Source: Alphaproteobacteria bacterium
Lineage (GTDB): Bacteria; Pseudomonadota; Alphaproteobacteria; UBA2966
Reading direction: 5' to 3'
Assembly (NCBI GenBank): GCA_021296255.1
Contig: JAGWAU010000001.1
Span: 1-64,000, forward strand
Length of the DNA: 64,000 bases
The notes under the pieces are model-generated. The model was not told the origin of the DNA. It saw nothing but the letters and a program-made list of their open reading frames with translations, and searched no databases. How positions within the stretch are numbered: the first letter of the stretch is position 1; each line of letters opens with the position of its first letter. Both the position numbers and the translations under genes were made by a program. Below are positions 1-64,000 of the stretch, one piece after another.

Positions 1-397
1 CCTGATGCCACTTCACTGCCTGACCGATACCGGCCCACTTGAAGTTATACAGCGATTGGCTGCACGGATTGTCGGGACCGAGTAGATCGACGGCTATGTC
101 TGCCAGCACCGAGTCCTTCGCATAGGCCCAAAATTCGGGATGGTGCACATCCGGACGGTTGAGACGCAAAAGACGCGGCTCCTCGGAAGTGTGGCCCTTC
201 TCTAACCAGATGTCCTCGGTCGATTCCGTTATTGATCGGCTGTCGTCGATTATCTCCGTAATTGCTGCGCGTAATCTGGACAGCCAGTCTTGGACAATTA
301 GGCCTTCTAGCAACAGGTAGCCATTTTCAGCGTAAGACTCCTGCTGTGAGTCCGTCAGGGTCTGCGGTGCCAGAGTGACAACTCCTTTGTTCGTCAT
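1..397 (-). CDS. Phytanoyl-CoA dioxygenase family protein (partial, C-terminus outside window)
   Basis: The reading frame starts at an ATG at 397 and stays open to the window edge, giving 132 residues. The visible part begins MTNKGVVTLAPQ and ends in VKWHQ with the next codon starting in G, so it breaks off exactly where PhyH-family Fe(II)/2-oxoglutarate oxygenases carry the WHQD iron-binding His-x-Asp motif. Such enzymes hydroxylate lipids or small molecules; the substrate cannot be told. The ATG overlaps the stop of the epimerase gene upstream as ATGA (394-397), so the two were translationally coupled. It could equally be a PhyH-fold tailoring enzyme for a sugar or secondary metabolite, given that neighbour. 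The family call rests on the EGLI..W segment and the terminal WHQ. Confidence 0.6.
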   Translation of the reverse strand, partial: MTNKGVVTLAPQTLTDSQQESYAENGYLLLEGLIVQDWLSRLRAAITEIIDDSRSITESTEDIWLEKGHTSEEPRLLRLNRPDVHHPEFWAYAKDSVLADIAVDLLGPDNPCSQSLYNFKWAGIGQAVKWHQ

Positions 398-1377
398 GCT
401 GCGAGCCGCGCCTGTTCCCAAGCGAGATACCGGGCGATCCCGTCTTCGATACCAATCTTCGGAGTGAAACCGAAGTCGCGTGTCGTTGCTGTCACATTGA
501 AGGGTTCGCGCTTGTACATCAGTTCGCTGCCGCCGGGCTCGAAGGTGATCTCAGTATCGGGCATCTGCTCCATGATGATTTCCCCGATGCGGGGCAATGA
601 TACGAGATCCGGGTGCGTGATGTTGTAGACCACCTGCGGCGCCCGTTCCGGCATGCGCGCGCCGCGCAAGATCGCTTCTACGGTTTCATCGATGTAGAGA
701 TGGACTCGGGACTGATCCGCTCCCCAATTGAAACGGGTCGGCCGACCGGCGACCGCGTTCTCTACCATGGTCTTAATCACGCACTAAGTCTTTCGTCCCG
801 GTCCGTAAAGACCGCCGATCCGAAGGCTGACCGCGTTCATGTCGTATTGGTTTCGGTAGGCCATGACCAGAAGATCTCCGGCACCTTTTGTCGCGCTGTA
901 GACGGAGCCGGGCCGCATAGGCGCGTCTACATCGACAGGTCCCGGGGGCGTATTCCCGTACGCCGACAACGACGATACATAAACAAATTTCGGAATCCCG
1001 ATTGCTCGTGCCGCTTCGATGAGGTGGGTTGTCCCGAACATGTTCAGCTGGGCAACGCGGAACGGATCGTCACGTAGCAACGTGCTACCGGAAACGGCAC
1101 CCGAGTGGATCACTGTATCGATCCTGTGTTGGTTCAGCAGACGGCAGATCTGATGCATGTCCTGGAGATCACCGCAGACCGATTCGAAATCATGCCCGTC
1201 GGGCGCGAGCATGGGGTCGCAGCCGACTACCATGAGCCCCTCCGTTACGAGGTGGTCCGCCAAGGGCAAACCGACGAAGCCACTTGAGCCAGTAACCAGT
1301 ACGTTCTTCAGCTTTGCCCCCTCAATACCGCATCTTGGGTTTGGCCAGTGACTTGATGCCTTAACAATCAACAACAA
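394..1377 (-). pseudogene. NAD-dependent epimerase/dehydratase (extended SDR) interrupted by an in-frame amber codon
   Basis: Two open segments in one frame (784-1377 and 394-783) make a single extended-SDR protein. The N-terminal half has the NAD-binding TGSSGFVG loop and the catalytic Tyr-x3-Lys in VYSATKGAGD. It reads to GGLYGPGRKT, then a TAG at 784-786, then CVIKTMVENAVAGRP, the expected continuation of nucleotide-sugar epimerases. A single GAG, AAG or CAG to TAG change explains it. The start is also poor: in-frame TTG codons at 1371-1377 lie about 20 residues before the usual N-terminus, without a convincing Shine-Dalgarno. The stop overlaps the PhyH start. The gene is either freshly inactivated or reads through inefficiently; a sequence error is possible. 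Confidence 0.75.
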
Positions 1378-1681
1378 AGAGGTTCGCTTTATGCGTGGTT
1401 GCGCGGAACTTCAGTGAAGCCAATCGGTCCCTCACAGGCCGCCCGCAGCTAGCCTCTTGGCGGTCGCTGCACCAACCCGGTTATAGCTCCCAAGGCTTCG
1501 AATACTCCTACACTACGCTGCGGGACATGACCCCGGATCACCACACTAGCAGCGTAACGGCCTCGGCATAACGACACGGTGCTCGACGTGCCAGGAAACC
1601 GAACGCGAATCGGGATGGTTCGGGCGAGACCGTGCGTGGCCCGGTTGCAGCGACTATCATGCTCAGCGGACATACGGAGGC
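1378..1681. other. Non-coding stretch between divergent damaged genes
   Basis: About 300 nt separate the epimerase remnant from the conserved N-terminal coding of the LLM oxidoreductase. I see no convincing ORF with a ribosome-binding site, no tRNA and no clear sigma70 promoter. The frame of the downstream oxidoreductase is open from 1550 (after a TAG at 1547-1549) but contains no ATG, GTG, TTG or CTG codon before 1763. Confidence 0.5.
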
Positions 1682-1762
1682 CACTTCGGTATCTCTTTCC
1701 CGCAGGCCGAAATCGGAACGGACAGGATCGCCATTCGCGACTTCGCGCAAGCCGCTGAGGAT

Positions 1763-2557
1763 ATGGGCTACAACCACATCTCCGTGCCAGATCATGTGAT
1801 CCAGGCCGCGACGCCGCGTGGTCCCGAGGCGATGTCGGTGCACTACACCAGGGATTTCCCGCACCACGAGCCAATGACCATGATGGCCTTCATCGCCGGC
1901 GTGACCGAGACCATCGGCATCAACCCCGCCATCGTGATCCTGCCCCAGCGTCAGGCCGTACTCGTGGCCAAGCAGGCGGCGGAGATCGACGTGCTGTGCG
2001 GTGGGCGCCTCAGGTTCGGGGTGGGCATCGGTTGGAACGAGCTCGAATTTGAAGCGCTCGACATGGATTTCAACAACCGCGGCAAGCGTGTCGAGGAGCA
2101 GGTCCAGGTGCTGCGCCTCTTGTGGACTCAGGAACTCGTCACCTTCCACGGCAAGTGGCACACGATCAACGAGGCCGGTCTCGCGCCCATGCCGATCCAA
2201 CGGCCGCCGGAAATCTGGTTCGGCGCGGTGAGCGATGTCGCCGTGCGCCGCGCCGGCCGACTTGGCGACGGCCTCTTCATGATCGCGCGTCTCAAGCCCG
2301 ACGACGAGTCACGACGCGTGGTTCAGGTGTTCCGTGACGCCGCGGAGGAGGCCGGTCGCAATCCGGACTCGTTGGGTGTCGAGTCGATGGTGTACTCGAA
2401 GCTGGGTGGACTCGACGAGTGGATCGCCGATGCCCGGGCCTGGGTTGATCTCGGGGCCACGCAACTCGTGTTCAGGACGACAGAAGGCGGCTACAGCTCA
2501 TTCGACGAGCATCTCGATGCCATGGAAGAGTTCGCCGACGCGATGAAGAAATTCTAG
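1763..2557 (+). CDS. LLM class F420-dependent oxidoreductase, start codon lost or N-terminally truncated
   Basis: This is a bacterial-luciferase-like (LLM) TIM-barrel flavin or F420 oxidoreductase of the TIGR03619-like group. It has the typical SVPDH strand, GRLRFGVGIGW segment and C-terminal helix. From the first in-frame ATG (1763) it is 264 residues. Translation further upstream in the same frame gives HFGISFPQAEIG followed by DRIAIRDFAQAAED, clearly the family's true N-terminus with strand beta-1, starting near 1682 behind a GGAGG. At the expected start position the codon is GGC, and no start codon exists in frame back to the stop at 1547. The product may therefore be absent or lack about 27 residues. 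A REP-like repeat follows the stop. No partner gene indicates a substrate. Confidence 0.7.
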   Translation: MGYNHISVPDHVIQAATPRGPEAMSVHYTRDFPHHEPMTMMAFIAGVTETIGINPAIVILPQRQAVLVAKQAAEIDVLCGGRLRFGVGIGWNELEFEALDMDFNNRGKRVEEQVQVLRLLWTQELVTFHGKWHTINEAGLAPMPIQRPPEIWFGAVSDVAVRRAGRLGDGLFMIARLKPDDESRRVVQVFRDAAEEAGRNPDSLGVESMVYSKLGGLDEWIADARAWVDLGATQLVFRTTEGGYSSFDEHLDAMEEFADAMKKF

Positions 2558-2622
2558 CCGGTTCCAGACTGGAACCGCTCCGGCATTCCCAATCCGCCTG
2601 CGGCGAGCGGACCGCCGGTCCG
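2558..2622 (+). repeat. REP-like palindromic element, copy A
   Basis: Just after the LLM stop codon, GGTTCC (2560-2565) pairs with GGAACC (2571-2576). A 19-nt core GGAACCGCTCCGGCATTCC follows at 2571-2589, then a second hairpin with arms CGGACC (2608-2613) and GGTCCG (2617-2622). The 19-nt core is repeated exactly downstream of ettA (copy B), and shorter parts recur at copies C and D. The element has the same orientation as the gene it follows, which suggests a 3' processing or termination role. Confidence 0.6.
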
Positions 2623-2764
2623 CGCCACGGCCTCCACAGCGTAGGACGCGACGCGCTCGCATCCAAGCGGATGCTTGGAATTTTGTGGTTTCAAGCTGTT
2701 GAGCAGACTTTACGGAGTCGTTACCGTGGCGTCACGGAGTGGTCATCGGGTTCGGGGTTGGCGG

Positions 2765-4372
2765 ATGCAACATGTAGGGCCCCGGAGGAGCAGACTGGGG
2801 ATAGAACAGCAGGGGATCGCAAACCCCCGTACGGTCTACTGGAATCTGCACGCGCCGCATCTTTACGAGGAATCCGTTCGTCGCAGCGAGGGGGCCATAG
2901 CGGACGGCGGGCCACTTGTCGTGCTCACGGGTGAGCACACGGGGCGCTCGGCCAACGACAAGTATTTTGTCAGAGAGCCGGAGAGCGAAGGCAGTATCTG
3001 GTGGAGCGGCACCAACGTTCCCATCGAGCAGGAACAATATGCCGCGCTCAAGGCCCTCGTCCTCGACTATTTCGATGACCGCGATGTCTTCGTACAGGAT
3101 TGCTGGGCGGGTTCCTCGAGCAAGTATCGCCTTGGCATTCGCGTCATCGCCGAGTCAGCGTGGCACAGTCTGTTTGCCCGCAACATGTTCATCCAGCCGA
3201 CGGATGGGGAACTCGACGGATTCGATCCCGAATTCACGGTGATTCATGCACCGGCTTTCCAGGCGGACCCGACCCGCGACGGTACACGGTCGGGCACCTT
3301 CATCATCATCAGTTTCGCAGATCGCACGGTGATCATCGGCGGCACGTCGTACGCCGGTGAGGTAAAGAAGGCGATCTTCACGGTACTGAACTATCTCTTG
3401 CCGGCGTTCGGCGTCCTGCCCATGCATTGCTCGGTCAATGTCGGTGCAGCAGGTGATGCCGCCGTCTTCTTCGGCCTGTCCGGAACGGGCAAGACGACAC
3501 TATCCGCGGATCCCAATCGAAAACTCGTCGGCGACGATGAGCACGGTTGGGGCGACGCGGGACTCTTCAATTTCGAAGGCGGGTGTTACGCCAAGGTCAT
3601 TCGACTGAGCCCCGAAGCCGAACCGCAGATCTATGCGACCACGGGCCGCTTCGGAACCATTCTCGAAAACGTCGCCTATGACGAGGACGCAAGGGTACTC
3701 GATCTCGACGATGCACGGCACACCGAAAACACGCGGGCGTCATATCCCATCGATTTCATTCCGAACGTGGTCGAAGACGGCACGGCCGGCCACCCCGCCA
3801 ATATCGTTATGCTGACGGCGGATGCCTTCGGTGTGCTGCCGCCGATCTCCAGACTGACGGCCGAGCAAGCGATGTACCATTTCATCTCCGGCTACACCGC
3901 GAAGGTGGCGGGAACCGAGATGGGCCTCGGCAGCGAACCACAGGCGACGTTCTCGACGTGTTTCGGCGCGCCGTTCATGCCCCGTCATCCATCCACCTAC
4001 GCACGACTGTTGGGCGAACGCATCACCAAGTACGGATCGAAATGCTGGTTGGTCAACACCGGGTGGTCTGGAGGGACGTTTGGGGTCGGCGAACGAATGC
4101 CGATCAAGTATACCCGTGCCTTGCTCAATGCCGCGCTCGACGGGACCCTCGACACGGCGAGCTATTCGCCCGACTCGTTCTTCAATTTGGAGATTCCGCA
4201 GTCCTGCCCCGATGTGCCCGGCGAGATCCTCAACGCGCGCAACACCTGGACGGATCAGACTGCCTATGACGCGACGGCGACGGATCTTCTGGATCGGTTC
4301 AACCGCAACTTCGAGCAGTTTGAAGACTACGTGGATGATGGCGTACGGGCCGTCGCGCTGAAGGCGGCGTAA
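2765..4372 (+). CDS. pckA: Phosphoenolpyruvate carboxykinase (ATP)
   Basis: PckA converts oxaloacetate and ATP to phosphoenolpyruvate, ADP and CO2, the entry step of gluconeogenesis, in the cytoplasm. The ATP-type signature is plain: TVYWNL near the N-terminus, the kinase P-loop GLSGTGKTTLSADPNR, the adjacent metal-binding GDDEHGW, and the C-terminal GWSGG segment. The frame is open from a TTG at 2675, but ATG 2765 gives 535 residues, the usual family length, and an N-terminus (GIEQQGIANPRTVYWNL) that aligns with alphaproteobacterial PckA. The gene is monocistronic or co-transcribed with thiI, 92 nt downstream. Confidence 0.95.
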   Translation: MQHVGPRRSRLGIEQQGIANPRTVYWNLHAPHLYEESVRRSEGAIADGGPLVVLTGEHTGRSANDKYFVREPESEGSIWWSGTNVPIEQEQYAALKALVLDYFDDRDVFVQDCWAGSSSKYRLGIRVIAESAWHSLFARNMFIQPTDGELDGFDPEFTVIHAPAFQADPTRDGTRSGTFIIISFADRTVIIGGTSYAGEVKKAIFTVLNYLLPAFGVLPMHCSVNVGAAGDAAVFFGLSGTGKTTLSADPNRKLVGDDEHGWGDAGLFNFEGGCYAKVIRLSPEAEPQIYATTGRFGTILENVAYDEDARVLDLDDARHTENTRASYPIDFIPNVVEDGTAGHPANIVMLTADAFGVLPPISRLTAEQAMYHFISGYTAKVAGTEMGLGSEPQATFSTCFGAPFMPRHPSTYARLLGERITKYGSKCWLVNTGWSGGTFGVGERMPIKYTRALLNAALDGTLDTASYSPDSFFNLEIPQSCPDVPGEILNARNTWTDQTAYDATATDLLDRFNRNFEQFEDYVDDGVRAVALKAA

Positions 4373-4464
4373 CGCGAACCCATGGCGAACCCGTAGAGAT
4401 AGGCGGCCCGGACGATCCGCGCTATAAACGCGCCGATTGGGACAACGAGCGCGATCGGATCGAG

Positions 4465-5970
4465 ATGGAAGGTCAATCTTCGGGCCTGACCGAACGCATC
4501 GTCATTCGGCCTACGGGCGAAATTGCGCTGAAGGCGGCCCGCGCGCGGCGGCGTTTTCAAGAGACGTTGCGGGGAAATATCGCCGATGCCCTGCGAGCCC
4601 GAGGAATCGCCTGCGAACTGCGGATGAGCGGCGCGCGCATCGTGCTGTCCACCGATTCGGGAGAAGCGGCGTGCAGCATATTGTCCAAGATTTTCGGTAT
4701 CAGCTCGTATTCCACCATCGAAGCAACCACGGACTGTGATCTCGACGCAATTGTCGCGCGGGGAGAGACCGTATTCGCCGACGCCGTCCGGCACCGGAGC
4801 TTCGCGGTCCGGGCCAAGCGCTCCGGACACGGCAAGGACAAGATGGGATTCACCAGCACCGACGTGGCCGAGCGACTGGGGGCCGCCCTCAATCGATTCG
4901 GCAGGGTCGACCTCGATTCGCCGGAAGTCGCCGTCGAGGTGGAAGTCGATCTGGCGCAAGCCTTTATGTATTCGACGCGAATGCCGGGCCCCGGGGGACT
5001 GCCCCTCGGCGTCCAAGGCCGCGCCCTGACGCTGCTTTCCGGCGGATTCGATTCTGCCGTAGCGGCCTGGCAGCTGATGAAGCGGGGTGTGGCCACGGAC
5101 TTCGCGCTCTGCAATCTCGGAGGTGGCGCCTACGAGCGCCTGGTACTCCAGGTTGCCAAGATGCTCGCCGAGTTGTGGGCGCACGGTCAGCGTCCCCGTC
5201 TGTTCGTCGTCGATTTCGGAGCGGTCGTAGAGGAGCTCCGGGAGAAGGCGCGCGAAACCTATCTGCAAATTCTGTTGAAGCGGCAGATGTACGGCGTTGC
5301 CGAACGCATCGCCGTTGCGGAAGGACTCGAGGTCATCGCCACCGGCGAGTCGATCGGCCAAGTATCATCGCAAACGCTGAAGAACCTGGCCAGCATTGAC
5401 GGCACCGTCAAGCTGCCGATCATTCGCCCCCTCATCACTTACGACAAGCGAGAAATCGTGGCCGAAGCAGAGCGTATCGGGACGGCGCCTCTCTCCGCGC
5501 GCGTGCGGGAATATTGCGCGCTGACCGACGCACGCCCTGTCACCGCAACGTCGGCCGAGCGCGTCGCCGAGGAGGCGAAGAAGCTCGACCCAGCGATCTT
5601 GGATACTGCGGCCGCGGGGCGGCGGGTGTTCGATCTCAAGAAGTTGGACGCCTCGGATTTGCGAACACCCTATCTGTTTGCCGAGGAGATTTCGGACGAC
5701 ACGGTTCTGGTTGACTGTCAGCCGCGTCATATGTTCGAGGCCTGGCACGCCCCAAATGCGGTGCATCTCAATCCCGCGTCATTTTCCGATGGTCTGCGGA
5801 ATTTGGACAAGGGGAAGCCGTACGTCCTTTACTGCACCTATGGCACTCAGGCTCCGTATTTCGTCGAGATCATGCAGCAGGCGGGATACGAGGCCTATGC
5901 CTTTCGTGGCGGACTGAGCGCCGTGAAGAAAGCGTGCGAAGCGGCCCATGGCGGTTCAAGTCCAATTTGA
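4465..5970 (+). CDS. thiI: tRNA 4-thiouridine synthase / sulfurtransferase ThiI with rhodanese domain
   Basis: ThiI adenylates U8 of tRNA and transfers sulfur to give 4-thiouridine; in some bacteria it also supplies sulfur for the thiamine thiazole. The 501 residues show an N-terminal ferredoxin-like/THUMP region (about 10-170), a PP-loop ATPase motif SGGFDS at 192-197, and a C-terminal rhodanese domain (about 400-495). The active-site Cys457 lies in LYCTYGTQ. Cys351 in REYCAL corresponds to the second catalytic Cys that forms the resolving disulfide in Escherichia coli ThiI. All parts needed for persulfide transfer are therefore present. The 3' end overlaps the convergent Fpg-like gene by 15 nt. 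Confidence 0.93.
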
Positions 5971-5980
5971 ACCACCATGG
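5945..5980. terminator. Hairpin at the convergent thiI / fpg-like 3' ends
   Basis: An inverted repeat with arms CATGGCGGTTCAA and TTGAACCACCATG (one mismatch, a G-U pair on the minus-strand transcript) spans the overlapping 3' ends of the two genes. It could act as a bidirectional terminator, but there is no strong T-tract on either side. The left arm motif GGCGGTTCAAG recurs at the hisE 3' end. Confidence 0.4.
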
Positions 5981-6888
5981 CTTCGCGCCATCACGCGACG
6001 TTCCTCCATCTCTTCCAGGGTCTTCGGCCAGTTGCCCTTGAGCAACTTGGATAGCGCGCGATCGGCCAGGAGTTTTCCGTCCGTCTGGCAGGTCGGGCAG
6101 TAGTTGGATTCGTTCGACGCGTAGACGATTCGCTGTACCGGAGAGTCACATACCGGGCAGGGTTCGCGATACTTGCCGTGCACGGCCATCTCGGGCCGGA
6201 AGGCCGTCACCTTTTCCGGAAACCCGTCACCCATTTCTCCTCGAAGGCGCCCGATCCACTCCGACAGGACAGTTTGCGTGGCATCGTGAAGGCGTGAAAA
6301 TTCATCGTTCGTGAGGCGTTCCGTCCATTTCACGGGAGACAGCCGCGCTCGGTGCAGGATCTCGTCCGAGTAGGCGTTGCCGATTCCGCTCAAAATTCGG
6401 GGATCCGTCAGCGCGCGTTTGACGGAATGGTTCTCGCGCAAAAGGACCTCCCGGAATGCCTCCAGGTCGAGATCGAGAACCTCCAACCCTCCCGGATCAT
6501 GCTCGACAAGTTCTTGTTCGCCTCGCACTGCATGCAGCGACGCCCGCCGCTTGCCGCCCGCCTCGGTGAGGACAAGGGTGCCGGACTCGAAGCCGAACGC
6601 CGCCAAACCGCGACGACCGGGTGGTCTGGCGTCGCCCGACGTCTTCCACTGCAGCCGGCCGGCGATCATCAGATGCAAGACCAGAAAGAGCTCGTCCTCC
6701 AATGCCATGACGATGCGCTTTCCGATCCGGCGATAACCGTTGACCATCTTGCCTCGGATCTTCGACATCGGCGGATCGACCGATCGCACGAGGAACGGGT
6801 GGGTGACGCGAACCTGCACGAGCCGCTGACCGACGGTCCGCTTCTCGAGCGCCTCGATGTAGACGGTGATGTCGGGGAGCTCCGGCAT
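5956..6888 (-). CDS. Fpg/Nei family DNA glycosylase with C-terminal extension
   Basis: This is a base-excision repair glycosylase/AP lyase. The mature N-terminal Pro and following Glu of the MPELP start are the catalytic residues of the family. A helix-two-turn-helix lies around [11 protein letters not shown] (168-178), and the zinc finger uses Cys244, Cys247, Cys264 and Cys267. Unlike standard MutM, which ends just after the zinc finger, this protein has about 43 more residues ([20 protein letters not shown] region), as in a known group of Fpg-like proteins. Substrate preference, 8-oxoG or oxidised pyrimidines, cannot be read from the sequence. ATG 6888 gives the exact family N-terminus. Confidence 0.88.
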
Positions 6889-7004
6889 ACCGGGGATTTA
6901 AGCACAGCGACGCGGGGGCCCAGAAAGAGTGGCACAAGCCTGTTGTCTACGACTCACGCGCCCCTGCACAACCCCTCTGCAGCGCGGTGCTTCCGTGGTG
7001 AATC

Positions 7005-7754
7005 CTAACCGCGGCCGATGAAGGGAATGTTCGTTGCCATGATCGTCATGAACTGGACGTTGGCGGTGAGGGGGAGTTCAGCCATGGAGACCACGGCGTT
7101 CGCCGCGTGCTCCACGTCCATCGTGTCCTCCGGCTTGATGCTCCCGTCGGCCTGCGGCACGCCCTTCGCCATCCTCTCCGTCAGCGGGGTCAGCGCGTTA
7201 CCGATGTCGATCTGGCCACAGGCGATGTTGTAGGCCCGGCCATCGAGCGAGATCGACTTGGTCAGCCCCGTGACCGCATGCTTCGACGACGTGTAGGGCG
7301 CCGACCCCGGGCGCGGCGCATGCGCCGAGATCGAGCCGTTGTTGATGATGCGACCGCCCTGGGGTTCCTGACGGCGCATGAGCTCGAAGGCGCGCTGGGC
7401 GCAGAGAAAGACCCCGGTCAGGTTTACGTCGAGCACCTGCCTCCACTGCTCATAAGACAGGTCACCGAAGTTGGTCGATGGCGTATTCGCACCAGCATTG
7501 TTGAACAACACGTCGAGCCGACCGTAGGTGCCTTCGATCTTCCGGAACATCGCCGCGACGGCTTGCGGATCGGAGACGTCGCATCGAATGGGTTCGATGC
7601 CGTCGCCTGCGGCACCCGCCAGGGAAATCGTTTCCCGAAGCGTCTCTTCCCTTCGGCCACAAATGACAACCCTGTAGTCAGCCTTTAGCAATGCCAATGC
7701 CGCATGGCGGCCGATTCCCGAACCGCCGCCGGTAACAAGAGCTGTCTTCGTCAT
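7005..7754 (-). CDS. SDR family NAD(P)-dependent oxidoreductase
   Basis: A classical short-chain dehydrogenase of 249 residues, with the cofactor loop TGGGSGIG, the NNAG motif, catalytic Ser in NNGSISAH and YTSSK carrying the Tyr-x3-Lys pair. It reduces or oxidises a small alcohol or ketone; the substrate is unknown. The frame is open 10 codons further upstream, but ATG 7754 is preceded by AGGAG at proper spacing. It lies 26 nt downstream of an EamA transporter in the same direction and probably forms an operon with it. Confidence 0.85.
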
Positions 7755-7780
7755 ACTGACTCCTGTGCCTCCAATCGCGA

Positions 7781-8683
7781 TCACGTGGGAGCAATGGACG
7801 TGTTCCTGCGTGACTCCTTAACGGCAAGGTACATCGCGGCAGAGAAGATCACCACCGCACCGACCAGGGTCCAGACATCCGGAATTTCGGAGAAGAACAG
7901 AAATCCGATGAGACCGGCCCAAATGAGCCGGCCGAAGTCGAACGGCATGACGGCCGTGGTGTCGGCATCCTTGAGCGCTTGCGCCATGCACAGGTGCCCG
8001 GCGGTGCCGCAGCTACCCACCGCCACCAGCCAGCCGAGTTGCACGAGCGTCGGCCACTCCCACACGAAGATGGCGGCGATGAGCGTCAACGGGGTCAGGT
8101 ACAGCGTCATGTACAGCGTGATCGTCAGGCTCGATTCCGTGACGGTAAGGCGTTTGATGATGATCAGGACGACCCCCCAGATCATGGCCGATGTCAGGAT
8201 CATGCCCGCGCCGACGTTGAAGATCGCGAGCCCCGGACGGAGGATCACCAAGGCCCCGAAAAAACCGACGACCAGAGCGGACGCCCGGTTGAACCCAAGA
8301 GGCTCGCGCAGCAACAAGACTGCGGCGACCGAAGCGAACAGCGGTGCCGTGAAGTTGAGCGCGGCGACCTTGGCCAGGGTCGTCAGGCTCAGCCCGTAGA
8401 AAAACAGGCACATGGAGGCGGATTGCAGGAGCCCCCTAATGCTGTGCAAGCCGATCCGCTTGGTCCGAAGGGGCTCTATTCCCGCTTTCAACAAGACCGG
8501 AAGCAATATTCCCAGGCCGAACAGGTTGCGAAAGAACACCACTTCAAACGGATGCAGCTCAAAGGACACGAAGCGGATGAGGCCGAGCATCACGGACAGC
8601 AGAAACGTCGCCACGATCATCAGTCCGATGGCGCGGGGAAGATCGGGCAGGGAATGGAACCAATAGCGGACGGCGGTCAGCAC
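7781..8683 (-). CDS. EamA/DMT superfamily transporter
   Basis: A 300-residue inner-membrane protein with about ten hydrophobic segments forming two EamA repeats, each with the conserved A..F..PLFA or A.L..AD pattern near its fourth helix. The family exports amino acids, nucleotides or drug-like metabolites; no substrate is evident. It is followed at 26 nt by the SDR gene, suggesting a shared transcript. It is one of three EamA transporters in the window. Confidence 0.85.
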
Positions 8684-8850
8684 GGCAGGTTATCGCGAGT
8701 CGTCACCGTTTGGCGGTTCATCAACGGAAAATGGGAACGGCTCCGGCCATAGCACGATTGATCACGCTCCCGATACGGGGCTGCGTGGTCCGAACCGATG
8801 TGGCAGGTTGAAACGTCCTGCTCTGACAGCAACAGATCCAGAGACGCAGT

Positions 8851-9993
8851 ATGAACGAGATCAATATCCGGCGCGTGGAATGTTACGTCTTTCGAGCACC
8901 GGTCGACGTGCCCGTTGTCGCCGCCTTCGGGACGTTCCATGACCGCCCCGTCGTTCTTGTCCGCCTCGAGGACCGGGATGGCGCTTTTGGCTGGGGTGAA
9001 GTCTGGTGCAACTTTCCCAATAGCGGCGCCGAGCATCGCGCCCGCTGGCTCGAGACGCTACTGGCGCCTCGGATCATCGACCGGTCCTTCGGGTCTCCCG
9101 AAGACGCCTTCGACGCGCTGACGGCAGAGACGCACGTCTGGACGCTCCAATCCGGTGAACCGGGCACGATTTCGCAATGCTTGGGAGGGCTCGACATCGC
9201 ATTGTGGGACTTGGTTTCCCGGCGTCAGGGCACACCTCTTCGAGACCTATTGTCGCCCTCCGCCCTAGGGGCGGTACCCGCCTACGCGAGCGGAATCAAT
9301 CCGGACGGTGCGTCCGAGACGGTGGGGCGCGCCCGCGATGCGGGATTTCGGAATTTCAAGCTCAAGATCGGGTTCGGCGAAGACAGGGATCTCGGCAACA
9401 TGAGGGAGATCGCTGATGGACTCGCCGACGGTGAGCGCTTCATGGTCGACGCCAACCAAGCCTGGGATCTCACCACGGCGGCCGACATGGCGGGCCGGAT
9501 GGCGGGAATGCCTCTGACGTGGCTGGAAGAGCCGCTGCCCGCGGACCGGCCCGCGCAAGAATGGCGGACACTGTGCGAGAGTTCGGAGATCCCGTTGGCC
9601 GGCGGTGAAAACCTGCGAGGCGAAGCGGCCTACCAGAATCTCGTCAAGGCAGGCTGGTGCCGTTTCGTGCAACCGGACGCCTGCAAATGGGGGGGGATTA
9701 CCGGTTGCTGGCGTGTCGTACGGATGATCGCCGATGCGAGCCTGACCTATTGTCCCCATTTTCTGGCTGGCGGCATCGGCCTCATGGCCGCCGCGCACCT
9801 GCTCGCGGCGGCCAACGGGGACGGGCTGCTCGAAGTGGACTTCAATGCCAACCCCCTGCGGGAGGGACTGGCCGAGCCATACCCCGAACTTGTCGAAGGC
9901 GCGTTTATGCTCAACGATGCTCCGGGACTCGGTGTCGAGCCCGACCTGGCCGCGGTCCGCGACATGCAGGTCATGCACGTCGAAATCGCATAG
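8851..9993 (+). CDS. Mandelate racemase/muconate lactonizing enzyme family protein
   Basis: This 380-residue enolase-superfamily enzyme has a capping domain (1-about 125 plus the C-terminus) and a TIM barrel. The expected machinery is visible: the Lys-x-Lys base at 170/172 (FKLKIG), metal ligands Asp200 (DANQAW), Glu226 (EEPLP) and Glu253 (GGEN), and His303 (CPHF) on the opposite strand as the second acid/base. This pattern is that of racemases and acid-sugar dehydratases of the mandelate-racemase subgroup. It stands alone on the plus strand between minus-strand catabolic genes. A role in breaking down a hydroxy or sugar acid is an inference. Confidence 0.88.
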   Translation: MNEINIRRVECYVFRAPVDVPVVAAFGTFHDRPVVLVRLEDRDGAFGWGEVWCNFPNSGAEHRARWLETLLAPRIIDRSFGSPEDAFDALTAETHVWTLQSGEPGTISQCLGGLDIALWDLVSRRQGTPLRDLLSPSALGAVPAYASGINPDGASETVGRARDAGFRNFKLKIGFGEDRDLGNMREIADGLADGERFMVDANQAWDLTTAADMAGRMAGMPLTWLEEPLPADRPAQEWRTLCESSEIPLAGGENLRGEAAYQNLVKAGWCRFVQPDACKWGGITGCWRVVRMIADASLTYCPHFLAGGIGLMAAAHLLAAANGDGLLEVDFNANPLREGLAEPYPELVEGAFMLNDAPGLGVEPDLAAVRDMQVMHVEIA

Positions 9994-10002
9994 GCCGCAA
10001 TA

Positions 10003-10554
10003 TCAGTCCGATAGAGGCGGAGGCGCACCGTCGGGGACTGGAACTTCAAAACCGTTCAGGGTCAACGCCACCAGGATGTAGTAGCCGACAATACCCACCA
10101 GATCGACGACGCCCCGCTCGCCGAACAGCGTCAGCGCATCGGCATAGGCTTCGTCGGACAGGGCGTGCGTTCCCAGCAAGTCCGTGACCGCCGCGTAGAC
10201 CGCGCCTTCGTCTTCATTGGCAAACTCGGGCACACGGCCATTTCTGATGTCCTCGATTACGTCGTCCGCGACACCGGCGTCCCGGGCGATCGGTTCGTGG
10301 AGGTACCACTCCACCTGGCATGTCGCGTGGCGTGCGACGGTCAGGATCGCGAGTTCGGAGAGACGCGGCGGCAGCGACGAGCCGAAGCGACAGAAGGCAC
10401 CCAGCTTCTGGGCGCGCCCGCAAAGATCGGGACTCCTCAACCAAGCGTGGAAAGGTCCCTGGACCTTGCCGCGTGGGCCGCTGACGATGTCTTCGTAGAC
10501 TTGGCGCTGCTCTGGCGACATGGTGTCGGGATCGAGTTCCGGAAGGCGGGCCAT
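10003..10554 (-). CDS. Carboxymuconolactone decarboxylase (CMD) family protein
   Basis: This 183-residue protein carries a CMD/AhpD-like helical domain around LSELAILTVARHATCQVEWYL with the conserved His of HEPIARDAG. The CxxC pair of AhpD peroxidases is missing, since only one Cys is present there, so thiol peroxidase activity is unlikely. It is better described as a CMD-family protein of unknown substrate. ATG 10554 (MARLPELDP) is preferred over the upstream 10614 because it clears the preceding dehydrogenase by 20 nt. The two genes are co-directional and probably co-transcribed. Confidence 0.8.
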   Translation of the reverse strand: MARLPELDPDTMSPEQRQVYEDIVSGPRGKVQGPFHAWLRSPDLCGRAQKLGAFCRFGSSLPPRLSELAILTVARHATCQVEWYLHEPIARDAGVADDVIEDIRNGRVPEFANEDEGAVYAAVTDLLGTHALSDEAYADALTLFGERGVVDLVGIVGYYILVALTLNGFEVPVPDGAPPPLSD

Positions 10555-10574
10555 GGCGGTCTCCCGTCCGCGGA

Positions 10575-11528
10575 TCAGGGATTCAGGATACGGATCGGGG
10601 TGCCGGCCAGCCACGCTTCGATGTTCTCCACGACCTCGCCGTAGAACAGCCGGTAACTTTCGCCGGTGACGTAGCCGATGTGCGGCGTGAGCACCACGTT
10701 GGGCAGGTTCCGATACGGATGGTCCGCCGGCAACGGCTCGACGTCATACACATCGAGGCCCGCGCCGGCGATGACGCCCTGTCGGATGGCGTCGACCAGA
10801 GCCGATTCCTGGACGATCGGTCCTCGTGAGGTGTTGATCAGGTAAGCGCTCGCCTTCATGCGGGCGAGCTGTTCGGCGCCGATCAGGCCGCAGGTGCGCT
10901 CGCTCAATACCAAATGAATCGTCATGAAGTCGGACCGGGTCAAGAGCTCTTCCTTGCTCACCCGCGCGGCACCGCATTCGTCGGCTCGTTCATCGGTCAG
11001 GTTCTGGCTCCAGGAGATTACGGACATTCCAAACGCGGTCGCCACGCGCGCCACACGGGAACCGAGCCTGCCGAGACCCAGGATGCCGAGGGTCTTTCCC
11101 GCGAGGTCCGCGCCCATGGTGGTCTGCCAGCGTCCGTCGCGCATGTTCGCGAACTCGAGCGGAATGCGCCGGGCCAGTGCAAGTATCAGGGCCCAGGTCA
11201 GCTCGGGTGTACCGGTCGCCAGGGAAGCCGTATGACATACCGTAATCCCCCGCTCGTTGGCCGCGGCGACGTCGATGGAGGCGTTACGCGGTCCCGTCGT
11301 GATCAGCAGCTTCAGATCCGGCAATTTAGCGAGGAGACCGCGGAAAAAGGGCGTGCGCTCCCGCATGGCGCAGACGATATCGAACCCCCTCAGGCGGTCG
11401 GCGACGGCATCGGCATCGGAGATGTGGTCATTGAATACCACGACTTCCGCTTGCGCGGACACTTGGCTCCAGTCGGCCATATCGAGGGCGACGCCTTGAT
11501 AATCGTCAAGAACCGCTATGCGCGACAT
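10575..11528 (-). CDS. D-2-hydroxyacid dehydrogenase
   Basis: A 317-residue NAD-dependent dehydrogenase of the D-isomer-specific 2-hydroxyacid family, which reduces 2-keto acids to D-2-hydroxy acids or the reverse. The Rossmann loop GLGRLG and the catalytic Arg (NTSRGP), Glu (YDVEPLP) and His (TPHIGY) are all present, so the enzyme should be active. It lies just upstream of the CMD gene and close to an enolase-superfamily enzyme, which fits a small hydroxyacid or sugar-acid pathway. It might instead act on glycerate or phosphonate-type substrates; specificity is not visible. Confidence 0.9.
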   Translation of the reverse strand: MSRIAVLDDYQGVALDMADWSQVSAQAEVVVFNDHISDADAVADRLRGFDIVCAMRERTPFFRGLLAKLPDLKLLITTGPRNASIDVAAANERGITVCHTASLATGTPELTWALILALARRIPLEFANMRDGRWQTTMGADLAGKTLGILGLGRLGSRVARVATAFGMSVISWSQNLTDERADECGAARVSKEELLTRSDFMTIHLVLSERTCGLIGAEQLARMKASAYLINTSRGPIVQESALVDAIRQGVIAGAGLDVYDVEPLPADHPYRNLPNVVLTPHIGYVTGESYRLFYGEVVENIEAWLAGTPIRILNP

Positions 11529-11689
11529 CGTATCCCTTCCTATGTGGTGGGGGCATCCGGCATGCCCGCGAATCGTATCCGGGCCGGGTTACGTGCCACA
11601 AGTCGGGGCGAGTTCCGGAAAGATCGCAAGGGAGATACCGCAGCATGGGCATCGGCGGCAACAGACGTCATCACCTGGGATGAACCGCG

Positions 11690-12577
11690 CTAAAAGCCAT
11701 ACCGACCCGACAGCCGGCGCTCCGAGATAGTTGGCAGAAGCACTCCGATGACGACGACCGATATGGCGATCCAGTCCAGCAGCGTCACTTCCGTCCCGAG
11801 GTAGAGCCAGGACATCAGCGCGCCGAGCGGACCGATCAACGTCAAAATCAGGCTGACCATGCCGACCGTCAAAAAGCGTAGCGCGTAGTTGTAGAGGAAA
11901 AACGGCCCCGTGCTGCCGATGACACCGAGATAGAGTAGCGTCAGAACAACCTTCGGATCCATGTCCACGAAGGGGGGTGTCGGTCGTTCGACGGCGATCA
12001 TCACGAATAATCCAACCAGCGCCGCCATCGTCAGCTGAATGCTGGTGACCGCCATGGCGCGGCCGTGAACCTGAGCGATTCGTCGTGCGATCAATTGCGC
12101 GCCGCAAATGATCAGGACACCGATCGTAAGAAACACATCGCCAAGCATCGAGCCGCCGCCGTGATCCTCCTGCCCGTGGACGAGCAGGATCGCACCGGCG
12201 AAAGCAACCACGGCCCCCGCGACGACGCTGCCCCGAATCGATTCCCGAAGCACCAGCCAGCCCAGCAACGGCATCAAGATGGGCTGCGTGCTGAGAAGGA
12301 CCGCGCCGCTCACGGCGCTGCTCAACGTCAAACCCCAGATGATGAAAATCGCCGCGATACCGGGATCCAAAATGCCCAGCAATACCGGTCGCCACCCGAT
12401 TTCCCTTAGTCTACGGCCTTGCCCCGCCAGTACGGCGATCGACCACATCGCCAGGGCCCCGATGGCGAAACGCCCCATCGCGAGCTCCGATATCATCAAG
12501 TCGTCCACGATGGATTTGTTCGCAATCATCGTCGACGCCCAGAAGGCCGACGCCAGGATCAGGGCGGAGACGGGCAT
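11690..12577 (-). CDS. EamA/DMT superfamily transporter
   Basis: An inner-membrane permease of 295 residues with two EamA domains, ten predicted helices, and the usual QPILMPLLGW and GPLGALMSWL segments near the end of each half. It sits 160 nt upstream of the hydroxyacid dehydrogenase on the same strand and may export or import a related metabolite. It is only distantly similar by eye to the EamA proteins at 7.8 and 48.7 kb. Confidence 0.85.
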   Translation of the reverse strand: MPVSALILASAFWASTMIANKSIVDDLMISELAMGRFAIGALAMWSIAVLAGQGRRLREIGWRPVLLGILDPGIAAIFIIWGLTLSSAVSGAVLLSTQPILMPLLGWLVLRESIRGSVVAGAVVAFAGAILLVHGQEDHGGGSMLGDVFLTIGVLIICGAQLIARRIAQVHGRAMAVTSIQLTMAALVGLFVMIAVERPTPPFVDMDPKVVLTLLYLGVIGSTGPFFLYNYALRFLTVGMVSLILTLIGPLGALMSWLYLGTEVTLLDWIAISVVVIGVLLPTISERRLSGRYGF

Positions 12578-12746
12578 GGGGATCGATCCGTGGGAGAGTC
12601 AGGGGCTGCCGTGACGGGAATGGTCTCGGGACACTACATCGAGTCCCTTGCCGAACCCAGGCGCCGTTCATTGCGGGCGCAAAGACGATTGCTTAAAAAA
12701 CCTGGACGGGCAGCGTCCCCAACAGCTGATCGCCTCGGGAAAATAC

Positions 12747-14429
12747 ATGACCTCCTACCAATACATCTACACGATGAACGGCCTAACGAAGTCCTATCCG
12801 GGAGGTCGCGAGATCCTCAAGAACATCCGTTTGTCGTTTCTCCCCGGCGCCAAAATCGGTGTCCTGGGATACAACGGCGCAGGAAAATCCACCCTGCTAC
12901 GCATAATGGCCGGAGTCGAGACCGAGTTCGCAGGTGAAGCTTGGGCCGCGGAAGGCGCGAAGGTGGGATATCTGCCTCAGGAACCGGAACTCGACGCAAC
13001 GAAGGACGTACTTGGCAACATCATGGAAGGCGTGGCGGAGATCAAGGGGCTGCTCGATCGATTTGAAGAGGTCAGCGCGCGATTCGCCGAACCCCTCGAC
13101 GACGACGAGATGCGGGCTCTGATCGAGGAACAGGGCGCATTACAGGAACAGATCGATGTCGCGGACGCCTGGGAACTCGACCGCCATATCGACATCGCCA
13201 TGGACGCACTTCGCTGTCCGCCCGGCGATGCCCACGTTTCGACGCTCTCCGGCGGCGAGCGGCGGCGGGTAGCGTTATGCCGTCTCTTGCTGTCGCACCC
13301 CGACTTGCTGCTTCTGGACGAGCCAACGAATCATTTGGATGCAGAGTCGGTAGCTTGGCTCGAACGCTTTCTCCACGACTATCCGGGCACGGTCGTCGCC
13401 GTCACCCACGATCGCTATTTCCTCGATAATGTCGCCGGCTGGATCCTGGAACTGGATCGAGGTCACGGTTTGCCTTTCAAGGGCAACTACTCGTCATGGC
13501 TCGAACAGAAGCAGGCGCGTCTCGAGCGCGAAGGCAAACAGGAGGAGGCACGCCAGCGTACGCTCGCGCGTGAGCTCGATTGGATCCGCCAGGCGCCCCG
13601 GGCGCGCCAAGCGAAGAGTAAGGCGCGAATCAGTGCCTACGAGGCCTTGCATTCCGAAGAATTCGAAAAGTCCCGTGAAAAGGCACAGATCATGATTCCC
13701 GCCGGTCCTCGCCTCGGCGGTCTCGTCCTGGATGCCGAAGGCATCTCCAAGGGCTTCGACGACCGCCTTTTGATCGACGACCTCTCCTTTCGCGTTCCCC
13801 CGGGGGCCATCGTGGGACTCATCGGGTCGAACGGAGCCGGCAAAACCACCTTGTTCCGTATGATTACCGGCGATGAAACCGCGGACTCCGGCAACCTGCG
13901 CCTGGGCGACTCGGTAGCGCTGGGTTACGTCGATCAGTCTCGCGACGTGCTCGAGCCCAATCACACGGTTTGGGAGGAGATATCCGGCGGGCTCCACGAG
14001 CTCGAACTCGGAAAACGGAAAATGGCGAGTCGCGTCTACGTCGGGGCCTTCAATTTCCGCGGCGGCGACCAGCAGAAGAAGGTGGGTCAGCTCTCGGGCG
14101 GCGAACGCAACCGGGTCCATCTCGCGAAAATCCTCAAGTCGGGAGCGAACTTCATTTTGTTGGACGAACCAACCAACGATCTCGATGTCGACACACTGCG
14201 GGCGTTGGAGGAGGCCCTCCTGGAATTCGCGGGCTGCGCCATGGTAATCAGCCATGATCGCTGGTTCCTGGACCGAACGGCCACCCACATCCTGGCTTTT
14301 GAGGGCGACAGCCACGTTGAGTGGTTCGAGGGCAACTACGAGGCGTACGAAGAAGACCGCCGCAAACGGCTCGGCGATCAGGCCGACCAGCCGCACCGCA
14401 TCAAGTACAAGCCCCTGCACCGGACATAG
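12747..14429 (+). CDS. ettA: Energy-dependent translational throttle protein EttA (ABC-F)
   Basis: EttA is a soluble ABC-F ATPase that binds the ribosomal E site and gates entry into elongation according to energy state. Two ABC cassettes are complete: Walker [10 protein letters not shown] and GSNGAGKTT, signatures LSGGERRR and LSGGERNR, and Walker [13 protein letters not shown] and [12 protein letters not shown]. The linker between them is charged ([19 protein letters not shown]), as expected for the P-site tRNA interaction motif. ATG 12747 gives the family N-terminus [10 protein letters not shown] and 560 residues; the longer frame from 12648 adds unrelated sequence. The stop codon is overlapped by REP-like copy B. 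Confidence 0.95.
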
Positions 14430-14480
14430 AGCGGTTCGTTTGACCGGAACCGCTCCGGCATTCCTTGCCGCTCGCGGCAG
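14428..14480 (+). repeat. REP-like palindromic element, copy B
   Basis: A perfect 9-bp stem, GAGCGGTTC (14429-14437) with GAACCGCTC (14447-14455), starts on the last base of the ettA stop. It runs into the same 19-nt core as copy A (14446-14464) and then a small hairpin GCCGC..GCGGC. The 24 nt at 14455-14478 are identical to the reverse complement of 16576-16599 (copy C). There is no T-tract. It could be a REP-type mobile palindrome or a factor-dependent 3' end. Confidence 0.65.
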
Positions 14481-14590
14481 CGGACTGGCAGGACAGGTTG
14501 CGCCCTGTATGGCCGGGGCGACGACGGGTGGATGCGTCCTTCATCTCAGCTATCGCGGCCTTCAACCTCGTTCGCTTGCCCAACAGTCCG

Positions 14591-15439
14591 CTAGGCCGGG
14601 TGCCGGTCGAAGCGATTGAGGTAGCGCGGCGCGATCCGATCCACGAACAGAAGAATGAAGACGTCGGTGGTCCCGAAGGCGTGGTCGACCACGGCGCCGT
14701 CACCGACGAAGGCTCCGAGGCGGAGATAGGCCCTGATGAGAGGCGGCAGCCTGCGGAGAGCCTTGCGAAGGGCGTATGCGTCGGGCAGGCTCGCGTCCAT
14801 CGCCACGAACCGGCCAGCACGGGCCCGCACACGGCAATCGACCGGCGCCAGGTGATTACCGTGGAGATAGCTCAAGGCGACCTGGTGCTCCTCCGGGCAC
14901 GTTCCCGGAAAGCTGGCGCAGCCGAACATGACCGCGATGCCGTAGACGTCCAGGTACCGGGCTATGCCACGCCAGAGGAGCTGGATCGTTGCGTTCGTGC
15001 GATAGGCGGGGTGCACGCAACTGCGCCCGAGCTCCAGAAAGCTGCCGCACCGCGACGGCCCGTCCGTCAGCGGACTCAGATCATATTCGGCCGCCGAATA
15101 GAAACCGCCGCGACGGGCCGCGACATCCTCCCGGAGCAACCGATAGGTTCCGACAACGGCGTCGGAGGCCGGCAGGTCGTGATCGACGACCAACAGGTGG
15201 TCACAGACCTCGTCGAACGGATCCACGTCCCGGCGAGTTACCCGCGCGACCGGATCGGGGTGGGCATCCATCTCTTCGTAGAAGACGCGGAACCGAAGCG
15301 CCTGTGCGGCGGCGACCTCATCCCGGTCCTGGGCGAAGCGGACCTCCAAACTGCCCGATGCGGCGGGAGAAAATCCCTGAGACTCCCTGATAGCACGCTC
15401 CGGCGATGTTTTTTCCGGCGCTGTGAGAACGTCGGTCAC
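14591..15439 (-). CDS. olsB: L-ornithine N-alpha-acyltransferase (GNAT family)
   Basis: OlsB transfers a 3-hydroxyacyl group from acyl carrier protein to ornithine, giving lyso-ornithine lipid, the first step in a phosphate-free membrane lipid made under phosphate limitation. The 282 residues carry the family blocks: AQALRFRVFYEEMDA, FDEVCDHLLVVD, VVGTYRLLR, FLELGRSCVHPAYR, IQLLWRGIARY and MFGCASFPGT. The partner O-acyltransferase OlsA is not in this window. The gene stands alone; no Pho box was recognised upstream. Confidence 0.9.
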   Translation of the reverse strand: MTDVLTAPEKTSPERAIRESQGFSPAASGSLEVRFAQDRDEVAAAQALRFRVFYEEMDAHPDPVARVTRRDVDPFDEVCDHLLVVDHDLPASDAVVGTYRLLREDVAARRGGFYSAAEYDLSPLTDGPSRCGSFLELGRSCVHPAYRTNATIQLLWRGIARYLDVYGIAVMFGCASFPGTCPEEHQVALSYLHGNHLAPVDCRVRARAGRFVAMDASLPDAYALRKALRRLPPLIRAYLRLGAFVGDGAVVDHAFGTTDVFILLFVDRIAPRYLNRFDRHPA

Positions 15440-15618
15440 GCGGGGAATAAATCAGAGCTGTGCGTCGTTCGCGTTACCAAGAGACAACAATTACGTGAAA
15501 CCGGGGTACCGATCAGGCAGACGAGTTTCCCGCCCGCGGTTGCCGGCAATCCCCCGAAAGCGGCCCGCTCGCCGCGGCCCTCAAGAACCGCGGCCCTCAC
15601 TCAAAATCAGCCGAGACG

Positions 15619-15837
15619 TCAGCTCTGCTCGTCAGTGTCGGACTTCAGCGTCCTCTGAGCCGCTGCTTTGGCTTCCTTGGTCGGTACCGTGGACTTCACG
15701 GAATGCACGCCGTCCTGGATCTTCACGGTCTGGGTTTTGGTGTACCCGTAACCACAGCCGCCCAAGCCCTCGGCGGACGCCGGCGCGGAAAGAGCAAGCA
15801 CGCCCGCCGCGATCGCGAGAATGGCCAGTCTTTTCAT
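15619..15837 (-). CDS. Small secreted protein of unknown function
   Basis: A 72-residue product with a clean signal peptide (MKRLAILAIAAGVLALSAPA, cleavage after ASA). The short polar mature part starts EGLGGCGYGYTKTQTV and ends in a charged KSDTDEQS tail. ATG 15837 has a GGAGG eight bases upstream, which decides the start against the longer frame to 15900. The single Cys28 lies past the signal-peptide cleavage site and is not a lipobox. I recognise no family. Similar short secreted proteins with a CGxG start are common in alphaproteobacteria, but their function is unknown to me. Confidence 0.65.
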   Translation of the reverse strand: MKRLAILAIAAGVLALSAPASAEGLGGCGYGYTKTQTVKIQDGVHSVKSTVPTKEAKAAAQRTLKSDTDEQS

Positions 15838-15912
15838 GTCCCGCCTCCAAGAGTAGGGGTTATCGAGACGACTGTATGCGAGGCCACGGCCAGCGGTCAA
15901 TTCACGTGATCG

Positions 15913-16434
15913 TCAACCCGCAACGATGTCGCCGACCACTGCCGTATACACATCCCTCGCCTCCGCACCGAAACACGCGAACGTGACCTTGGCGAGGGGA
16001 CTTTCCCGCTCGAGATGGTTATTGGTTTCGGTGACAGCGATACGGGTGGCCTGTTCCAGCGGGTAGCCGTACACACCCGCGCTGATGGCGGGAAACGCGA
16101 TCGACGTAATTCCTTTGTCGTCGACGATCTCGAAGCAGCGGCGATAACAGCTCGCCAGCAGGCCCGGTTCCCCCTGGCCACCGCCCCGCCACACCGGCCC
16201 GACGGTATGAATCACGTACTTCGCCGGCAGATCATAGCCGCCGGTGATCTTGGCATCTCCCGTCTCACAGCCACCGAGAGTGCGGCATTCCTCCAGGAGG
16301 CGGGGTCCCGCAGCCCGGTGGATTGCGCCGTCCACACCGCCGCCCCCCAACAGCGCATTGTTCGCCGCGTTGACGATGGCATCGACCGACAACGTGGTGA
16401 TATCGCCCTCGAATATCTCTATCCGCTCGCGCAT
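15913..16434 (-). CDS. Macro domain protein, probable O-acetyl-ADP-ribose deacetylase
   Basis: A single macro domain of 173 residues that binds ADP-ribose and, in the YmdB/MacroD group, removes the acetyl group from O-acetyl-ADP-ribose or mono-ADP-ribose from protein. Diagnostic blocks are [34 protein letters not shown], the CETGDAKIT loop, VIHTVGP and [12 protein letters not shown]. The Asn and Asp of the catalytic loop are present. ATG 16434 ([13 protein letters not shown]) has GGAGAAGG upstream and gives the normal length, so the frame extending to 16563 is not used. Confidence 0.9.
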
Positions 16435-16570
16435 GGCGCCTTCTCCGTGCGGGGTTCCTGTCATGGATGATGAAGGGTAGCGCCGCCATCGGGCCACGTG
16501 AAGAATGGGCCCGCGAAGAACGAGGCGGCGATCTTGACCATCAAACCGGTAATGAGAGGACACAACCGAT

Positions 16571-16610
16571 TCCCCGCCGCGAGCGGCAAGGAATGCCGGA
16601 TTGTTTCCGG
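16571..16610 (-). repeat. REP-like palindromic element, copy C
   Basis: Read on the minus strand, this copy lies 17-56 nt downstream of the ampG-like stop. It has a hairpin TCCGG/CCGGA (16596-16610), then 24 nt (16576-16599) identical to part of copy B, including the small palindrome GCCGCTCGCGGC. It has the same orientation as the gene it follows, as for the other copies. Confidence 0.6.
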
Positions 16611-16626
16611 TTTCGCCGTAACCGCA

Positions 16627-18000
16627 CTAGTTTCCCGGTTCCGCCGCCCCCGTTGCCTCGGCATCGCCTCGAGGCCCCGGTCGCGTCCGCATTCCCGTCC
16701 GGCCAAGCCACCACAACAGGATCAAGCCGGGGACGGCCGCTCCGGTCGTGAGAACGAAGAAGCCGACCCAGTCGAGCCACTCGGCCAGCGCGCCCCCCGA
16801 CGAGGACAGCCATGTGCGGGCGACCACCATGAAGGAGGAGAGCAGCGCGTACTGCGTCGCGGTGTAGGCGACATTGCACAGTGACGAAAGGTAGGCGACG
16901 AACACGGCCGTCCCCATGCCGCCGGCGAGATTCTCGAGGCCGATGGTAACCGCCAGCAGCGTCAGACCGGCGCCCACCATCGCCTGCACCGCGAACATCA
17001 GATTCGACGCCAATTGCAGAACACCGCAGATCCACAGGCTTCTGTAGAGGCCTGCGCCCGCCATGAGGGTGCCGCCGAGAGCCAGGCCTGCGAGCGTCGC
17101 CGCGAATCCGAACACCTTCGCCACATTGGCGATGTCGATCTTCGTGAATCCGACGTCGTCGAGAAAGGGAAAGGTCATTACGCCCGCCAGTGAATCGCCG
17201 AACTTGTAGAACACCACAAACAGGAGGATCGCGATCCACGCCGGGCGGGCCATGAACTCGGAGAACGGGCAGATGACCGCAACGTAGAGCCAGCCGAGGG
17301 CGGCACCCAGCCGCCCCGACAGGTTGGGCTGGTCGGCAAGCCATGCGCCGACCTCCGCCTCCCGCGCGAGGGATTCGGGTGTTGCCCGTACGGCCGGCTC
17401 GGGATTGAGCAGCGCCGTAGCGACCCCCACGAGAATCAGGGCGGCCATCGCCACGTAGACCACGGGCCATGCGACGGCGCTTGCTAGATAAAGAGCGCCT
17501 GCCCCGGACACGAGCATGCCGATGCGATAGCCGAAAACGATGGCGGCGGCACCGGCGGCGAACTGATGTTCCTCAAGGATTTCGACCCGATAAGCGTCGA
17601 TGACGATATCCTGACTCGCCGAAGCGAACGCCACCGCCAGCGCCAGGACGGCGGTGAGGCCCACGTTCGTCGCGGGACCACTGAAGCCGAGCGCGAGCGT
17701 AACGGCGATCAGGGTGAACTGGGTGACGATCAGCCAGGAGCGGCGGCGGCCGAGCAGCACGGTGAGGCCCGGAAGACGTGCCTTGTCCATCACGGGTGCC
17801 CAGAGAAACTTGAGCGCGTAGGGCGTACCGACCGCCGCGAACAGCCCGATGGCCGTGAGCGAGAGCCCTTCGTCCTTGAGCCACAGAGACAACGTCTGGC
17901 CCGTCAGCGCCAGCGGCAGCCCGCTCGAGAACCCGAGGAACAGGATCGCAACAACTCGAGGATGCCGATAGACGGCGGCGGCGGCGAGCCAGGACTGCAT
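16627..18000 (-). CDS. AmpG-like MFS permease
   Basis: A 457-residue major-facilitator protein with about twelve to fourteen membrane spans. The N-terminal block FLGFSSGLPLALTGQTLSLW, the loop WAPVMDKARLPGL and the ASASQDIVIDAYRVE motif are characteristic of AmpG-type transporters. AmpG proteins import anhydromuropeptides from the periplasm for cell-wall recycling; acetyl-CoA transporter-like relatives share the fold. The start at ATG 18000 (MQSWLAAAAVYRHPRV) fits the family better than the frame extending to 18075. No ampD or ampR neighbour is present. A REP-like element lies just downstream. Confidence 0.85.
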   Translation of the reverse strand: MQSWLAAAAVYRHPRVVAILFLGFSSGLPLALTGQTLSLWLKDEGLSLTAIGLFAAVGTPYALKFLWAPVMDKARLPGLTVLLGRRRSWLIVTQFTLIAVTLALGFSGPATNVGLTAVLALAVAFASASQDIVIDAYRVEILEEHQFAAGAAAIVFGYRIGMLVSGAGALYLASAVAWPVVYVAMAALILVGVATALLNPEPAVRATPESLAREAEVGAWLADQPNLSGRLGAALGWLYVAVICPFSEFMARPAWIAILLFVVFYKFGDSLAGVMTFPFLDDVGFTKIDIANVAKVFGFAATLAGLALGGTLMAGAGLYRSLWICGVLQLASNLMFAVQAMVGAGLTLLAVTIGLENLAGGMGTAVFVAYLSSLCNVAYTATQYALLSSFMVVARTWLSSSGGALAEWLDWVGFFVLTTGAAVPGLILLWWLGRTGMRTRPGPRGDAEATGAAEPGN

Positions 18001-18144
18001 CAGCCCAAAGCATACCCATGGGGACGGCGCTGAACCAGCGCGCTCAACGAACCGTGCGCGAGGCGATGCGCCCACGCGACAGCCGGCGTTCTGGAGTCAA
18101 GACGGGGCGATCATCGGCGGATCGTTCGCCCTCAGCAACCCGAG

Positions 18145-18651
18145 TCAGGCTATCGGTTCCAGAGGATCGCGTCGGACCGTGGTCATGTCCTGACCCTCGA
18201 TCCGCAACAGACGGGTCAGTCCTTCCCACTGCGGCGAGTGGATGTCGCCCTCGTTGTAGACCTTGGCGTCACCGGGGTTGAGCGTATAGGTCCGCTCCGC
18301 CGCGACCTTTCCGGCTTTGCCGTCCACCGGTTCCTGCACGAGCCTCCAGTCCGTCATTTCCGTGATCCCTTCCGCTTGGCCGTAAATGGCCCAGGCCGGC
18401 CCGTGATGGTGCGGACTCGCCGCAATGCCTTTCGTATAGGTGTGCGCGACGATGCAAAAACCGAGCTCCGGATCCCGGTAGAGGACATTGCGTTCGGAGT
18501 CCCGGTCGTTTCCGAAGTGCGTGCGCATGAATTCATCGTCCGCCAAGACACGTTCCAGCATTTCGCGGATCTTTTCTCGGCCCCCGGGACCGGGTTCCGT
18601 GATCAGCTTGGCCTTGCAGTCGGCGGCGAACGCTTCGAGCGTGCAGGACAT
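18145..18651 (-). CDS. Cupin-fold protein (dioxygenase-like), unknown substrate
   Basis: A 168-residue single-domain protein. The core SPHHHGPAWAIYG has the clustered histidines of a cupin metal site and GDIHSP further on supplies the second His. The overall pattern resembles small-molecule dioxygenases related to cysteine dioxygenase, but the substrate is not evident. ATG 18651 is preceded by AAGGAGG at ideal spacing. The gene lies divergent from the hyuBA operon with about 330 nt between, so it could share its control region; that link is only positional. Confidence 0.65.
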   Translation of the reverse strand: MSCTLEAFAADCKAKLITEPGPGGREKIREMLERVLADDEFMRTHFGNDRDSERNVLYRDPELGFCIVAHTYTKGIAASPHHHGPAWAIYGQAEGITEMTDWRLVQEPVDGKAGKVAAERTYTLNPGDAKVYNEGDIHSPQWEGLTRLLRIEGQDMTTVRRDPLEPIA

Positions 18652-18979
18652 CGAATTTCCTCCTTCACCCCTTAGGAATACTACCTCCAATTCGCACAAT
18701 TCTCACACTGTTCGGGGGGCCGGAAGGCGGCGCTGGCTGCGGGCCGCTGGAGCGCGGAGATGATCAGGCCTCGCTTCTCTCTCGACTGAAGATATGCGCC
18801 GCAAGGGGTGGACGAAGTCAATCCCGGTCCGACCACCAAGAGAACCATCTTGCTCGTATTTGCCGTTCGGCCCTACCTTGCGTACCATGCCCAATCACTG
18901 AACGCGCAATCATCCCCAGTCGTTTGAGTCGTCGGGCTGCCTCGCGAGGCCTCTCGAACCAAAGGAGCCAGCCTGACGC
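18652..18979. other. Intergenic region upstream of the hyuBA operon
   Basis: This 328-nt divergent spacer holds the Shine-Dalgarno of both flanking genes (AAGGAGG for the cupin, AAAGGAG at about 18960 for hyuB). I could not pick out a convincing sigma70 promoter or an operator palindrome. A 63-codon minus-strand frame (18703-18894) is open but shows no recognisable features. Confidence 0.4.
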
Positions 18980-20638
18980 ATGGAACAGCCTTCCGATACC
19001 TCCGTACCCTACGATCCCGTCTCGCTCGAGATCATGTGGGGAAAACTGACCAGCATCGTAGACGAGGCGGCGGCGGCTCTGGTACGGAGCTCGTTCTCGA
19101 CCATCGTCCGCGAGTCGAACGACTATTGCTGCGGTTTGCTCGACGCCCAGGCACGATCACTGGCCGAATCGAGCTACAGCATCCCCCTGTTCATGGGGAC
19201 TCTTTCCCGCACCGTTCAGCATTTCCTGGCACAGTTTCCGGCTGAAACCTGGCGGCCTGGAGACGTGGTGATCACAAATGATCCCTGGATGGGGACGGGT
19301 CATCGTCCGGACATCACCATGGCGATCCCGGTATTCCTGGACGGCCGGCTGGTCGCCTTCGCCGCCAATGTCGCGCACTCACCCGACATCGGCGGTATCA
19401 TCTGGTCGGCGGACTCCCGCGACGTGTTCGAGGAGGGTCTGGGCATTCCGCCGATGCGACTCTTCGAGGCGGGAGAGCGAAACGAACACCTGTTCCGGAT
19501 GATCGAGGCCAACGTCCGTCTTCCCGATCAGGTAATCGGCGACCTCTATGCCCAAGTCGCTTCGGCGGAAACCTGTCGGCAGCACCTGCTCACCTTTCTC
19601 GAGGGCGGTACGCCTAGGGTGGAGCTAAACGTGTTGGGAAAGGCGATTCAGGGACGCGCCGAGGTTGCGATGCGTAAGGCCATCACCGCCCTTCCCGACG
19701 GGATCCACTACTACGAGGCTGCGCCCGACGACCTCGACACCCCGCTTCGCATTGCCTGCACGCTGACCGTGGCGGGGGATACGATCGAGATCGATTACAC
19801 CGGGACCTCGGTACAGGCCACGCGCGGTATCAATTGCGTCTGGAACGTGACGAATGCGTACACGGCGTATGCCGTCAAGTGCGTTCTGGACCCCGAAACG
19901 CCCAAGAACGAAGGCTCCTATCTTCCGATCGTCGTCAACGCACCAGAAGGGACGCTGCTGAATCCGACGTTTCCCGCGCCCGTCAACGCGCGCGGGCTGA
20001 TCGCGCAGTACATCCCGGCAGTCGTGTATGGGGCACTGGCGCAGGTGATCCCCGATCGTGTTATCGCGGAATCGGGAAGCCCGTCAACACGCTTCGTGTT
20101 TGCCGGTCGACGCCGGGACGGGCGCCATTTTTCACAGATCTTTCTTCCCTGGGGCGGAATGGGTGCTCGACCGGCCAAGGACGGTATTTCGGTCATCGCC
20201 TTTCCCAGCAACAGCGGAGTCGGCTCGATGGAGATCATTGAAGCACTCGCGCCGCTGGTGGTCTGGCGCAAGGCCTTGATCTCGGACTCCGGTGGTCCGG
20301 GAAAGTACCGGGGCGGGCTGGGCCAGGAGTTCGTGATCGAAGTCGTTGGCAAGGACGAGGTTCAGCTCTCGGTTCTGGGCGAACGCATGCAGCACCCGCC
20401 ACGGGGGTTGTTCGGCGGGCACACCGGCGGGCTTGCCAGCGCGACGCTCAAGAGCGGCAGACCGATCGATCCCAAAGGACGCACCCAAGTGCGGCCCGGC
20501 GACGTCCTGACGCTGCGCTACGCGGGCGGCGGCGGATACGGTGAACCCAAGGAACGCGCACCTTTGGCGCTGGAACACGACCTCAGGAACGAGCTCGTGA
20601 GCCCCGAGGTGGCGAGGGAGATTTACGGCCACGGGTGA
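18980..20638 (+). CDS. Hydantoinase B/oxoprolinase family protein (HyuB-like subunit)
   Basis: This 552-residue protein matches the HyuB subunit of ATP-dependent hydantoinases, oxoprolinases, caprolactamases and acetone carboxylases. Diagnostic stretches are DPVSLEIMWGKLTSIVDE, GDVVITNDPWMGTGH, GIPPMRLFEAG and the C-terminal GGGGYGEP. HyuB catalyses ring opening with the phosphorylated intermediate made by HyuA. Its stop overlaps the hyuA start (TGATG), so the subunits are translationally coupled and should form a complex. It is the first gene of a co-directional run reaching the TRAP transporter at 27.3 kb. Confidence 0.9.
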   Translation: MEQPSDTSVPYDPVSLEIMWGKLTSIVDEAAAALVRSSFSTIVRESNDYCCGLLDAQARSLAESSYSIPLFMGTLSRTVQHFLAQFPAETWRPGDVVITNDPWMGTGHRPDITMAIPVFLDGRLVAFAANVAHSPDIGGIIWSADSRDVFEEGLGIPPMRLFEAGERNEHLFRMIEANVRLPDQVIGDLYAQVASAETCRQHLLTFLEGGTPRVELNVLGKAIQGRAEVAMRKAITALPDGIHYYEAAPDDLDTPLRIACTLTVAGDTIEIDYTGTSVQATRGINCVWNVTNAYTAYAVKCVLDPETPKNEGSYLPIVVNAPEGTLLNPTFPAPVNARGLIAQYIPAVVYGALAQVIPDRVIAESGSPSTRFVFAGRRRDGRHFSQIFLPWGGMGARPAKDGISVIAFPSNSGVGSMEIIEALAPLVVWRKALISDSGGPGKYRGGLGQEFVIEVVGKDEVQLSVLGERMQHPPRGLFGGHTGGLASATLKSGRPIDPKGRTQVRPGDVLTLRYAGGGGYGEPKERAPLALEHDLRNELVSPEVAREIYGHG

Positions 20639-22713
20639 TGATGCACGCCGGAATCGACGTCGGAGGAACTTTCACCGATTCCGTCGTGTTCGACGGGCGA
20701 ACCGGCGAGTTCCGTCTTGACAAACGCCTCACCACGCCAGCGGATCCGTGCCGAGCCGTTCTGGAAGCCGGCACGGCGCTGGTCGACGACGGTGGTAGTG
20801 CACTTGGGGCACTCGAGCAGGTCCTGCACGCTACTACGCTCGTCACCAACGCACTCATCGAACGCAAGGGGGCACCGACAGCGCTGATCACGACGGAGGG
20901 CTATCGGGACACTCTGGAGATCGGCCGCGATGTCCGGTTCGATCTCTTCGATCTGAACATTGATCGGCCCGAGCCGCTCGTGCCCAGGTTTCGGCGCCTG
21001 GAAGTCAGGGAACGCATCCGCGAAGATGGCTCGATTCTCGTGCCGCTGGACGAAGCCAGTGTCGCCGCCGTGCTGGAGACGCTTCGCGGGGATGGTGTCG
21101 AGTCCATCGCCGTCTGTCTTCTGCATGCCTACCGAAACCCCCTTCACGAACGCTGGATCGGTGACTTGCTGGCGCAGGAACTGCCGGGGGTGGCGGTGTC
21201 GTTGTCGAGCGACGTGTGCCCCGAAATCCGCGAGTACGAGCGAACCAGTACCGTGGTCGCCAATGCGTACGTGCGGCCGCTAGCCGAGTCGTATCTCCGG
21301 CAACTCGACGCTGGTTTGAAGTCAGGAGGATTCGGGGGTCGTCTCTCCATGATGAACTCGTGGGGCGGGATCATGGCGGTAGAGACTGCGGCCGCACTGC
21401 CGATCTGGCTCATGGAATCGGGTCCAGCAGCCGGGGTCACAGCGGCAGCCAAGGTGGCCGACGGACTGGGACTGGATCGCCTGCTTTCGTTCGAGATGGG
21501 GGGCACGACGACCAAGATCTGCTTCATCGACGAAGGCCGGGCAAGCAGGACGGAGACATTCGAGGCCGCGCGCATTCAGCGGTTCAAACGCGGCAGCGGA
21601 TTGCTTCTCCGAGTTCCGGCTATCGACCTGGTCGAAATCGGTGCCGGCGGCGGCTCGATCGCCTGGCGTGACGCCATCGGCCTCCTCAAGCTCGGACCCG
21701 AAAGCGCCGGGGCCGATCCGGGTCCGGCTTGTTACGGGCTCGGGGGGCGTGCGCCCACGGTCACGGACTCGGACCTGTTGCTCGGCCATATCGATCCACA
21801 CTACTTCCTCGGCGGCAAAATGGTTCTCGACGTCAAGGCGGCGCAACAAGCCATCGCGGAGCTCGCCGACGCTCTGGCCGTGCCGGCAGAAAAGGCTGCC
21901 AGCGGTATCTGCGATGTCGTGAACGAGCAGATGGCCGCGGCCATCCGTGTCCACGCCTCCGAGACGGGACGTGACCCCCGAGACTACGCGATGATGGCGT
22001 TCGGCGGGGCGGGACCGGCGCACGCGTACGAGTTGGCGCGCCTGCTGAGAATCGGCAGGGTTGTCTGCCCCATCTCCCCGGGCGTGGCCTCCGCATTCGG
22101 CTTGTTAACGGCGCCGCTTGGCGTGGAGGTCGCCAAATCACACTTGGTAGCGAGCGCCGACATGGACCGCGACCTCTTGCAAGAACTGCTGGGCGCACTA
22201 CGCGCCCAAGCACGTGAGATCCTGATCGGCGCCGGAGCGACTGCCGACGAAATCCGCTTCGAGCCCATAGCAGATGTCCGCTATGTCGGACAAGGATACG
22301 AGATTTCCGTCCTCCTGTCGGAAATCGAAAGCAGTGCGTGTGTCGCCGAAGAAGTCACGCGTCGGTTCAGCGTGGAATACGAGAACCGCTTCGGCCGTCA
22401 GATTTCCGGAATCCCCGCCGAGATCGTGACGTGGCGCGTGAGGGCTACCGCCGAGCCGTCGATGCCGCCCACATTGATGCAGGCTCCGGTCAGTAGCGGG
22501 ATCGCTGCGGTCAAGGGTCGGCGAAGCGCGTATTTCCCCGAGGTATCCGGCTTCGTGGAGTGTCCTGTAATCAATCGATACGCTCTGAAGGACGGGGAGC
22601 GGATTGGCGGACCAGCCCTGATTGAGGAGGACGAATCAACTGTGGTGGTCGGTCCTTCGGCTACCGTGAACGTCCAACCGAGCGGGGTGCTCATGATGGA
22701 GATATCCCAATGA
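20638..22713 (+). CDS. Hydantoinase/oxoprolinase ATPase subunit (HyuA-like)
   Basis: This 691-residue ASKHA-fold subunit uses ATP to phosphorylate the carbonyl of a cyclic amide. The phosphate-1 loop GIDVGGTFTDSVVFDG is at the N-terminus, and the second phosphate loop FEMGGTTTKICFID and GAGGGSIAW follow. The C-terminal hydantoinase A domain runs to the end. Three possible starts cluster at the junction (GTG 20635, ATG 20638, ATG 20641); 20638 makes the TGATG overlap with hyuB. The 3' end overlaps the aminotransferase gene by 4 nt. Substrate is open: hydantoin, 5-oxoproline or a lactam are all compatible. Confidence 0.9.
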   Translation: MMHAGIDVGGTFTDSVVFDGRTGEFRLDKRLTTPADPCRAVLEAGTALVDDGGSALGALEQVLHATTLVTNALIERKGAPTALITTEGYRDTLEIGRDVRFDLFDLNIDRPEPLVPRFRRLEVRERIREDGSILVPLDEASVAAVLETLRGDGVESIAVCLLHAYRNPLHERWIGDLLAQELPGVAVSLSSDVCPEIREYERTSTVVANAYVRPLAESYLRQLDAGLKSGGFGGRLSMMNSWGGIMAVETAAALPIWLMESGPAAGVTAAAKVADGLGLDRLLSFEMGGTTTKICFIDEGRASRTETFEAARIQRFKRGSGLLLRVPAIDLVEIGAGGGSIAWRDAIGLLKLGPESAGADPGPACYGLGGRAPTVTDSDLLLGHIDPHYFLGGKMVLDVKAAQQAIAELADALAVPAEKAASGICDVVNEQMAAAIRVHASETGRDPRDYAMMAFGGAGPAHAYELARLLRIGRVVCPISPGVASAFGLLTAPLGVEVAKSHLVASADMDRDLLQELLGALRAQAREILIGAGATADEIRFEPIADVRYVGQGYEISVLLSEIESSACVAEEVTRRFSVEYENRFGRQISGIPAEIVTWRVRATAEPSMPPTLMQAPVSSGIAAVKGRRSAYFPEVSGFVECPVINRYALKDGERIGGPALIEEDESTVVVGPSATVNVQPSGVLMMEISQ

Positions 22714-24029
22714 CGGCAGCACTTCACGTGCCCGAAGGGGGTGCGTCATCGGAAGACGAACTCACGCGCCTCGCCCGTGACGTCCTTCCCGGCGGCGTTC
22801 TCGGCAAGTTCCGGTTCGCAGTGGAGGACGGCTTTATTCCCGCCAGTGCCGAAGGCGCGTATATGACCAGCATCGCGGGTGATCGCTACCTCGATATGAG
22901 CTGCGGTGGCGGTACTCTCGTCCTCGGCCATCGTCATCCCGCGCAAATGGCAGCGGTGGACGCCCAACTCCTCAAAGGGCACCACTACTTCAGCGTCGTC
23001 ACCGAACAGGCCATTCGTTTGGCGGCGATGATCAGGAACGTGATCCCGTGCGCGGAACTCGTGCGGTTCGCTGCTACCGGATCCGAGGCAACGTACTACG
23101 CACTGCGGCTGGCGCGCGCCCATACCGGGCGGGACAAGGTGTTGAAATTCGAGGGCGCGTACCATGGCAATCACGATATTGGCGTGATCAGTCTGTCACC
23201 GACGTCCGACGCCCCCTTCCCGACTCCACAACCCAATTCAGCGGGAATTCCCCGGGAACTTATCGACTCGACATTGATTGCACCGTTCAATGACTTGACG
23301 CAGGCACAGGAAATCATTGAACGGGAACGTGACGGGATCGCGGCGGTTATTCTCGAACCCCTGCAACGCTACATCCCGCCGGTTCCGGGATTCCTGGAGG
23401 GGCTTCGGGAAACGACGGAACGCCACGGGATATGTCTGGTGTTCGACGAACTCGTCACCGGGTTTCGGCTGGCCCTTGGCGGCGCGCAGGACTACTACGG
23501 GGTGGTGCCGGACCTGGCTTGCGTCGGGAAGGCTCTCGGCGGCGGATTTCCCATCGCGGCCGTCACGGGAGGCCGCGAGATCATGGCACTCTGCGATCCC
23601 AAGGAAGGTGGTTCAAGCCACTATGTCTATCAGAGCGGCACGCTCAATGCCCAGGCGCTGATTGCCGCCTCGGCCATATCCGTCATCGAAACACTGACAA
23701 CGCCCGGTGCCTTCGAACACCTGCATGCGTTGGGTAACCGGATGCGCGAAGGCCTTGACGAAATCTGCCGCCGTCTAGGAATACGCGCCAAGGCCTACGG
23801 TGTCGGACCCACTTGGTTCCTCGCATTCACCGATCATCCGATTGTCGATCATCGGTCATCACGGGCAGCGGATGCAAAGAAGCTCAAAGCGTTTCATCAC
23901 CAGCTTCTGAAGCGCGGAGTCTTCGTGATACCCGGAAACAAGGCCTATCTCTCGCTGGCCCATTCCCTGGCCGATATCGACAGGGCGCTCGAGGACGCGG
24001 AGGTCGCGTTGACGCAGATGGACGGCTGA
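22710..24029 (+). CDS. Class-III PLP aminotransferase, glutamate-1-semialdehyde aminomutase-like
   Basis: This 439-residue fold-type I PLP enzyme shows DELVTGFR with the cofactor-binding Asp246, Lys274 in CVGKALGGGFP as the Schiff-base lysine, and the phosphate-binding GSEATYYALRLAR. It resembles glutamate-1-semialdehyde 2,1-aminomutase and omega/beta-amino acid transaminases. A true HemL role is unlikely, because the gene overlaps hyuA by 4 nt (ATGA) and belongs to the catabolic operon. Deamination of the amino acid released by HyuAB ring opening is the natural inference. It might instead be an aminomutase acting on that product. Confidence 0.88.
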   Translation: MTAALHVPEGGASSEDELTRLARDVLPGGVLGKFRFAVEDGFIPASAEGAYMTSIAGDRYLDMSCGGGTLVLGHRHPAQMAAVDAQLLKGHHYFSVVTEQAIRLAAMIRNVIPCAELVRFAATGSEATYYALRLARAHTGRDKVLKFEGAYHGNHDIGVISLSPTSDAPFPTPQPNSAGIPRELIDSTLIAPFNDLTQAQEIIERERDGIAAVILEPLQRYIPPVPGFLEGLRETTERHGICLVFDELVTGFRLALGGAQDYYGVVPDLACVGKALGGGFPIAAVTGGREIMALCDPKEGGSSHYVYQSGTLNAQALIAASAISVIETLTTPGAFEHLHALGNRMREGLDEICRRLGIRAKAYGVGPTWFLAFTDHPIVDHRSSRAADAKKLKAFHHQLLKRGVFVIPGNKAYLSLAHSLADIDRALEDAEVALTQMDG

Positions 24030-24172
24030 CGCTCTGACCTCCTCCATGGCGGGCGGCCGCCCTGTTCCGGCGCGGCCAGGGACCGGTCCCGTTCCGCGAT
24101 CGCGATTGACTCGTGATTGAACATGCTCCTATCGTGGAGTGCTCCAAAAAACCGAATAGGGAGGACCAAGCC

Positions 24173-25273
24173 ATGAAGAAATGGATGGTCGGTTCGTCGG
24201 TCGCAGGCGCGTTTGCGTTCTTGCTTGCGGTCGGCGCCAGTACGCCCACCTTGGCGGCGGATCCCATCAAGTGGCGTGTTCAGACCGGCGTTGCGCCGGG
24301 AGGGATTTTGTTCCAGACGGTGGAGCGGTTTGCCAATCATGTCGACTCGATGTCAGGCGGTCGGCTGAAGACCGAAGTGCTTCCGGTCGGAGCCGTCGTC
24401 GGATTCTTCGAGATCATGGATGCGGTAGACCAGGGTTTGGTGGAAGGTGGAATGCAGTTCGCCCACTTCTTCTCGGGCAAGCATCCGGCCTCGTATCTTT
24501 TTGCCGACCAGCCGACGATCGGCGGCATGGATCAGTTTACCTACCTGTCGTGGTTCGCCGAGGGTGGGGGAAACGACCTGTATCAACAGCTCTTGGACGA
24601 GGAACTGAAGGCCAACATCATCGCCTTCGTCATGCTGATGTCAGGCGGTCAGCCGCTCGGCTGGTTCGAGAAGCCGCTCCACAGCTTGGCGGACTTCCAA
24701 AAGCTCAAGTATCGCTCGCCGCCCGGTCTGACCGGTGAGCTGTTTACTCTTATGGGCATCTCCGCCGTCGCCCTGCCGGGGGCCGAGCTCATCCCGTCGG
24801 CACAGAAGGGTATCATCGACGGAGGCGAGTGGCTCATGCCCGGCGAGGACATCAAGTTGGGTCTGCACCAAGTATGGAAGCACTACTATCTGCAGGGCTT
24901 CCATCAGGCATCGGATTTCGGAAGCCTCATCCTCAACAAGGACTTCTGGAACAGCCTGACACCGGACCTGCAGGCCATCATTAGGATCAGCGCCCAGGCG
25001 TCGATCGTCGACTCGATCACCATCAGCATTCACCAGAACGGTGTCGCTCTTGAGGAACTCAAGTCGAAGCATGGGGTCCAGATCCACGAGACTCCACCGG
25101 ATCTCTATCCGGCGTTCGCCAAGGCATCGAAGCAGTTGGTGGAGAAATATTCGGCGCAGAATGCGTTCTTCAAGAAGGTAGTGGAGTCGCAGCAGGACTT
25201 TGCCAAGATCACCGTTCCGTATTGGACCGATCTTCTTGGCCTGTACCACTCTCTGGGCAAAGCCAATCAGTAG
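24173..25273 (+). CDS. TRAP transporter substrate-binding protein (DctP family)
   Basis: A 366-residue periplasmic binding protein that delivers a carboxylate-type solute to the TRAP permease. The signal peptide covers about residues 1-28 (cleavage near TLA-AD). The mature protein has the DctP-family GRLKTEVLPVGAVV and FQKLKYRSPPG segments; the latter carries the Arg that usually contacts the ligand carboxylate. ATG 24173 with GGAGG upstream decides the start. It lies 143 nt after the aminotransferase. Members with this sequence type often serve mono- or keto-carboxylates, so the ligand here may be the lactam-derived acid or its precursor. Confidence 0.9.
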   Translation: MKKWMVGSSVAGAFAFLLAVGASTPTLAADPIKWRVQTGVAPGGILFQTVERFANHVDSMSGGRLKTEVLPVGAVVGFFEIMDAVDQGLVEGGMQFAHFFSGKHPASYLFADQPTIGGMDQFTYLSWFAEGGGNDLYQQLLDEELKANIIAFVMLMSGGQPLGWFEKPLHSLADFQKLKYRSPPGLTGELFTLMGISAVALPGAELIPSAQKGIIDGGEWLMPGEDIKLGLHQVWKHYYLQGFHQASDFGSLILNKDFWNSLTPDLQAIIRISAQASIVDSITISIHQNGVALEELKSKHGVQIHETPPDLYPAFAKASKQLVEKYSAQNAFFKKVVESQQDFAKITVPYWTDLLGLYHSLGKANQ

Positions 25274-25295
25274 TAGCGCCTTGAGGGATGACATA

Positions 25296-25332
25296 GGGGA
25301 GGAGTGGGGCCGCTGAGGACGTGCTCCTCCCC
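25296..25332 (+). terminator. Intercistronic hairpin between the TRAP binding protein and the permease genes
   Basis: GGGGAGGAG (25296-25304) and CTCCTCCCC (25324-25332) form a perfect 9-bp stem with a 19-nt loop, 23 nt after the binding-protein stop. There is no T-tract. It probably stabilises the upstream message or partly terminates transcription, so that binding protein exceeds permease. The remaining 127 nt to the permease show nothing else I can support. Confidence 0.55.
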
Positions 25333-25459
25333 GTCCACCTCCACTGAGCGTTTCGCAGGGGTGCGCGACCGCCCTCCGTATGGTGACCGAGCCGTAGTGT
25401 GAGTAGTTTCCTCCTGTGACCTCGTCTCGTTCCAACCACTGACGTCAGCCTGTCCCCTC

Positions 25460-26002
25460 ATGTCGCCGCAACTTCGCCGTACGGTCGAGATCATCGACGC
25501 TATCAGCACGTGGGCAGGAAAGCTGTTCGGCTGGCTCATCCTGCCGATGATCGGTTGTCTCGTGTACGAAGTCTTCGCCCGCTATCTCTTCGACCGGCCG
25601 ACCCTCTGGGCCTACGACATGACGTACATGCTGTTCGGTAGCCACTTCATGCTGGGTACCGCCTACGCCTTGCGCCGGGGGAGTCACATCCGCACCGACT
25701 TCTTCTACCGCCTTTGGTCGCCGCGCTGGCAAGGAACGGTCGATGCCGTTCTCTACGTCTGCCTGTTCTTCCCGGGAATGGCGTATTTCCTGTGGGACTC
25801 GTTCGACTTCGCCTACAAATCCTGGATACGGCTCGAGTTCGGCATTTCCAGCCCCTGGAGCCCCCCGATTTATCCTTTCAAGACGGTCATGCCCGTGACC
25901 GCTGCATTGCTGCTTGTTCAAGGGGTCTCCGAATTGATCAAGAGCATCCATGCGGCGATTCACGATGAATGGCCGTCCGACGGTCGAGGAGAGCGGTCAT
26001 GA
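25460..26002 (+). CDS. TRAP transporter small permease (DctQ family)
   Basis: A 180-residue integral membrane protein with four helices and the family pattern EVFARYLFDRPTLWAYDMTYML followed by LRRGSHIRTDF. DctQ partners DctM in the Na+-driven TRAP permease. The ATG at 25460 fits the first helix of this family. The TGA stop overlaps the ATG of the large permease (ATGA at 25999-26002), so the two subunits are translationally coupled. Confidence 0.9.
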   Translation: MSPQLRRTVEIIDAISTWAGKLFGWLILPMIGCLVYEVFARYLFDRPTLWAYDMTYMLFGSHFMLGTAYALRRGSHIRTDFFYRLWSPRWQGTVDAVLYVCLFFPGMAYFLWDSFDFAYKSWIRLEFGISSPWSPPIYPFKTVMPVTAALLLVQGVSELIKSIHAAIHDEWPSDGRGERS

Positions 26003-27324
26003 GTCCCGAAGTCCTCGGCTTGGTCTCGCTCGCCGCACTCTTCGCCGGCATCCTGATCGGCTTTCCCATCTCCTTTACCCTGATCTTTCTCGGGATCGTT
26101 TTCGGCTTCATCGGGTTCGGCAAGACGGTTTTCTATCTCCTGGTGCTCCAGACCTTCATCGTCATGCGCGAACCGATCCTGGCCGCGGCACCCTTGTTCC
26201 TGTTCATGGGCTACATCCTGGAACAGGCGGGTCTCATGGAGCGCCTGTTCTCCGGATTCCGTTTGTTGCTTTCCCGAGTCAAGGGCTCGCTCTACATCGC
26301 CGTGTTGACGACCGCGACCCTGTTCGCGACGGCGACGGGGATCGTCGGCGCTTCCGTGACCATTCTCGGCGTGATGGCGGCGCCGATCATGAGGAAGAGC
26401 GGTTACGACTCGCGCCTGAGCGCCGGGACCATTGCCGCAGGCGGCACCCTAGGCATGCTGATCCCGCCCAGCCTGATGCTGGTGGTCATGGGACCGGTGC
26501 TCCAGGTTCCCATCACCGAATTGTTTGCTGCCGCCATGTTCCCCGGCATCATGTTGGCCAGTATTTACACGGTTTACACCGTGGCCCGCTGTTACCTGAA
26601 CCCGCGGCTCGGACCGTCGGTGCCGCTGGAGGAACGGGCCGGCTCGGTCTACGAGATCATTCGAGAACTCGTCATCGGCATCATCCCACTCGCCTTCCTC
26701 ATCTTTGCCGTCTTGGGAAGCATTCTGGGCGGATTGGCGACGCCGACGGACGCGGCCGCCATGGGCGCCGCCGGCGCCCTGGTGCTGACCATCGCCTATC
26801 GCCGGTTGACCTGGGAGCGCCTAAAGGTGGCCGTGTTCAAGACCATCGAGACATCGGCGATGATCGTGTTCCTGGTCTGCGCCGCGAATTTCTATGGCGC
26901 CGTTTTCGCCCGTCTCGGAAGCGCCACCTATATCACCGACTCGCTGCTTGCCCTGGCACTCGGACCAGTCCTCCTGCTGGTATTGATCCTGGTTCTCGTC
27001 TTCGTTCTCGGTTGGCCGCTGGAATGGGTCCCCATCGTCCTCATCGTCATTCCCATCCTGCTCCCGGCGATCCAGTCGGTGGGCATCGATCTCGTGTATT
27101 TCTGCACCTTGGTGGCAGTGTGCCTGCAAACCGCCTGGCTGTCTCCACCGGTAGCGCTGTCGGCATACTTTCTCAAGGGGGTCGTCCCCGACTGGGAACT
27201 GACCGACATCTACATCGGCATGATGCAGTTCATGGTGCTGCAGGTGATCGGTCTGGCTCTTCTGCTGACCTTTCCAGAGATCGCCCTGTGGCTGCCCACG
27301 GTCCTCTTCAGGGAAGGCGGATAG
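25999..27324 (+). CDS. TRAP transporter large permease (DctM family)
   Basis: This 441-residue membrane protein of about twelve helices forms the transport channel. It has the conserved APLFLFMGYILEQAGL, AGGTLGMLIPPSLMLVV and GLATPTDAAAMGA segments typical of DctM. ATG 25999 is chosen over the frame extending 10 codons upstream because it makes the usual ATGA overlap with the DctQ gene. With the binding protein 24173-25273 the transporter is complete. It ends 30 nt before a convergent gene. Confidence 0.92.
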   Translation: MSPEVLGLVSLAALFAGILIGFPISFTLIFLGIVFGFIGFGKTVFYLLVLQTFIVMREPILAAAPLFLFMGYILEQAGLMERLFSGFRLLLSRVKGSLYIAVLTTATLFATATGIVGASVTILGVMAAPIMRKSGYDSRLSAGTIAAGGTLGMLIPPSLMLVVMGPVLQVPITELFAAAMFPGIMLASIYTVYTVARCYLNPRLGPSVPLEERAGSVYEIIRELVIGIIPLAFLIFAVLGSILGGLATPTDAAAMGAAGALVLTIAYRRLTWERLKVAVFKTIETSAMIVFLVCAANFYGAVFARLGSATYITDSLLALALGPVLLLVLILVLVFVLGWPLEWVPIVLIVIPILLPAIQSVGIDLVYFCTLVAVCLQTAWLSPPVALSAYFLKGVVPDWELTDIYIGMMQFMVLQVIGLALLLTFPEIALWLPTVLFREGG

Positions 27325-27353
27325 CGCTCGGCGCCCCCGGACAGAAACAGACT

Positions 27354-28250
27354 CTAATCCGCCGGATGCAGCGAGTTGTCCACGCTCTCTTCGAACGCCA
27401 GCATACAAAGCGCCTCCCCGCCCAGCATGATGGCCTCCTGCATGGCGAGGAACGGGGTACGCCGCACTTCCAGGTTGGTGGCCCAGACCCCCTCGTCCTT
27501 GTAGCGGGCCGACGAAGACTCCATGAGTGCACGATCGATGTTGGGGAAGGAGCGAGACAACTCCGCGGCAACGTCCTGCGGCGCGACGTCCCCGATCCAG
27601 GTCTGCGCGTCTTGGATGCCCGCCAGCACCGACCGCAGCGCCTCCCGCCGCTCACTGATTAGCTCCCGGCGTGTGATAATGTCGCTGAAGGGCACGGCGC
27701 CCAGCTCTCGTGCCATCGAGACGCAGACGCTCGCGGAGCCGGTGGCCAGAACGGCAGAGACATAGGGTTCCGGAAGCTCTGCAAAGTCGGCGTCGCCGGC
27801 AAGAAACGTTGCCACCGCCTCATCCGGCGATCCAGCCTCGCGGACTTGTATGGTGTCGGGATCGATGCCGTTTTCACGAAGTCTACCCCGAGTGAACAAC
27901 AAGGGCGTTCTAGACAGGGTGAACGGGATGAACGACTTCCCGATCAGATCACTCCATCGAAATGGCATATCCTGGCGGCCAACGATCGAGAATCCGCTGG
28001 CGCCCGTGACCTGACCGATGATCACGCACGGCGACGGCCTAGCGGGGGCGCTGCGCATGAGGCGCACCGGGCCGCCGACCGCGACGTCCGCGTCCCCCGC
28101 CTCGAGCGGACCTACGGGATCACCGCCCGGTTCCGGAAAGCTGATCGTCACATCCACCGCATTCTGCAGGAAGTGCTCTCGGGTCTGCGCCACGTAGACG
28201 GGAGCGTAGAAGATCGAGGGGAAGGGGAGAACGAAGTTGAGCTGTTCCAT
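27354..28250 (-). CDS. NMT1/SsuA-like substrate-binding protein without signal peptide
   Basis: A 298-residue periplasmic-binding-protein fold of the NMT1/THI5/SsuA type: it begins LNFVLPFPSIFYAPVYVAQ, then GDADVAVGGPVRLM and DFAELPEPYVSAVLATG, matching the ligand-hinge blocks of ABC solute receptors for pyrimidines or sulfonates. The protein starts directly at this first strand with no signal peptide or lipobox. ATG 28250 has GGAGG at 9 nt, so the short N-terminus is well supported. No ABC permease or ATPase is adjacent. It may be cytoplasmic and catalytic or regulatory, as THI5-like proteins are, rather than a transport component. Confidence 0.7.
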   Translation of the reverse strand: MEQLNFVLPFPSIFYAPVYVAQTREHFLQNAVDVTISFPEPGGDPVGPLEAGDADVAVGGPVRLMRSAPARPSPCVIIGQVTGASGFSIVGRQDMPFRWSDLIGKSFIPFTLSRTPLLFTRGRLRENGIDPDTIQVREAGSPDEAVATFLAGDADFAELPEPYVSAVLATGSASVCVSMARELGAVPFSDIITRRELISERREALRSVLAGIQDAQTWIGDVAPQDVAAELSRSFPNIDRALMESSSARYKDEGVWATNLEVRRTPFLAMQEAIMLGGEALCMLAFEESVDNSLHPAD

Positions 28251-28349
28251 GTGATCCTCCAACCTTGCAGGCCCAGGAGCGTTCAGCCCGAGGACATCGG
28301 GGCGGCGATGGCCAGTATCGAGCAGTACTTCCGTCCGGCAACGAATGAA

Positions 28350-29327
28350 TTACGCCGCCCAGGATTCCTTTAGAAATCTCAGCCAATTGCCGCCAATGAC
28401 CTTGAAGATGCGTTGGTCCGGCCATCCGGCCCTTTCCATGGCGGTGGTCAGGTTGGGGTAATCGGAAAGGCGCTCGAAGCCTTTCGGAGGAGGCGGGCAG
28501 TCGTTCTCGCGTTTGACCACCAAACGCCCGACACCCTTGTCCATGGCATTCCGCCGGAAGAACGCGGCGCCCTGATCCTGGCAGAAGTCCGTTCCGATAC
28601 CGACGCTGTCCTCGCCGACGACATTGATGACGTGCTCCAGCGCCATGATGCAATCATCGACGGTCGTTTCGTCGCCCTTGATGAAGGGCGTGAAGGTCGC
28701 GAAACCCACGAACCCGCCCGTATCCGTGATCTCCCGCAGCTCTTCATCCGTCTTGTTGCGAGGATGGTCGCGCAGGGCCCTGGGACAACAGTGCGTGTAG
28801 GCGACGGGCCTTTTCGAATGCTCGATGGCGTCGCGCGTGGTCTGGGAGCCCACGTGGCTGAGGTCGATGAGGATGCCGAGCCGGTTCAGTTCGTCGATGA
28901 CGTCCCTGCCGTAGTCAGACAGGCCCAGATCCGTGCTTTCCCAGCATCCAGAACCGACCAAGTTCTGGGTCTGGTAAGTGAGCTGGATGACGCGGATCCC
29001 GAGGTCGCGGAACAGCCTCAGGCTGTCGATCCGGTCCTCGATCCCGCTCGCGTTCTGCCACCCGAGGATGATGCCTACCTTGTTTTCGGCCTTCGCCCGC
29101 TCGATGTCCTCGGCGTCAAAAACCTGGAGCAGGATGTCGTCGTTCTCATCGATCCAGCGCTTGAACTGCGCGATGTTGTGCATCGTGCTGACAAATCCAT
29201 CCCACACGCAGCACGTACAGTTTGCGGCGGTGATCCCGCCCCGGTGCATGTCCTCGAAGACCTCGCGACTCCATTTCGAGATCACAAGCCCGTCGATGAC
29301 GATTGCCTGACGATGGAGATCGCTCAT
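28350..29327 (-). CDS. Peptidase M19 (membrane dipeptidase) family protein with altered metal site
   Basis: The 325 residues follow the amidohydrolase TIM-barrel of renal-type dipeptidases: FDAEDIERAKAENKVGIILG, FRDLGIRVIQLTYQ, GLSDYGRDVIDELNRLGI, LIDLSHVG, the YTHCCPRALRDHPRN block and GIGTDF. His residues of LSHVG and YTHC are kept. However, the N-terminal His-x-Asp (usually DGHND) reads DGLVIS, and the bridging Glu of the EGG motif reads GWQN. Two metal sites are therefore incomplete, and the protein may bind one metal or be non-peptidolytic. It lies 99 nt upstream of the NMT1-like gene on the same strand. Confidence 0.8.
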   Translation of the reverse strand: MSDLHRQAIVIDGLVISKWSREVFEDMHRGGITAANCTCCVWDGFVSTMHNIAQFKRWIDENDDILLQVFDAEDIERAKAENKVGIILGWQNASGIEDRIDSLRLFRDLGIRVIQLTYQTQNLVGSGCWESTDLGLSDYGRDVIDELNRLGILIDLSHVGSQTTRDAIEHSKRPVAYTHCCPRALRDHPRNKTDEELREITDTGGFVGFATFTPFIKGDETTVDDCIMALEHVINVVGEDSVGIGTDFCQDQGAAFFRRNAMDKGVGRLVVKRENDCPPPPKGFERLSDYPNLTTAMERAGWPDQRIFKVIGGNWLRFLKESWAA

Positions 29328-29394
29328 CCGTGGCCCTCAGCTGTTCCCATCCCAAGTGAACGAGTTTACAGGCACGATCGAAGGGCGACAAAAT

Positions 29395-30912
29395 TTAGGC
29401 AAATCCCGCGATCCGCCGATAGCTCAGCGCCTCGGCGACATGGAGCCGTCTGACGCCGTCGGCACCATTGAGGTCAGCCAGGGTGCGGGCGACGCGCAGC
29501 GCCCGGTGATAGCCCCGCGCCGTGAGGCGCAAGCGTTCCGCCGCTTCGGCCAACAGCCGCGCGCCAGAGGCGTCGGGCGCGGCGACGCGTTCCAGCAATT
29601 CACCGTCCATCCCCGCATTGGTGCGTATCGCGCCCGCCGACAGGTTCGCGAAGCGACTCCGCTGGATCTCGCGGGCCGTGGCCACCCGCGCAGCGACCTC
29701 ATCCGTTCCCTCGGCAGGTGGCGGGAGCGAAAGGTCGGCGGCTTCGACCGCCGGCACCTCGATCTGCAGATCGATCCGATCCAAGAGCGGACCCGACAGC
29801 CTTGCCTGGTAGTCGCGGGCGCAACCGGGGGCCCTAGAACATCCCTGTGCCGGATCACCGAAATGGCCGCACTTGCAGGGATTCATGGCGGCGACGAGCT
29901 GGACCCGCGCGGGATAGGTGACATGGCCGTTCGCGCGCGCCACGGTGACCCGTCCGACCTCCAGCGGCTGGCGCAGCGACTCGAGGACGGCGCGCGGAAA
30001 CTCCGGCAGCTCATCCAGAAAGAGCACACCGTTATGGGCGAGCGAGACCTCCCCGGGCTGGGCCCGGACACCGCCCCCCACCATGGCGGCCGATGAGGCG
30101 GAGTGATGGGGATCTCGGTACGGGCGCCGGTTAGTAAGACCGCGGCCCGCGAGCAGCCCGGCGACCGACTGGATGACGCTGACCTCGAGCATCTCGCGCG
30201 CGTCCATCGCCGGCAACAGGCCCGGCAATCGCGCCGCGAGCATCGACTTGCCCGCACCCGGCGGTCCGCACATCAGCAGGTTGTGACCGCCCGCCGCCAC
30301 GACCTCTAGGGCACGCTTCGCGATTTCCTGGCCCTTGATATCCCGGAGGTCCGGAATCGCCGCGGCGTCATCCGCCGCCACCGGCTTGGGCCGGCGCAGG
30401 ACCTGTGTTCCCTTGACGTGGTTGACGAACGCCAGCAGCGACGGCGCGGCCACGATATCCACGTCGCCTGCCCACGCCGCCTCTCCGCCGCAGGGAGCCG
30501 GACAGACCAAGCCCCGACCATCCGCCGCGGCGTGAATGGCCGCCGGCAAGGCACCGGCCACGGGAGCGATCGCACCGTCCAGCGCCAGCTCGCCGAGGGC
30601 CGCGTGGGAGTCCATGGTGTCGGGCGGCATCACGTCCATGGCCGTAAGCAGACCGAGGGCGATTGGCAGATCGAAATGGCTGCCCTCCTTCAGCAGGTCT
30701 GCCGGCGAGAGATTCACGGTGATGCGTTTGGCCGGGAGTGCCAAGCCCATGGCGGACAAAGCCGCCCGCACCCGCTCCCGACTTTCCGCGACGGCCTTGT
30801 CAGGCAGCCCGACGATGCGAAAGGCGGGTACGCCACGGGCAACCTGCACCTGCACATCGACGTCGAGCACCTCGACGCCTTGGAACGCTACCGTACCCAC
30901 CCGTGCAACCAT
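29395..30912 (-). CDS. comM: YifB/ComM family Mg-chelatase-like AAA+ ATPase
   Basis: ComM is a hexameric branch-migration helicase that helps integrate DNA during natural transformation. The 505 residues have an N-terminal Lon-protease-like domain (about 1-170, no catalytic dyad needed). The AAA+ core has Walker A GPPGAGKS and Walker B GVLFLDELPEF, a Cys-containing insertion CKCGHFGDPAQGC, and a C-terminal Mg_chelatase_C domain (RLRLTARGYHRALRVARTLADL). It sits at the end of the gshB region, on the same strand but with about 420 nt between. Competence genes are otherwise absent from the window. Confidence 0.92.
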   Translation of the reverse strand: MVARVGTVAFQGVEVLDVDVQVQVARGVPAFRIVGLPDKAVAESRERVRAALSAMGLALPAKRITVNLSPADLLKEGSHFDLPIALGLLTAMDVMPPDTMDSHAALGELALDGAIAPVAGALPAAIHAAADGRGLVCPAPCGGEAAWAGDVDIVAAPSLLAFVNHVKGTQVLRRPKPVAADDAAAIPDLRDIKGQEIAKRALEVVAAGGHNLLMCGPPGAGKSMLAARLPGLLPAMDAREMLEVSVIQSVAGLLAGRGLTNRRPYRDPHHSASSAAMVGGGVRAQPGEVSLAHNGVLFLDELPEFPRAVLESLRQPLEVGRVTVARANGHVTYPARVQLVAAMNPCKCGHFGDPAQGCSRAPGCARDYQARLSGPLLDRIDLQIEVPAVEAADLSLPPPAEGTDEVAARVATAREIQRSRFANLSAGAIRTNAGMDGELLERVAAPDASGARLLAEAAERLRLTARGYHRALRVARTLADLNGADGVRRLHVAEALSYRRIAGFA

Positions 30913-31103
30913 GCGGGCTCCCTTCGACTCCCGAATGCATGTTCGTCAATGAAACCATCAGGGGCGATTTTCGGTATGACGGCGGGGGCATAGTCCAGTC
31001 TCCGCACCGAATCATCGTCGCGTCGCGCGAGTGCCTGAAGCAAGACCTATCAGGGGCACGCACACGTGCCGCGTCAAACTCCAGGCTCAGGAAGGATAAT
31101 GCG

Positions 31104-31208
31104 ATGATGTACGACGAAACCGATATGAAATCGAAGGCGGCGAGCCGATCGGCGCACGAGAAAGGGGGCGGACCCTTCGGTCCGCCCGAACGTTGGGGGC
31201 TGGAATAA
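31104..31208 (+). CDS. Candidate small protein, 34 residues
   Basis: An ATG at 31104 (or 31107) has AGGAAGGA seven bases upstream and opens a 34-codon frame. The product starts MMYDETDMKSKAASRSA and ends GGGPFGPPERWGLE. The tail loosely recalls the GGPxGPEPTRYGDWE motif of DUF1674 (succinate dehydrogenase assembly factor) proteins but stops before the KKGR..DF end, so homology is unproven. The GGPFGP codons coincide with a perfect hairpin, so this could instead be a leader peptide over an RNA structure. It lies on the strand opposite both neighbours. Confidence 0.3.
   Translation: MMYDETDMKSKAASRSAHEKGGGPFGPPERWGLE
31166..31187. terminator. Perfect 9-bp hairpin with CTTC/GAAG loop
   Basis: GGGCGGACC (31166-31174) pairs with GGTCCGCCC (31179-31187) around a 4-nt loop. 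On the minus strand it is followed by CCCTTTCT, a weak T-tract, so it could terminate a minus-strand transcript arriving from comM's upstream side. On the plus strand it falls inside the candidate small ORF. Confidence 0.45.
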
Positions 31209-31334
31209 CTACGGAGGAAGTTCAAAGGAGCGTTGCCGCCTGAGCACGCGTTTTAGCGAGCCCGCGTTGCACGAAGATGTTGGATGCATGACAGCCACGT
31301 TACGCACCGCGAAACGTGGTGATTTTCGGGATTG

Positions 31335-31790
31335 TCAAGCCCAGTGGCGACCGCTTGACGCGACGATGATGACGATCACGCCAAACACCAGATTCCAGCG
31401 AATTGCTCGGCGCATGCGATTCGCCTGGTAGTTGGTCTTGGCCCAGTCCTCCTGCTCGACCGCCGCCCGGAACCGCCTGTAGGGCACATGGTACAGGTGC
31501 CCAAAGATCAGCATCATGGCGATGCCGAGCACCTGCATGACGTGGACATGGAGATCCGCGTCCACGAACCCGCCGGATCCCCCCAACAGCATCCAGTATC
31601 CGGTCACGAGAAGCACTATGATCGCTCCCCAAACCCAGGGAAAGAACCAAAGAAACACCTTAGCGAAGAGACGGAAGCGCTGGGGCGGCTCGATGCGAAT
31701 CGAGGCGGGTCGCAGAATGACCAGGATGAAAAAGAACCCGCCGACCCACAGCACCGCAGCCAGCACGTGCAGCGCAGAGGCGACCACCAT
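31335..31790 (-). CDS. CopD-like integral membrane protein
   Basis: A 151-residue protein with four hydrophobic helices (LHVLAAVLWVGGFFFILVIL, WGAIIVLLVTGYWMLL, LGIAMMLIFGHLY, LVFGVIVIIVASS) and several His residues in or near membrane segments. The H.LAAVLWVGG start is typical of CopD and related heme or copper-associated membrane proteins. It lies 49 nt downstream of gshB on the same strand and may be co-transcribed. Function is not established; a copper or redox role is only suggested by family. Confidence 0.65.
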   Translation of the reverse strand: MVVASALHVLAAVLWVGGFFFILVILRPASIRIEPPQRFRLFAKVFLWFFPWVWGAIIVLLVTGYWMLLGGSGGFVDADLHVHVMQVLGIAMMLIFGHLYHVPYRRFRAAVEQEDWAKTNYQANRMRRAIRWNLVFGVIVIIVASSGRHWA

Positions 31791-31839
31791 CGCCGATCAG
31801 CCGATTCCGATCGAACGAGTCCCGCGCCGCATCAAGCGC

Positions 31840-32805
31840 TCAGGTCCTCGCGACCTTCGGCACGGTGCGATAGCGCTCTTCGATGGCATTCCAGATCTTA
31901 CCCGACAGATTGACACCGTCGAACCGGTCGATTTCCTGAATCCCGGTGGGTGACGTGACGTTGATTTCGGTAAGGAACCCGCCGATCACGTCGATCCCCA
32001 CGAAGACGAGGCCGTTCTCCCGGAGGCTGGGCCCGATGGCGTCGCAGATCTCCTGCTCCCGCGCCGTAATCGAGGTCTTCTCCGGCCGGGCGCCCACGTG
32101 CAGGTTGGCGCGGGCCTCGCCGTCCTTGGGAACCCGGGTCACACCGCCCACGACTTCTCCATCCACGAGGATGATGCGCTTGTCCCCTTCGCGAACCGCC
32201 GGCAGATACTTCTGCACCATGATGGGCTCGCGGTAGAATTCGGTGAACATCTCAAGGAGCGCGTTGAGGTTCTCGTCCCCCGGGCTGACATGGAAGACGC
32301 CGGAACCTCCGTTCCCGAACAGCGGCTTGACGACAATATCCTCGTATTTCTTTCGAAAGTCATGGATTTCCTTGGCGTCCGTCGTGATCAGGGTGGGCGG
32401 CATGAACTCGTCGAAGTGCGTGACGAACAGCTTTTCGGGGGCGTTGCGCACGTGCACGGGATCGTTGACCACCAGGGTCGCGGGATGGATGTGCTCGAGG
32501 AGGTGGGTAGCCGAAATATAAGCCATGTCGAACGGGGGATCCTGGCGCATCAGCACCACGTCTATGGTCGCGAGATCAATGGATTCGGGGCCGCCCAGAG
32601 AGAAATGGTTGCCAGCTTCGCGGCGGACGGTGAGCGGAGAAATGGTAGCGATCACCCGGCCTTCCCTGAGACTCAGGTCGCACGGCAGATAATGATAAAG
32701 CCCGTGGCCGCGTTTCTGGGCTTCCATCGCCAGCGCAAAGGTGCTGTCCGCAGCGATATCGATGGAATCCATGGGGTCCATTTGAATTGCGACGGCTAGG
32801 CTCAT
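31840..32805 (-). CDS. gshB: Glutathione synthetase
   Basis: GshB joins gamma-glutamylcysteine and glycine with ATP to make glutathione. The 321 residues follow the prokaryotic ATP-grasp enzyme: an N-terminal AVAIQMDPMDSIDIAADSTF, VLMRQDPPFDMAYI, the ATP-grasp block VVKPLFGNGGSGVF, QKYLPAVREGDKRIILVDG and FVGIDVIGGFLTEINVTSPTG. ATG 32805 gives MSLAVAIQMDP, the standard N-terminus, and is preferred to the longer frame from 32865. It follows the SirB1-like gene at 113 nt on the same strand. Confidence 0.95.
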   Translation of the reverse strand: MSLAVAIQMDPMDSIDIAADSTFALAMEAQKRGHGLYHYLPCDLSLREGRVIATISPLTVRREAGNHFSLGGPESIDLATIDVVLMRQDPPFDMAYISATHLLEHIHPATLVVNDPVHVRNAPEKLFVTHFDEFMPPTLITTDAKEIHDFRKKYEDIVVKPLFGNGGSGVFHVSPGDENLNALLEMFTEFYREPIMVQKYLPAVREGDKRIILVDGEVVGGVTRVPKDGEARANLHVGARPEKTSITAREQEICDAIGPSLRENGLVFVGIDVIGGFLTEINVTSPTGIQEIDRFDGVNLSGKIWNAIEERYRTVPKVART

Positions 32806-32918
32806 CCGTGACCTCATCGTGAACGTCGAGGGCTGACAGCGGTGCCGACCGGGAGAGCGTCCCACTCATCGATGCCGATCTCCGCACGGGCGGACCATAC
32901 GCCAGCCTTCAGCACCAC

Positions 32919-33746
32919 TCAATTCAGCTTGGCGTGGAGCTCCTGAATCAACGTCGCCGCATGGTGCTTGGCGGCATCGTGAGTGGACTTGTCCAGGAAC
33001 GTCTCTAGCGCCGTGATGGCCGATCCGAGATTGTCCGCCTGCGCTTCGAGCAAGCCGAGTTCGTACCAGGCGTTCACATGTTCCGGCGCGACCCGGATCA
33101 TCGACCTCAGGACGTTCGCGGCACGGATGACATCTCCGGATCTGAGGGCGCGCGATTTGATGTTGTTTTGCAGCCGCAACAGGATTTCACGATTGCCGAC
33201 GGCATCGAAGAATCGCTTTTCGAGTTCCGCATCCTTGCCCGCGAGCCGTTTGAACAGTTCCCGCAGGTCGTTCGCCTCGAGTCTGCGCCCGGGGGCGAAT
33301 GGATCCAGGATCACGCGCTCGCCGTCCCCTTCCATGCGTAGGAGGAAATGGCCGGGAAAATTGATACCGACCACCGGCCACCCCTGAGCCCGCCCGGCAT
33401 GGATATAGAGGATGCCGAGTGCTACCGGCAGTCCGCGGCGCCGATCGATCACGCGCATGAGGTTGGCGTTCTGAAGATCGTCGTAAGTCGCCCGGTCGCC
33501 CTCGTATCCGTATTCGGTCCCCAGGACTTCCGCCAGGACCGCGACGCGCTTGCCTGCGTCGTCCGCCTCGTGGGCGTGGCGCGCCGTGTCGTTGGCAAGA
33601 TCATCCAAGTGCCGGCAGTAGCGATCCGACGACACTCTCGGGCGGTCGATGGCGGCGAGGGCCAAGGCCGTGAGAGCGAGATCGACACCCGAATCCGGAC
33701 CGGTTCCCGCTTCGGTCAGAATCCGTTCAGCCTCGTTCGGGTCCAA
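32919..33746 (-). CDS. SirB1 family (transglutaminase-like with C-terminal TPR) protein
   Basis: A 275-residue protein with the SirB1 core: YDDLQNANLMRVIDRRRGLPVALGILYIHAGRAQGWPVVGINFPGHFLLRM, in which the NF.GHF.LR segment corresponds to a degenerate transglutaminase-like fold. A C-terminal helical repeat region follows (NAWYELGLLEAQADNLGSAI). The family is widely conserved next to housekeeping genes and has no settled biochemical function. Its position between the BON lipoprotein and gshB is typical of related genomes. Confidence 0.85.
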   Translation of the reverse strand: MDPNEAERILTEAGTGPDSGVDLALTALALAAIDRPRVSSDRYCRHLDDLANDTARHAHEADDAGKRVAVLAEVLGTEYGYEGDRATYDDLQNANLMRVIDRRRGLPVALGILYIHAGRAQGWPVVGINFPGHFLLRMEGDGERVILDPFAPGRRLEANDLRELFKRLAGKDAELEKRFFDAVGNREILLRLQNNIKSRALRSGDVIRAANVLRSMIRVAPEHVNAWYELGLLEAQADNLGSAITALETFLDKSTHDAAKHHAATLIQELHAKLN

Positions 33747-33781
33747 TGGTCTCGTCCGCTCATCGCGACGTCGGCCGGACG

Positions 33782-34399
33782 TCAGCTCTTCTCGCGAGGT
33801 CGGCCACCGCTGAGACGCACGTGGCTGATTACCTTTTGCACGCCGGCGATGTTCCGCGCGTACGTCGTAACCTTCTCAAGCTCCGACCCGGTGCGCGCGA
33901 TTCCCATGAGGTAGACGATTCCATTAACCGTCTCGACGGAGAAGTTGATGTCGGAAACATCCCGGTCGCGCAGCATCTGGAATCTCAGCTGAGCGGTGAT
34001 CTTCGCGTCCTTGAAGTAGTCGATGATGCCGTCCCGATCAGAGACCTGAATTTCATTGAGTACCTCCTGCACGCCGTTGGCCTGCCAAGCCAACCGAACC
34101 GCTTCGACCCGGTCATCCGGAGTGGGAACGACACCGGTCAGCAGGACCCGTCCCTCATGGACCTCGCTACCCACCCGGTTGAAAAGATCTTCGCTCGCCT
34201 GAAACAAATGGTGCTTGATCTGCAGCTGGATGGCGGTGTCATCGACCGCGGCGCCCACCGAACGTTCCTGGGCGGCGACAATTCCCGCGCTCGCCGCGCC
34301 GCCGGCAAGGAGGACAGGTCCGGCGCAGGCACTCAGCACCGACATTACTAGGAGAGAGAGAAGAACGATCAAAGTTCGGTGAGATGTACGCGGCGTCAT
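33782..34399 (-). CDS. BON-domain lipoprotein (OsmY/DolP-like)
   Basis: A 205-residue lipoprotein with signal sequence and lipobox ending LSAC (Cys25). It is followed by two BON domains (about 50-120 and 125-195), each with the central Gly-Val or Gly-Ile turn (VLLTGVVPTPDDR, VYLMGIARTGSELE). BON proteins bind phospholipid and support outer-membrane integrity in the periplasm; DolP is the two-BON-domain lipoprotein example and is encoded beside yraN/yraM in enterobacteria. The same neighbourhood (yraN, PBP activator, rsmI) is seen here, supporting a DolP-like role. Confidence 0.88.
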   Translation of the reverse strand: MTPRTSHRTLIVLLSLLVMSVLSACAGPVLLAGGAASAGIVAAQERSVGAAVDDTAIQLQIKHHLFQASEDLFNRVGSEVHEGRVLLTGVVPTPDDRVEAVRLAWQANGVQEVLNEIQVSDRDGIIDYFKDAKITAQLRFQMLRDRDVSDINFSVETVNGIVYLMGIARTGSELEKVTTYARNIAGVQKVISHVRLSGGRPREKS

Positions 34400-34474
34400 G
34401 GCGTTCTGCTCCAGATGACCGAGCCGCCACGCGATCGTCGCAGCCGGCGGCGCCCCACTCCTACGCTGAGCACA

Positions 34475-34843
34475 CTATATATGCCATGCGTTGGCGATAT
34501 GCACGGGAAGCCGCCACGGAACCACGAGCATGATGTCGAAGCGCGCATCCAACCCGGACAGCTTGGGCCGGGAAGCCAAAAAAACCTCGGCCGTTGCGGA
34601 AATCCGACGCCGCTGCCGCGGTCCAAGGGATTCGAGCGCATCGGCCAGGGTGCGCCGCAGTTTGATCTCGACGAATACGACGGTGCTTCCCCGGCGCGCG
34701 ACGATGTCGACCTCGCCGGCCGGGCCTCGGAATCGTCTGGCAAGAACGACGTATCCCCGGAGCCTCAGATGCAATGCGCAGAGCGATTCGGCGAGACGGC
34801 CGGCTCGCTCCCCTCTGCGGCGCGCCGTCGTGTCCCGTCGCAC
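34475..34843 (-). CDS. YraN family (UPF0102) nuclease-like protein
   Basis: This 122-residue protein has the restriction-endonuclease-like fold of YraN: RRRGERAGRLAESLCALHL, LRGYVVLARRFRGPAGEVDIVARRGSTVVFVEIKLR, with the D..E.K metal motif (GEVDIV, VEIKLR). It is suspected to act in DNA processing, but its target is unknown. The frame is open to 35023, but the GTG at 34843 overlaps the rsmI stop (TAGTG) and gives the normal family length, so it is translationally coupled to rsmI. This pairing is conserved widely. Confidence 0.88.
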   Translation of the reverse strand: MRRDTTARRRGERAGRLAESLCALHLRLRGYVVLARRFRGPAGEVDIVARRGSTVVFVEIKLRRTLADALESLGPRQRRRISATAEVFLASRPKLSGLDARFDIMLVVPWRLPVHIANAWHI

Positions 34844-35856
34844 TATGGGCCGTCCGCATCGGTGACGGCCGTGAGCTGCTTCTCGAGCTCCAACGCACGG
34901 CGATAGATGCATCGGCGGGGCATACCCGTATCCGCGACGACTTGGTCGACGGCATCGCGTAAGCTGAATTGCGCCAGCGCTTGACGCAGCGCGTCGTCCA
35001 ACGCCCGTTCGCCGAACTTCCATTCCGTGGGCGGGCCAACCAAGATCACGATTTCGCCCCGCGGCGGCGGCACCATTGCGGCCCGTCGCGCCAGATCACC
35101 GAGGGGACCGCGCACGACCTCTTCGTATCGCTTAGTCAGCTCGCGCGCCACGGCAGCCTCCCGCGATCCGAGTGCTTCGGCCATGTCCGCCAGCGTCCCG
35201 GCGAGGCGGCGAGGCGATTCGTAAAACACGAGAGTGGCGTCGAGGGCACGCAGCCCCTCCAGCGCCCGCCGGCGCGCGGCAGACCTGTTCGGCAGGAACC
35301 CGGCAAACATGAACCGATCCGTGGGCAGCCCGCCGACGGTTAGCGCCGCGATCATGGCCGTCGGCCCAGGCAGCGTCGTCACCGGTATGCCCGCGTCAAC
35401 GGCCGCACGAACCAGCTTGAACCCGGGATCGGATATCAGGGGAGTTCCCGAGTCCGACGTCAGGGCAACGGAGTCTCCGTCCAACAGACGGGCGACGAGC
35501 CTCGGCCGAACGCGTTCGGCATTGTGCTCGTGGTAGATGAGTGTCGGCGTGTCGATATCGTAGCGGCGCAGGAGGCGGCTGGTGATGCGCGTGTCCTCGC
35601 AGGCGATGATATCCACCCGCTCGAGGGTTTCCAGCGCCCGTACGGTTATGTCGCCCAGATTGCCGATCGGCGTCGCGGTCACGATCAAACCGGGCGGCGC
35701 ATCCGGCGAACCGGACGGCCCCTGCCTCGGCCGTTTACTCGCCGGCGTGCGGCGGGTACTTTTACGACCCGGGGAAGGGACTGCGGAGGAACTCTCGGTT
35801 GCGCCGACCGCCGACGTCCGGGCGCCCGTTCGCCCGCCAGATCCTTGCCGTGACAT
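34843..35856 (-). CDS. rsmI: 16S rRNA (cytidine(1402)-2'-O)-methyltransferase
   Basis: RsmI methylates the ribose of C1402 in the ribosomal decoding centre using SAM. The tetrapyrrole-methylase fold is clear from GLIVTATPIGNLGDIT, ACEDTRITSRLL, SDSGTPLISDPG, LPGPTAMIAAL and FYESPRRL. ATG 35856 gives 337 residues with a polar, low-complexity N-terminal extension of about 55 residues. No ATG or GTG start lies nearer the conserved core, so the 5' end overlaps the divergent PBP-activator gene by 58 nt. The stop overlaps the yraN start. Confidence 0.9.
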   Translation of the reverse strand: MSRQGSGGRTGARTSAVGATESSSAVPSPGRKSTRRTPASKRPRQGPSGSPDAPPGLIVTATPIGNLGDITVRALETLERVDIIACEDTRITSRLLRRYDIDTPTLIYHEHNAERVRPRLVARLLDGDSVALTSDSGTPLISDPGFKLVRAAVDAGIPVTTLPGPTAMIAALTVGGLPTDRFMFAGFLPNRSAARRRALEGLRALDATLVFYESPRRLAGTLADMAEALGSREAAVARELTKRYEEVVRGPLGDLARRAAMVPPPRGEIVILVGPPTEWKFGERALDDALRQALAQFSLRDAVDQVVADTGMPRRCIYRRALELEKQLTAVTDADGP

Positions 35857-37301
35857 GGGTTGTTGCCGCCCTCGCGATATCAGCGTGCGCGGAGACGAAA
35901 CTACCTCCCCGCTCGTCCGGTTGGCTAGACCCCGGCCGGAGCGGCTCGGCCCCGGAAGCCAAGCCGGCTCCTGTGCCCAACACGCAGTTTGCCGACAAAG
36001 AGACGATCGTCCCGGCGACACCCCCGAAAAACGACGATGCAACCCAGCGTTCGCGGGAGGCCTCGGAGCCCGTTCCCGTGCGTCCGGTTCCACCGGTCGC
36101 CACGGAAACGCTGCCGGAGATTTCCCCGGCCGTTGCATCGACACCACCTGCGGATGGTGAGGGACCCGTTCGCGTCGCACTTTTGTTGCCCCTTTCGGGG
36201 ACGGAGCAGTCGCTCGGACAAGCCCTGCTCGACGCCGCGTTGATCGCTCTGTTCGAGATCGGTGACACCCGGCTCACACTCCTCCCCCGGGATACGCAGG
36301 GAACTCCCGAAGGCGCCCGGGCCGCCGCCACCGCTGTACTGCGGGAAGGCGTCCAACTGATGCTCGGGCCGGTGTTCAGTGCATCCGTCGCCGCGGCGGC
36401 GGAACCGGCGCGGGAGCGAGGCTTGAACGTCGTTGCGTTCTCCACGGACCGGCTCGTCGCGGGGAATGGGGTCTACCTTCTCGGGTTCATGCCCGACCAG
36501 CAGGTCGAGCGGGTGGTCGAGTTCGCCGCCAAACGCGGCATTTGGCGGTTCGCCGCACTTGCTCCGGAAACGGCCTATGGCGAGGCCGTCGTCGCCGCGT
36601 TTGAAAGTTCAATCCAGAGAAACGGCGGACGAGTCGCCCACGTCGAGCGCTATCTGCCGGACGCTAACGATTATTTCGAACCGGTGCGGCGCGTGGCCGG
36701 CTATGAGCGGCGCCACGATCCGCTAAACTTGCAGCGCGAAGCCCTTGCGGACACGGACGACCCTACAGCGAACGCCGAGCTACGGCGTTTGGAGAGTCGG
36801 AATGGGGCTGGTCCTCTGGATTATCAAGCCGTCATGCTGGCGGACGGGGGGGCGCGCCTGCGCGCCATCGCTCCACTTCTTCCCTTCTACGACGTCGACC
36901 CCGCCGAAATCAGATTCCTCGGAACCGGGCTCTGGGACGAACCCATGTTGGGCCGGGAGCCTGCATTGGTCGGCGGCTGGTTTGCGGGTCCGCCACCGGA
37001 AGCGGCTGCGGCTTTCGCGAAACGCTTCGAGAAACTTCATGGCTACACGCCGCCCCGAATAGCCAGTCTGGCTTATGACGCGACGGCCCTCGCCGCGGTT
37101 CTCATGCAAGGTGCGGCAGGTCCGGACTTCTCCGAGACCGCATTGACCCAACCGAGCGGCTTTGCCGGTTCGGATGGTATATTCCGTTTCCGAAACGACG
37201 GCATTGCCGAGCGGGGGCTGGCCGTGATCGAAGTCAGACCGCAGGGACTTCAAGTAATCGACAAGGCGCCGGACGCGTTCACGTCGGCGGGCGCGTCATA
37301 G
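35799..37301 (+). CDS. Penicillin-binding protein activator (LpoA/YraM-like lipoprotein)
   Basis: This outer-membrane lipoprotein of about 500 residues is thought to stimulate bifunctional penicillin-binding proteins. The signal sequence ends in a lipobox AISAC (Cys30). A Pro-rich linker (about 35-125) leads to a periplasmic-binding-protein-like domain (VRVALLLPLSGTEQSLGQALLDAA onward), as in the C-terminal part of LpoA. The TPR half found in enterobacterial LpoA is missing, as is usual in alphaproteobacteria. The start is a TTG at 35799 with GGAGGA eight bases before it. It is divergent from rsmI with overlapping 5' ends. Confidence 0.88.
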   Translation: MRRPPTSGRPFARQILAVTWVVAALAISACAETKLPPRSSGWLDPGRSGSAPEAKPAPVPNTQFADKETIVPATPPKNDDATQRSREASEPVPVRPVPPVATETLPEISPAVASTPPADGEGPVRVALLLPLSGTEQSLGQALLDAALIALFEIGDTRLTLLPRDTQGTPEGARAAATAVLREGVQLMLGPVFSASVAAAAEPARERGLNVVAFSTDRLVAGNGVYLLGFMPDQQVERVVEFAAKRGIWRFAALAPETAYGEAVVAAFESSIQRNGGRVAHVERYLPDANDYFEPVRRVAGYERRHDPLNLQREALADTDDPTANAELRRLESRNGAGPLDYQAVMLADGGARLRAIAPLLPFYDVDPAEIRFLGTGLWDEPMLGREPALVGGWFAGPPPEAAAAFAKRFEKLHGYTPPRIASLAYDATALAAVLMQGAAGPDFSETALTQPSGFAGSDGIFRFRNDGIAERGLAVIEVRPQGLQVIDKAPDAFTSAGAS

Positions 37302-37309
37302 GTCGAAGG

Positions 37310-37337
37310 ACGAGGAGCGCCGGAGCGGTTCCAACCA
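37310..37337 (-). repeat. REP-like element, copy D (partial)
   Basis: On the minus strand GGAACCGCTCCGGC (37319-37332) repeats the 14-nt core of copies A and B, 19 nt downstream of the hemW stop and in hemW orientation. Only the core is conserved; the flanking hairpin arms seen in A and B are lost. It lies between convergent genes. Confidence 0.45.
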
Positions 37338-37351
37338 AACTGAAAACCTCT

Positions 37352-38569
37352 CTAAGGCAGGAGTTCAGAGAGCAACGTGTTAAGCACGGCACGACCCCGA
37401 AGCGTCGTTCGCATGCCCTCCTGCGAGGTCTTGAGAAAGCCGCCGCCGACATGCCGACGTAGGCGGTCGGAGCCTATGTAATCTTCTGGGGTCTGCCCGA
37501 CCATCCGCTCGAAACGCTCAACCGATACGCCTTCCATCAGGCGAAGCCCCATCATCAGTGCCTCAGCAGCGCGCGTCGGCATATCAAGTGCTTCCATCGC
37601 CTCGAGGCCCGAGCCCGACCCTTCAACGGCCCCCAACCATTTTTCAGGGCTGCGCCATCGGCGGGTCGCAGTCCGGCCCTCCCCTTGTCCCAGACGGCCA
37701 TGCGCGCCGGGACCGACCCCCAACCAATCACCCGATCGCCAATAGACGAGGTTATGCCGGCATTTCTCACCGGGAGCCGCGAAATTCGACACCTCATAGG
37801 CTTCGAGGCCCGAGGCCCGGCAGCGGGTCACTGTCTCCTCGTACATCAGCGCCGCATCGTCCTCGCCGGGCAGCACAAGGTCCCCGCGCGCGTGCGCCTC
37901 GTGGAACCGCGTTCCCCGTTCGATCGTCAGTTGGTAAAGGGAGACGTGCCTCGGCCGAAGCGCCAGAACCCGCTCGAGTTCGCCGCGCCAAGACTGGGGC
38001 GTCTGTCCCGCCCTGGCATAGATCAAGTCGAAAGATACGCGATCGAACACCTCGCGGGCGGCCGAGACAGCTTCCATGGCCTCCGCGACATCATGCGTCC
38101 GTCCGAGAAAACGGAGCGCCTCGTCGTCGAGCGCCTGAACCCCAACGGACAGACGGTTGACCCCAGCGGCGCGGTAGTCGGCAAACCGTTCGGCTTCCGC
38201 CGAAGAGGGATTGGCTTCCAGCGTCACTTCCGATCCTTTGTCGATGAGGCCGCGCCGCGACAGAACGCCGAGAACGCTGTCCACCGTCTCGGGCACCATC
38301 AATGACGGCGTGCCGCCGCCGAAGAATACGCTCGCCACGGGTCGGACGACCCCCGCAGGGGCCTCGTCCAGGGCGCTTCCGAGATCGGCGACCAGAGCGC
38401 GACTCCATCTCGCCTGGTCGATCGCGTCTCGGACATGACTGTTGAAGTCGCAGTAAGGGCACTTGGACACGCAGAACGGCCAGTGGACATAGACCGCGAA
38501 CTCCGGATCCGCGGTGGCCGCGGACCGCCCCTGATGTTCACGGCTCGACTCAACGGTCGAAGCAGGCAT
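37352..38569 (-). CDS. hemW: Radical SAM heme chaperone HemW
   Basis: HemW binds heme and delivers it to membrane targets; it is related to coproporphyrinogen III dehydrogenase HemN but does not need to oxidise it. The radical-SAM cluster motif is CVSKCPYC, preceded by [15 protein letters not shown], the [11 protein letters not shown] segment and [14 protein letters not shown] are the HemW blocks. The Cys that HemN carries ahead of the motif is not seen, as usual for HemW. Start ATG 38569 is chosen over 38590; either overlaps rdgB, which precedes it on the same strand, so the genes are coupled. Confidence 0.9.
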
Positions 38570-39176
38570 TGACGAGCTTGCGGAAGGCATCGGCCCGGTG
38601 GCTGATGGCGTGCTTGTCCTGGGGATCCATCTCGCCGAACGTCATCCGGCGCCCGTCGGCCACGAACATGGGATCGTAACCGAACCCGTTGTTCCCCCGC
38701 GGCGGCCAGACGAGATGGCCGTCAACACGCCCGACGAACACCTCGGCGTGCCCATCGGGCCAAGCAAGGCAAAGGGCCGACGTGAAGTGCGCCGTGCGGT
38801 CGCCCCCGTCCGTCCGGACCAGCCGGCGCTCCACCTCGGCCATGGCACGAGAGAAATTCTTTTCTGGCCCTGCCCACCGCGCCGAACGGATCCCGGGCTC
38901 GCCATTCAACGCATGTACGACCAAGCCGGAATCATCAGCGAGGGCGGGCATCCCGCCCGCGGCGGCCGCGGCCAAAGCCTTGATACGGGCGTTCTCGCTG
39001 AAGGATCGGCCGTCCTCTTCCGGCTCGTCCAGACCGAGAGAAGCCACCGAGACAACGTCCACGTCGAAGGGGCGAAGCAGATCGGCGATTTCGCGAACCT
39101 TGCCCGGGTTGTGGCTTGCGATCACCAGCCGCTCGTCGCGAAAGATCCGTGCCAAGTCCCCAGAGTCCGAAATCAA
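38550..39176 (-). CDS. rdgB: XTP/dITP diphosphatase (Ham1 family)
   Basis: RdgB hydrolyses non-canonical purine triphosphates (XTP, dITP) to monophosphates, keeping them out of DNA and RNA. The 208 residues show the N-terminal nucleotide-binding [10 protein letters not shown], the FSENARIKA block, [26 protein letters not shown] with the metal-binding acidic residues, and GFGYDPMF near the C-terminus. It overlaps rph by 4 nt upstream and hemW by 20 nt downstream, forming the conserved rph-rdgB-hemW operon. Confidence 0.95.
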
Positions 39177-39919
39177 GCGTCTCCACGGAGCGCGGAGCGC
39201 TGCAACTCAACCAGCCGCCCACAGCCCACCCGCGCCAGGGCAAGAAGCTCAAGGAACTGCTGCTCGGAGAACGGACTCTTTTCCGCCGTGCCCTGTATCT
39301 CCACAATGGCGCCCACGCCCGCAAACACGAAATTGGAGTCCGCATCCGCGCTCGAGTCCTCCGCATAGTCGAGATCGAGGATCGGTATCCCATTGAAGAT
39401 GCCGCAGCTTACGGCGGCGACGTAATCCGACAGCGGATTGGCCGCCACGATTCCGTCAGCCTTCATCCGCGTGAATGCACGGTGCAGCGCCACGAAACCC
39501 CCGGTAATCGCGGCGGTGCGCGTCCCGCCGTCCGCTTGAACGACGTCGCAGTCCACTCTGATCTGACGCTCGCCAAAGGCGGTGAGGTCGCACACCGCCC
39601 GCAGGCTGCGACCGATCAGTCTCTGGATCTCGAGCGTTCTCCCCCCCTGACGGCCACGCGCCGCTTCCCGATCCGTGCGCTCGTGGGTCGAGCGCGGCAA
39701 CATGCCGTATTCCGCCGTGATCCAGCCTCGACCCGCGTTGCGCAACCAAGGTGGCACGCGCTCGTCAACGCTGGCGGTGCACAGAACATGGGTATCGCCA
39801 AAGCGCGCCATGCACGATCCTTCAGCATATTTGGAGAACCCGGGTTCGAGCACTACTTCCCGAAGTTCGTCCACACGGCGACCGGACGGACGCATGCCAC
39901 ACTCCCTCGATCTGCCCAA
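39173..39919 (-). CDS. rph: Ribonuclease PH
   Basis: RNase PH trims tRNA 3' ends phosphorolytically. The 248 residues begin near the typical MRPSGR, then [39 protein letters not shown] with the Arg residues that bind phosphate, [16 protein letters not shown] and [18 protein letters not shown]. Full length and unbroken, unlike the truncated allele of some laboratory strains. First gene of the rph-rdgB-hemW run; divergent from hrcA, with the amidase gene between. Confidence 0.95.
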
Positions 39920-39984
39920 GGTGACCAGAGCCTGAGGTTCTATAGATTAGGCGATGGCCGGTCCAGATCGGAAGCGCCGCGGTG

Positions 39985-41361
39985 TCACAGCGGTGGCGCC
40001 GAACGGTGCCAATCCGTCGTCCGCTGGTATGCATGGCCAACGCGAAACAGCAGATCTTCGGAGAATGGTGGCCCGAGAAGCTGAAAGGCCGTCGGCAAGC
40101 CGTTCTTCGTGAACCCGCAAGGCACCGACATTCCCGGAATTCCCAGGTAGCTGGCGAAACGGACGCACCCGGCCGACCCGGTGAACGTCCGCTCCAACTC
40201 GTCCGCATCGGCGGTTTCGATCTCGACGACCGTGGGCACCGGGGTTGCGATGACGGGGGTGAACAGCACGTCGGCTTCGGCGTGAACGGCGGCGAGGTGA
40301 TCGCGCAACAGGACTTCACGAAGGGACAGGGCTTCCAGATAACGTGTGGCCGGTATCAGGAATCCTTCGTAGAGAACGCTGCGCGCGGTGAAGGAAACCT
40401 CGTCGGGCCTAGTCCTGAGCGCGCGGCTGTAGATCGTCGCGCGCTCGGCCTTAGTCAGTATCTGCTGGAGGTCGTTGAGGCGTTCCACGTCGGGGACGAC
40501 GACATCAACGATCTCGGCCCCGAGGCCTCTCAACTCCCGCAGTGCCGCCTCCATGGCCTCGGCAATCTCATCATCGACGGCGGCGAAGACGGACCCCGTG
40601 GCGCGAGCGACAGTGACGCCCCGCAGGTCGCCAACGAGCGCCCGGCGGTAGTCCGGGATCTCAACCTCTGCCGTCGTCGGATCCTCCGGGTCCGTGCCAG
40701 CGATCACCTGAAGCACCAGCGCGCAATCCTCTACCGAACGGGTCAACGGGCCCAGACAGTCGACGGACCAAGTGGTATGCACATTGCCATAGCGACTGAC
40801 CAGCCCGAACGTGGGTTTGAGTCCGACAACCCCGCACATCGCCGCCGGCATGCGTATCGAGCCACCGGCATCGGAGCCGAGCGCACCACCGGCCAGCCGC
40901 GCGGCAACCGCAGCCCCCGGTCCACTGGAGGATCCGCCGCTGATGTGCCTTGAACTCCACGGATTGATGCATCGGCCGAAATGCTCGTTGTTCCCGAGGC
41001 CGGCAAATTCATCAAGGTTGAGGCGGCCGAGATTGACGGCACCCGCCTGTTCCAGTCGATCGATCACCGTCGCCGTATCGGTTGCCGGTGCGTCGAGCGC
41101 GCGCATACCTGAGGTGACTGGAACGCTTGCCCGGCGAAAGACATCCTTGTGCGCGAGTGGAATACCCTGCAACTCGCCCCGGAGGCGCCCGTCGGACCTA
41201 TCGCGATCCGATTGCGCTGCGGCGGTACGTGCGTCCGCTGCGTCCCACGCGATAAAGCAATTGATTACCGGTTGGAGACGCTCGATACGCTCGAGATGTG
41301 CCTCGGTCAGGGCCCGCGCGGTCAGGTCGCCCGACGCGAGCGCCCGGCTCATCTCAGTCAT
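39985..41361 (-). CDS. Amidase signature family hydrolase
   Basis: A 458-residue amidase with the complete Ser-cisSer-Lys triad: Lys72 in PLAHKDVF, Ser144 in ISGGSSSGPGAAVAA and nucleophile Ser168 in SDAGGSIRMPA. It hydrolyses an amide, possibly of an aryl or carbamoyl substrate. It is not GatA, since no gatB or gatC is nearby and the C-terminal region differs. It sits between hrcA and rph, where related genomes usually have nothing, so it may be an insertion. The C-terminus (FQLLGPPFSEDLLFRVGHAYQ) is normal. Confidence 0.85.
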   Translation of the reverse strand: MTEMSRALASGDLTARALTEAHLERIERLQPVINCFIAWDAADARTAAAQSDRDRSDGRLRGELQGIPLAHKDVFRRASVPVTSGMRALDAPATDTATVIDRLEQAGAVNLGRLNLDEFAGLGNNEHFGRCINPWSSRHISGGSSSGPGAAVAARLAGGALGSDAGGSIRMPAAMCGVVGLKPTFGLVSRYGNVHTTWSVDCLGPLTRSVEDCALVLQVIAGTDPEDPTTAEVEIPDYRRALVGDLRGVTVARATGSVFAAVDDEIAEAMEAALRELRGLGAEIVDVVVPDVERLNDLQQILTKAERATIYSRALRTRPDEVSFTARSVLYEGFLIPATRYLEALSLREVLLRDHLAAVHAEADVLFTPVIATPVPTVVEIETADADELERTFTGSAGCVRFASYLGIPGMSVPCGFTKNGLPTAFQLLGPPFSEDLLFRVGHAYQRTTDWHRSAPPL

Positions 41362-41482
41362 CGACAGCGCGCATGGATCGTGCGACTGGGACAGGTTGCC
41401 TCTCCGTGAACACGTGTTCGTGCCGATCAGATATCGCCGGCGGCGGCGGCGGTGTCATCGATCGTGCACCCCGCACCGCGCG

Positions 41483-41511
41483 TTGACGGACTGAAACCCC
41501 ATTACTACATT
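41483..41511 (+). promoter_or_regulatory. Candidate sigma70 promoter of hrcA
   Basis: TTGACG (41483-41488) and TACATT (41506-41511) are separated by 17 nt, about 48 nt before the hrcA start. The -35 matches the consensus at five of six positions and the -10 at four. No CIRCE inverted repeat (TTAGCACTC..GAGTGCTAA) is present here or upstream of dnaK. Confidence 0.4.
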
Positions 41512-41558
41512 CATTTTCTCGTGAGGCGAACACATATGCCGCCTTTCATCCGAGGTTC

Positions 41559-42605
41559 GTGACGAAGATGATTACGGAGCTTAGCCAACGCTCCCGCGAG
41601 GTCCTGCGCCAGATCGTCGAAGTCTATGTGGAGACCGGCGAGCCGGTGGGATCGAAAACGATCGCCAACCGCCTGCCCATTACGCTGTCTCCGGCCTCGA
41701 TCCGGCACGTGATGGCCGATCTGGAGCGCTTCGGCCTGCTGTTTTCACCACATACCTCCGCAGGCCGCCTGCCCACGGAGGCGGGTTTGCGATTTTTCGT
41801 CGATGGCCTCTTGGAAGTCGGCAACCTCACCGAGCAGGAGCGCTCGGACATCGAGGCGCGGTGCGCCGCGTCCGGACGGGGGACGGAGGATGTCCTGACC
41901 GAGGCAACACAGCTTCTGTCCGGCCTCTCCCATTACACGGGCCTGGTCGTGGCACCCAAACGCAAGGATGCCGCCTTCAAACAGGCCGAATTCGTCGGCC
42001 TCTCGCCGGGACGCGCGTTGGTCATCCTCGTGAGCGACGACGGACTCGTGGAGAACCGCGTGATCGAGACGCCAGCCGACCTGCCGCCCTCGGTGCTGGT
42101 CGAGGCCTCGAACTATCTGAGCGCGCGGCTGCTGGGCCGGACTCTCGACGAGGCTCGCGTCGGCATTGTCGAGGAGTTGGAGGCGGATCGGACCGAGCTC
42201 AACGGGCTGACGGCACGGATCGTGGAGGCGGGTCTCGCCACATGGAGCGGGGACTCCAGCCGTGAGACGCTCATCGTTCGAGGACAGGCGCGCCTGCTCG
42301 AGGATGTCAGCGCGGTCGAGGACCTTGAACGCGTGCGCGAGCTTTACGATGCCCTGGAAACCAAGAAAGAAGTCATCCGCCTGCTCGAACTCACGGAAGG
42401 TGGCGAGGGTGTCCAGATTTACATCGGGGCAGAAAACAAGCTCTTCAACATGGCCGGCTGTTCGCTGATTGTCGCTCCGTACGGCAACTCCCACAACAGA
42501 GTGATCGGCGCGATCGGGGTCATCGGCCCGAAACGCCTCAACTACGCCCGCATCGTTCCCATGGTGGATTACACGGCAAAGGTCGTGGGAGCCCTCGTGA
42601 GCTGA
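41559..42605 (+). CDS. hrcA: Heat-inducible transcription repressor HrcA
   Basis: HrcA represses heat-shock genes by binding CIRCE elements, and folds with help from GroEL. The 348 residues contain the N-terminal winged-helix domain (SQRSREVLRQIVEVYVETGEPVGSKTIA, then SPASIRHVMADLERFGLL) and the PHTSAGRLPTEAGLRFFVD block. The C-terminal part has IYIGAENKLFNMAGCSLIVAPYG. Start is GTG 41559, or ATG 41568 three codons later. It is followed by grpE at 22 nt and forms the standard hrcA-grpE operon. Its own operator is not in this window, so the CIRCE target is presumably groESL elsewhere. Confidence 0.93.
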   Translation: MTKMITELSQRSREVLRQIVEVYVETGEPVGSKTIANRLPITLSPASIRHVMADLERFGLLFSPHTSAGRLPTEAGLRFFVDGLLEVGNLTEQERSDIEARCAASGRGTEDVLTEATQLLSGLSHYTGLVVAPKRKDAAFKQAEFVGLSPGRALVILVSDDGLVENRVIETPADLPPSVLVEASNYLSARLLGRTLDEARVGIVEELEADRTELNGLTARIVEAGLATWSGDSSRETLIVRGQARLLEDVSAVEDLERVRELYDALETKKEVIRLLELTEGGEGVQIYIGAENKLFNMAGCSLIVAPYGNSHNRVIGAIGVIGPKRLNYARIVPMVDYTAKVVGALVS

Positions 42606-42627
42606 CCTGTTGCAGCGGACTTCAACG

Positions 42628-43350
42628 ATGGACGAAACTGTCGCGAACGACAACATGGAGATCAAACGCTTGAACGACAAAAAACTGGAAACCGAGGCGA
42701 GCGGAGAGGACTCTGCAGAGCTTGAAGAGGATGCCGCGGAGGACGCATCCGCCCAACCCGAGAGCGCAGACGCCGGGGGCGGGGACCCGCCTCCCGAGGC
42801 GCAGGCCGAGACAGAGGCGACTGAAGCCGAGATGTCGCCCCAAGAGCAGATCGGCGACCTCAAAGATCAGTTGCTGCGGGCACTGGCCGAGGTCGAGAAC
42901 ACGCGCCGCCGCGCACGGCGGGAGAGGGAGGACACCGCCAAGTACGCGATCGCCAATTTCGCCCGTGACGTCCTCGCCGTCAGCGATAATCTCGCGCGGG
43001 CGCTCGAGGCCGTGCCGGAGGACGCGCGCGCGGGCAACGACGCCATGGAAACCCTGTATCAAGGCGTCGAGCTGACGCAACGGGAGCTGCAGACCGCGAT
43101 GGACCGCCACGGAATACGGCAGGTGGACCCCCTCGGCGAGAAGTTTGACCACAACTTCCACCAAGCCATGTTCGAGGTCGAAAGCCCCGACGCGGAGCCG
43201 GGCACGGTCGTCCAGGTCGCACAGTTCGGATATGTCATTGACGAACGGCTGTTGCGCCCCGCAATGGTCGGGGTTGCGAAGAAACCGCCGCCTCCCGATG
43301 TGGCGGAAGAGAGTTCCGGTGACGAGCCCGACGCGGAAAGCGGGAGCTAA
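42628..43350 (+). CDS. grpE: Nucleotide exchange factor GrpE
   Basis: GrpE releases ADP from DnaK. The 240 residues start with a long acidic, disordered segment (about 1-75, with many Glu and Ala), followed by the dimerising coiled coil (QEQIGDLKDQLLRALAEVEN, then RRARREREDTAKYAIANF). The C-terminal beta-domain has FDHNFHQAMFEVE and VVQVAQFGYVIDERLLRPAMVGVA, the DnaK-binding GrpE signature. ATG 42628 is chosen over the upstream TTG. A hairpin terminator-like structure lies 19 nt beyond the stop. Confidence 0.95.
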   Translation: MDETVANDNMEIKRLNDKKLETEASGEDSAELEEDAAEDASAQPESADAGGGDPPPEAQAETEATEAEMSPQEQIGDLKDQLLRALAEVENTRRRARREREDTAKYAIANFARDVLAVSDNLARALEAVPEDARAGNDAMETLYQGVELTQRELQTAMDRHGIRQVDPLGEKFDHNFHQAMFEVESPDAEPGTVVQVAQFGYVIDERLLRPAMVGVAKKPPPPDVAEESSGDEPDAESGS

Positions 43351-43368
43351 AGTCGATACCACGGCCCG

Positions 43369-43390
43369 GTAACGGCCGTAGGGCCGTTAC
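43369..43390. terminator. Bidirectional terminator-like hairpin after grpE
   Basis: GTAACGGCC (43369-43377) and GGCCGTTAC (43382-43390) form a perfect 9-bp stem with a 4-nt loop, lying between the convergent grpE and DUF1848 gene ends. There is no poly-T stretch, so it would act as a Rho-assisted or mRNA-stabilising element for either direction. Confidence 0.6.
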
Positions 43391-43399
43391 GACATCGGA

Positions 43400-44281
43400 C
43401 TATATCGGTGTTCCCAGAACTTCGGCGTCCGAGTCGCTCCGCGTGAATCGCTTGACCGCTTGGCCTCTGTCGCTCACGGCGTAGCAGTACGCACAACCGT
43501 GGGGACACGTGTCATAGGCGCCGATGTCACGTGACTCGTGGCAAAGACACCCCGGTCTGTTGCCCTTCTGCCGGGATTCGATGTCGAAGCCTGCGACTCG
43601 GGACAGCCGTTCCACATCGATGCATCGGGCGGCGCGGACCGATGGAACCAGGAAATCCGGCTGCGAGCAGATGGTGGCTTCCATACCGTCGGCGGCGGCA
43701 ATCCGGCCGAACTCTCCTACCAAGTCCGTTGCCTCGGACGCCGAGGCTTCCCACCAGTTGAAACCGTATTTTCGTGATGCCGCGTCCAGGTTCCGCCGAG
43801 ACTTGCGATAGGGATTGACGAAGGAAATCACGGCCTCGTCGGTCAAGCCGGCCAGTTTCCGGCAGAGCCCCGCGAAGTTGTCCTGATGGAATGCGGAGGG
43901 TGTCAGCGAACTAAACAGCACCGGGTCATAACGCCAAACCAGAGCGCCGGGCCCATAGATGCGAGCGAGCCGCCGGAAGGTCTCGATCTGGATATCGGCC
44001 AGGGGCACGGAGCGGTCGACGGCCGCCGGGTAGCCCAATACGGTGAACTGGATCACGAACGGATAGCCGAGGTCGCGAATGCGTTCCAGATGAGGCAGGA
44101 ACGGGGCCGGGTTTCGTGTCCAGAATACGAACCCATCGACGTCGTCGACCGTCAACGAAACCTCGTATCGAGGTCCACCATAAGGATTTGTGACCAGACA
44201 CCTACCGGCGGCGAGGCGCTTCATGAACCAGTCGCCGTAAAACGCCGGTATATCCGTGCGGTAACTGGCGGAAACGATCAT
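43400..44281 (-). CDS. DUF1848 family protein with C-terminal Cys cluster
   Basis: A 293-residue protein of the DUF1848 group: MIVSASYRTDIPAFYGDWF, then FWTRNPAPFLPHLERIRDLGYPFVIQFT and GPGALVWRYDPVLFSS. The C-terminal CLCHESRDIGAYDTCPHGCAYCYA carries five Cys residues, likely binding an iron-sulfur cluster. The CxxxCxxC arrangement sits at the opposite end from normal radical SAM enzymes, though the barrel-like spacing resembles them. It may act in repair or modification chemistry, but no reaction is known. ATG 44281 is taken over 44308, as the family begins at MIVSASYRTD. No obvious operon partners. Confidence 0.85.
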   Translation of the reverse strand: MIVSASYRTDIPAFYGDWFMKRLAAGRCLVTNPYGGPRYEVSLTVDDVDGFVFWTRNPAPFLPHLERIRDLGYPFVIQFTVLGYPAAVDRSVPLADIQIETFRRLARIYGPGALVWRYDPVLFSSLTPSAFHQDNFAGLCRKLAGLTDEAVISFVNPYRKSRRNLDAASRKYGFNWWEASASEATDLVGEFGRIAAADGMEATICSQPDFLVPSVRAARCIDVERLSRVAGFDIESRQKGNRPGCLCHESRDIGAYDTCPHGCAYCYAVSDRGQAVKRFTRSDSDAEVLGTPI

Positions 44282-44374
44282 TCCCGTCGGCCTATGCCCG
44301 AAGTGCACGTCCGTTCACCCCGGTCCGGATGTTCGAGAGGCTTAAGCGGCGGACATTCGGGCGAAAATCAACGT

Positions 44375-44412
44375 CTTGAGTCCTTGCGAGGTCATAAGCC
44401 GGTACTTATATA
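44375..44412 (+). promoter_or_regulatory. Candidate heat-shock (RpoH) promoter of dnaK
   Basis: CTTGCG (44383-44388) is followed after 16 nt by CTTATATA (44405-44412), resembling alphaproteobacterial sigma32 promoters (CTTGAA-N16/17-CYTATAT). A second CTTGAG at 44375 lies just upstream. The distance to the dnaK start is about 108 nt, which leaves a long 5' leader. No CIRCE is present. Confidence 0.4.
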
Positions 44413-44520
44413 AGCCCACAGCGCTTCGGCACAGGCCACGGGACACCAACTTCGAACAACTCAGGGATTTCGGGCGGAGCCTTCCAGGGCCGCTCGAATT
44501 CGCCGCGAAAGGAGTTTGTC

Positions 44521-46485
44521 ATGGGTAAAATCATCGGCATCGATCTCGGCACCACCAACTCCTGCGTCGCCGTCATGGAGGGCGGTGACGCGAAAGTCAT
44601 AGAGAACGCCGAGGGCGGACGAACGACGCCGTCCATGGTCGCCTTCACCGAGGATGGTGAGCGCCTCGTAGGACAGCCCGCCAAACGCCAAGCCGTGACG
44701 AACCCCGAGAACACCCTGTTTGCGATCAAGCGCCTTATCGGGCGCACCTTCGACGATCCGATGACCCGGAAGGACGTCGACATGGTGCCCTACAAGATCA
44801 CCAAGGCGGACAGTGGTGATGCCTGGGTCGAAGCGCGCAACGAGACCTACGCGCCGAGTCAGATCAGCGCCTTCATCCTGCAGAAAATGAAGGAGACGGC
44901 CGAGTCCTATGTGGGCGAGACGGTGGACGAGGCGGTCATCACGGTACCCGCCTACTTCAATGACGCTCAACGGCAAGCCACCAAAGATGCCGGCCGGATC
45001 GCCGGGCTTGACGTCAAGCGCATCATAAACGAGCCGACCGCCGCGGCGTTGGCGTACGGTCTGGATAAGGGCGACAACCGGACCATCGCCGTCTACGACC
45101 TGGGCGGCGGCACCTTCGACATCTCCATCCTCGAGCTCGGCGACGGCGTATTCGAGGTCAAGTCGACGAACGGAGATACCTTCCTCGGCGGTGAGGACTT
45201 CGACAAGCGTATCATCGATTATCTCGCCGACGAGTTCAAGAAGGAGCAGGGCATCGACCTCCGCCAGGACAAACTCGCCCTGCAACGGCTCAAGGAAGCA
45301 GCCGAGAAGGCCAAGATCGAACTGTCCAGCGCGACACAGACGGAAGTGAACCTGCCGTTCATCACGGCGGACCAGTCGGGACCGAAGCACCTCACCATGA
45401 AGATGACGCGGGCCAAGCTGGAGGCCCTGGTCGAGGACCTTGTCGAGCGAACCGTGGAGCCCTGCAAGCATGCGCTCAAGGACGCCGGCCTCTCCGCCGG
45501 CGACATCCAGGAAGTCGTGCTTGTCGGGGGCATGACCCGCATGCCCAAAGTGATCGAGACGGTGAAGAACTTCTTCGGCCGCGACCCCCACAAAGGGGTC
45601 AATCCCGACGAAGTCGTCGCGCTCGGCGCGGCCATCCAGGCGGGCGTGCTCCAGGGTGATATCAAGGACGTTCTGCTCCTGGACGTCACGCCGCTTTCGC
45701 TGGGTATCGAGACGCTCGGCGGGGTGTTTACGCGCCTGATCGAACGCAACACGACCATCCCCACGAAGAAGAGCCAGGTCTTCTCCACGGCGGAGGATAG
45801 TCAGAGCGCCGTCACCATTCGCGTTTTTCAGGGCGAGCGGGAGATGGCGTCCGACAACAAGCTGTTGGGCCAGTTCGACCTGGTCGGCATTCCGCCGGCG
45901 CCGCGTGGTATCCCTCAGATCGAGGTGACGTTCGACATCGATGCCAACGGCATCGTGAACGTTTCGGCCAAGGACAAGGGCACGGGCAAAGAGCAGCAGA
46001 TCCGGATCCAGGCGTCGGGCGGACTTTCCGATTCGGAAATCGAGCAGATGGTGAAGGACGCGGAACAGCATGCGTCGGAAGATCAGAAACGCCGCGAGCT
46101 TGCGGAGAGCCGAAATCAGGCCGAGGCGTTGATCCACGCCACCAACAAAAGCCTCGAAGAATTCGGTGATCAAGTCAGCGCCGAGGAGAAGTCGGCGATC
46201 GAAAGCGACCTCGAGGCCCTGAAGACGGCGATGGAGGGCGAAGACGCCGAGGAGATCCAAAGCAAGTCCCAGAACCTGGCTCAGTCATCCATGAAACTCG
46301 GCGAGGCCATGTACAAGGCGCAGGCCGAAGAGGCTGGCGCCGGGCCCGATATGAGCGAGATGGGCGACGGGCCGTCAGCGGACGCGGGCGATGGATCCGG
46401 CGAGTCGATGGCCGGCGGTGACAATGTCGTCGACGCCGATTTCGAAGAGGTCGAAGACGAGGAAAAACGGGACAAGTCGGCCTAG
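44521..46485 (+). CDS. dnaK: Molecular chaperone DnaK (Hsp70)
   Basis: An ATP-driven chaperone of 654 residues. The nucleotide-binding domain (1-about 385) includes [34 protein letters not shown] and [10 protein letters not shown]. The substrate-binding beta domain and helical lid follow (from about 395), ending in a Gly/Asp-rich tail with the conserved EEVEDEE. It has an excellent AAAGGAG Shine-Dalgarno 6-8 nt before ATG 44521. Operon partner dnaJ follows at 87 nt. The preceding heat-shock-like promoter fits RpoH control. Confidence 0.98.
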
Positions 46486-46572
46486 ACCGGACCCGTGTCA
46501 CGGACCGAGACGGGAACGAGCCCGCCCCGACCGTATTCGAACCGCGAATCGCTGCCCGCCGGAACCTAGCGC

Positions 46573-47709
46573 ATGGCCAAGTCGGATTACTACGATCTGC
46601 TCGGCGTCCAACGCAGCGCCTCACCGGACGACATCAAGAAGGCCTACCGGAAGCTGGCCATGAAATACCATCCGGACCAGAATCCGGATGACGCTGCCGC
46701 CGAACAAAAATTCAAGGAAGTCAGCGAGGCCTACGACGTTCTGTCCGACGGGCAAAAGCGTGCCGCCTACGATCAGTTCGGCCATGCCGCCTTCGATCAG
46801 ACCGGGGGACCGGGGCCCGGCGGCTTCGAGTTTTCCTTCGGCGGCGGATCCTTCGCCGACGTCTTCGACGACCTGTTTGGTGAGTTCATGGGCGGTCAGC
46901 GGCGACCCCGGGGCGCCGGCGCTCGAGGGACCGACCTCCGTTACAACCTGGAGATCTCTCTTGAGGATGCCTTCAAAGGCCGCAAAGCCGAGGTCAACGT
47001 ACCCTCGACCGTGTCCTGCGAGGGTTGCCGCGGCACCGGAGCACGCGACGCTGCGGAACCGACAGCCTGTGGCACGTGCCAGGGCGCGGGCAAGGTTCGT
47101 GCCCAGCAGGGTTTCTTCACGATCGAACGCACCTGTCCGACCTGTCAGGGCGCAGGCTACGTCATCGAGGATCCCTGCCCAACCTGCCGCGGCAGCGGCC
47201 GGACGGCCAAGACGAGGACCCTCAATGTCGACATCCCTCAAGGCGTCGAGGATGGGACGCGGATCCGACTCTCGGGTGAGGGTGAGGCTGGCGCGCGCGG
47301 CGCGCCGCCGGGCGATCTCTACATTTTTATCTCCATCCAGCCGCACAACCTGTTCCAGCGCGATGGCTTGAGTCTTCACTGCCGGGTGCCGATCCCGATG
47401 ACTACCGCCGCCCTTGGCGGCGAAGTCGAGGTGCCGACCCTCGACGGCAGACGCTCCCGGGTGTCCATCCCGGCCGGCACGCAGACGGGCACACAATTCC
47501 GCCTGAAGGGCAAGGGCATGCCTGCCTTACGCGGCCGTGGCGTTGGCGACCTCTATATCCAGTCCACCGTCGAGACACCCCGCAACCTGACCTCGCGCCA
47601 GAAGGACCTGCTGCGCGAGTTCGAAAGAGGCGGCAGCGAGAAGACCAATCCCGAATCCGAGAGCTTCCTGTCCAAAGTCAAGGATATGTGGGAGGACCTC
47701 ACCGAATAG
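46573..47709 (+). CDS. dnaJ: Co-chaperone DnaJ
   Basis: Full-length type I Hsp40 of 378 residues. It has an N-terminal J-domain with HPD ([10 protein letters not shown]), a Gly/Phe-rich linker ([15 protein letters not shown]), four CxxCxGxG zinc repeats ([33 protein letters not shown]) and the C-terminal substrate-binding domain. It stimulates DnaK ATPase and delivers clients. It is followed by dapB at 119 nt, an arrangement common in alphaproteobacteria. Confidence 0.97.
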
Positions 47710-47828
47710 GTGGGTACTCCGCGGCGACGACCCCGAAGCACCACGATTTCTCCTCGATTTCCCTTCGTTTGCTCGGCGCTGGCGAGCCGGTAAGGTGTCC
47801 GCACCAACGCGCCGTGGGGAGTGGGACA

Positions 47829-48656
47829 ATGACCACCGAAGCGACGAACGAGATCAAGGTCGGAATTACCGGCTGTGCAGGACGCATGGGGCGGGTGCTG
47901 CTGCGGCAGGTCGCCGGACACGGGCGATGTGCCATCGTCGGCGGCAGCGAGCACGGGGACAACGAGGCCATCGGCCTCGACATCGGTGAGCTTGCCGGCA
48001 TCGGAACCCTGGGACTTACCGTGGAGCGGAGCGCCAAACCCGTGTTCGAGGCAGCGGACGTGATCCTCGATTTCACGGCACCGGCCGCGACGGCCCGCCA
48101 TGCGGAGCTCGCAGCGGAAACTGGCGCCGCCTTGGTGGCCGGAACCACGGGACTGGACCCCGACCAGGAGAAGGCCGTTACGGAAGCGTCCGCCAAGACG
48201 GCCATCGTACGTGCCGCGAACATGAGCGTCGGTGTCAATCTTCTGCTCTCCCTGACCCGGCGCGTCGCCGCCACGCTTGGACCCGACTTCGACATCGAAA
48301 TCCTTGAGATGCACCACCGGCACAAGGTGGATGCACCGTCGGGCACCGCGTTGGCGCTCGGCCGCGCGGCGGCATCGGGTCGCGGCGTCAACCACGACGA
48401 CGTTGCCGATCGTGGACGCGACGGCATCACCGGCGAGCGCCGGCGTGGCGATATCGGGTACGCCGCACTGCGCGGAGGAAACGTCGCGGGCGAGCACGCT
48501 GTAATCTTCGCCGCGGATAACGAACGCGTCGAACTCGTCCATAAGGCGACCGACCGGGCGATATTCGCGCGCGGCGCCCTCGCTGCCGCGATCTGGCTCA
48601 AGGGCAAGCCCCCGGGGCTGTATTCGATGGCCGATGTCTTGGGCGTAGAGGCCTGA
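47829..48656 (+). CDS. dapB: 4-hydroxy-tetrahydrodipicolinate reductase
   Basis: DapB reduces 4-hydroxy-tetrahydrodipicolinate to tetrahydrodipicolinate with NAD(P)H, on the pathway to diaminopimelate and lysine. The 275 residues contain the Rossmann GITGCAGRMGRVLLRQ, the AGTTGLD segment, MHHRHKVDAPSGTALALG with the catalytic His and Lys, and the C-terminal LAAAIWLKGKPPGLYSMADVLG. ATG 47829 is the first consistent start; the open frame extends further upstream but lacks family sequence. It ends 9 nt before the convergent transporter stop. Confidence 0.96.
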   Translation: MTTEATNEIKVGITGCAGRMGRVLLRQVAGHGRCAIVGGSEHGDNEAIGLDIGELAGIGTLGLTVERSAKPVFEAADVILDFTAPAATARHAELAAETGAALVAGTTGLDPDQEKAVTEASAKTAIVRAANMSVGVNLLLSLTRRVAATLGPDFDIEILEMHHRHKVDAPSGTALALGRAAASGRGVNHDDVADRGRDGITGERRRGDIGYAALRGGNVAGEHAVIFAADNERVELVHKATDRAIFARGALAAAIWLKGKPPGLYSMADVLGVEA

Positions 48657-48665
48657 GAACGGTGA

Positions 48666-49556
48666 TCAAGGTCGCCGCGTTACCACGATTCCGGCAAGGA
48701 TGATCAGCAGGGCGAACAAGGACCGAAGGGTCGGGGTCTCGCCCGCCAGCATGACGCCGAGACCGACGCCGACAGGCGGGATCAGGTAGTTTACGAACGA
48801 CACGAACGTCGCGCCGACCGTGCGGACGAGCCGGAAATAGACGATATAGGCAAGCGTCGTGCTCAGCACGCCGAGCGCCGCGATCGCGATCACGGACTCC
48901 TGCGACGGCGCGAGCTCCCACGGATGATCCACGACGGTGCTCACCGGCACCGCCCAGGCGGTTGCGCAGACGAGGGCCGCGGCTGCCGCACTCGCCGATG
49001 ACCCGGCGGTCACGCGGCGGGCCAGGATATTCGTACAGGCGTAGGAGAGCGCCGCGCCCACGACGGCCAGTTGGGAGAGCGCGGTGATCCCCAAACCGGC
49101 CAAGGCGTCCCAGCCGACCAGGACGACAACGCCTATCAAGCCAAGACAAGTCCCGCCAAACCGCCGGACACTCAGGCGCTCGTCTTCCGTGAAGACGTGA
49201 GCCAACACCGCCGTGAACAACGGTACCGTGGCGATGAGAATTGCCGCGAGCCCGCTGTCGATCCGAATCTCGCCCCACCCGATCAGAGCGAAGGGGACGA
49301 CATTGCCGAACAACCCCATCAGGGCGAACAACGTCCAATCGTACGACGTGGCCGGCAACCGATGACCCAGCAGCACGACGTAGGACAGCATGAATACCGT
49401 GGCGATCACCAGGCGCCCGGCCACGATCGTGAATGGGGGTACGGTTGCGACGGCGATCTTGATCAGGAGAAAAGCGGCTCCCCACATCAGCGCGAGCGCC
49501 GCGAGCAAGAGATAGTCGCTGCCGGTGGGGGCCGGTCGAAGGGACATGGGCGACAC
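48666..49556 (-). CDS. EamA/DMT superfamily transporter
   Basis: A ten-helix, 296-residue inner membrane protein of the EamA family, with two internal repeats and the usual G..E..L..E pattern (FTEDERLSVRRFGG, LAGETPTLRSLFA). YdcZ/RhaT-type metabolite exporters look like this; no substrate is evident. It stands alone after dapB, in convergent orientation. Confidence 0.85.
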   Translation of the reverse strand: MSPMSLRPAPTGSDYLLLAALALMWGAAFLLIKIAVATVPPFTIVAGRLVIATVFMLSYVVLLGHRLPATSYDWTLFALMGLFGNVVPFALIGWGEIRIDSGLAAILIATVPLFTAVLAHVFTEDERLSVRRFGGTCLGLIGVVVLVGWDALAGLGITALSQLAVVGAALSYACTNILARRVTAGSSASAAAAALVCATAWAVPVSTVVDHPWELAPSQESVIAIAALGVLSTTLAYIVYFRLVRTVGATFVSFVNYLIPPVGVGLGVMLAGETPTLRSLFALLIILAGIVVTRRP

Positions 49557-49685
49557 CCCCGCGGACGGTGGTGCGATGACTCGGGCCGCGCGTGTGTATC
49601 AGGTGCCTAGCCAGGCGGCAAGCGTGCCGCTCCATATCACTCCATGGCGCGCAGGGTAGGACATCGATGCCAAGCGGACACCGGA

Positions 49686-50645
49686 TCAAGCCGCCGTCTG
49701 CCCCCGTTCCTCGTGCCGGGCGGCCTCCCACCCCAGGAGGGCGCGCTTGCGGACATGACCCCAGCGGTAGCCGGTGATCAGGCCCGATTTATGAATCACC
49801 CGGTGGCAAGGCACGAGATAGGAAACCGAATTGCGGCCGACGGCCGATCCCACCGCGCGCGAAGCGTTCGGCTTCCCGAGATAGGCTCCCAAGGCTTCAT
49901 AGGTGGTCACGCAGCCCGGCGGTATCCGCATCAACGCCTCCCAGACGCGAATCTGGAAATTCGTGCCCTTGAGGACGAGACGGAGCGGTTGTCCCCGACC
50001 GATGTCGTCGCCGAAGATCCGCGCCGCGACCAGAGAGGTCGCTCGGGGTTCATGTCGAAGCGCGGCCAAGGACCATTGGGCGCCGAGATTCCGGAGCGCG
50101 GATTCGCGGTCGCTCTCGACGAAGGCGAGGCCGCAGACCCCCCTTTCGGTGAGAAAGATCAGACACTCGCCGAAGGGCGACGAATGGAACCCGTAACGGA
50201 CAATCAAGCCGGACCCGAGCTCCTTGTACTCACCCGGCGTCATAGCCTCGCAAGACACGAACAGATCGTGCAAGCGCCCCGGACCCGACAGGCCGACCTC
50301 GAAGGCAGCGTCCAAGACGCTGCGCGACTCACGCAGGGCCTCCTTCGCATAGCCGACGGTGAGGTATTGCAGAAACCGCTTGGGCGTGATCCCCGCCCAA
50401 CGGCGGAACAGCCGCTGGAAGTGAAACTCGCTCATGTTCACGGCGGCGGCGACGTCGGACAGTTCCGGTTGATCGCGGACATGGTCCTCGAGATATCGGA
50501 TGGCCGCGCCGACCCGCTCATAGTCCCGCGCCTTTTGTGTGGAGGTTTGCCGTTTCACTTCAGTCATCCCGTATTCCGCGACATTGCCTGCGTCCGAGAC
50601 GAGCTTCGGTCGCAAGGACTCGTTCGTGCCGTCTCCGTGGCTCAT
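49686..50645 (-). CDS. AraC-type HTH fused to methylated-DNA-[protein]-cysteine methyltransferase
   Basis: This Ada-like protein of 319 residues repairs O6-methylguanine by irreversible transfer to its own Cys280 in LVPCHRVIHKSG. An N-terminal AraC helix-turn-helix (about 40-140, VGAAIRYLEDHVRDQPEL, FHFQRLFRRWAGITPKRF) precedes the methyltransferase domain. The zinc-binding N-terminal domain of Escherichia coli Ada, which repairs phosphotriesters and switches the regulator, is missing, so the HTH is probably controlled differently or is vestigial. An internal ATG at 50567 would remove 26 residues and is an alternative start. Confidence 0.9.
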   Translation of the reverse strand: MSHGDGTNESLRPKLVSDAGNVAEYGMTEVKRQTSTQKARDYERVGAAIRYLEDHVRDQPELSDVAAAVNMSEFHFQRLFRRWAGITPKRFLQYLTVGYAKEALRESRSVLDAAFEVGLSGPGRLHDLFVSCEAMTPGEYKELGSGLIVRYGFHSSPFGECLIFLTERGVCGLAFVESDRESALRNLGAQWSLAALRHEPRATSLVAARIFGDDIGRGQPLRLVLKGTNFQIRVWEALMRIPPGCVTTYEALGAYLGKPNASRAVGSAVGRNSVSYLVPCHRVIHKSGLITGYRWGHVRKRALLGWEAARHEERGQTAA

Positions 50646-50714
50646 GCGGGAGAACGTGGCAGTTCGCGGTGCGTACGACCACCCGATTCTTGCTGACCTG
50701 TCAGCCGTGTCTCG

Positions 50715-51233
50715 TCACGGTGATCGCACTTGGGGCAGTTCCCGCCAGCGTGCCAGAGCATCCCGGAGGGCGTTCGCGAACTCCAGACGCTCCTCGGCCG
50801 TGAGGAACCCTCCCAGACTGACTTGCCGTCCGTGGCTCGAGAGAACGAGCCGGCTGTCGTGGCGAGGGGGCGATTCGAGGGTCACCCGTACCCAATAGGG
50901 CGCAAAACGCCACTCGCGAAGCCGCCCGTTCGGGAACTGCCGGGTCACGATCAGTTCATCGCCACTCAGGGACACAGTCTCCACGAGGCGTCCCGAACGG
51001 TAGTTGAGGCGGAACGCCAGGTAGAGAAGCGCGACGTCGAGGCCGAAGAACCCGAACACGGGCCACGCCCCGACTGACAGAAAAGCCAGTCCAGCCGTAA
51101 AGCAGAGCGCGGAGACCGCGGCCATCAGCAGCCAAAACCCCAAGGGACTCAGCGACCGATGTGGCCGCAGCTCGGCGTCGAACAGCGGTCTTTGACGATC
51201 CGGGTCCCGAGTCACGTGCGGGGGTAGATGCAT
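50715..51233 (-). CDS. DUF2244 integral membrane protein
   Basis: A 172-residue protein with two adjacent membrane helices (LGFWLLMAAVSALCFTAG, FFGLDVALLYLAFRLNYR) and a cytoplasmic C-terminal domain containing GDELIVTRQFPNG, matching the DUF2244 family of alphaproteobacteria. Function is unknown; the family is often linked to cytochrome oxidase gene regions. Here it sits divergent from nth. Nearly full length by family standards. Confidence 0.8.
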   Translation of the reverse strand: MHLPPHVTRDPDRQRPLFDAELRPHRSLSPLGFWLLMAAVSALCFTAGLAFLSVGAWPVFGFFGLDVALLYLAFRLNYRSGRLVETVSLSGDELIVTRQFPNGRLREWRFAPYWVRVTLESPPRHDSRLVLSSHGRQVSLGGFLTAEERLEFANALRDALARWRELPQVRSP

Positions 51234-51341
51234 GTCCGGATGTTAGATTGGGCGGGGCACAGTCGGCAAACCGCTCCGATACCCCGTCGAACAGGTGCAG
51301 CCCTTTACCGGTGCCGATGAGACTCGATATACGATGACGCC

Positions 51342-51977
51342 ATGAGGCGCGCCAACGTCGACGAGATGTTCAAACGGCTGTCCACCGAGAACCCGGCACC
51401 CAGGACCGAACTCGTCTCCACCTCCCCCTTCACGATGCTGGTCGCCGTCGTGCTCTCGGCCCAGGCCACGGACGTCGGCGTCAACAAGGCGACTCCGGCG
51501 CTGTTCGCCGCGGCCGACACGCCGGAGAAGATGGTCAGGCTGGGGGAGGCCGAAGTCAGGAACTACATCCGTTCCATCGGCCTGTACCAGGCGAAGGCCA
51601 GGAACATCATCGCTCTCAGCAAAATGCTGATCGAGGAGCATGGCGGTGAGGTTCCGGACGACCGGGAGGCTCTGGAAAAGCTTCCCGGCGTCGGGCGCAA
51701 GACGGCAAACGTGGTCCTCAACAATGTCTACAACCGGCCGACCATCGCGGTGGACACCCACGTGTTCCGGGTTTCGAACCGGACCGGCCTCGCGCCGGGG
51801 GAGACACCGCTCGCCGTCGAGCAGAAGCTGGAGAAGGTCGTCCCCGAGACCTGGAAACTGCACGCGCATCATTGGCTCATCTTGCATGGGCGTTACGTCT
51901 GCAAGGCGCGAAAGCCCGATTGTCCGACCTGTACCGTTGCCGATCTGTGTGCCTACAAGGCCAAAACCATGGCCTGA
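51342..51977 (+). CDS. nth: Endonuclease III
   Basis: Nth excises oxidised pyrimidines and cleaves the AP site. The 211 residues carry the helix-hairpin-helix LPGVGRKTANVVL with the catalytic Lys, VDTHVFRVSNR with the catalytic Asp, and a C-terminal [4Fe-4S] motif C-x6-C-x2-C-x5-C (CKARKPDCPTCTVADLC). Intact and typical. Together with the Fpg-like gene at 6 kb and the alkyltransferase at 50 kb it gives the window three base-repair activities. Confidence 0.95.
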   Translation: MRRANVDEMFKRLSTENPAPRTELVSTSPFTMLVAVVLSAQATDVGVNKATPALFAAADTPEKMVRLGEAEVRNYIRSIGLYQAKARNIIALSKMLIEEHGGEVPDDREALEKLPGVGRKTANVVLNNVYNRPTIAVDTHVFRVSNRTGLAPGETPLAVEQKLEKVVPETWKLHAHHWLILHGRYVCKARKPDCPTCTVADLCAYKAKTMA

Positions 51978-51988
51978 AGCATTCGGGT

Positions 51989-52723
51989 TCATCCCCCTTG
52001 GCGACGGTGATCGAGGAGCAGGCGTTCAAAGCATCCAGGCGGCACCGCATCGATCCCGCCGCGAGGCAGCAACTCGACATGGGTCACTTGGTAATCCGCG
52101 CCCGCCGCGCTTTCATACAGATAAACGTGCAGGACGCAGCTGTCCCCGGAGAACTGCCAGAACTCCGCCGACGGTTCACGCCGCAACAATGCGGGTGTCC
52201 CGAGCCGGCTCAGGAGATCGCCGCGCCCGACGCCGATGAGCGAAGTCGGCGGTACCTCCGGGTCGGGTTCCTCCGACACCACTTCCTTCGGCTCGACCGA
52301 TACCGTCTCGACGCTTCGAGGCGCCTGATCGGCCGAGCTTTCCTCTGGGCGCCTGTCAAGTTCCGGCGTCTCCGCGACAACCGTTACCGTTGCGGCGTCC
52401 CGGGTTTCGGCTTCGGCCAGCATGTCGCTCGCCGTCGAGCTCTCGGCCGTTCCGCCTTCATCCCGTTCGACCGCCTTTTCGGGCGCGAGCGCGGCTACTT
52501 CCGGTTCGGAGGGTGCCGCCGGGGCCGTGGTCGGGGACAGCCCTACAGCCACCACAGCCGGTCGCGGCGGCGGCGCGTAAGAGGCGGCCGGTGGGGCCTC
52601 TCCCGTGTGGAGGCATCCCGCGGTACTCAAAGCCACGAGGCCAGCCAGAATCCACCCGTGACACGGGGCGGGCCGCGGCACCGCTGTCCGTACAGGGCGG
52701 ACTTTCTTCGACCCGACGCTCAC
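51989..52723 (-). CDS. Putative lipoprotein with Pro/Glu/Ala-rich linker and BamE-like C-terminal domain
   Basis: A 244-residue protein with an N-terminal membrane anchor ending in a lipobox STAGC (Cys37). A long low-complexity linker rich in Ala, Pro, Glu and Val follows (about 42-165). The compact C-terminal domain has TSLIGVGRGDLLSRLGTP and AEFWQFSGDSCVLHVYLY, a pattern like SmpA/BamE modules in which a Cys-containing strand follows LxxLGxP. The ATG overlaps the preceding membrane gene's stop by 4 nt. Probably anchored in the outer membrane; a role in envelope assembly is only suggested. Confidence 0.65.
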   Translation of the reverse strand: MSVGSKKVRPVRTAVPRPAPCHGWILAGLVALSTAGCLHTGEAPPAASYAPPPRPAVVAVGLSPTTAPAAPSEPEVAALAPEKAVERDEGGTAESSTASDMLAEAETRDAATVTVVAETPELDRRPEESSADQAPRSVETVSVEPKEVVSEEPDPEVPPTSLIGVGRGDLLSRLGTPALLRREPSAEFWQFSGDSCVLHVYLYESAAGADYQVTHVELLPRGGIDAVPPGCFERLLLDHRRQGG

Positions 52724-53400
52724 GCCGCCTCATCCGCGTGCAGCAACCGAAAGATATGCGCCATGGCCGCCACGCCAATGACGGGCGCAAACAGATTCAC
52801 GATCGGTATGGTGAACAAGAAGGTAATAACGACCCCCGACAGGAACAGGCGCCGCCTGTTGGCCTTGCGAAGCATCTCCGCCGCGCCCGCGTCCAACCGC
52901 CTCAGCGAGACGAGCTCGTAATACTCACGGCTCAGCAAGTAACCATTGAGACAATAGAAGATCGCCAGAGCGAGCGGCGGAAACCAGAACGTAATCAGAT
53001 AGAGGGGAAGCGCCAGCAAATTGAGCGCGAGGGTCACGCCGGCGAAGCGCAACGACACCACGATTGCCGTCGAGATGGGGACTGATCGCGCCGGCGGATC
53101 GTCCGGGTAATGACGCTCCTCCACGGCCGCCACGATCTCCTCGAGAAACAGGGCGACGAAGAAAGAGACCACGGCGGGAAACAACAGCCACGTCACCACG
53201 GCCACGGCGACGCCACCCAGGACGCCGACAAGCCATTCGATCAGCCAAAACGTGAAGAAGTCCGTTCCCGCGAGGAATAACCAGACCACGACCGCGAGGC
53301 CGGTGAACACTGCGACCGCCAACGACAGCGAGCGCAGCAGAACCCGACGGAAAGCGGGATCGGACAGCTGGCGTATGGCGAGCGCGAACGGCCTGATCAC
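52720..53400 (-). CDS. EI24/CysZ-like membrane protein
   Basis: A 226-residue protein with about five to six hydrophobic segments and the EI24 family features LFLEEIVAAVEERHYPDDPPA and WFPPLALAIFYCLNGYLLSREYYELV. The family includes the sulfate channel CysZ, but alphaproteobacterial members like this are not linked to cysteine genes, and none are nearby. It is coupled (ATGA) to the lipoprotein downstream, so the two may act together in the envelope. Confidence 0.8.
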   Translation of the reverse strand: MIRPFALAIRQLSDPAFRRVLLRSLSLAVAVFTGLAVVVWLFLAGTDFFTFWLIEWLVGVLGGVAVAVVTWLLFPAVVSFFVALFLEEIVAAVEERHYPDDPPARSVPISTAIVVSLRFAGVTLALNLLALPLYLITFWFPPLALAIFYCLNGYLLSREYYELVSLRRLDAGAAEMLRKANRRRLFLSGVVITFLFTIPIVNLFAPVIGVAAMAHIFRLLHADEAA

Positions 53401-53608
53401 GAGACACCATCATTCAATCGGCTGACCCCGTGTACCGCCTCGCTCCATCAGCGACAAGAGCACGCGTGAGCACACTTCGAAAACCGAGACCGGCGGTTTT
53501 GTCGCACACGATCATGCTGCCCCTCCCGCCGCGCGGATGGTTGTGCACTCTGTCGCCGCAAATCGTGCCGTGGTAGTTTGCGGCGCGATCTGGCAACCGT
53601 GGTGGGCA

Positions 53609-54610
53609 ATGAGCGGTGGTCCCCTTGATGTCGTAGGCATCGGAAACGCGATTGTCGACGTGTTATCGCACGCCGATGATGAATTCCTGGTTCGCGAAGG
53701 CCTCGTCAAGGGCAGCATGGCCTTGATCGACACTGTCCGCGCGGAAGCCCTGTATGACTCCATGGGGCCGGCCATCGAAGTATCGGGCGGCTCGGCCGCG
53801 AACACCGTCGCCGGTCTGGCAGGCTTTGGAGGACGGGCCGGCTTCGTGGGTCGAGTCCGTGACGATCAGCTGGGCGCCGTGTTCGCCCACGATTTGCGAG
53901 CGCTCGGTGTCGAGTTCGACGTTGCCCCGGCGACGGAAGGACCGCCTACCGGACGCTGCCTGATCCTGGTCACGCCCGACGCCCAGAGAACCCTGAACAC
54001 GTACCTGGGCGCGGGCGCCGCCCTCGGTCCCGACGACGTCGACGAGGCCCAGGTCGCATGCGCGCAGATCACGTATTTGGAAGGGTATCTCTGGGACCCC
54101 CCTGCCGCAAAGGAGGCGTTTCGAAAGGCGTCGGCGGTCGCGCACGCGTCCGGGCGGAAGATCGCGTTTTCGTTGTCCGACTCTTTTTGCGTGGGTCGAT
54201 GGCGAGAGGAGTTCGTTCACTTGGCGGAGCACGAAATCGACGTGCTCTTCGCCAACGAGGATGAGATCAGGTCCCTCTACCAAGCGAACTCCTTCGACGA
54301 CGCCCTGCGGCACGTCCGGGGACATTGCGAGACCGCGGCGCTGACGCGCTCGGAAAAGGGATCGGTCATCGTCTCCGGCGATGAGATCCATGTCATCGAC
54401 CCGGAGCCCGTCGCGTCCGTCGTCGACACGACCGGGGCCGGAGACCTCTACGCGGCCGGTTTCCTGTTCGGGCTGGCGCGAGGTTTGGATCTGTTCACCT
54501 GCGGTCGGCTCGGTTCGATCGCCGCTAGTGAAGTGATCAGCCACATGGGCGCGCGCCCCGAGATCTCGCTTGCCGAGTTGGCCAAGCGCAAGTTGGGCGA
54601 GATCGCGTGA
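53609..54610 (+). CDS. PfkB family kinase, adenosine kinase-like
   Basis: A 333-residue ribokinase-fold enzyme resembling the adenosine kinase group: DVVGIGNAIVDVLSHADDEFL, GGSAANTVAGLAGFG, and the C-terminal DTTGAGDLYAAGFLFGL with the catalytic Asp of GAGD. It should phosphorylate a nucleoside or sugar, probably adenosine or inosine. ATG 53609 is chosen over the longer frame from 53537, as it matches family length. It is followed at 31 nt by the membrane cyclase; the shared adenine theme is notable but may be chance. Confidence 0.87.
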   Translation: MSGGPLDVVGIGNAIVDVLSHADDEFLVREGLVKGSMALIDTVRAEALYDSMGPAIEVSGGSAANTVAGLAGFGGRAGFVGRVRDDQLGAVFAHDLRALGVEFDVAPATEGPPTGRCLILVTPDAQRTLNTYLGAGAALGPDDVDEAQVACAQITYLEGYLWDPPAAKEAFRKASAVAHASGRKIAFSLSDSFCVGRWREEFVHLAEHEIDVLFANEDEIRSLYQANSFDDALRHVRGHCETAALTRSEKGSVIVSGDEIHVIDPEPVASVVDTTGAGDLYAAGFLFGLARGLDLFTCGRLGSIAASEVISHMGARPEISLAELAKRKLGEIA

Positions 54611-54641
54611 CCGGTCGCTAGCCATCTCGCGATCCGGCCCC

Positions 54642-56351
54642 GTGACCACGAAGTTCGACCCGATCAGCCGCCTGCGCCTTTATTCGGGCGTGGTGCTTTA
54701 CGTCTACGCAGCGATGCACTTGCTCAATCACGCGCTCGGCCTGATCTCTCTGGAGGCCATGGAATGGGGCCGAGAGCCGTTTCTGGCCGTCTGGAGGAAT
54801 CCCGCGGGTACGGCGTTGCTGATCGGGTCAGTGGCTATTCACGCCGGGCTGTCTCTCTATTCCCTTTATCGCCGTCGTACGCTGCGTATGCCGTTCCACG
54901 AAGCGGCACAGATGGTCAGCGGCCTGATTCTGCCGCCGCTCCTTGCGGGGCACGTAATCGGAAACCGCCTGCTGCACGAAAAATTCGGGCTGGAAGACAC
55001 GTACACCTGGGTATTGCTCAATCTGTGGGTCCTCGACCCCAAGCTCGGCGCCCAACAGGCCCTGGCGTTGATTGTCGCCTGGACCCACGGGACCCTGGGT
55101 CTTCGGCGTTACCTCATGCTCAAGCCCTGGTTTGCGACGTGGCGGCCGGTGCTGTTCGCGTTCTCCATCCTCGTACCCATTCTCTCGCTGCTCGGATTCG
55201 CTCAGGGCGGCCGCGAGGTCATTCTCCGCATGCAGAGTCTAATGTGGTTCGCCGACGTGCGAGAGGCCATCAACTGGCCCGGCGATGACGCCCTGGCGTG
55301 GTATCTCAGCACCCTGGACGCCGCGTTGACGGGAATGGCCGTGCTTCTGGTACTGGTGCTGGCCGCCCGAGGCGGACGCGCCCTCCGGCACCGCCGCATG
55401 GGACTGATCTCGGTCTCCTATCCGGGAGGTCGACGGATCTCCATCACTCAGGGAACATCGGTCCTGGAGGCGAGTCGATCAGCCGGAATCCCGCACGCGT
55501 CCGTGTGCGGCGGCCGTGGTCGCTGCTCCACCTGCCGGATCAGCGTCGAGGTTTCCGACGGCGAGTTGCCACCCGCAGGCGACGACGAACTCCGGGTTCT
55601 GCATCGAGTCGGGGCGCCGGAGGGGGTGCGTCTGGCCTGCCAGCTACGGCCGCCGGTCGATATCCAAGTCACGCCGTTGCTGCCGCCAACGGCAACAACC
55701 AAGGACGCCTTCAGCCGTGCCAGGTATCTGGCCGGCGACGAACGCGAGATCGCCGTGCTGTTCGCCGATCTGCGCGCGTTCACCAAATTCAGCGATGGGC
55801 GGTTGCCCTATGACGTGGTGTTCATTCTCAACCAGTATTTCCACCTCATGGGCAAGGCGATCGATGAAGCCGGGGGGCGTGTCGACAAGTACATCGGCGA
55901 CGGAGTCATGGCCTTGTTCGGTATCGAGAGCGGACCCCAACAAGGCTGCAGGGAAGCGTTGGCGGCGGCTCAGGCCATGGCACGCGCCCTGAACACGCTC
56001 AACGAAACATTGCGGCATCAGATCACGGAACCGCTCCGCATGGGGCTCGGCATCCACGTCGGAACGGCCATCGTCGGCGAGATGGGATACGGCGAGATCA
56101 TGTCGCTCACGGCTATGGGAGATACCGTCAACACCGCGAGCCGCCTCGAAGCCGCGACCAAGGAGTTCCGGTGCAAGCTCCTCACGAGTCACGACGTCGC
56201 CGAGCGCGCCGGCGCCGATCTCTCCCGATTTCCCAGCCGGGATATCGAGGTGCGCGGACGCACGGAGCCGGTCGCCGTCTACCTGATATCGGAGGGCTTG
56301 GAGACCATGCTGGAAGACAGCGAAGCCGCGCGATCCGGCGCGGCGACGTAA
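54642..56351 (+). CDS. Membrane-bound adenylate/guanylate cyclase with [2Fe-2S] ferredoxin domain
   Basis: A 569-residue protein in three parts. Residues 1-245 hold about six membrane helices with several His in or near them (His26, His30, His67, His104, His149), recalling cytochrome-b-type subunits. A plant-type ferredoxin domain follows, with Cys289, Cys295, Cys298 (CGGRGRCSTC) and Cys333. The class III cyclase domain (370-550) has both metal Asp residues (Asp376 in FADLRAF, Asp420 in YIGDG), Lys416 and Asp494 for base recognition (the Lys/Asp pair indicates ATP), Asn497 and Arg501. All catalytic residues are present, so it should make cAMP, perhaps in response to redox state. GTG 54642 is the start; it lies 31 nt after the kinase. 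Confidence 0.88.
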   Translation: MTTKFDPISRLRLYSGVVLYVYAAMHLLNHALGLISLEAMEWGREPFLAVWRNPAGTALLIGSVAIHAGLSLYSLYRRRTLRMPFHEAAQMVSGLILPPLLAGHVIGNRLLHEKFGLEDTYTWVLLNLWVLDPKLGAQQALALIVAWTHGTLGLRRYLMLKPWFATWRPVLFAFSILVPILSLLGFAQGGREVILRMQSLMWFADVREAINWPGDDALAWYLSTLDAALTGMAVLLVLVLAARGGRALRHRRMGLISVSYPGGRRISITQGTSVLEASRSAGIPHASVCGGRGRCSTCRISVEVSDGELPPAGDDELRVLHRVGAPEGVRLACQLRPPVDIQVTPLLPPTATTKDAFSRARYLAGDEREIAVLFADLRAFTKFSDGRLPYDVVFILNQYFHLMGKAIDEAGGRVDKYIGDGVMALFGIESGPQQGCREALAAAQAMARALNTLNETLRHQITEPLRMGLGIHVGTAIVGEMGYGEIMSLTAMGDTVNTASRLEAATKEFRCKLLTSHDVAERAGADLSRFPSRDIEVRGRTEPVAVYLISEGLETMLEDSEAARSGAAT

Positions 56352-56362
56352 CCGGACCGGCG

Positions 56363-56728
56363 CTATTCCTGACGCTTGATCATCGGGCCGGTATCGGCGC
56401 CCCCAAACACATGAATGTGGAAGTGGGGAACCTCCTGATGGCCGTGTGCCCCGATATTGGAAAGGATGCGATAGCCGTCTTTCGCGACATCGGTTTTCTT
56501 CGCGACTTCACCGACGGCCCGGAACAATCCGGCGATCTCGGCATCCGAGGCGTTTGCCGCAAAATCATCGGCGTCGACGTACCGGCCTTTGGGAATGACC
56601 AACACATGCACCGGCCGCTGGGGACTGATGTCGTTGAACGCCAGCGCATGATCGTCCTCGTACACCTTGTCGCATGGAATCTCGCCGCGCAGGATCTTGG
56701 CAAAAATGTTCTCGTCGTCGTAGGCCAT
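56363..56728 (-). CDS. HIT family nucleotide-binding protein (HinT-like)
   Basis: A 121-residue purine nucleoside phosphoramidase of the histidine-triad family. The triad HFHIHVFG follows the family end block HGHQEVPHFHIH, and the N-terminal block NIFAKILRGEIPCDKVYEDD is also characteristic. It hydrolyses AMP-NH2-type bonds in the cytoplasm. It lies downstream of hisE at about 70 nt on the same strand, the usual position in this group of bacteria. Confidence 0.93.
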   Translation of the reverse strand: MAYDDENIFAKILRGEIPCDKVYEDDHALAFNDISPQRPVHVLVIPKGRYVDADDFAANASDAEIAGLFRAVGEVAKKTDVAKDGYRILSNIGAHGHQEVPHFHIHVFGGADTGPMIKRQE

Positions 56729-56788
56729 TCATCCCTCCAGCCTGATGCATCCCCGCCGGATACCCGACGGACCGCGTGGCGGCCTCTC

Positions 56789-56822
56789 CATGGCGGTTCA
56801 AGCCCGACTCGAGCCGCCAAAG
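56789..56822 (-). terminator. Hairpin at the hisE 3' end
   Basis: GGCGGTTCAAG and CTCGAGCCGCC (within 56789-56822) form an 11-bp stem with two G-U-type mismatches, overlapping the last codons of hisE. The left arm shares about 15 nt (CCATGGCGGTTCAAG) with the hairpin at the thiI/fpg junction at 5945. No T-tract. Confidence 0.35.
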
Positions 56823-57163
56823 TCCCGGCCGCCGCCTCGGCGCCGCTTCTCCTCCAGGCCTGATATGCCCTCGCGCTTGGCGAGGCGAGCGTAGACGTCG
56901 GCCGGGCAAACGCCTGCCTCGGACCAGAGGACGAGCAAATGATAGAGCAGGTCCGCACTCTCCTTTGCCACCTCTTCCGCGTCTCCCGCCATCGCGGCAA
57001 TGATCGTCTCCACCGCCTCTTCACCGGTCTTTTGAGCGATCTTGGCGCGCCCCCGCGCGTATAGCCTGGCCGTGTAACTTTCTTCCGGATCAGCGGCTTT
57101 CCGGTCTTCGATGGTGGCAAACAGGCGATCGATCGCCGAACCATCCAGCGTGTCCTCAGTCAT
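56798..57163 (-). CDS. hisE: Phosphoribosyl-ATP diphosphatase
   Basis: HisE removes pyrophosphate from phosphoribosyl-ATP, the second step of histidine synthesis. The 121 residues contain ARGRAKIAQKTGEEAVETIIAA and ESADLLYHLLVLW with the metal-binding Glu and Asp residues of the MazG-like fold. The C-terminal tail (EEKRRRGGGRDFGG) is longer than in most. It is the last gene of the his operon that reads hisB-hisH-GNAT-hisA-hisF-hisE. Confidence 0.93.
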   Translation of the reverse strand: MTEDTLDGSAIDRLFATIEDRKAADPEESYTARLYARGRAKIAQKTGEEAVETIIAAMAGDAEEVAKESADLLYHLLVLWSEAGVCPADVYARLAKREGISGLEEKRRRGGGRDFGGSSRA

Positions 57164-57266
57164 GCGCCTCACCGCTCCGCAGTGGTTGCCTCGGCGACGG
57201 AATGCGTCTGGGTATCAGATCGCAAAGGTCGTGTCATCGCCGCCACTCACGCGGAGCGCCGGCACG

Positions 57267-58025
57267 TTATCGCCGAACGGGAATGCCGGCCTTGCCGACG
57301 TAGGCTTTCGCTTGCGGAATGCTGAATATACCGAAGTGGAAGATAGAAGCAGCCAAGACTGCCGTCGCGTGACCCGACCGGATACCCTCGACCAAATGCT
57401 CGAGCGTTCCCACGCCACCGCTGGCGACGACCGGTACGGGCACCGAGTCTGCGACGGATCGCGTGAGTTCGATATCGAACCCCTCGCGCGTGCCATCCCG
57501 ATCCATAGACGTGAGGAGAATCTCCCCGGCGCCAAGCTCGGCCATGCGGCGGCACCAAGAAATCGCCTCGATCCCCGTCGCCTCGCGCCCCCCGTGCGTG
57601 AAAATTTCGTACCGCCCGGCTTCACTCCGCTTGGCATCGACCGCCACGACGATGCACTGGCTGCCGAACTTGTGAGCCGCCTCGGAAACGAACTCGGGTC
57701 GGTGCACGGCCGCCGTGTTGATGGAAACCTTGTCGGCACCGGCAAGCAGTAACGCCCGGATATCGTCAAGCGTGCGAATTCCGCCGCCCACGGTCAGTGG
57801 CATGAAGCACTGTTCCGCGGTCCCCGAGACGACATCCAAGAGCGGCTCGCGGCCTTCATGGCTGGCGGTGATATCGAGAAAGCACAGCTCGTCCGCGCCT
57901 TGAGAGTCATAAACGCCGGCCTGTTCCACCGGATCCCCGGCGTCCACCAAATCCACGAAGTTGATCCCCTTCACCACGCGGCCGCCGCGAACGTCGAGGC
58001 AGGGGATGATGCGTGGCTTCAGCAT
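57267..58025 (-). CDS. hisF: Imidazole glycerol phosphate synthase subunit HisF
   Basis: HisF is the cyclase subunit; with ammonia from HisH it converts PRFAR to imidazole glycerol phosphate and AICAR. The 252-residue TIM barrel has the N-terminal [14 protein letters not shown] (catalytic Asp11), [11 protein letters not shown] (catalytic Asp near 130), and the phosphate-binding [13 protein letters not shown]. It lies 12 nt downstream of hisA and 103 nt upstream of hisE. Confidence 0.96.
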
Positions 58026-58037
58026 GGGGTCCGCTCC

Positions 58038-58763
58038 TCAAGCGGCCAGCAATTTGAGGGCATCGGCAGGGACGATGCGGCCGTCGTACAGCGCCCGGCC
58101 CGAAATCACACCGTCCAGGCCGTACGGACCGATACGTTTCAGGGCCGCCAGATCGCCGAGAGAGGCCACGCCCCCGCTCGCGATTACGGGCACTTCCGTT
58201 TGTCGAACGAAAGCCTCGGTGGCTTCCACGTTGGGGCCTGCCATCGCGCCATCGCGGTTGATGTCGGTATAGACGAATGCAGAAACCCCGACATTCTCGA
58301 ATTCCGCAGCCAGCTCAATGGCGGCTACCATCGCCTCCGCGGCCCAACCGTCGGTGGCGACTCGGCCGTCCCGCGCGTCGATACCGATGACGACCCGCCC
58401 CGGGTATTCGCGGCAGGCCTCACACACAACGTGGGGGTTCTCAACCGCGGCGGTTCCGAATATCACCCGCCGCACGCCGCGATCGAGCCACGCGGCGGCG
58501 GTCTCCAGATCCCGAATGCCACCGCCAAGTTGCACCGGGATCGAGACGGCAGAGAGGATATCTTCCACGGCATCCGCGTTGACCGGCCTCCCCGCGAAGG
58601 CGCCATCAAGGTCGACGATGTGAATCCATTGAAACCCCGCCGATTCGAATGCTCGCGCCTGGGCCGCCGGATCGTCGTTGAAAACGGTGGCCGACTCCAT
58701 GTCACCGCGCAGGAGGCGCACGCAATGACCATCCTTGAGATCGATCGCCGGGTAGAGGATCAC
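58038..58763 (-). CDS. hisA: Phosphoribosylformimino-5-aminoimidazole carboxamide ribotide isomerase
   Basis: HisA isomerises ProFAR to PRFAR by an Amadori rearrangement. The 241-residue barrel has Asp8 in PAIDLKDGHCVRLLRG, LGGGIRDLETAAAWL and the second catalytic Asp in VYTDINRDGAMAGP. It overlaps the GNAT gene upstream by 4 nt and is followed by hisF at 12 nt, showing one transcript. Confidence 0.96.
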   Translation of the reverse strand: MILYPAIDLKDGHCVRLLRGDMESATVFNDDPAAQARAFESAGFQWIHIVDLDGAFAGRPVNADAVEDILSAVSIPVQLGGGIRDLETAAAWLDRGVRRVIFGTAAVENPHVVCEACREYPGRVVIGIDARDGRVATDGWAAEAMVAAIELAAEFENVGVSAFVYTDINRDGAMAGPNVEATEAFVRQTEVPVIASGGVASLGDLAALKRIGPYGLDGVISGRALYDGRIVPADALKLLAA

Positions 58764-59302
58764 TTGGACGAAGCTCCGAGATCCTTCTCGAAGAAATATC
58801 CCGTCACGAACTCACCGCCGACGAAGGCGTACTTGTCTTTCGTCGCCCATTTCTTGAAGCCGGCGCGCTCGTACAGGCGAATCGCGGCCTTCTGCGTGGC
58901 GCGGACATCAAGATCGAGCACGCCGAAGCCAGCGTTCCGCGCCCGCTGCTCCATGGACTCGAGCATCGCCTGTCCCAGGCCGTGAGCCCGCGCCCACGGC
59001 GCGAGGAAGAACGTCGTGACGTGCGCAGCGAATGATTGGGCTTCGTTGTTGGGCGGCGGGCGTAACAGCTGGGCGGACCCAGCGATGCTCCCCTCTAACC
59101 GCGCCACGATGAGGTCTCGCTCGGGTACCAGCATAACACCGCGCCAATAGGACTCGAGAATCCGCCGCGGAGGCGGAGTCAGCCAACCAAAGCCGTTGCC
59201 GTCCAGGATGGCTTCCTCCGTGGCCTCGCAGAGGTCTTCGAGATCCTGATCCGCGAGCTCGGTGACCCACTCGACACCGGTTTGTTTCACTACGGTCGCC
59301 AT
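58760..59302 (-). CDS. GNAT family acetyltransferase inserted in the his operon
   Basis: A 180-residue N-acetyltransferase. The acetyl-CoA binding region [26 protein letters not shown] is followed by [21 protein letters not shown]. It overlaps hisH by 13 nt upstream and hisA by 4 nt downstream, so it is translated with the histidine genes. No histidine-pathway step requires an acetyltransferase, so the substrate is unknown; a regulatory or detoxification role is possible. The cognate position in related genomes is often held by an unrelated small protein. Confidence 0.88.
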
Positions 59303-59952
59303 GACAGAAAATTACCGATGATTTGCAGTCCCACGGCCTGACTCTTTTCCGGATGAAACTGAGTCCCCACAAAATTGTCCCGGCCCACGGCAGCGACCAA
59401 CGGCCCGCCGTAGTCCACATGGGCGAGCTGATCTTCCGACCGGCGGCAGATCATCGCGTAGCTGTGTAGGAAATAGGCGTGGCGCCCGTCTCGCAGCCCC
59501 GCAAACAACGGATGATCCGCCCGGTCCAGGATCATGTCGTTCCATCCCATGTGGGGAATTTTCAGCCCGGTTCCATTCTTTTCCGCAGTCGGCCGGACAT
59601 CGATGGCCGTCACCTCGCCGTCGATCCAACCGAGTCCCGGGTGCGCGCCGTGCTCGCGGCCCGTCGTGGCCATCAATTGCATACCGACGCAGATCCCGAG
59701 GAAGGGTCTGCCTCGGACGATAACAGCCTCCTCCAGCGCCTCCACCATCCCGTCAAGTCCGTGGAGCCCGCTGCGACAATCCGCGAATGCTCCGACTCCG
59801 GGCAGGACGATCCGGTCCGCGGACAACGCGTCATCGGCCGAACTCGTCACCGTGACGGGGTCGGAACGACCGCTTTCTCTCACGGTCCGTTCGAAGGCCT
59901 TGGCTGCGGAGCGAAGATTTCCGGATCCGTAATCAATGATGGCAACCGTCAT
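59290..59952 (-). CDS. hisH: Imidazole glycerol phosphate synthase subunit HisH (glutamine amidotransferase)
   Basis: HisH releases ammonia from glutamine and channels it to HisF. The 220 residues show the class I glutaminase nucleophile in LGICVGMQL, plus the His and Glu of the triad in [10 protein letters not shown]. The N-terminal [13 protein letters not shown] is typical. It follows hisB at about 66 nt on the same strand. Confidence 0.95.
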
Positions 59953-60018
59953 GACCGCTTCCCGGCGCCGGTCACGGCGGGCACGTGCGTGGACCCAACA
60001 CTGAGTCGACCATCGCCC

Positions 60019-60612
60019 TCAGGCATTCAGTACGCCTTTCGTCGACGGGACTTCCCCCGCAATTCGCGAGTCATGCTCGATGGCGTCACGCAATGCGCGC
60101 GCCAAGCCCTTATAGCAAGACTCGACAATATGATGGTTGTTCTGGCCATAGGCGTTTTCAACGTGCAACGTGATCCCGGCATTCTGGGCGAAGGCCTGAA
60201 ACCACTCCTTGAAGAGCTCCGTATCCATCTCGCCCAGCTTCTGGCGGGAAAATTCCACACGCCAAATGAGATAGGGGCGGTTGGATACATCGACGGAAAC
60301 CTGCGTCAACGTTTCGTCCATGGGAATCGTCGCGCTTCCGAAACGCCGTATGCCGCGCCTGTCTCCCAGGGCTTCGGCGACGGCCTGCCCGATGGCGATT
60401 CCCGTATCCTCGGTGGTGTGGTGGAAGTCGATATGAAGATCGCCCTCGGCCTGAAGGGTGAGATCGATCAACGAGTGCCGGGACAGCTGCTCCAGCATAT
60501 GGTCCAGAAACCCGATGCCGGTGCCGACCTGGTACTTCCCCGTTCCGTCAAGATTCACCTCGGCGGTAACGCGCGTTTCTTTGGTGGTGCGTTCGACCAC
60601 GGCTTTGCGCAT
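60019..60612 (-). CDS. hisB: Imidazoleglycerol-phosphate dehydratase
   Basis: A monofunctional HisB of 197 residues that dehydrates imidazole glycerol phosphate, with two metal-binding blocks: [17 protein letters not shown] and [11 protein letters not shown], then [18 protein letters not shown]. It lacks the N-terminal phosphatase of enteric HisB, as expected for alphaproteobacteria. ATG 60612 has GGAGG upstream; a longer frame to 60846 is spurious. First gene of the his operon, divergent from hslVU. Confidence 0.95.
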
Positions 60613-60725
60613 GATAACCTCCGCAAGAATCGGCGCCCTTGTAGCAGCAACGCGATTTCGGCGCCAGTCGAGAAGCCCATTCGGACGGAGCGGGCGCGGA
60701 GCCTCCCTCGACCCTGCCGACGCCC

Positions 60726-60755
60726 CTTGACCGGAACGCAGCAAACACCACATGG
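60726..60755 (+). promoter_or_regulatory. Candidate heat-shock promoter of hslVU
   Basis: CTTGAC (60726-60731), 16 nt spacing, and CCACATGG (60748-60755) resemble a sigma32-type promoter (CTTGAA-N13/17-CCCCATNT) 62 nt before hslV. The match in the -10 is partial. The divergent hisB start (60612) is on the other side, so this 204-nt region must hold both promoters. Confidence 0.3.
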
Positions 60756-60816
60756 TTTGCCGCACCCCGAGATTCCGGGATCGGACACCACTGCGACTTG
60801 GCTTGCGGAGCTGATC

Positions 60817-61365
60817 ATGACCGAGGCGTCGACCACTACTTGGCACGGCACCACGATCCTTTCCGTCCGGAAAGCGGACTCCGTAGTCATCGCGGGAGAC
60901 GGACAGGTTTCAATGGGCGACACCGTCGTCAAGTCCTCGGCGCGGAAGGTCCGCCGTTTGGGAGACGGCTCCGTCATCGGCGGGTTCGCCGGTGCGACGG
61001 CCGACGCCTTCACCCTGTTCGAACGACTGGAGTCCAAATTGGAGCAATACCCGACCCAGCTCACACGCGCCTGTGTGGAGCTCGCCAAGGACTGGCGCAC
61101 GGATCGCTATCTTCGCCGTCTCGAAGCCATGATGGCCGTCGCCGATGGCAAGGTTTCGTTGATTCTGAGCGGGACCGGTGATGTTTTGGAGCCGGACGAC
61201 GGGCTCATCGGTATCGGATCCGGAGGGAATTACGCGCTGGCCGCGGCCCGCGCGCTGGTCGGTCGAGAGGAGTTGGGCGCCGAAGAAATCGCCCGGCAGG
61301 CCATGAAGATCGCCGCCGACATCTGCATCTACACCAACGATCAAGTGATCCTCGAGACCCTTTGA
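60817..61365 (+). CDS. hslV: ATP-dependent protease subunit HslV
   Basis: HslV is the proteasome-like peptidase of the HslUV complex. The 182 residues begin with an 11-residue propeptide, [11 protein letters not shown], then [10 protein letters not shown], whose first Thr (Thr12) becomes the N-terminal nucleophile after processing. [17 protein letters not shown] and [10 protein letters not shown] are standard. GGAG lies 7 nt before ATG 60817. hslU starts 4 nt after the stop. Confidence 0.95.
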
Positions 61366-61369
61366 CAGC

Positions 61370-62680
61370 ATGACCGAGTTCAGCCCCCGCGAAATCGTCT
61401 CCGAACTCGACCGTTTCATCATCGGGCAGCACGACGCCAAGCGCGCCGTCGCCATCGCGCTTCGCAACCGCTGGCGTCGCCAGCAACTGCCCGATGACCT
61501 GCGCGACGATGTACTCCCGAAGAACATCCTGATGATCGGCCCCACGGGCGTCGGCAAAACGGAAATTTCCCGCCGCTTGGCGCGCCTGGCGAACGCACCC
61601 TTCATCAAGGTGGAGGCGACAAAATTCACGGAGGTCGGCTATGTCGGCCGCGACGTCGAACAAATCGTCCGCGATCTCGTCGAGATCGCGATTCACCTGC
61701 AGCGCGAACAAAGCCGCAAGGAGGTGATGGCGCGCGCCGAGCTTGCGGCAGAGGACCGCGTCCTCGATGCGCTCGTGGGCGAGCACGCTTCGGAAAGCAC
61801 GCGCCAGACATTCCGGAAGAAGTTGCGCGAAGGGGAATTGGAGGACAAGGAAGTCGAACTCGAGGTTTCGGACTCCGGCGGAGCCGCGATGCCCACGTTC
61901 GACATCCCCGGCATGCCCGGCGCGAGCATGGGCATGATCAATCTCAACGACATCTTCGGCAAGGCCTTCGGCCAAAAGACGTCCAAGCGCCGCATGACGG
62001 TCAGCGATTCCTACGACGTCCTGATTGCCGAAGAGAGCGACAAACTCCTGGACCAGGACAAACTCGTCAAGAACGCCATCGACATGGTGGAGCAGAACGG
62101 CATCGTGTTCCTCGACGAAATCGACAAGATCTGCGCCCGCTCGGAACGCGTCGGCGCCGACGTCAGCCGCGAGGGCGTGCAACGAGACCTCCTGCCGTTG
62201 ATCGAAGGCACGACGGTGGCCACCAAGCACGGCACAGTCCAGACCGACCATGTTCTGTTCATCGCGTCAGGAGCGTTTCACTTGGCGAAACCCGCCGACC
62301 TCCTGCCCGAACTTCAGGGGCGGCTTCCCATTCGGGTCGAACTCCAGGCTCTGACCCACGAGGATCTCAAGCGCATCCTCGTGGAACCCGAAACCAGCCT
62401 CATCAAGCAGTACACAGCGCTGATGGGCACGGAGGACGTGACGCTGGCGTTCAGCGACGACGCAGTCGAGGAGATCGCGACCCTGGCCGAGGAAGTGAAC
62501 TCGGGCGTCGAGAACATCGGCGCCCGGCGTCTCCACACGATACTCGAGCGACTTCTGGAAGAGATCAGCTTCACGGCGTCCGACCGGCCAGGCGATTCGA
62601 TCATCATCGACTCGGCTTACGTGCGCGAACAGGTCGCGGACCTAGCCAAAAACGCCGATCTATCCAAGTTTATTTTGTAG
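61370..62680 (+). CDS. hslU: ATP-dependent protease ATPase subunit HslU
   Basis: HslU is the AAA+ unfoldase partner of HslV. The 436 residues carry Walker [18 protein letters not shown], the [16 protein letters not shown] pore-loop region, an I-domain (about 110-240), Walker [12 protein letters not shown], and the C-terminal sensor segment [20 protein letters not shown]. The C-terminal DLSKFIL tail that docks into HslV is intact. It forms an operon with hslV. Confidence 0.97.
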
Positions 62681-62699
62681 TCCCTGGAAGCTATTCAGA

Positions 62700-62750
62700 G
62701 AGGGTGATTACCACATCAATACAAAGAACTATTGATGCTGCAGCATCTAG
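62700..62750. repeat. AT-rich double palindrome downstream of hslU
   Basis: Two inverted repeats overlap in a locally AT-rich spot between convergent genes. CATCAATA (62714-62721) pairs with TATTGATG (62730-62737) around 8 nt, and GATGCTGCAGCATC (62734-62747) is a perfect 14-nt palindrome. They could be a terminator for hslU, a protein-binding site or an old integration scar. Confidence 0.45.
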
Positions 62751-62756
62751 TCTCCG

Positions 62757-63347
62757 TCAAACCCGACCCGACAACCCCACCACGGTGGCGCGAATGCGCT
62801 GGATTACGGTAATCCCCGTGAGCACCACCAACAAGTAGATCACCGGCGCCAACCATCCGGTCACCAGCCCGAGGGCGATGAGCACGACCCGTTCCGGCCG
62901 GGTCGCGATCCCCATTTTGCAGGCAACGCTGAGGGCTTCGGCGCGGGCGCGGGTATAGCTGACCAGCAGAGATCCGAGCAACGCCAACAAGACCATGCCG
63001 GCATCGACAGCTTGGCCTTCACGAGCGAATACATAGGCAATCGCCGCAAAGATCACGCCCTCCGAAATTCGGTCAAGCGTCGAGTCGAGATAGGCGCCGA
63101 CAGCGGTAACCTTGTTCGTTGCCCGGGCGAGCATGCCATCGAGAAGGTCGAAGCCACCGCCGAGCAAATACATCACGCCGGCGAAGAAAAAGTCGCCGCG
63201 CGTTATCAGCCATGCGGCAATGAGATTGACCACCAAGCCCGCCACCGTGACGTGATTGGGTGAAATGTCCGATCTCGCCAGGGTTTGGGCGATAGGGCGC
63301 AGCAATCCCTCAAGAAGAGCACCGATCTGCTGTCGGAGGACTTCCAT
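62757..63347 (-). CDS. CDP-alcohol phosphatidyltransferase family protein
   Basis: A 196-residue membrane enzyme that transfers a phosphatidyl group from CDP-diacylglycerol to an alcohol. The motif D-x2-D-G-x2-A-R-x8-G-x3-D-x3-D is complete: Asp67, Asp70, Gly71, Ala74, Arg75, Gly84, Asp88 and Asp92. About six membrane helices follow the family pattern (SDISPNHVTVAGLVVNL, ALGLVTGWLAPVIYLLVVL). Probably a PgsA-like or phosphatidylinositol-phosphate-type synthase; the acceptor is unknown. It lies 9 nt downstream of the Smr gene on the same strand. Confidence 0.88.
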   Translation of the reverse strand: MEVLRQQIGALLEGLLRPIAQTLARSDISPNHVTVAGLVVNLIAAWLITRGDFFFAGVMYLLGGGFDLLDGMLARATNKVTAVGAYLDSTLDRISEGVIFAAIAYVFAREGQAVDAGMVLLALLGSLLVSYTRARAEALSVACKMGIATRPERVVLIALGLVTGWLAPVIYLLVVLTGITVIQRIRATVVGLSGRV

Positions 63348-63356
63348 GCCCCAATC

Positions 63357-63962
63357 TCATCCACGCCCATCGAGTTGACCCCGACGCAGCTGCACATAGA
63401 GGGCGCCGGCGCCGCCATGCTTCGGCAGGGCCGGTTCGAACCCGGCAACGTACTGCGAGAGATCAGGGGCCTTCAGCCAGTACGGCACGGACCGGCACAG
63501 AACGCCAGGCGCCGAGCCGCGAAATTCGGACTCGGTATCCGACCGACCTCCCTTGCCGGTTATGACGAGAACGCATCGACAGCCACGAACTGCCGTATCC
63601 CGGATAAACCGGTGCAAGGCAACGTGCGCTTCCTTCTGGGTCATACCGTGCAGGTCGAGGCGGGCGTCGACGCCTTGAACTCTCCGCTTGATGCGACGGA
63701 TCACGTGCTTGTCGAGTTTCCCTGGCACTGCCGGTTCCTTTGGCCGCGGGCCTCGACTCGAGACGTCGGCGGGACGCGCCCGGCCCTGCGGCGTCTCCGA
63801 TGCGGATTGATCGCGGTCCGCAACGGGCCCCTCGGCACTTCTCGAATGTCTGCGCCCGGGCGAAAGCCGCTCCGTGCCCCGCATGGCACGTTGCCAGAGA
63901 TCTGCGTCGTTCTCCGCTTCCAAGCGGGACGCTTTCCCGGTCGGTCGGCTATCACCCGTCAT
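63357..63962 (-). CDS. Smr domain-containing protein
   Basis: A 201-residue protein. A basic, polar N-terminal half (about 1-95, disordered) precedes a C-terminal Smr domain with LDLHGMTQKEAHVALHRFI and the nuclease-like TGKGG and GGAGALYVQLRR segments. Smr domains cut branched DNA or RNA, or act in ribosome rescue (SmrB-type). The start is the third ATG of MVMMTGD (63962); either earlier ATG is possible. In relatives it follows a lytic transglycosylase (mltA) gene, which would lie just outside the window to the right. Confidence 0.82.
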   Translation of the reverse strand: MTGDSRPTGKASRLEAENDADLWQRAMRGTERLSPGRRHSRSAEGPVADRDQSASETPQGRARPADVSSRGPRPKEPAVPGKLDKHVIRRIKRRVQGVDARLDLHGMTQKEAHVALHRFIRDTAVRGCRCVLVITGKGGRSDTESEFRGSAPGVLCRSVPYWLKAPDLSQYVAGFEPALPKHGGAGALYVQLRRGQLDGRG

Positions 63963-64000
63963 CATCACCAACCAGGATGATGTGAAGGCGCCGAGGCCCG

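Follow-up and report, generated by a model that had tools for sequence, protein, structure and literature searches.

Ferredoxin-linked 6TM adenylate cyclases were delineated in 2016 as an isolated "cluster 1" of 30 class IIIb cyclases from α- and β-proteobacteria (PMC4821796). In these proteins, among them Q132R4 of Rhodopseudomonas palustris, a ferredoxin lies between the 6TM anchor and the catalytic domain, and the anchor carries four precisely spaced intramembrane histidines. The 6TM region is similar to the cytochrome b of succinate dehydrogenase/fumarate reductase (SQR/QFR), with two hemes predicted, and other cyclases have 6TM anchors without heme (PMC4821796). CyaC of S. meliloti (SMc01818) was already purified and biochemically characterized in 2019. 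According to PMC10463352 (citing Wissig et al, 2019), its 6TM domain binds two heme B, and ubiquinone oxidizes or reduces these hemes, affecting activity. The scheme given there depicts CyaC as activated after oxidation by quinones and includes a [2Fe-2S] cluster. Active-site mutants at K410, T484, N491 and R495 are also described in that article.

Here, we analyzed a gene in a 64,000-nucleotide stretch of alphaproteobacterial DNA (the window), whose product had been described in an earlier note as a redox-wired membrane adenylate cyclase. The novelty implied by that description does not stand, as the family was described in 2016 (PMC4821796) and characterized biochemically in 2019 (via PMC10463352). 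The window protein is a further member of the published CyaC family, and its architecture is not new. It places the published route from respiratory redox state to cAMP in another alphaproteobacterial lineage. The coordinates of the gene, its domains, its neighbors and related loci are collected in Table 1.

Table 1. Location of the cyclase gene, its domains and predicted heme ligands, the adjoining genes, and stand-alone sensor loci in other genomes.
Feature	Position	Strand	Basis
CyaC-type adenylate cyclase gene, 569 aa, stop included	54642..56351	+	GTG start; intact ORF; full-length relatives at 37–81% identity
Six-helix membrane domain, residues 1–252, folded like the diheme cytochrome b subunits of SQR/QFR	54642..55397	+	Hydropathy; AlphaFold2 pLDDT 93.2; VIA-align Z 14.4 vs 1QLB chain C
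Distal heme b, predicted axial ligand H26 (helix 1)	54717..54719	+	Invariant; pairing inferred from FrdC
Proximal heme b, predicted axial ligand H67 (helix 2)	54840..54842	+	Invariant; pairing inferred from FrdC
Distal heme b, predicted axial ligand H104 (helix 3)	54951..54953	+	Invariant; pairing inferred from FrdC
Proximal heme b, predicted axial ligand H149 (helix 4)	55086..55088	+	Invariant; pairing inferred from FrdC
[2Fe-2S] ferredoxin domain, about residues 255–345	55404..55676	+	PF00111 E 2e-7; NqrF ferredoxin domain E 1.5e-7; four Cys invariant
Catalytic domain of the class IIIb cyclase, approximately residues 361–550	55722..56291	+	PF00211 E 6.7e-18; alignments to 1WC0, 2W01, 3R5G
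Adenosine-kinase-like gene of the PfkB family, 31 bp upstream in the same orientation	53594..54610	+	Pfam E 6e-48
Convergent HinT-like gene of the HIT family, 11 bp downstream; housekeeping synteny	56363..56728	-	Pfam E 5e-24
Stand-alone sensor + MscS pairs	L089:3920-7008 (+); L090:1767-5095 (-); L110:2-2600 (-); L112:1-2467 (+)

Gene and domain architecture

The ORF is a genuine and intact member of the CyaC family, and the fusion of a six-helix membrane domain, a four-Cys ferredoxin and a complete class III cyclase that the earlier note had read from it is real. The same-genus MAG relative from UBA2966 (L005/L036), which is 81% identical over 563 residues, begins at the identical start codon. 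The frame stays open to a TTG codon 24 codons upstream; this alternative start was rejected, as it falls within the final part of pfkB and the UBA2966 relative does not share it. The whole architecture recurs in about 20 of 61 related genomes, which excludes a chance arrangement. A full-length model keeps the three domains at a mean pLDDT of 87.9.

The middle part of the protein scored above the Pfam cut-off for Fer2 (residues 264–337, E 2e-7), and its nearest solved relative is the ferredoxin domain of NqrF. The cluster motif, C289-x5-C295-x2-C298-x34-C333, retains all four cysteines in 19/19 relatives, confirming the four-Cys ferredoxin domain. The C-terminal part matched Guanylate_cyc, likewise above the cut-off (residues 368–549, E 6.7e-18), with the class III cyclase domains 2W01, 1WC0 and 3R5G as nearest solved relatives; the genome encodes four Guanylate_cyc proteins in all.

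A residue table of the catalytic domain bore out the presence of the catalytic residues, comprising the metal-binding D376 and D420 and the transition-state residues N497 and R501. The base-selecting residues had been misread as a Lys/Asp pair for ATP. Alignment with Spirulina CyaC (1WC0/1WC1) identifies the class IIIb pair K416/T490, with K416 matching the Lys of "vdKFvGD" and T490 the Thr of "dfTAiG", and the substrate expected is still ATP. Spirulina CyaC shares this class IIIb active site but has other N-terminal domains and regulation, so that the two proteins have no more in common than their name and catalytic domain.

The catalytic Lys is replaced in some family members, by Gln in L046, L048, L049 and L097 and by Ala, Ser or Gly in L051, L052 and L054, all of which retain the sensor His and Cys residues. 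Judged from these substitutions, altered substrate preference or lost activity is likely in these proteins. One genome (G047) encodes two such full-length members, L051 on contig C3 and L054 on contig C41, both without the catalytic Lys.

We compared the window protein with S. meliloti CyaC through published features. The two are alike in the 6TM anchor of diheme-B type, the [2Fe-2S] domain, the class IIIb cyclase and the K-T-N-R spacing. Specifically, K416/T490/N497/R501 correspond to K410/T484/N491/R495 of CyaC at a constant offset of six, a comparison of published residue numbers rather than a sequence alignment, and the relatives L100, L102, L103 and L106 carry the exact CyaC numbers. Cluster 1 likewise shares the mid-position ferredoxin, the four intramembrane His and the resemblance to SQR/QFR cytochrome b (PMC4821796).

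Membrane domain and predicted hemes

The family-averaged hydropathy profile has six peaks, near residues 26, 66, 97, 137–149, 178 and 233. The description of this domain as His-rich was fair, since four transmembrane histidines (H26, H67, H104 and H149) are kept without exception, in 19/19 rows and throughout a set of 41 rows in which some members are only about 30% identical. In the AlphaFold2 model of the domain (mean pLDDT 93.2), computed from an alignment of the window and fetched-genome sequences with the single plasmid-record row left out, one of these histidines lies in each of the long helices 7–34, 54–77, 85–115 and 133–158.

The six best VIA-align matches of this model were all membrane subunits of quinol:fumarate reductase or succinate dehydrogenase (Z 14.4 to 11.1), led by Wolinella succinogenes FrdC (1QLB_C; Z 14.4, 4.0 Å over 201 residues). 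Below these came another succinate dehydrogenase subunit (Z 7.3), followed by the heme proteins cytochrome b561 and Dcytb. Helical bundles can give Z scores of this size by chance; that the top rows are consistently SQR/QFR subunits, with a gap in Z beneath them, makes a chance match unlikely. Profile-based searches did not recover this relationship: the Pfam search of the protein gave no match in residues 1–250, Sdh_cyt staying below its gathering score (9.7 vs 25.8 bits, E 1.2; best family member E 0.02), and a profile of the domain matched none of the PDB sequences. Foldseek returned no significant match for the model, ranking subunit C of Desulfovibrio gigas fumarate reductase second (probability 0.85). 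The modeled membrane domain is thus SQR/QFR-like in its predicted fold and is not classed as such a subunit by Sdh_cyt.

FrdC resembles the window protein in this fold and in carrying heme-ligand histidines in four helices; it differs in being a respiratory subunit without a cyclase, in having five helices as opposed to six, and in sharing 13% identity. Lancaster (1999) reportedly placed the FrdC heme ligands in helices I and IV for the distal heme and in helices II and V for the proximal heme, FrdC having no helix III. Compared by helix order, this arrangement suggests the pairs H26/H104 for the distal and H67/H149 for the proximal heme.

Signaling model, neighboring genes and alternatives

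We consider it very probable that the window protein is a CyaC-type redox-regulated adenylate cyclase, in which a two-b-heme anchor connects the quinone pool with a [2Fe-2S] domain and a class IIIb cAMP output. In this model, the six-helix, SQR/QFR-anchor-like domain would hold a distal (H26/H104) and a proximal (H67/H149) b-type heme and exchange electrons with the quinone pool. Its redox state would be relayed to a presumably cytoplasmic [2Fe-2S] ferredoxin domain and on to the cyclase, either directly or via conformational change, and the class IIIb dimer would convert ATP to cAMP. By analogy with S. meliloti CyaC, oxidized quinone would lead to more cAMP. The path from membrane heme or quinone through [2Fe-2S] to cAMP proposed in the earlier note agrees with what PMC10463352 presents for S. 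meliloti CyaC; the Lys/Asp pair does not hold, and neither does the argument from the neighboring genes. Every sequence feature of CyaC-type ferredoxin-linked 6TM class IIIb cyclases is present, namely six helices, four transmembrane His, a mid-position ferredoxin, Lys/Thr with K-T-N-R spacing and an SQR/QFR-like fold, and the putative redox-to-cAMP logic is supported by homology to the S. meliloti enzyme.

Three cyclic-nucleotide-binding proteins are encoded in the same genome, none of them near the cyclase gene, and a cAMP receptor may lie among them. They include an FNR-like Crp regulator with an N-terminal Cys (L057) and a small CNBD protein adjoining an ABC transporter (L055); no receptor resembling Clr, of the CyaC-CycR-Clr signaling complex of S. 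meliloti, was identified among the three. The remaining protein, encoded on contig C32 (L056:1408-2838, minus strand), is K+-channel-like with a C-terminal cyclic-nucleotide-binding domain and is a candidate cAMP effector.

Alternatively, the [2Fe-2S] domain could be the main sensor, responding to iron-sulfur status, oxidative stress or soluble electron carriers while the membrane hemes merely supply or drain electrons. The cluster cysteines and their surrounding loop are indeed invariant, even in members without the catalytic Lys, but the transmembrane histidines are equally invariant, and the redox response of CyaC is placed at heme B in PMC10463352. We therefore regard a primary [2Fe-2S] sensor as unlikely and retain the CyaC-type, heme-based route as the preferred reading, with the cluster probably acting as a relay.

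The cyclase gene lies within a stretch of housekeeping genes, nth–EI24–pfkB–cyclase–HIT–hisE–hisF–hisA–hisH–hisB–hslV–hslU, in which the his, nth and hsl names were assigned by reading the sequences. S. meliloti cyaC adjoins LysR and TetR (CycR) genes, in contrast to the pfkB and HIT genes here, and no CycR-type TetR gene was found next to the window cyclase. The identification of the two neighbors as adenosine-kinase-like PfkB and HIT genes was correct, and pfkB and the cyclase gene are probably co-transcribed. A linked adenine-nucleotide circuit of the three genes is unsupported, as pfkB and HIT are direct neighbors in loci without a cyclase at this site (L062, L063, L072, L073, L077 and L080; approximately 5–175 bp between match ends). 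Their presence therefore provides no evidence of a cAMP circuit, the neighbors show no shared pathway, and the cyclase gene was either gained here or lost elsewhere.

Among 38 loci examined, pfkB adjoins the cyclase gene directly upstream in 12 further loci of several families, so this position is old. In a tree built on the sensor part, the sequences with an adjacent pfkB grouped together more than under label shuffling, without forming one supported clade. Both observations would suit a small adenine-nucleotide turnover unit of cyclase, adenosine kinase and HIT protein, fed by redox-controlled cAMP, an added claim that is compatible with the CyaC-type reading. However, no pfkB was found next to the cyclase in 26/38 loci or in Rhizobium etli p42e, and some genomes have the pfkB–HIT pair with no cyclase at that site, which makes a turnover unit quite unlikely.

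Since b-type hemes can bind gases in other sensors, the predicted hemes could in principle act as a ligand sensor for O2, NO or CO rather than as a quinone-linked redox center, with gas binding altering cyclase activity. The four invariant histidines instead imply two six-coordinate hemes without a free axial site, as in the quinone-linked anchors of SQR/QFR, and CyaC responds to ubiquinone according to PMC10463352, leaving gas sensing very improbable. A membrane domain that serves just as an anchor or as a lipid receptor, with a constitutive or lipid-regulated cyclase, has precedent in the heme-free 6TM anchors of other cyclases (PMC4821796) but is extremely improbable in view of the invariant intramembrane His, the diheme cytochrome b fold and the separate ferredoxin-linked cluster delineated in the same study.

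Distribution of the sensor part

Using residues 1–344 as the query (E ≤ 1e-20), we found the sensor part in 112 of 385 sampled Alphaproteobacteria, nearly always within frames of 550–700 residues, as compared with the 30 sequences of cluster 1 in PMC4821796. As the module is this common, what is learned from S. meliloti CyaC should hold for many other species. The short ORFs L091 and L092 were considered as sensor-only forms and rejected; they appear to be frameshifted, with matches to the cyclase half further along.

Among plasmid records, 165 had at least 80% of the query covered in one place, the best being from Rhizobium. WP_011427907.1 of R. etli CFN 42 has the same architecture, with approximately 46% identity over 95% of the protein and all key residues kept. 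It differs in its location on plasmid p42e, where its neighbors encode an FkbM methyltransferase and a glycosyltransferase.

A rare stand-alone form, in which a 6TM protein with the four His and the [2Fe-2S] domain lacks a cyclase and is followed by an MscS-family channel gene, was observed in four alphaproteobacterial genomes (Table 1). A short literature search returned no description of this sensor/MscS pair and we know of none, so the form is apparently undescribed. This small branch hints that other outputs may be under the control of the module. In a broader proposal, which is speculative and rather doubtful, the module would be a plug-in quinone sensor of general use with more than one output (cAMP here, an MscS-type channel in other Alphaproteobacteria), and the pfkB–cyclase–HIT arrangement of this lineage might also reflect selection as a redox-cAMP-adenosine unit instead of inherited synteny. 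The L089 (386 aa) and L090 (374 aa) proteins end after the ferredoxin with all four His and Cys kept, and their genes overlap the following channel gene by 4 bp. The sensors of L110 and L112 are 31–49% identical to L089 or L090.
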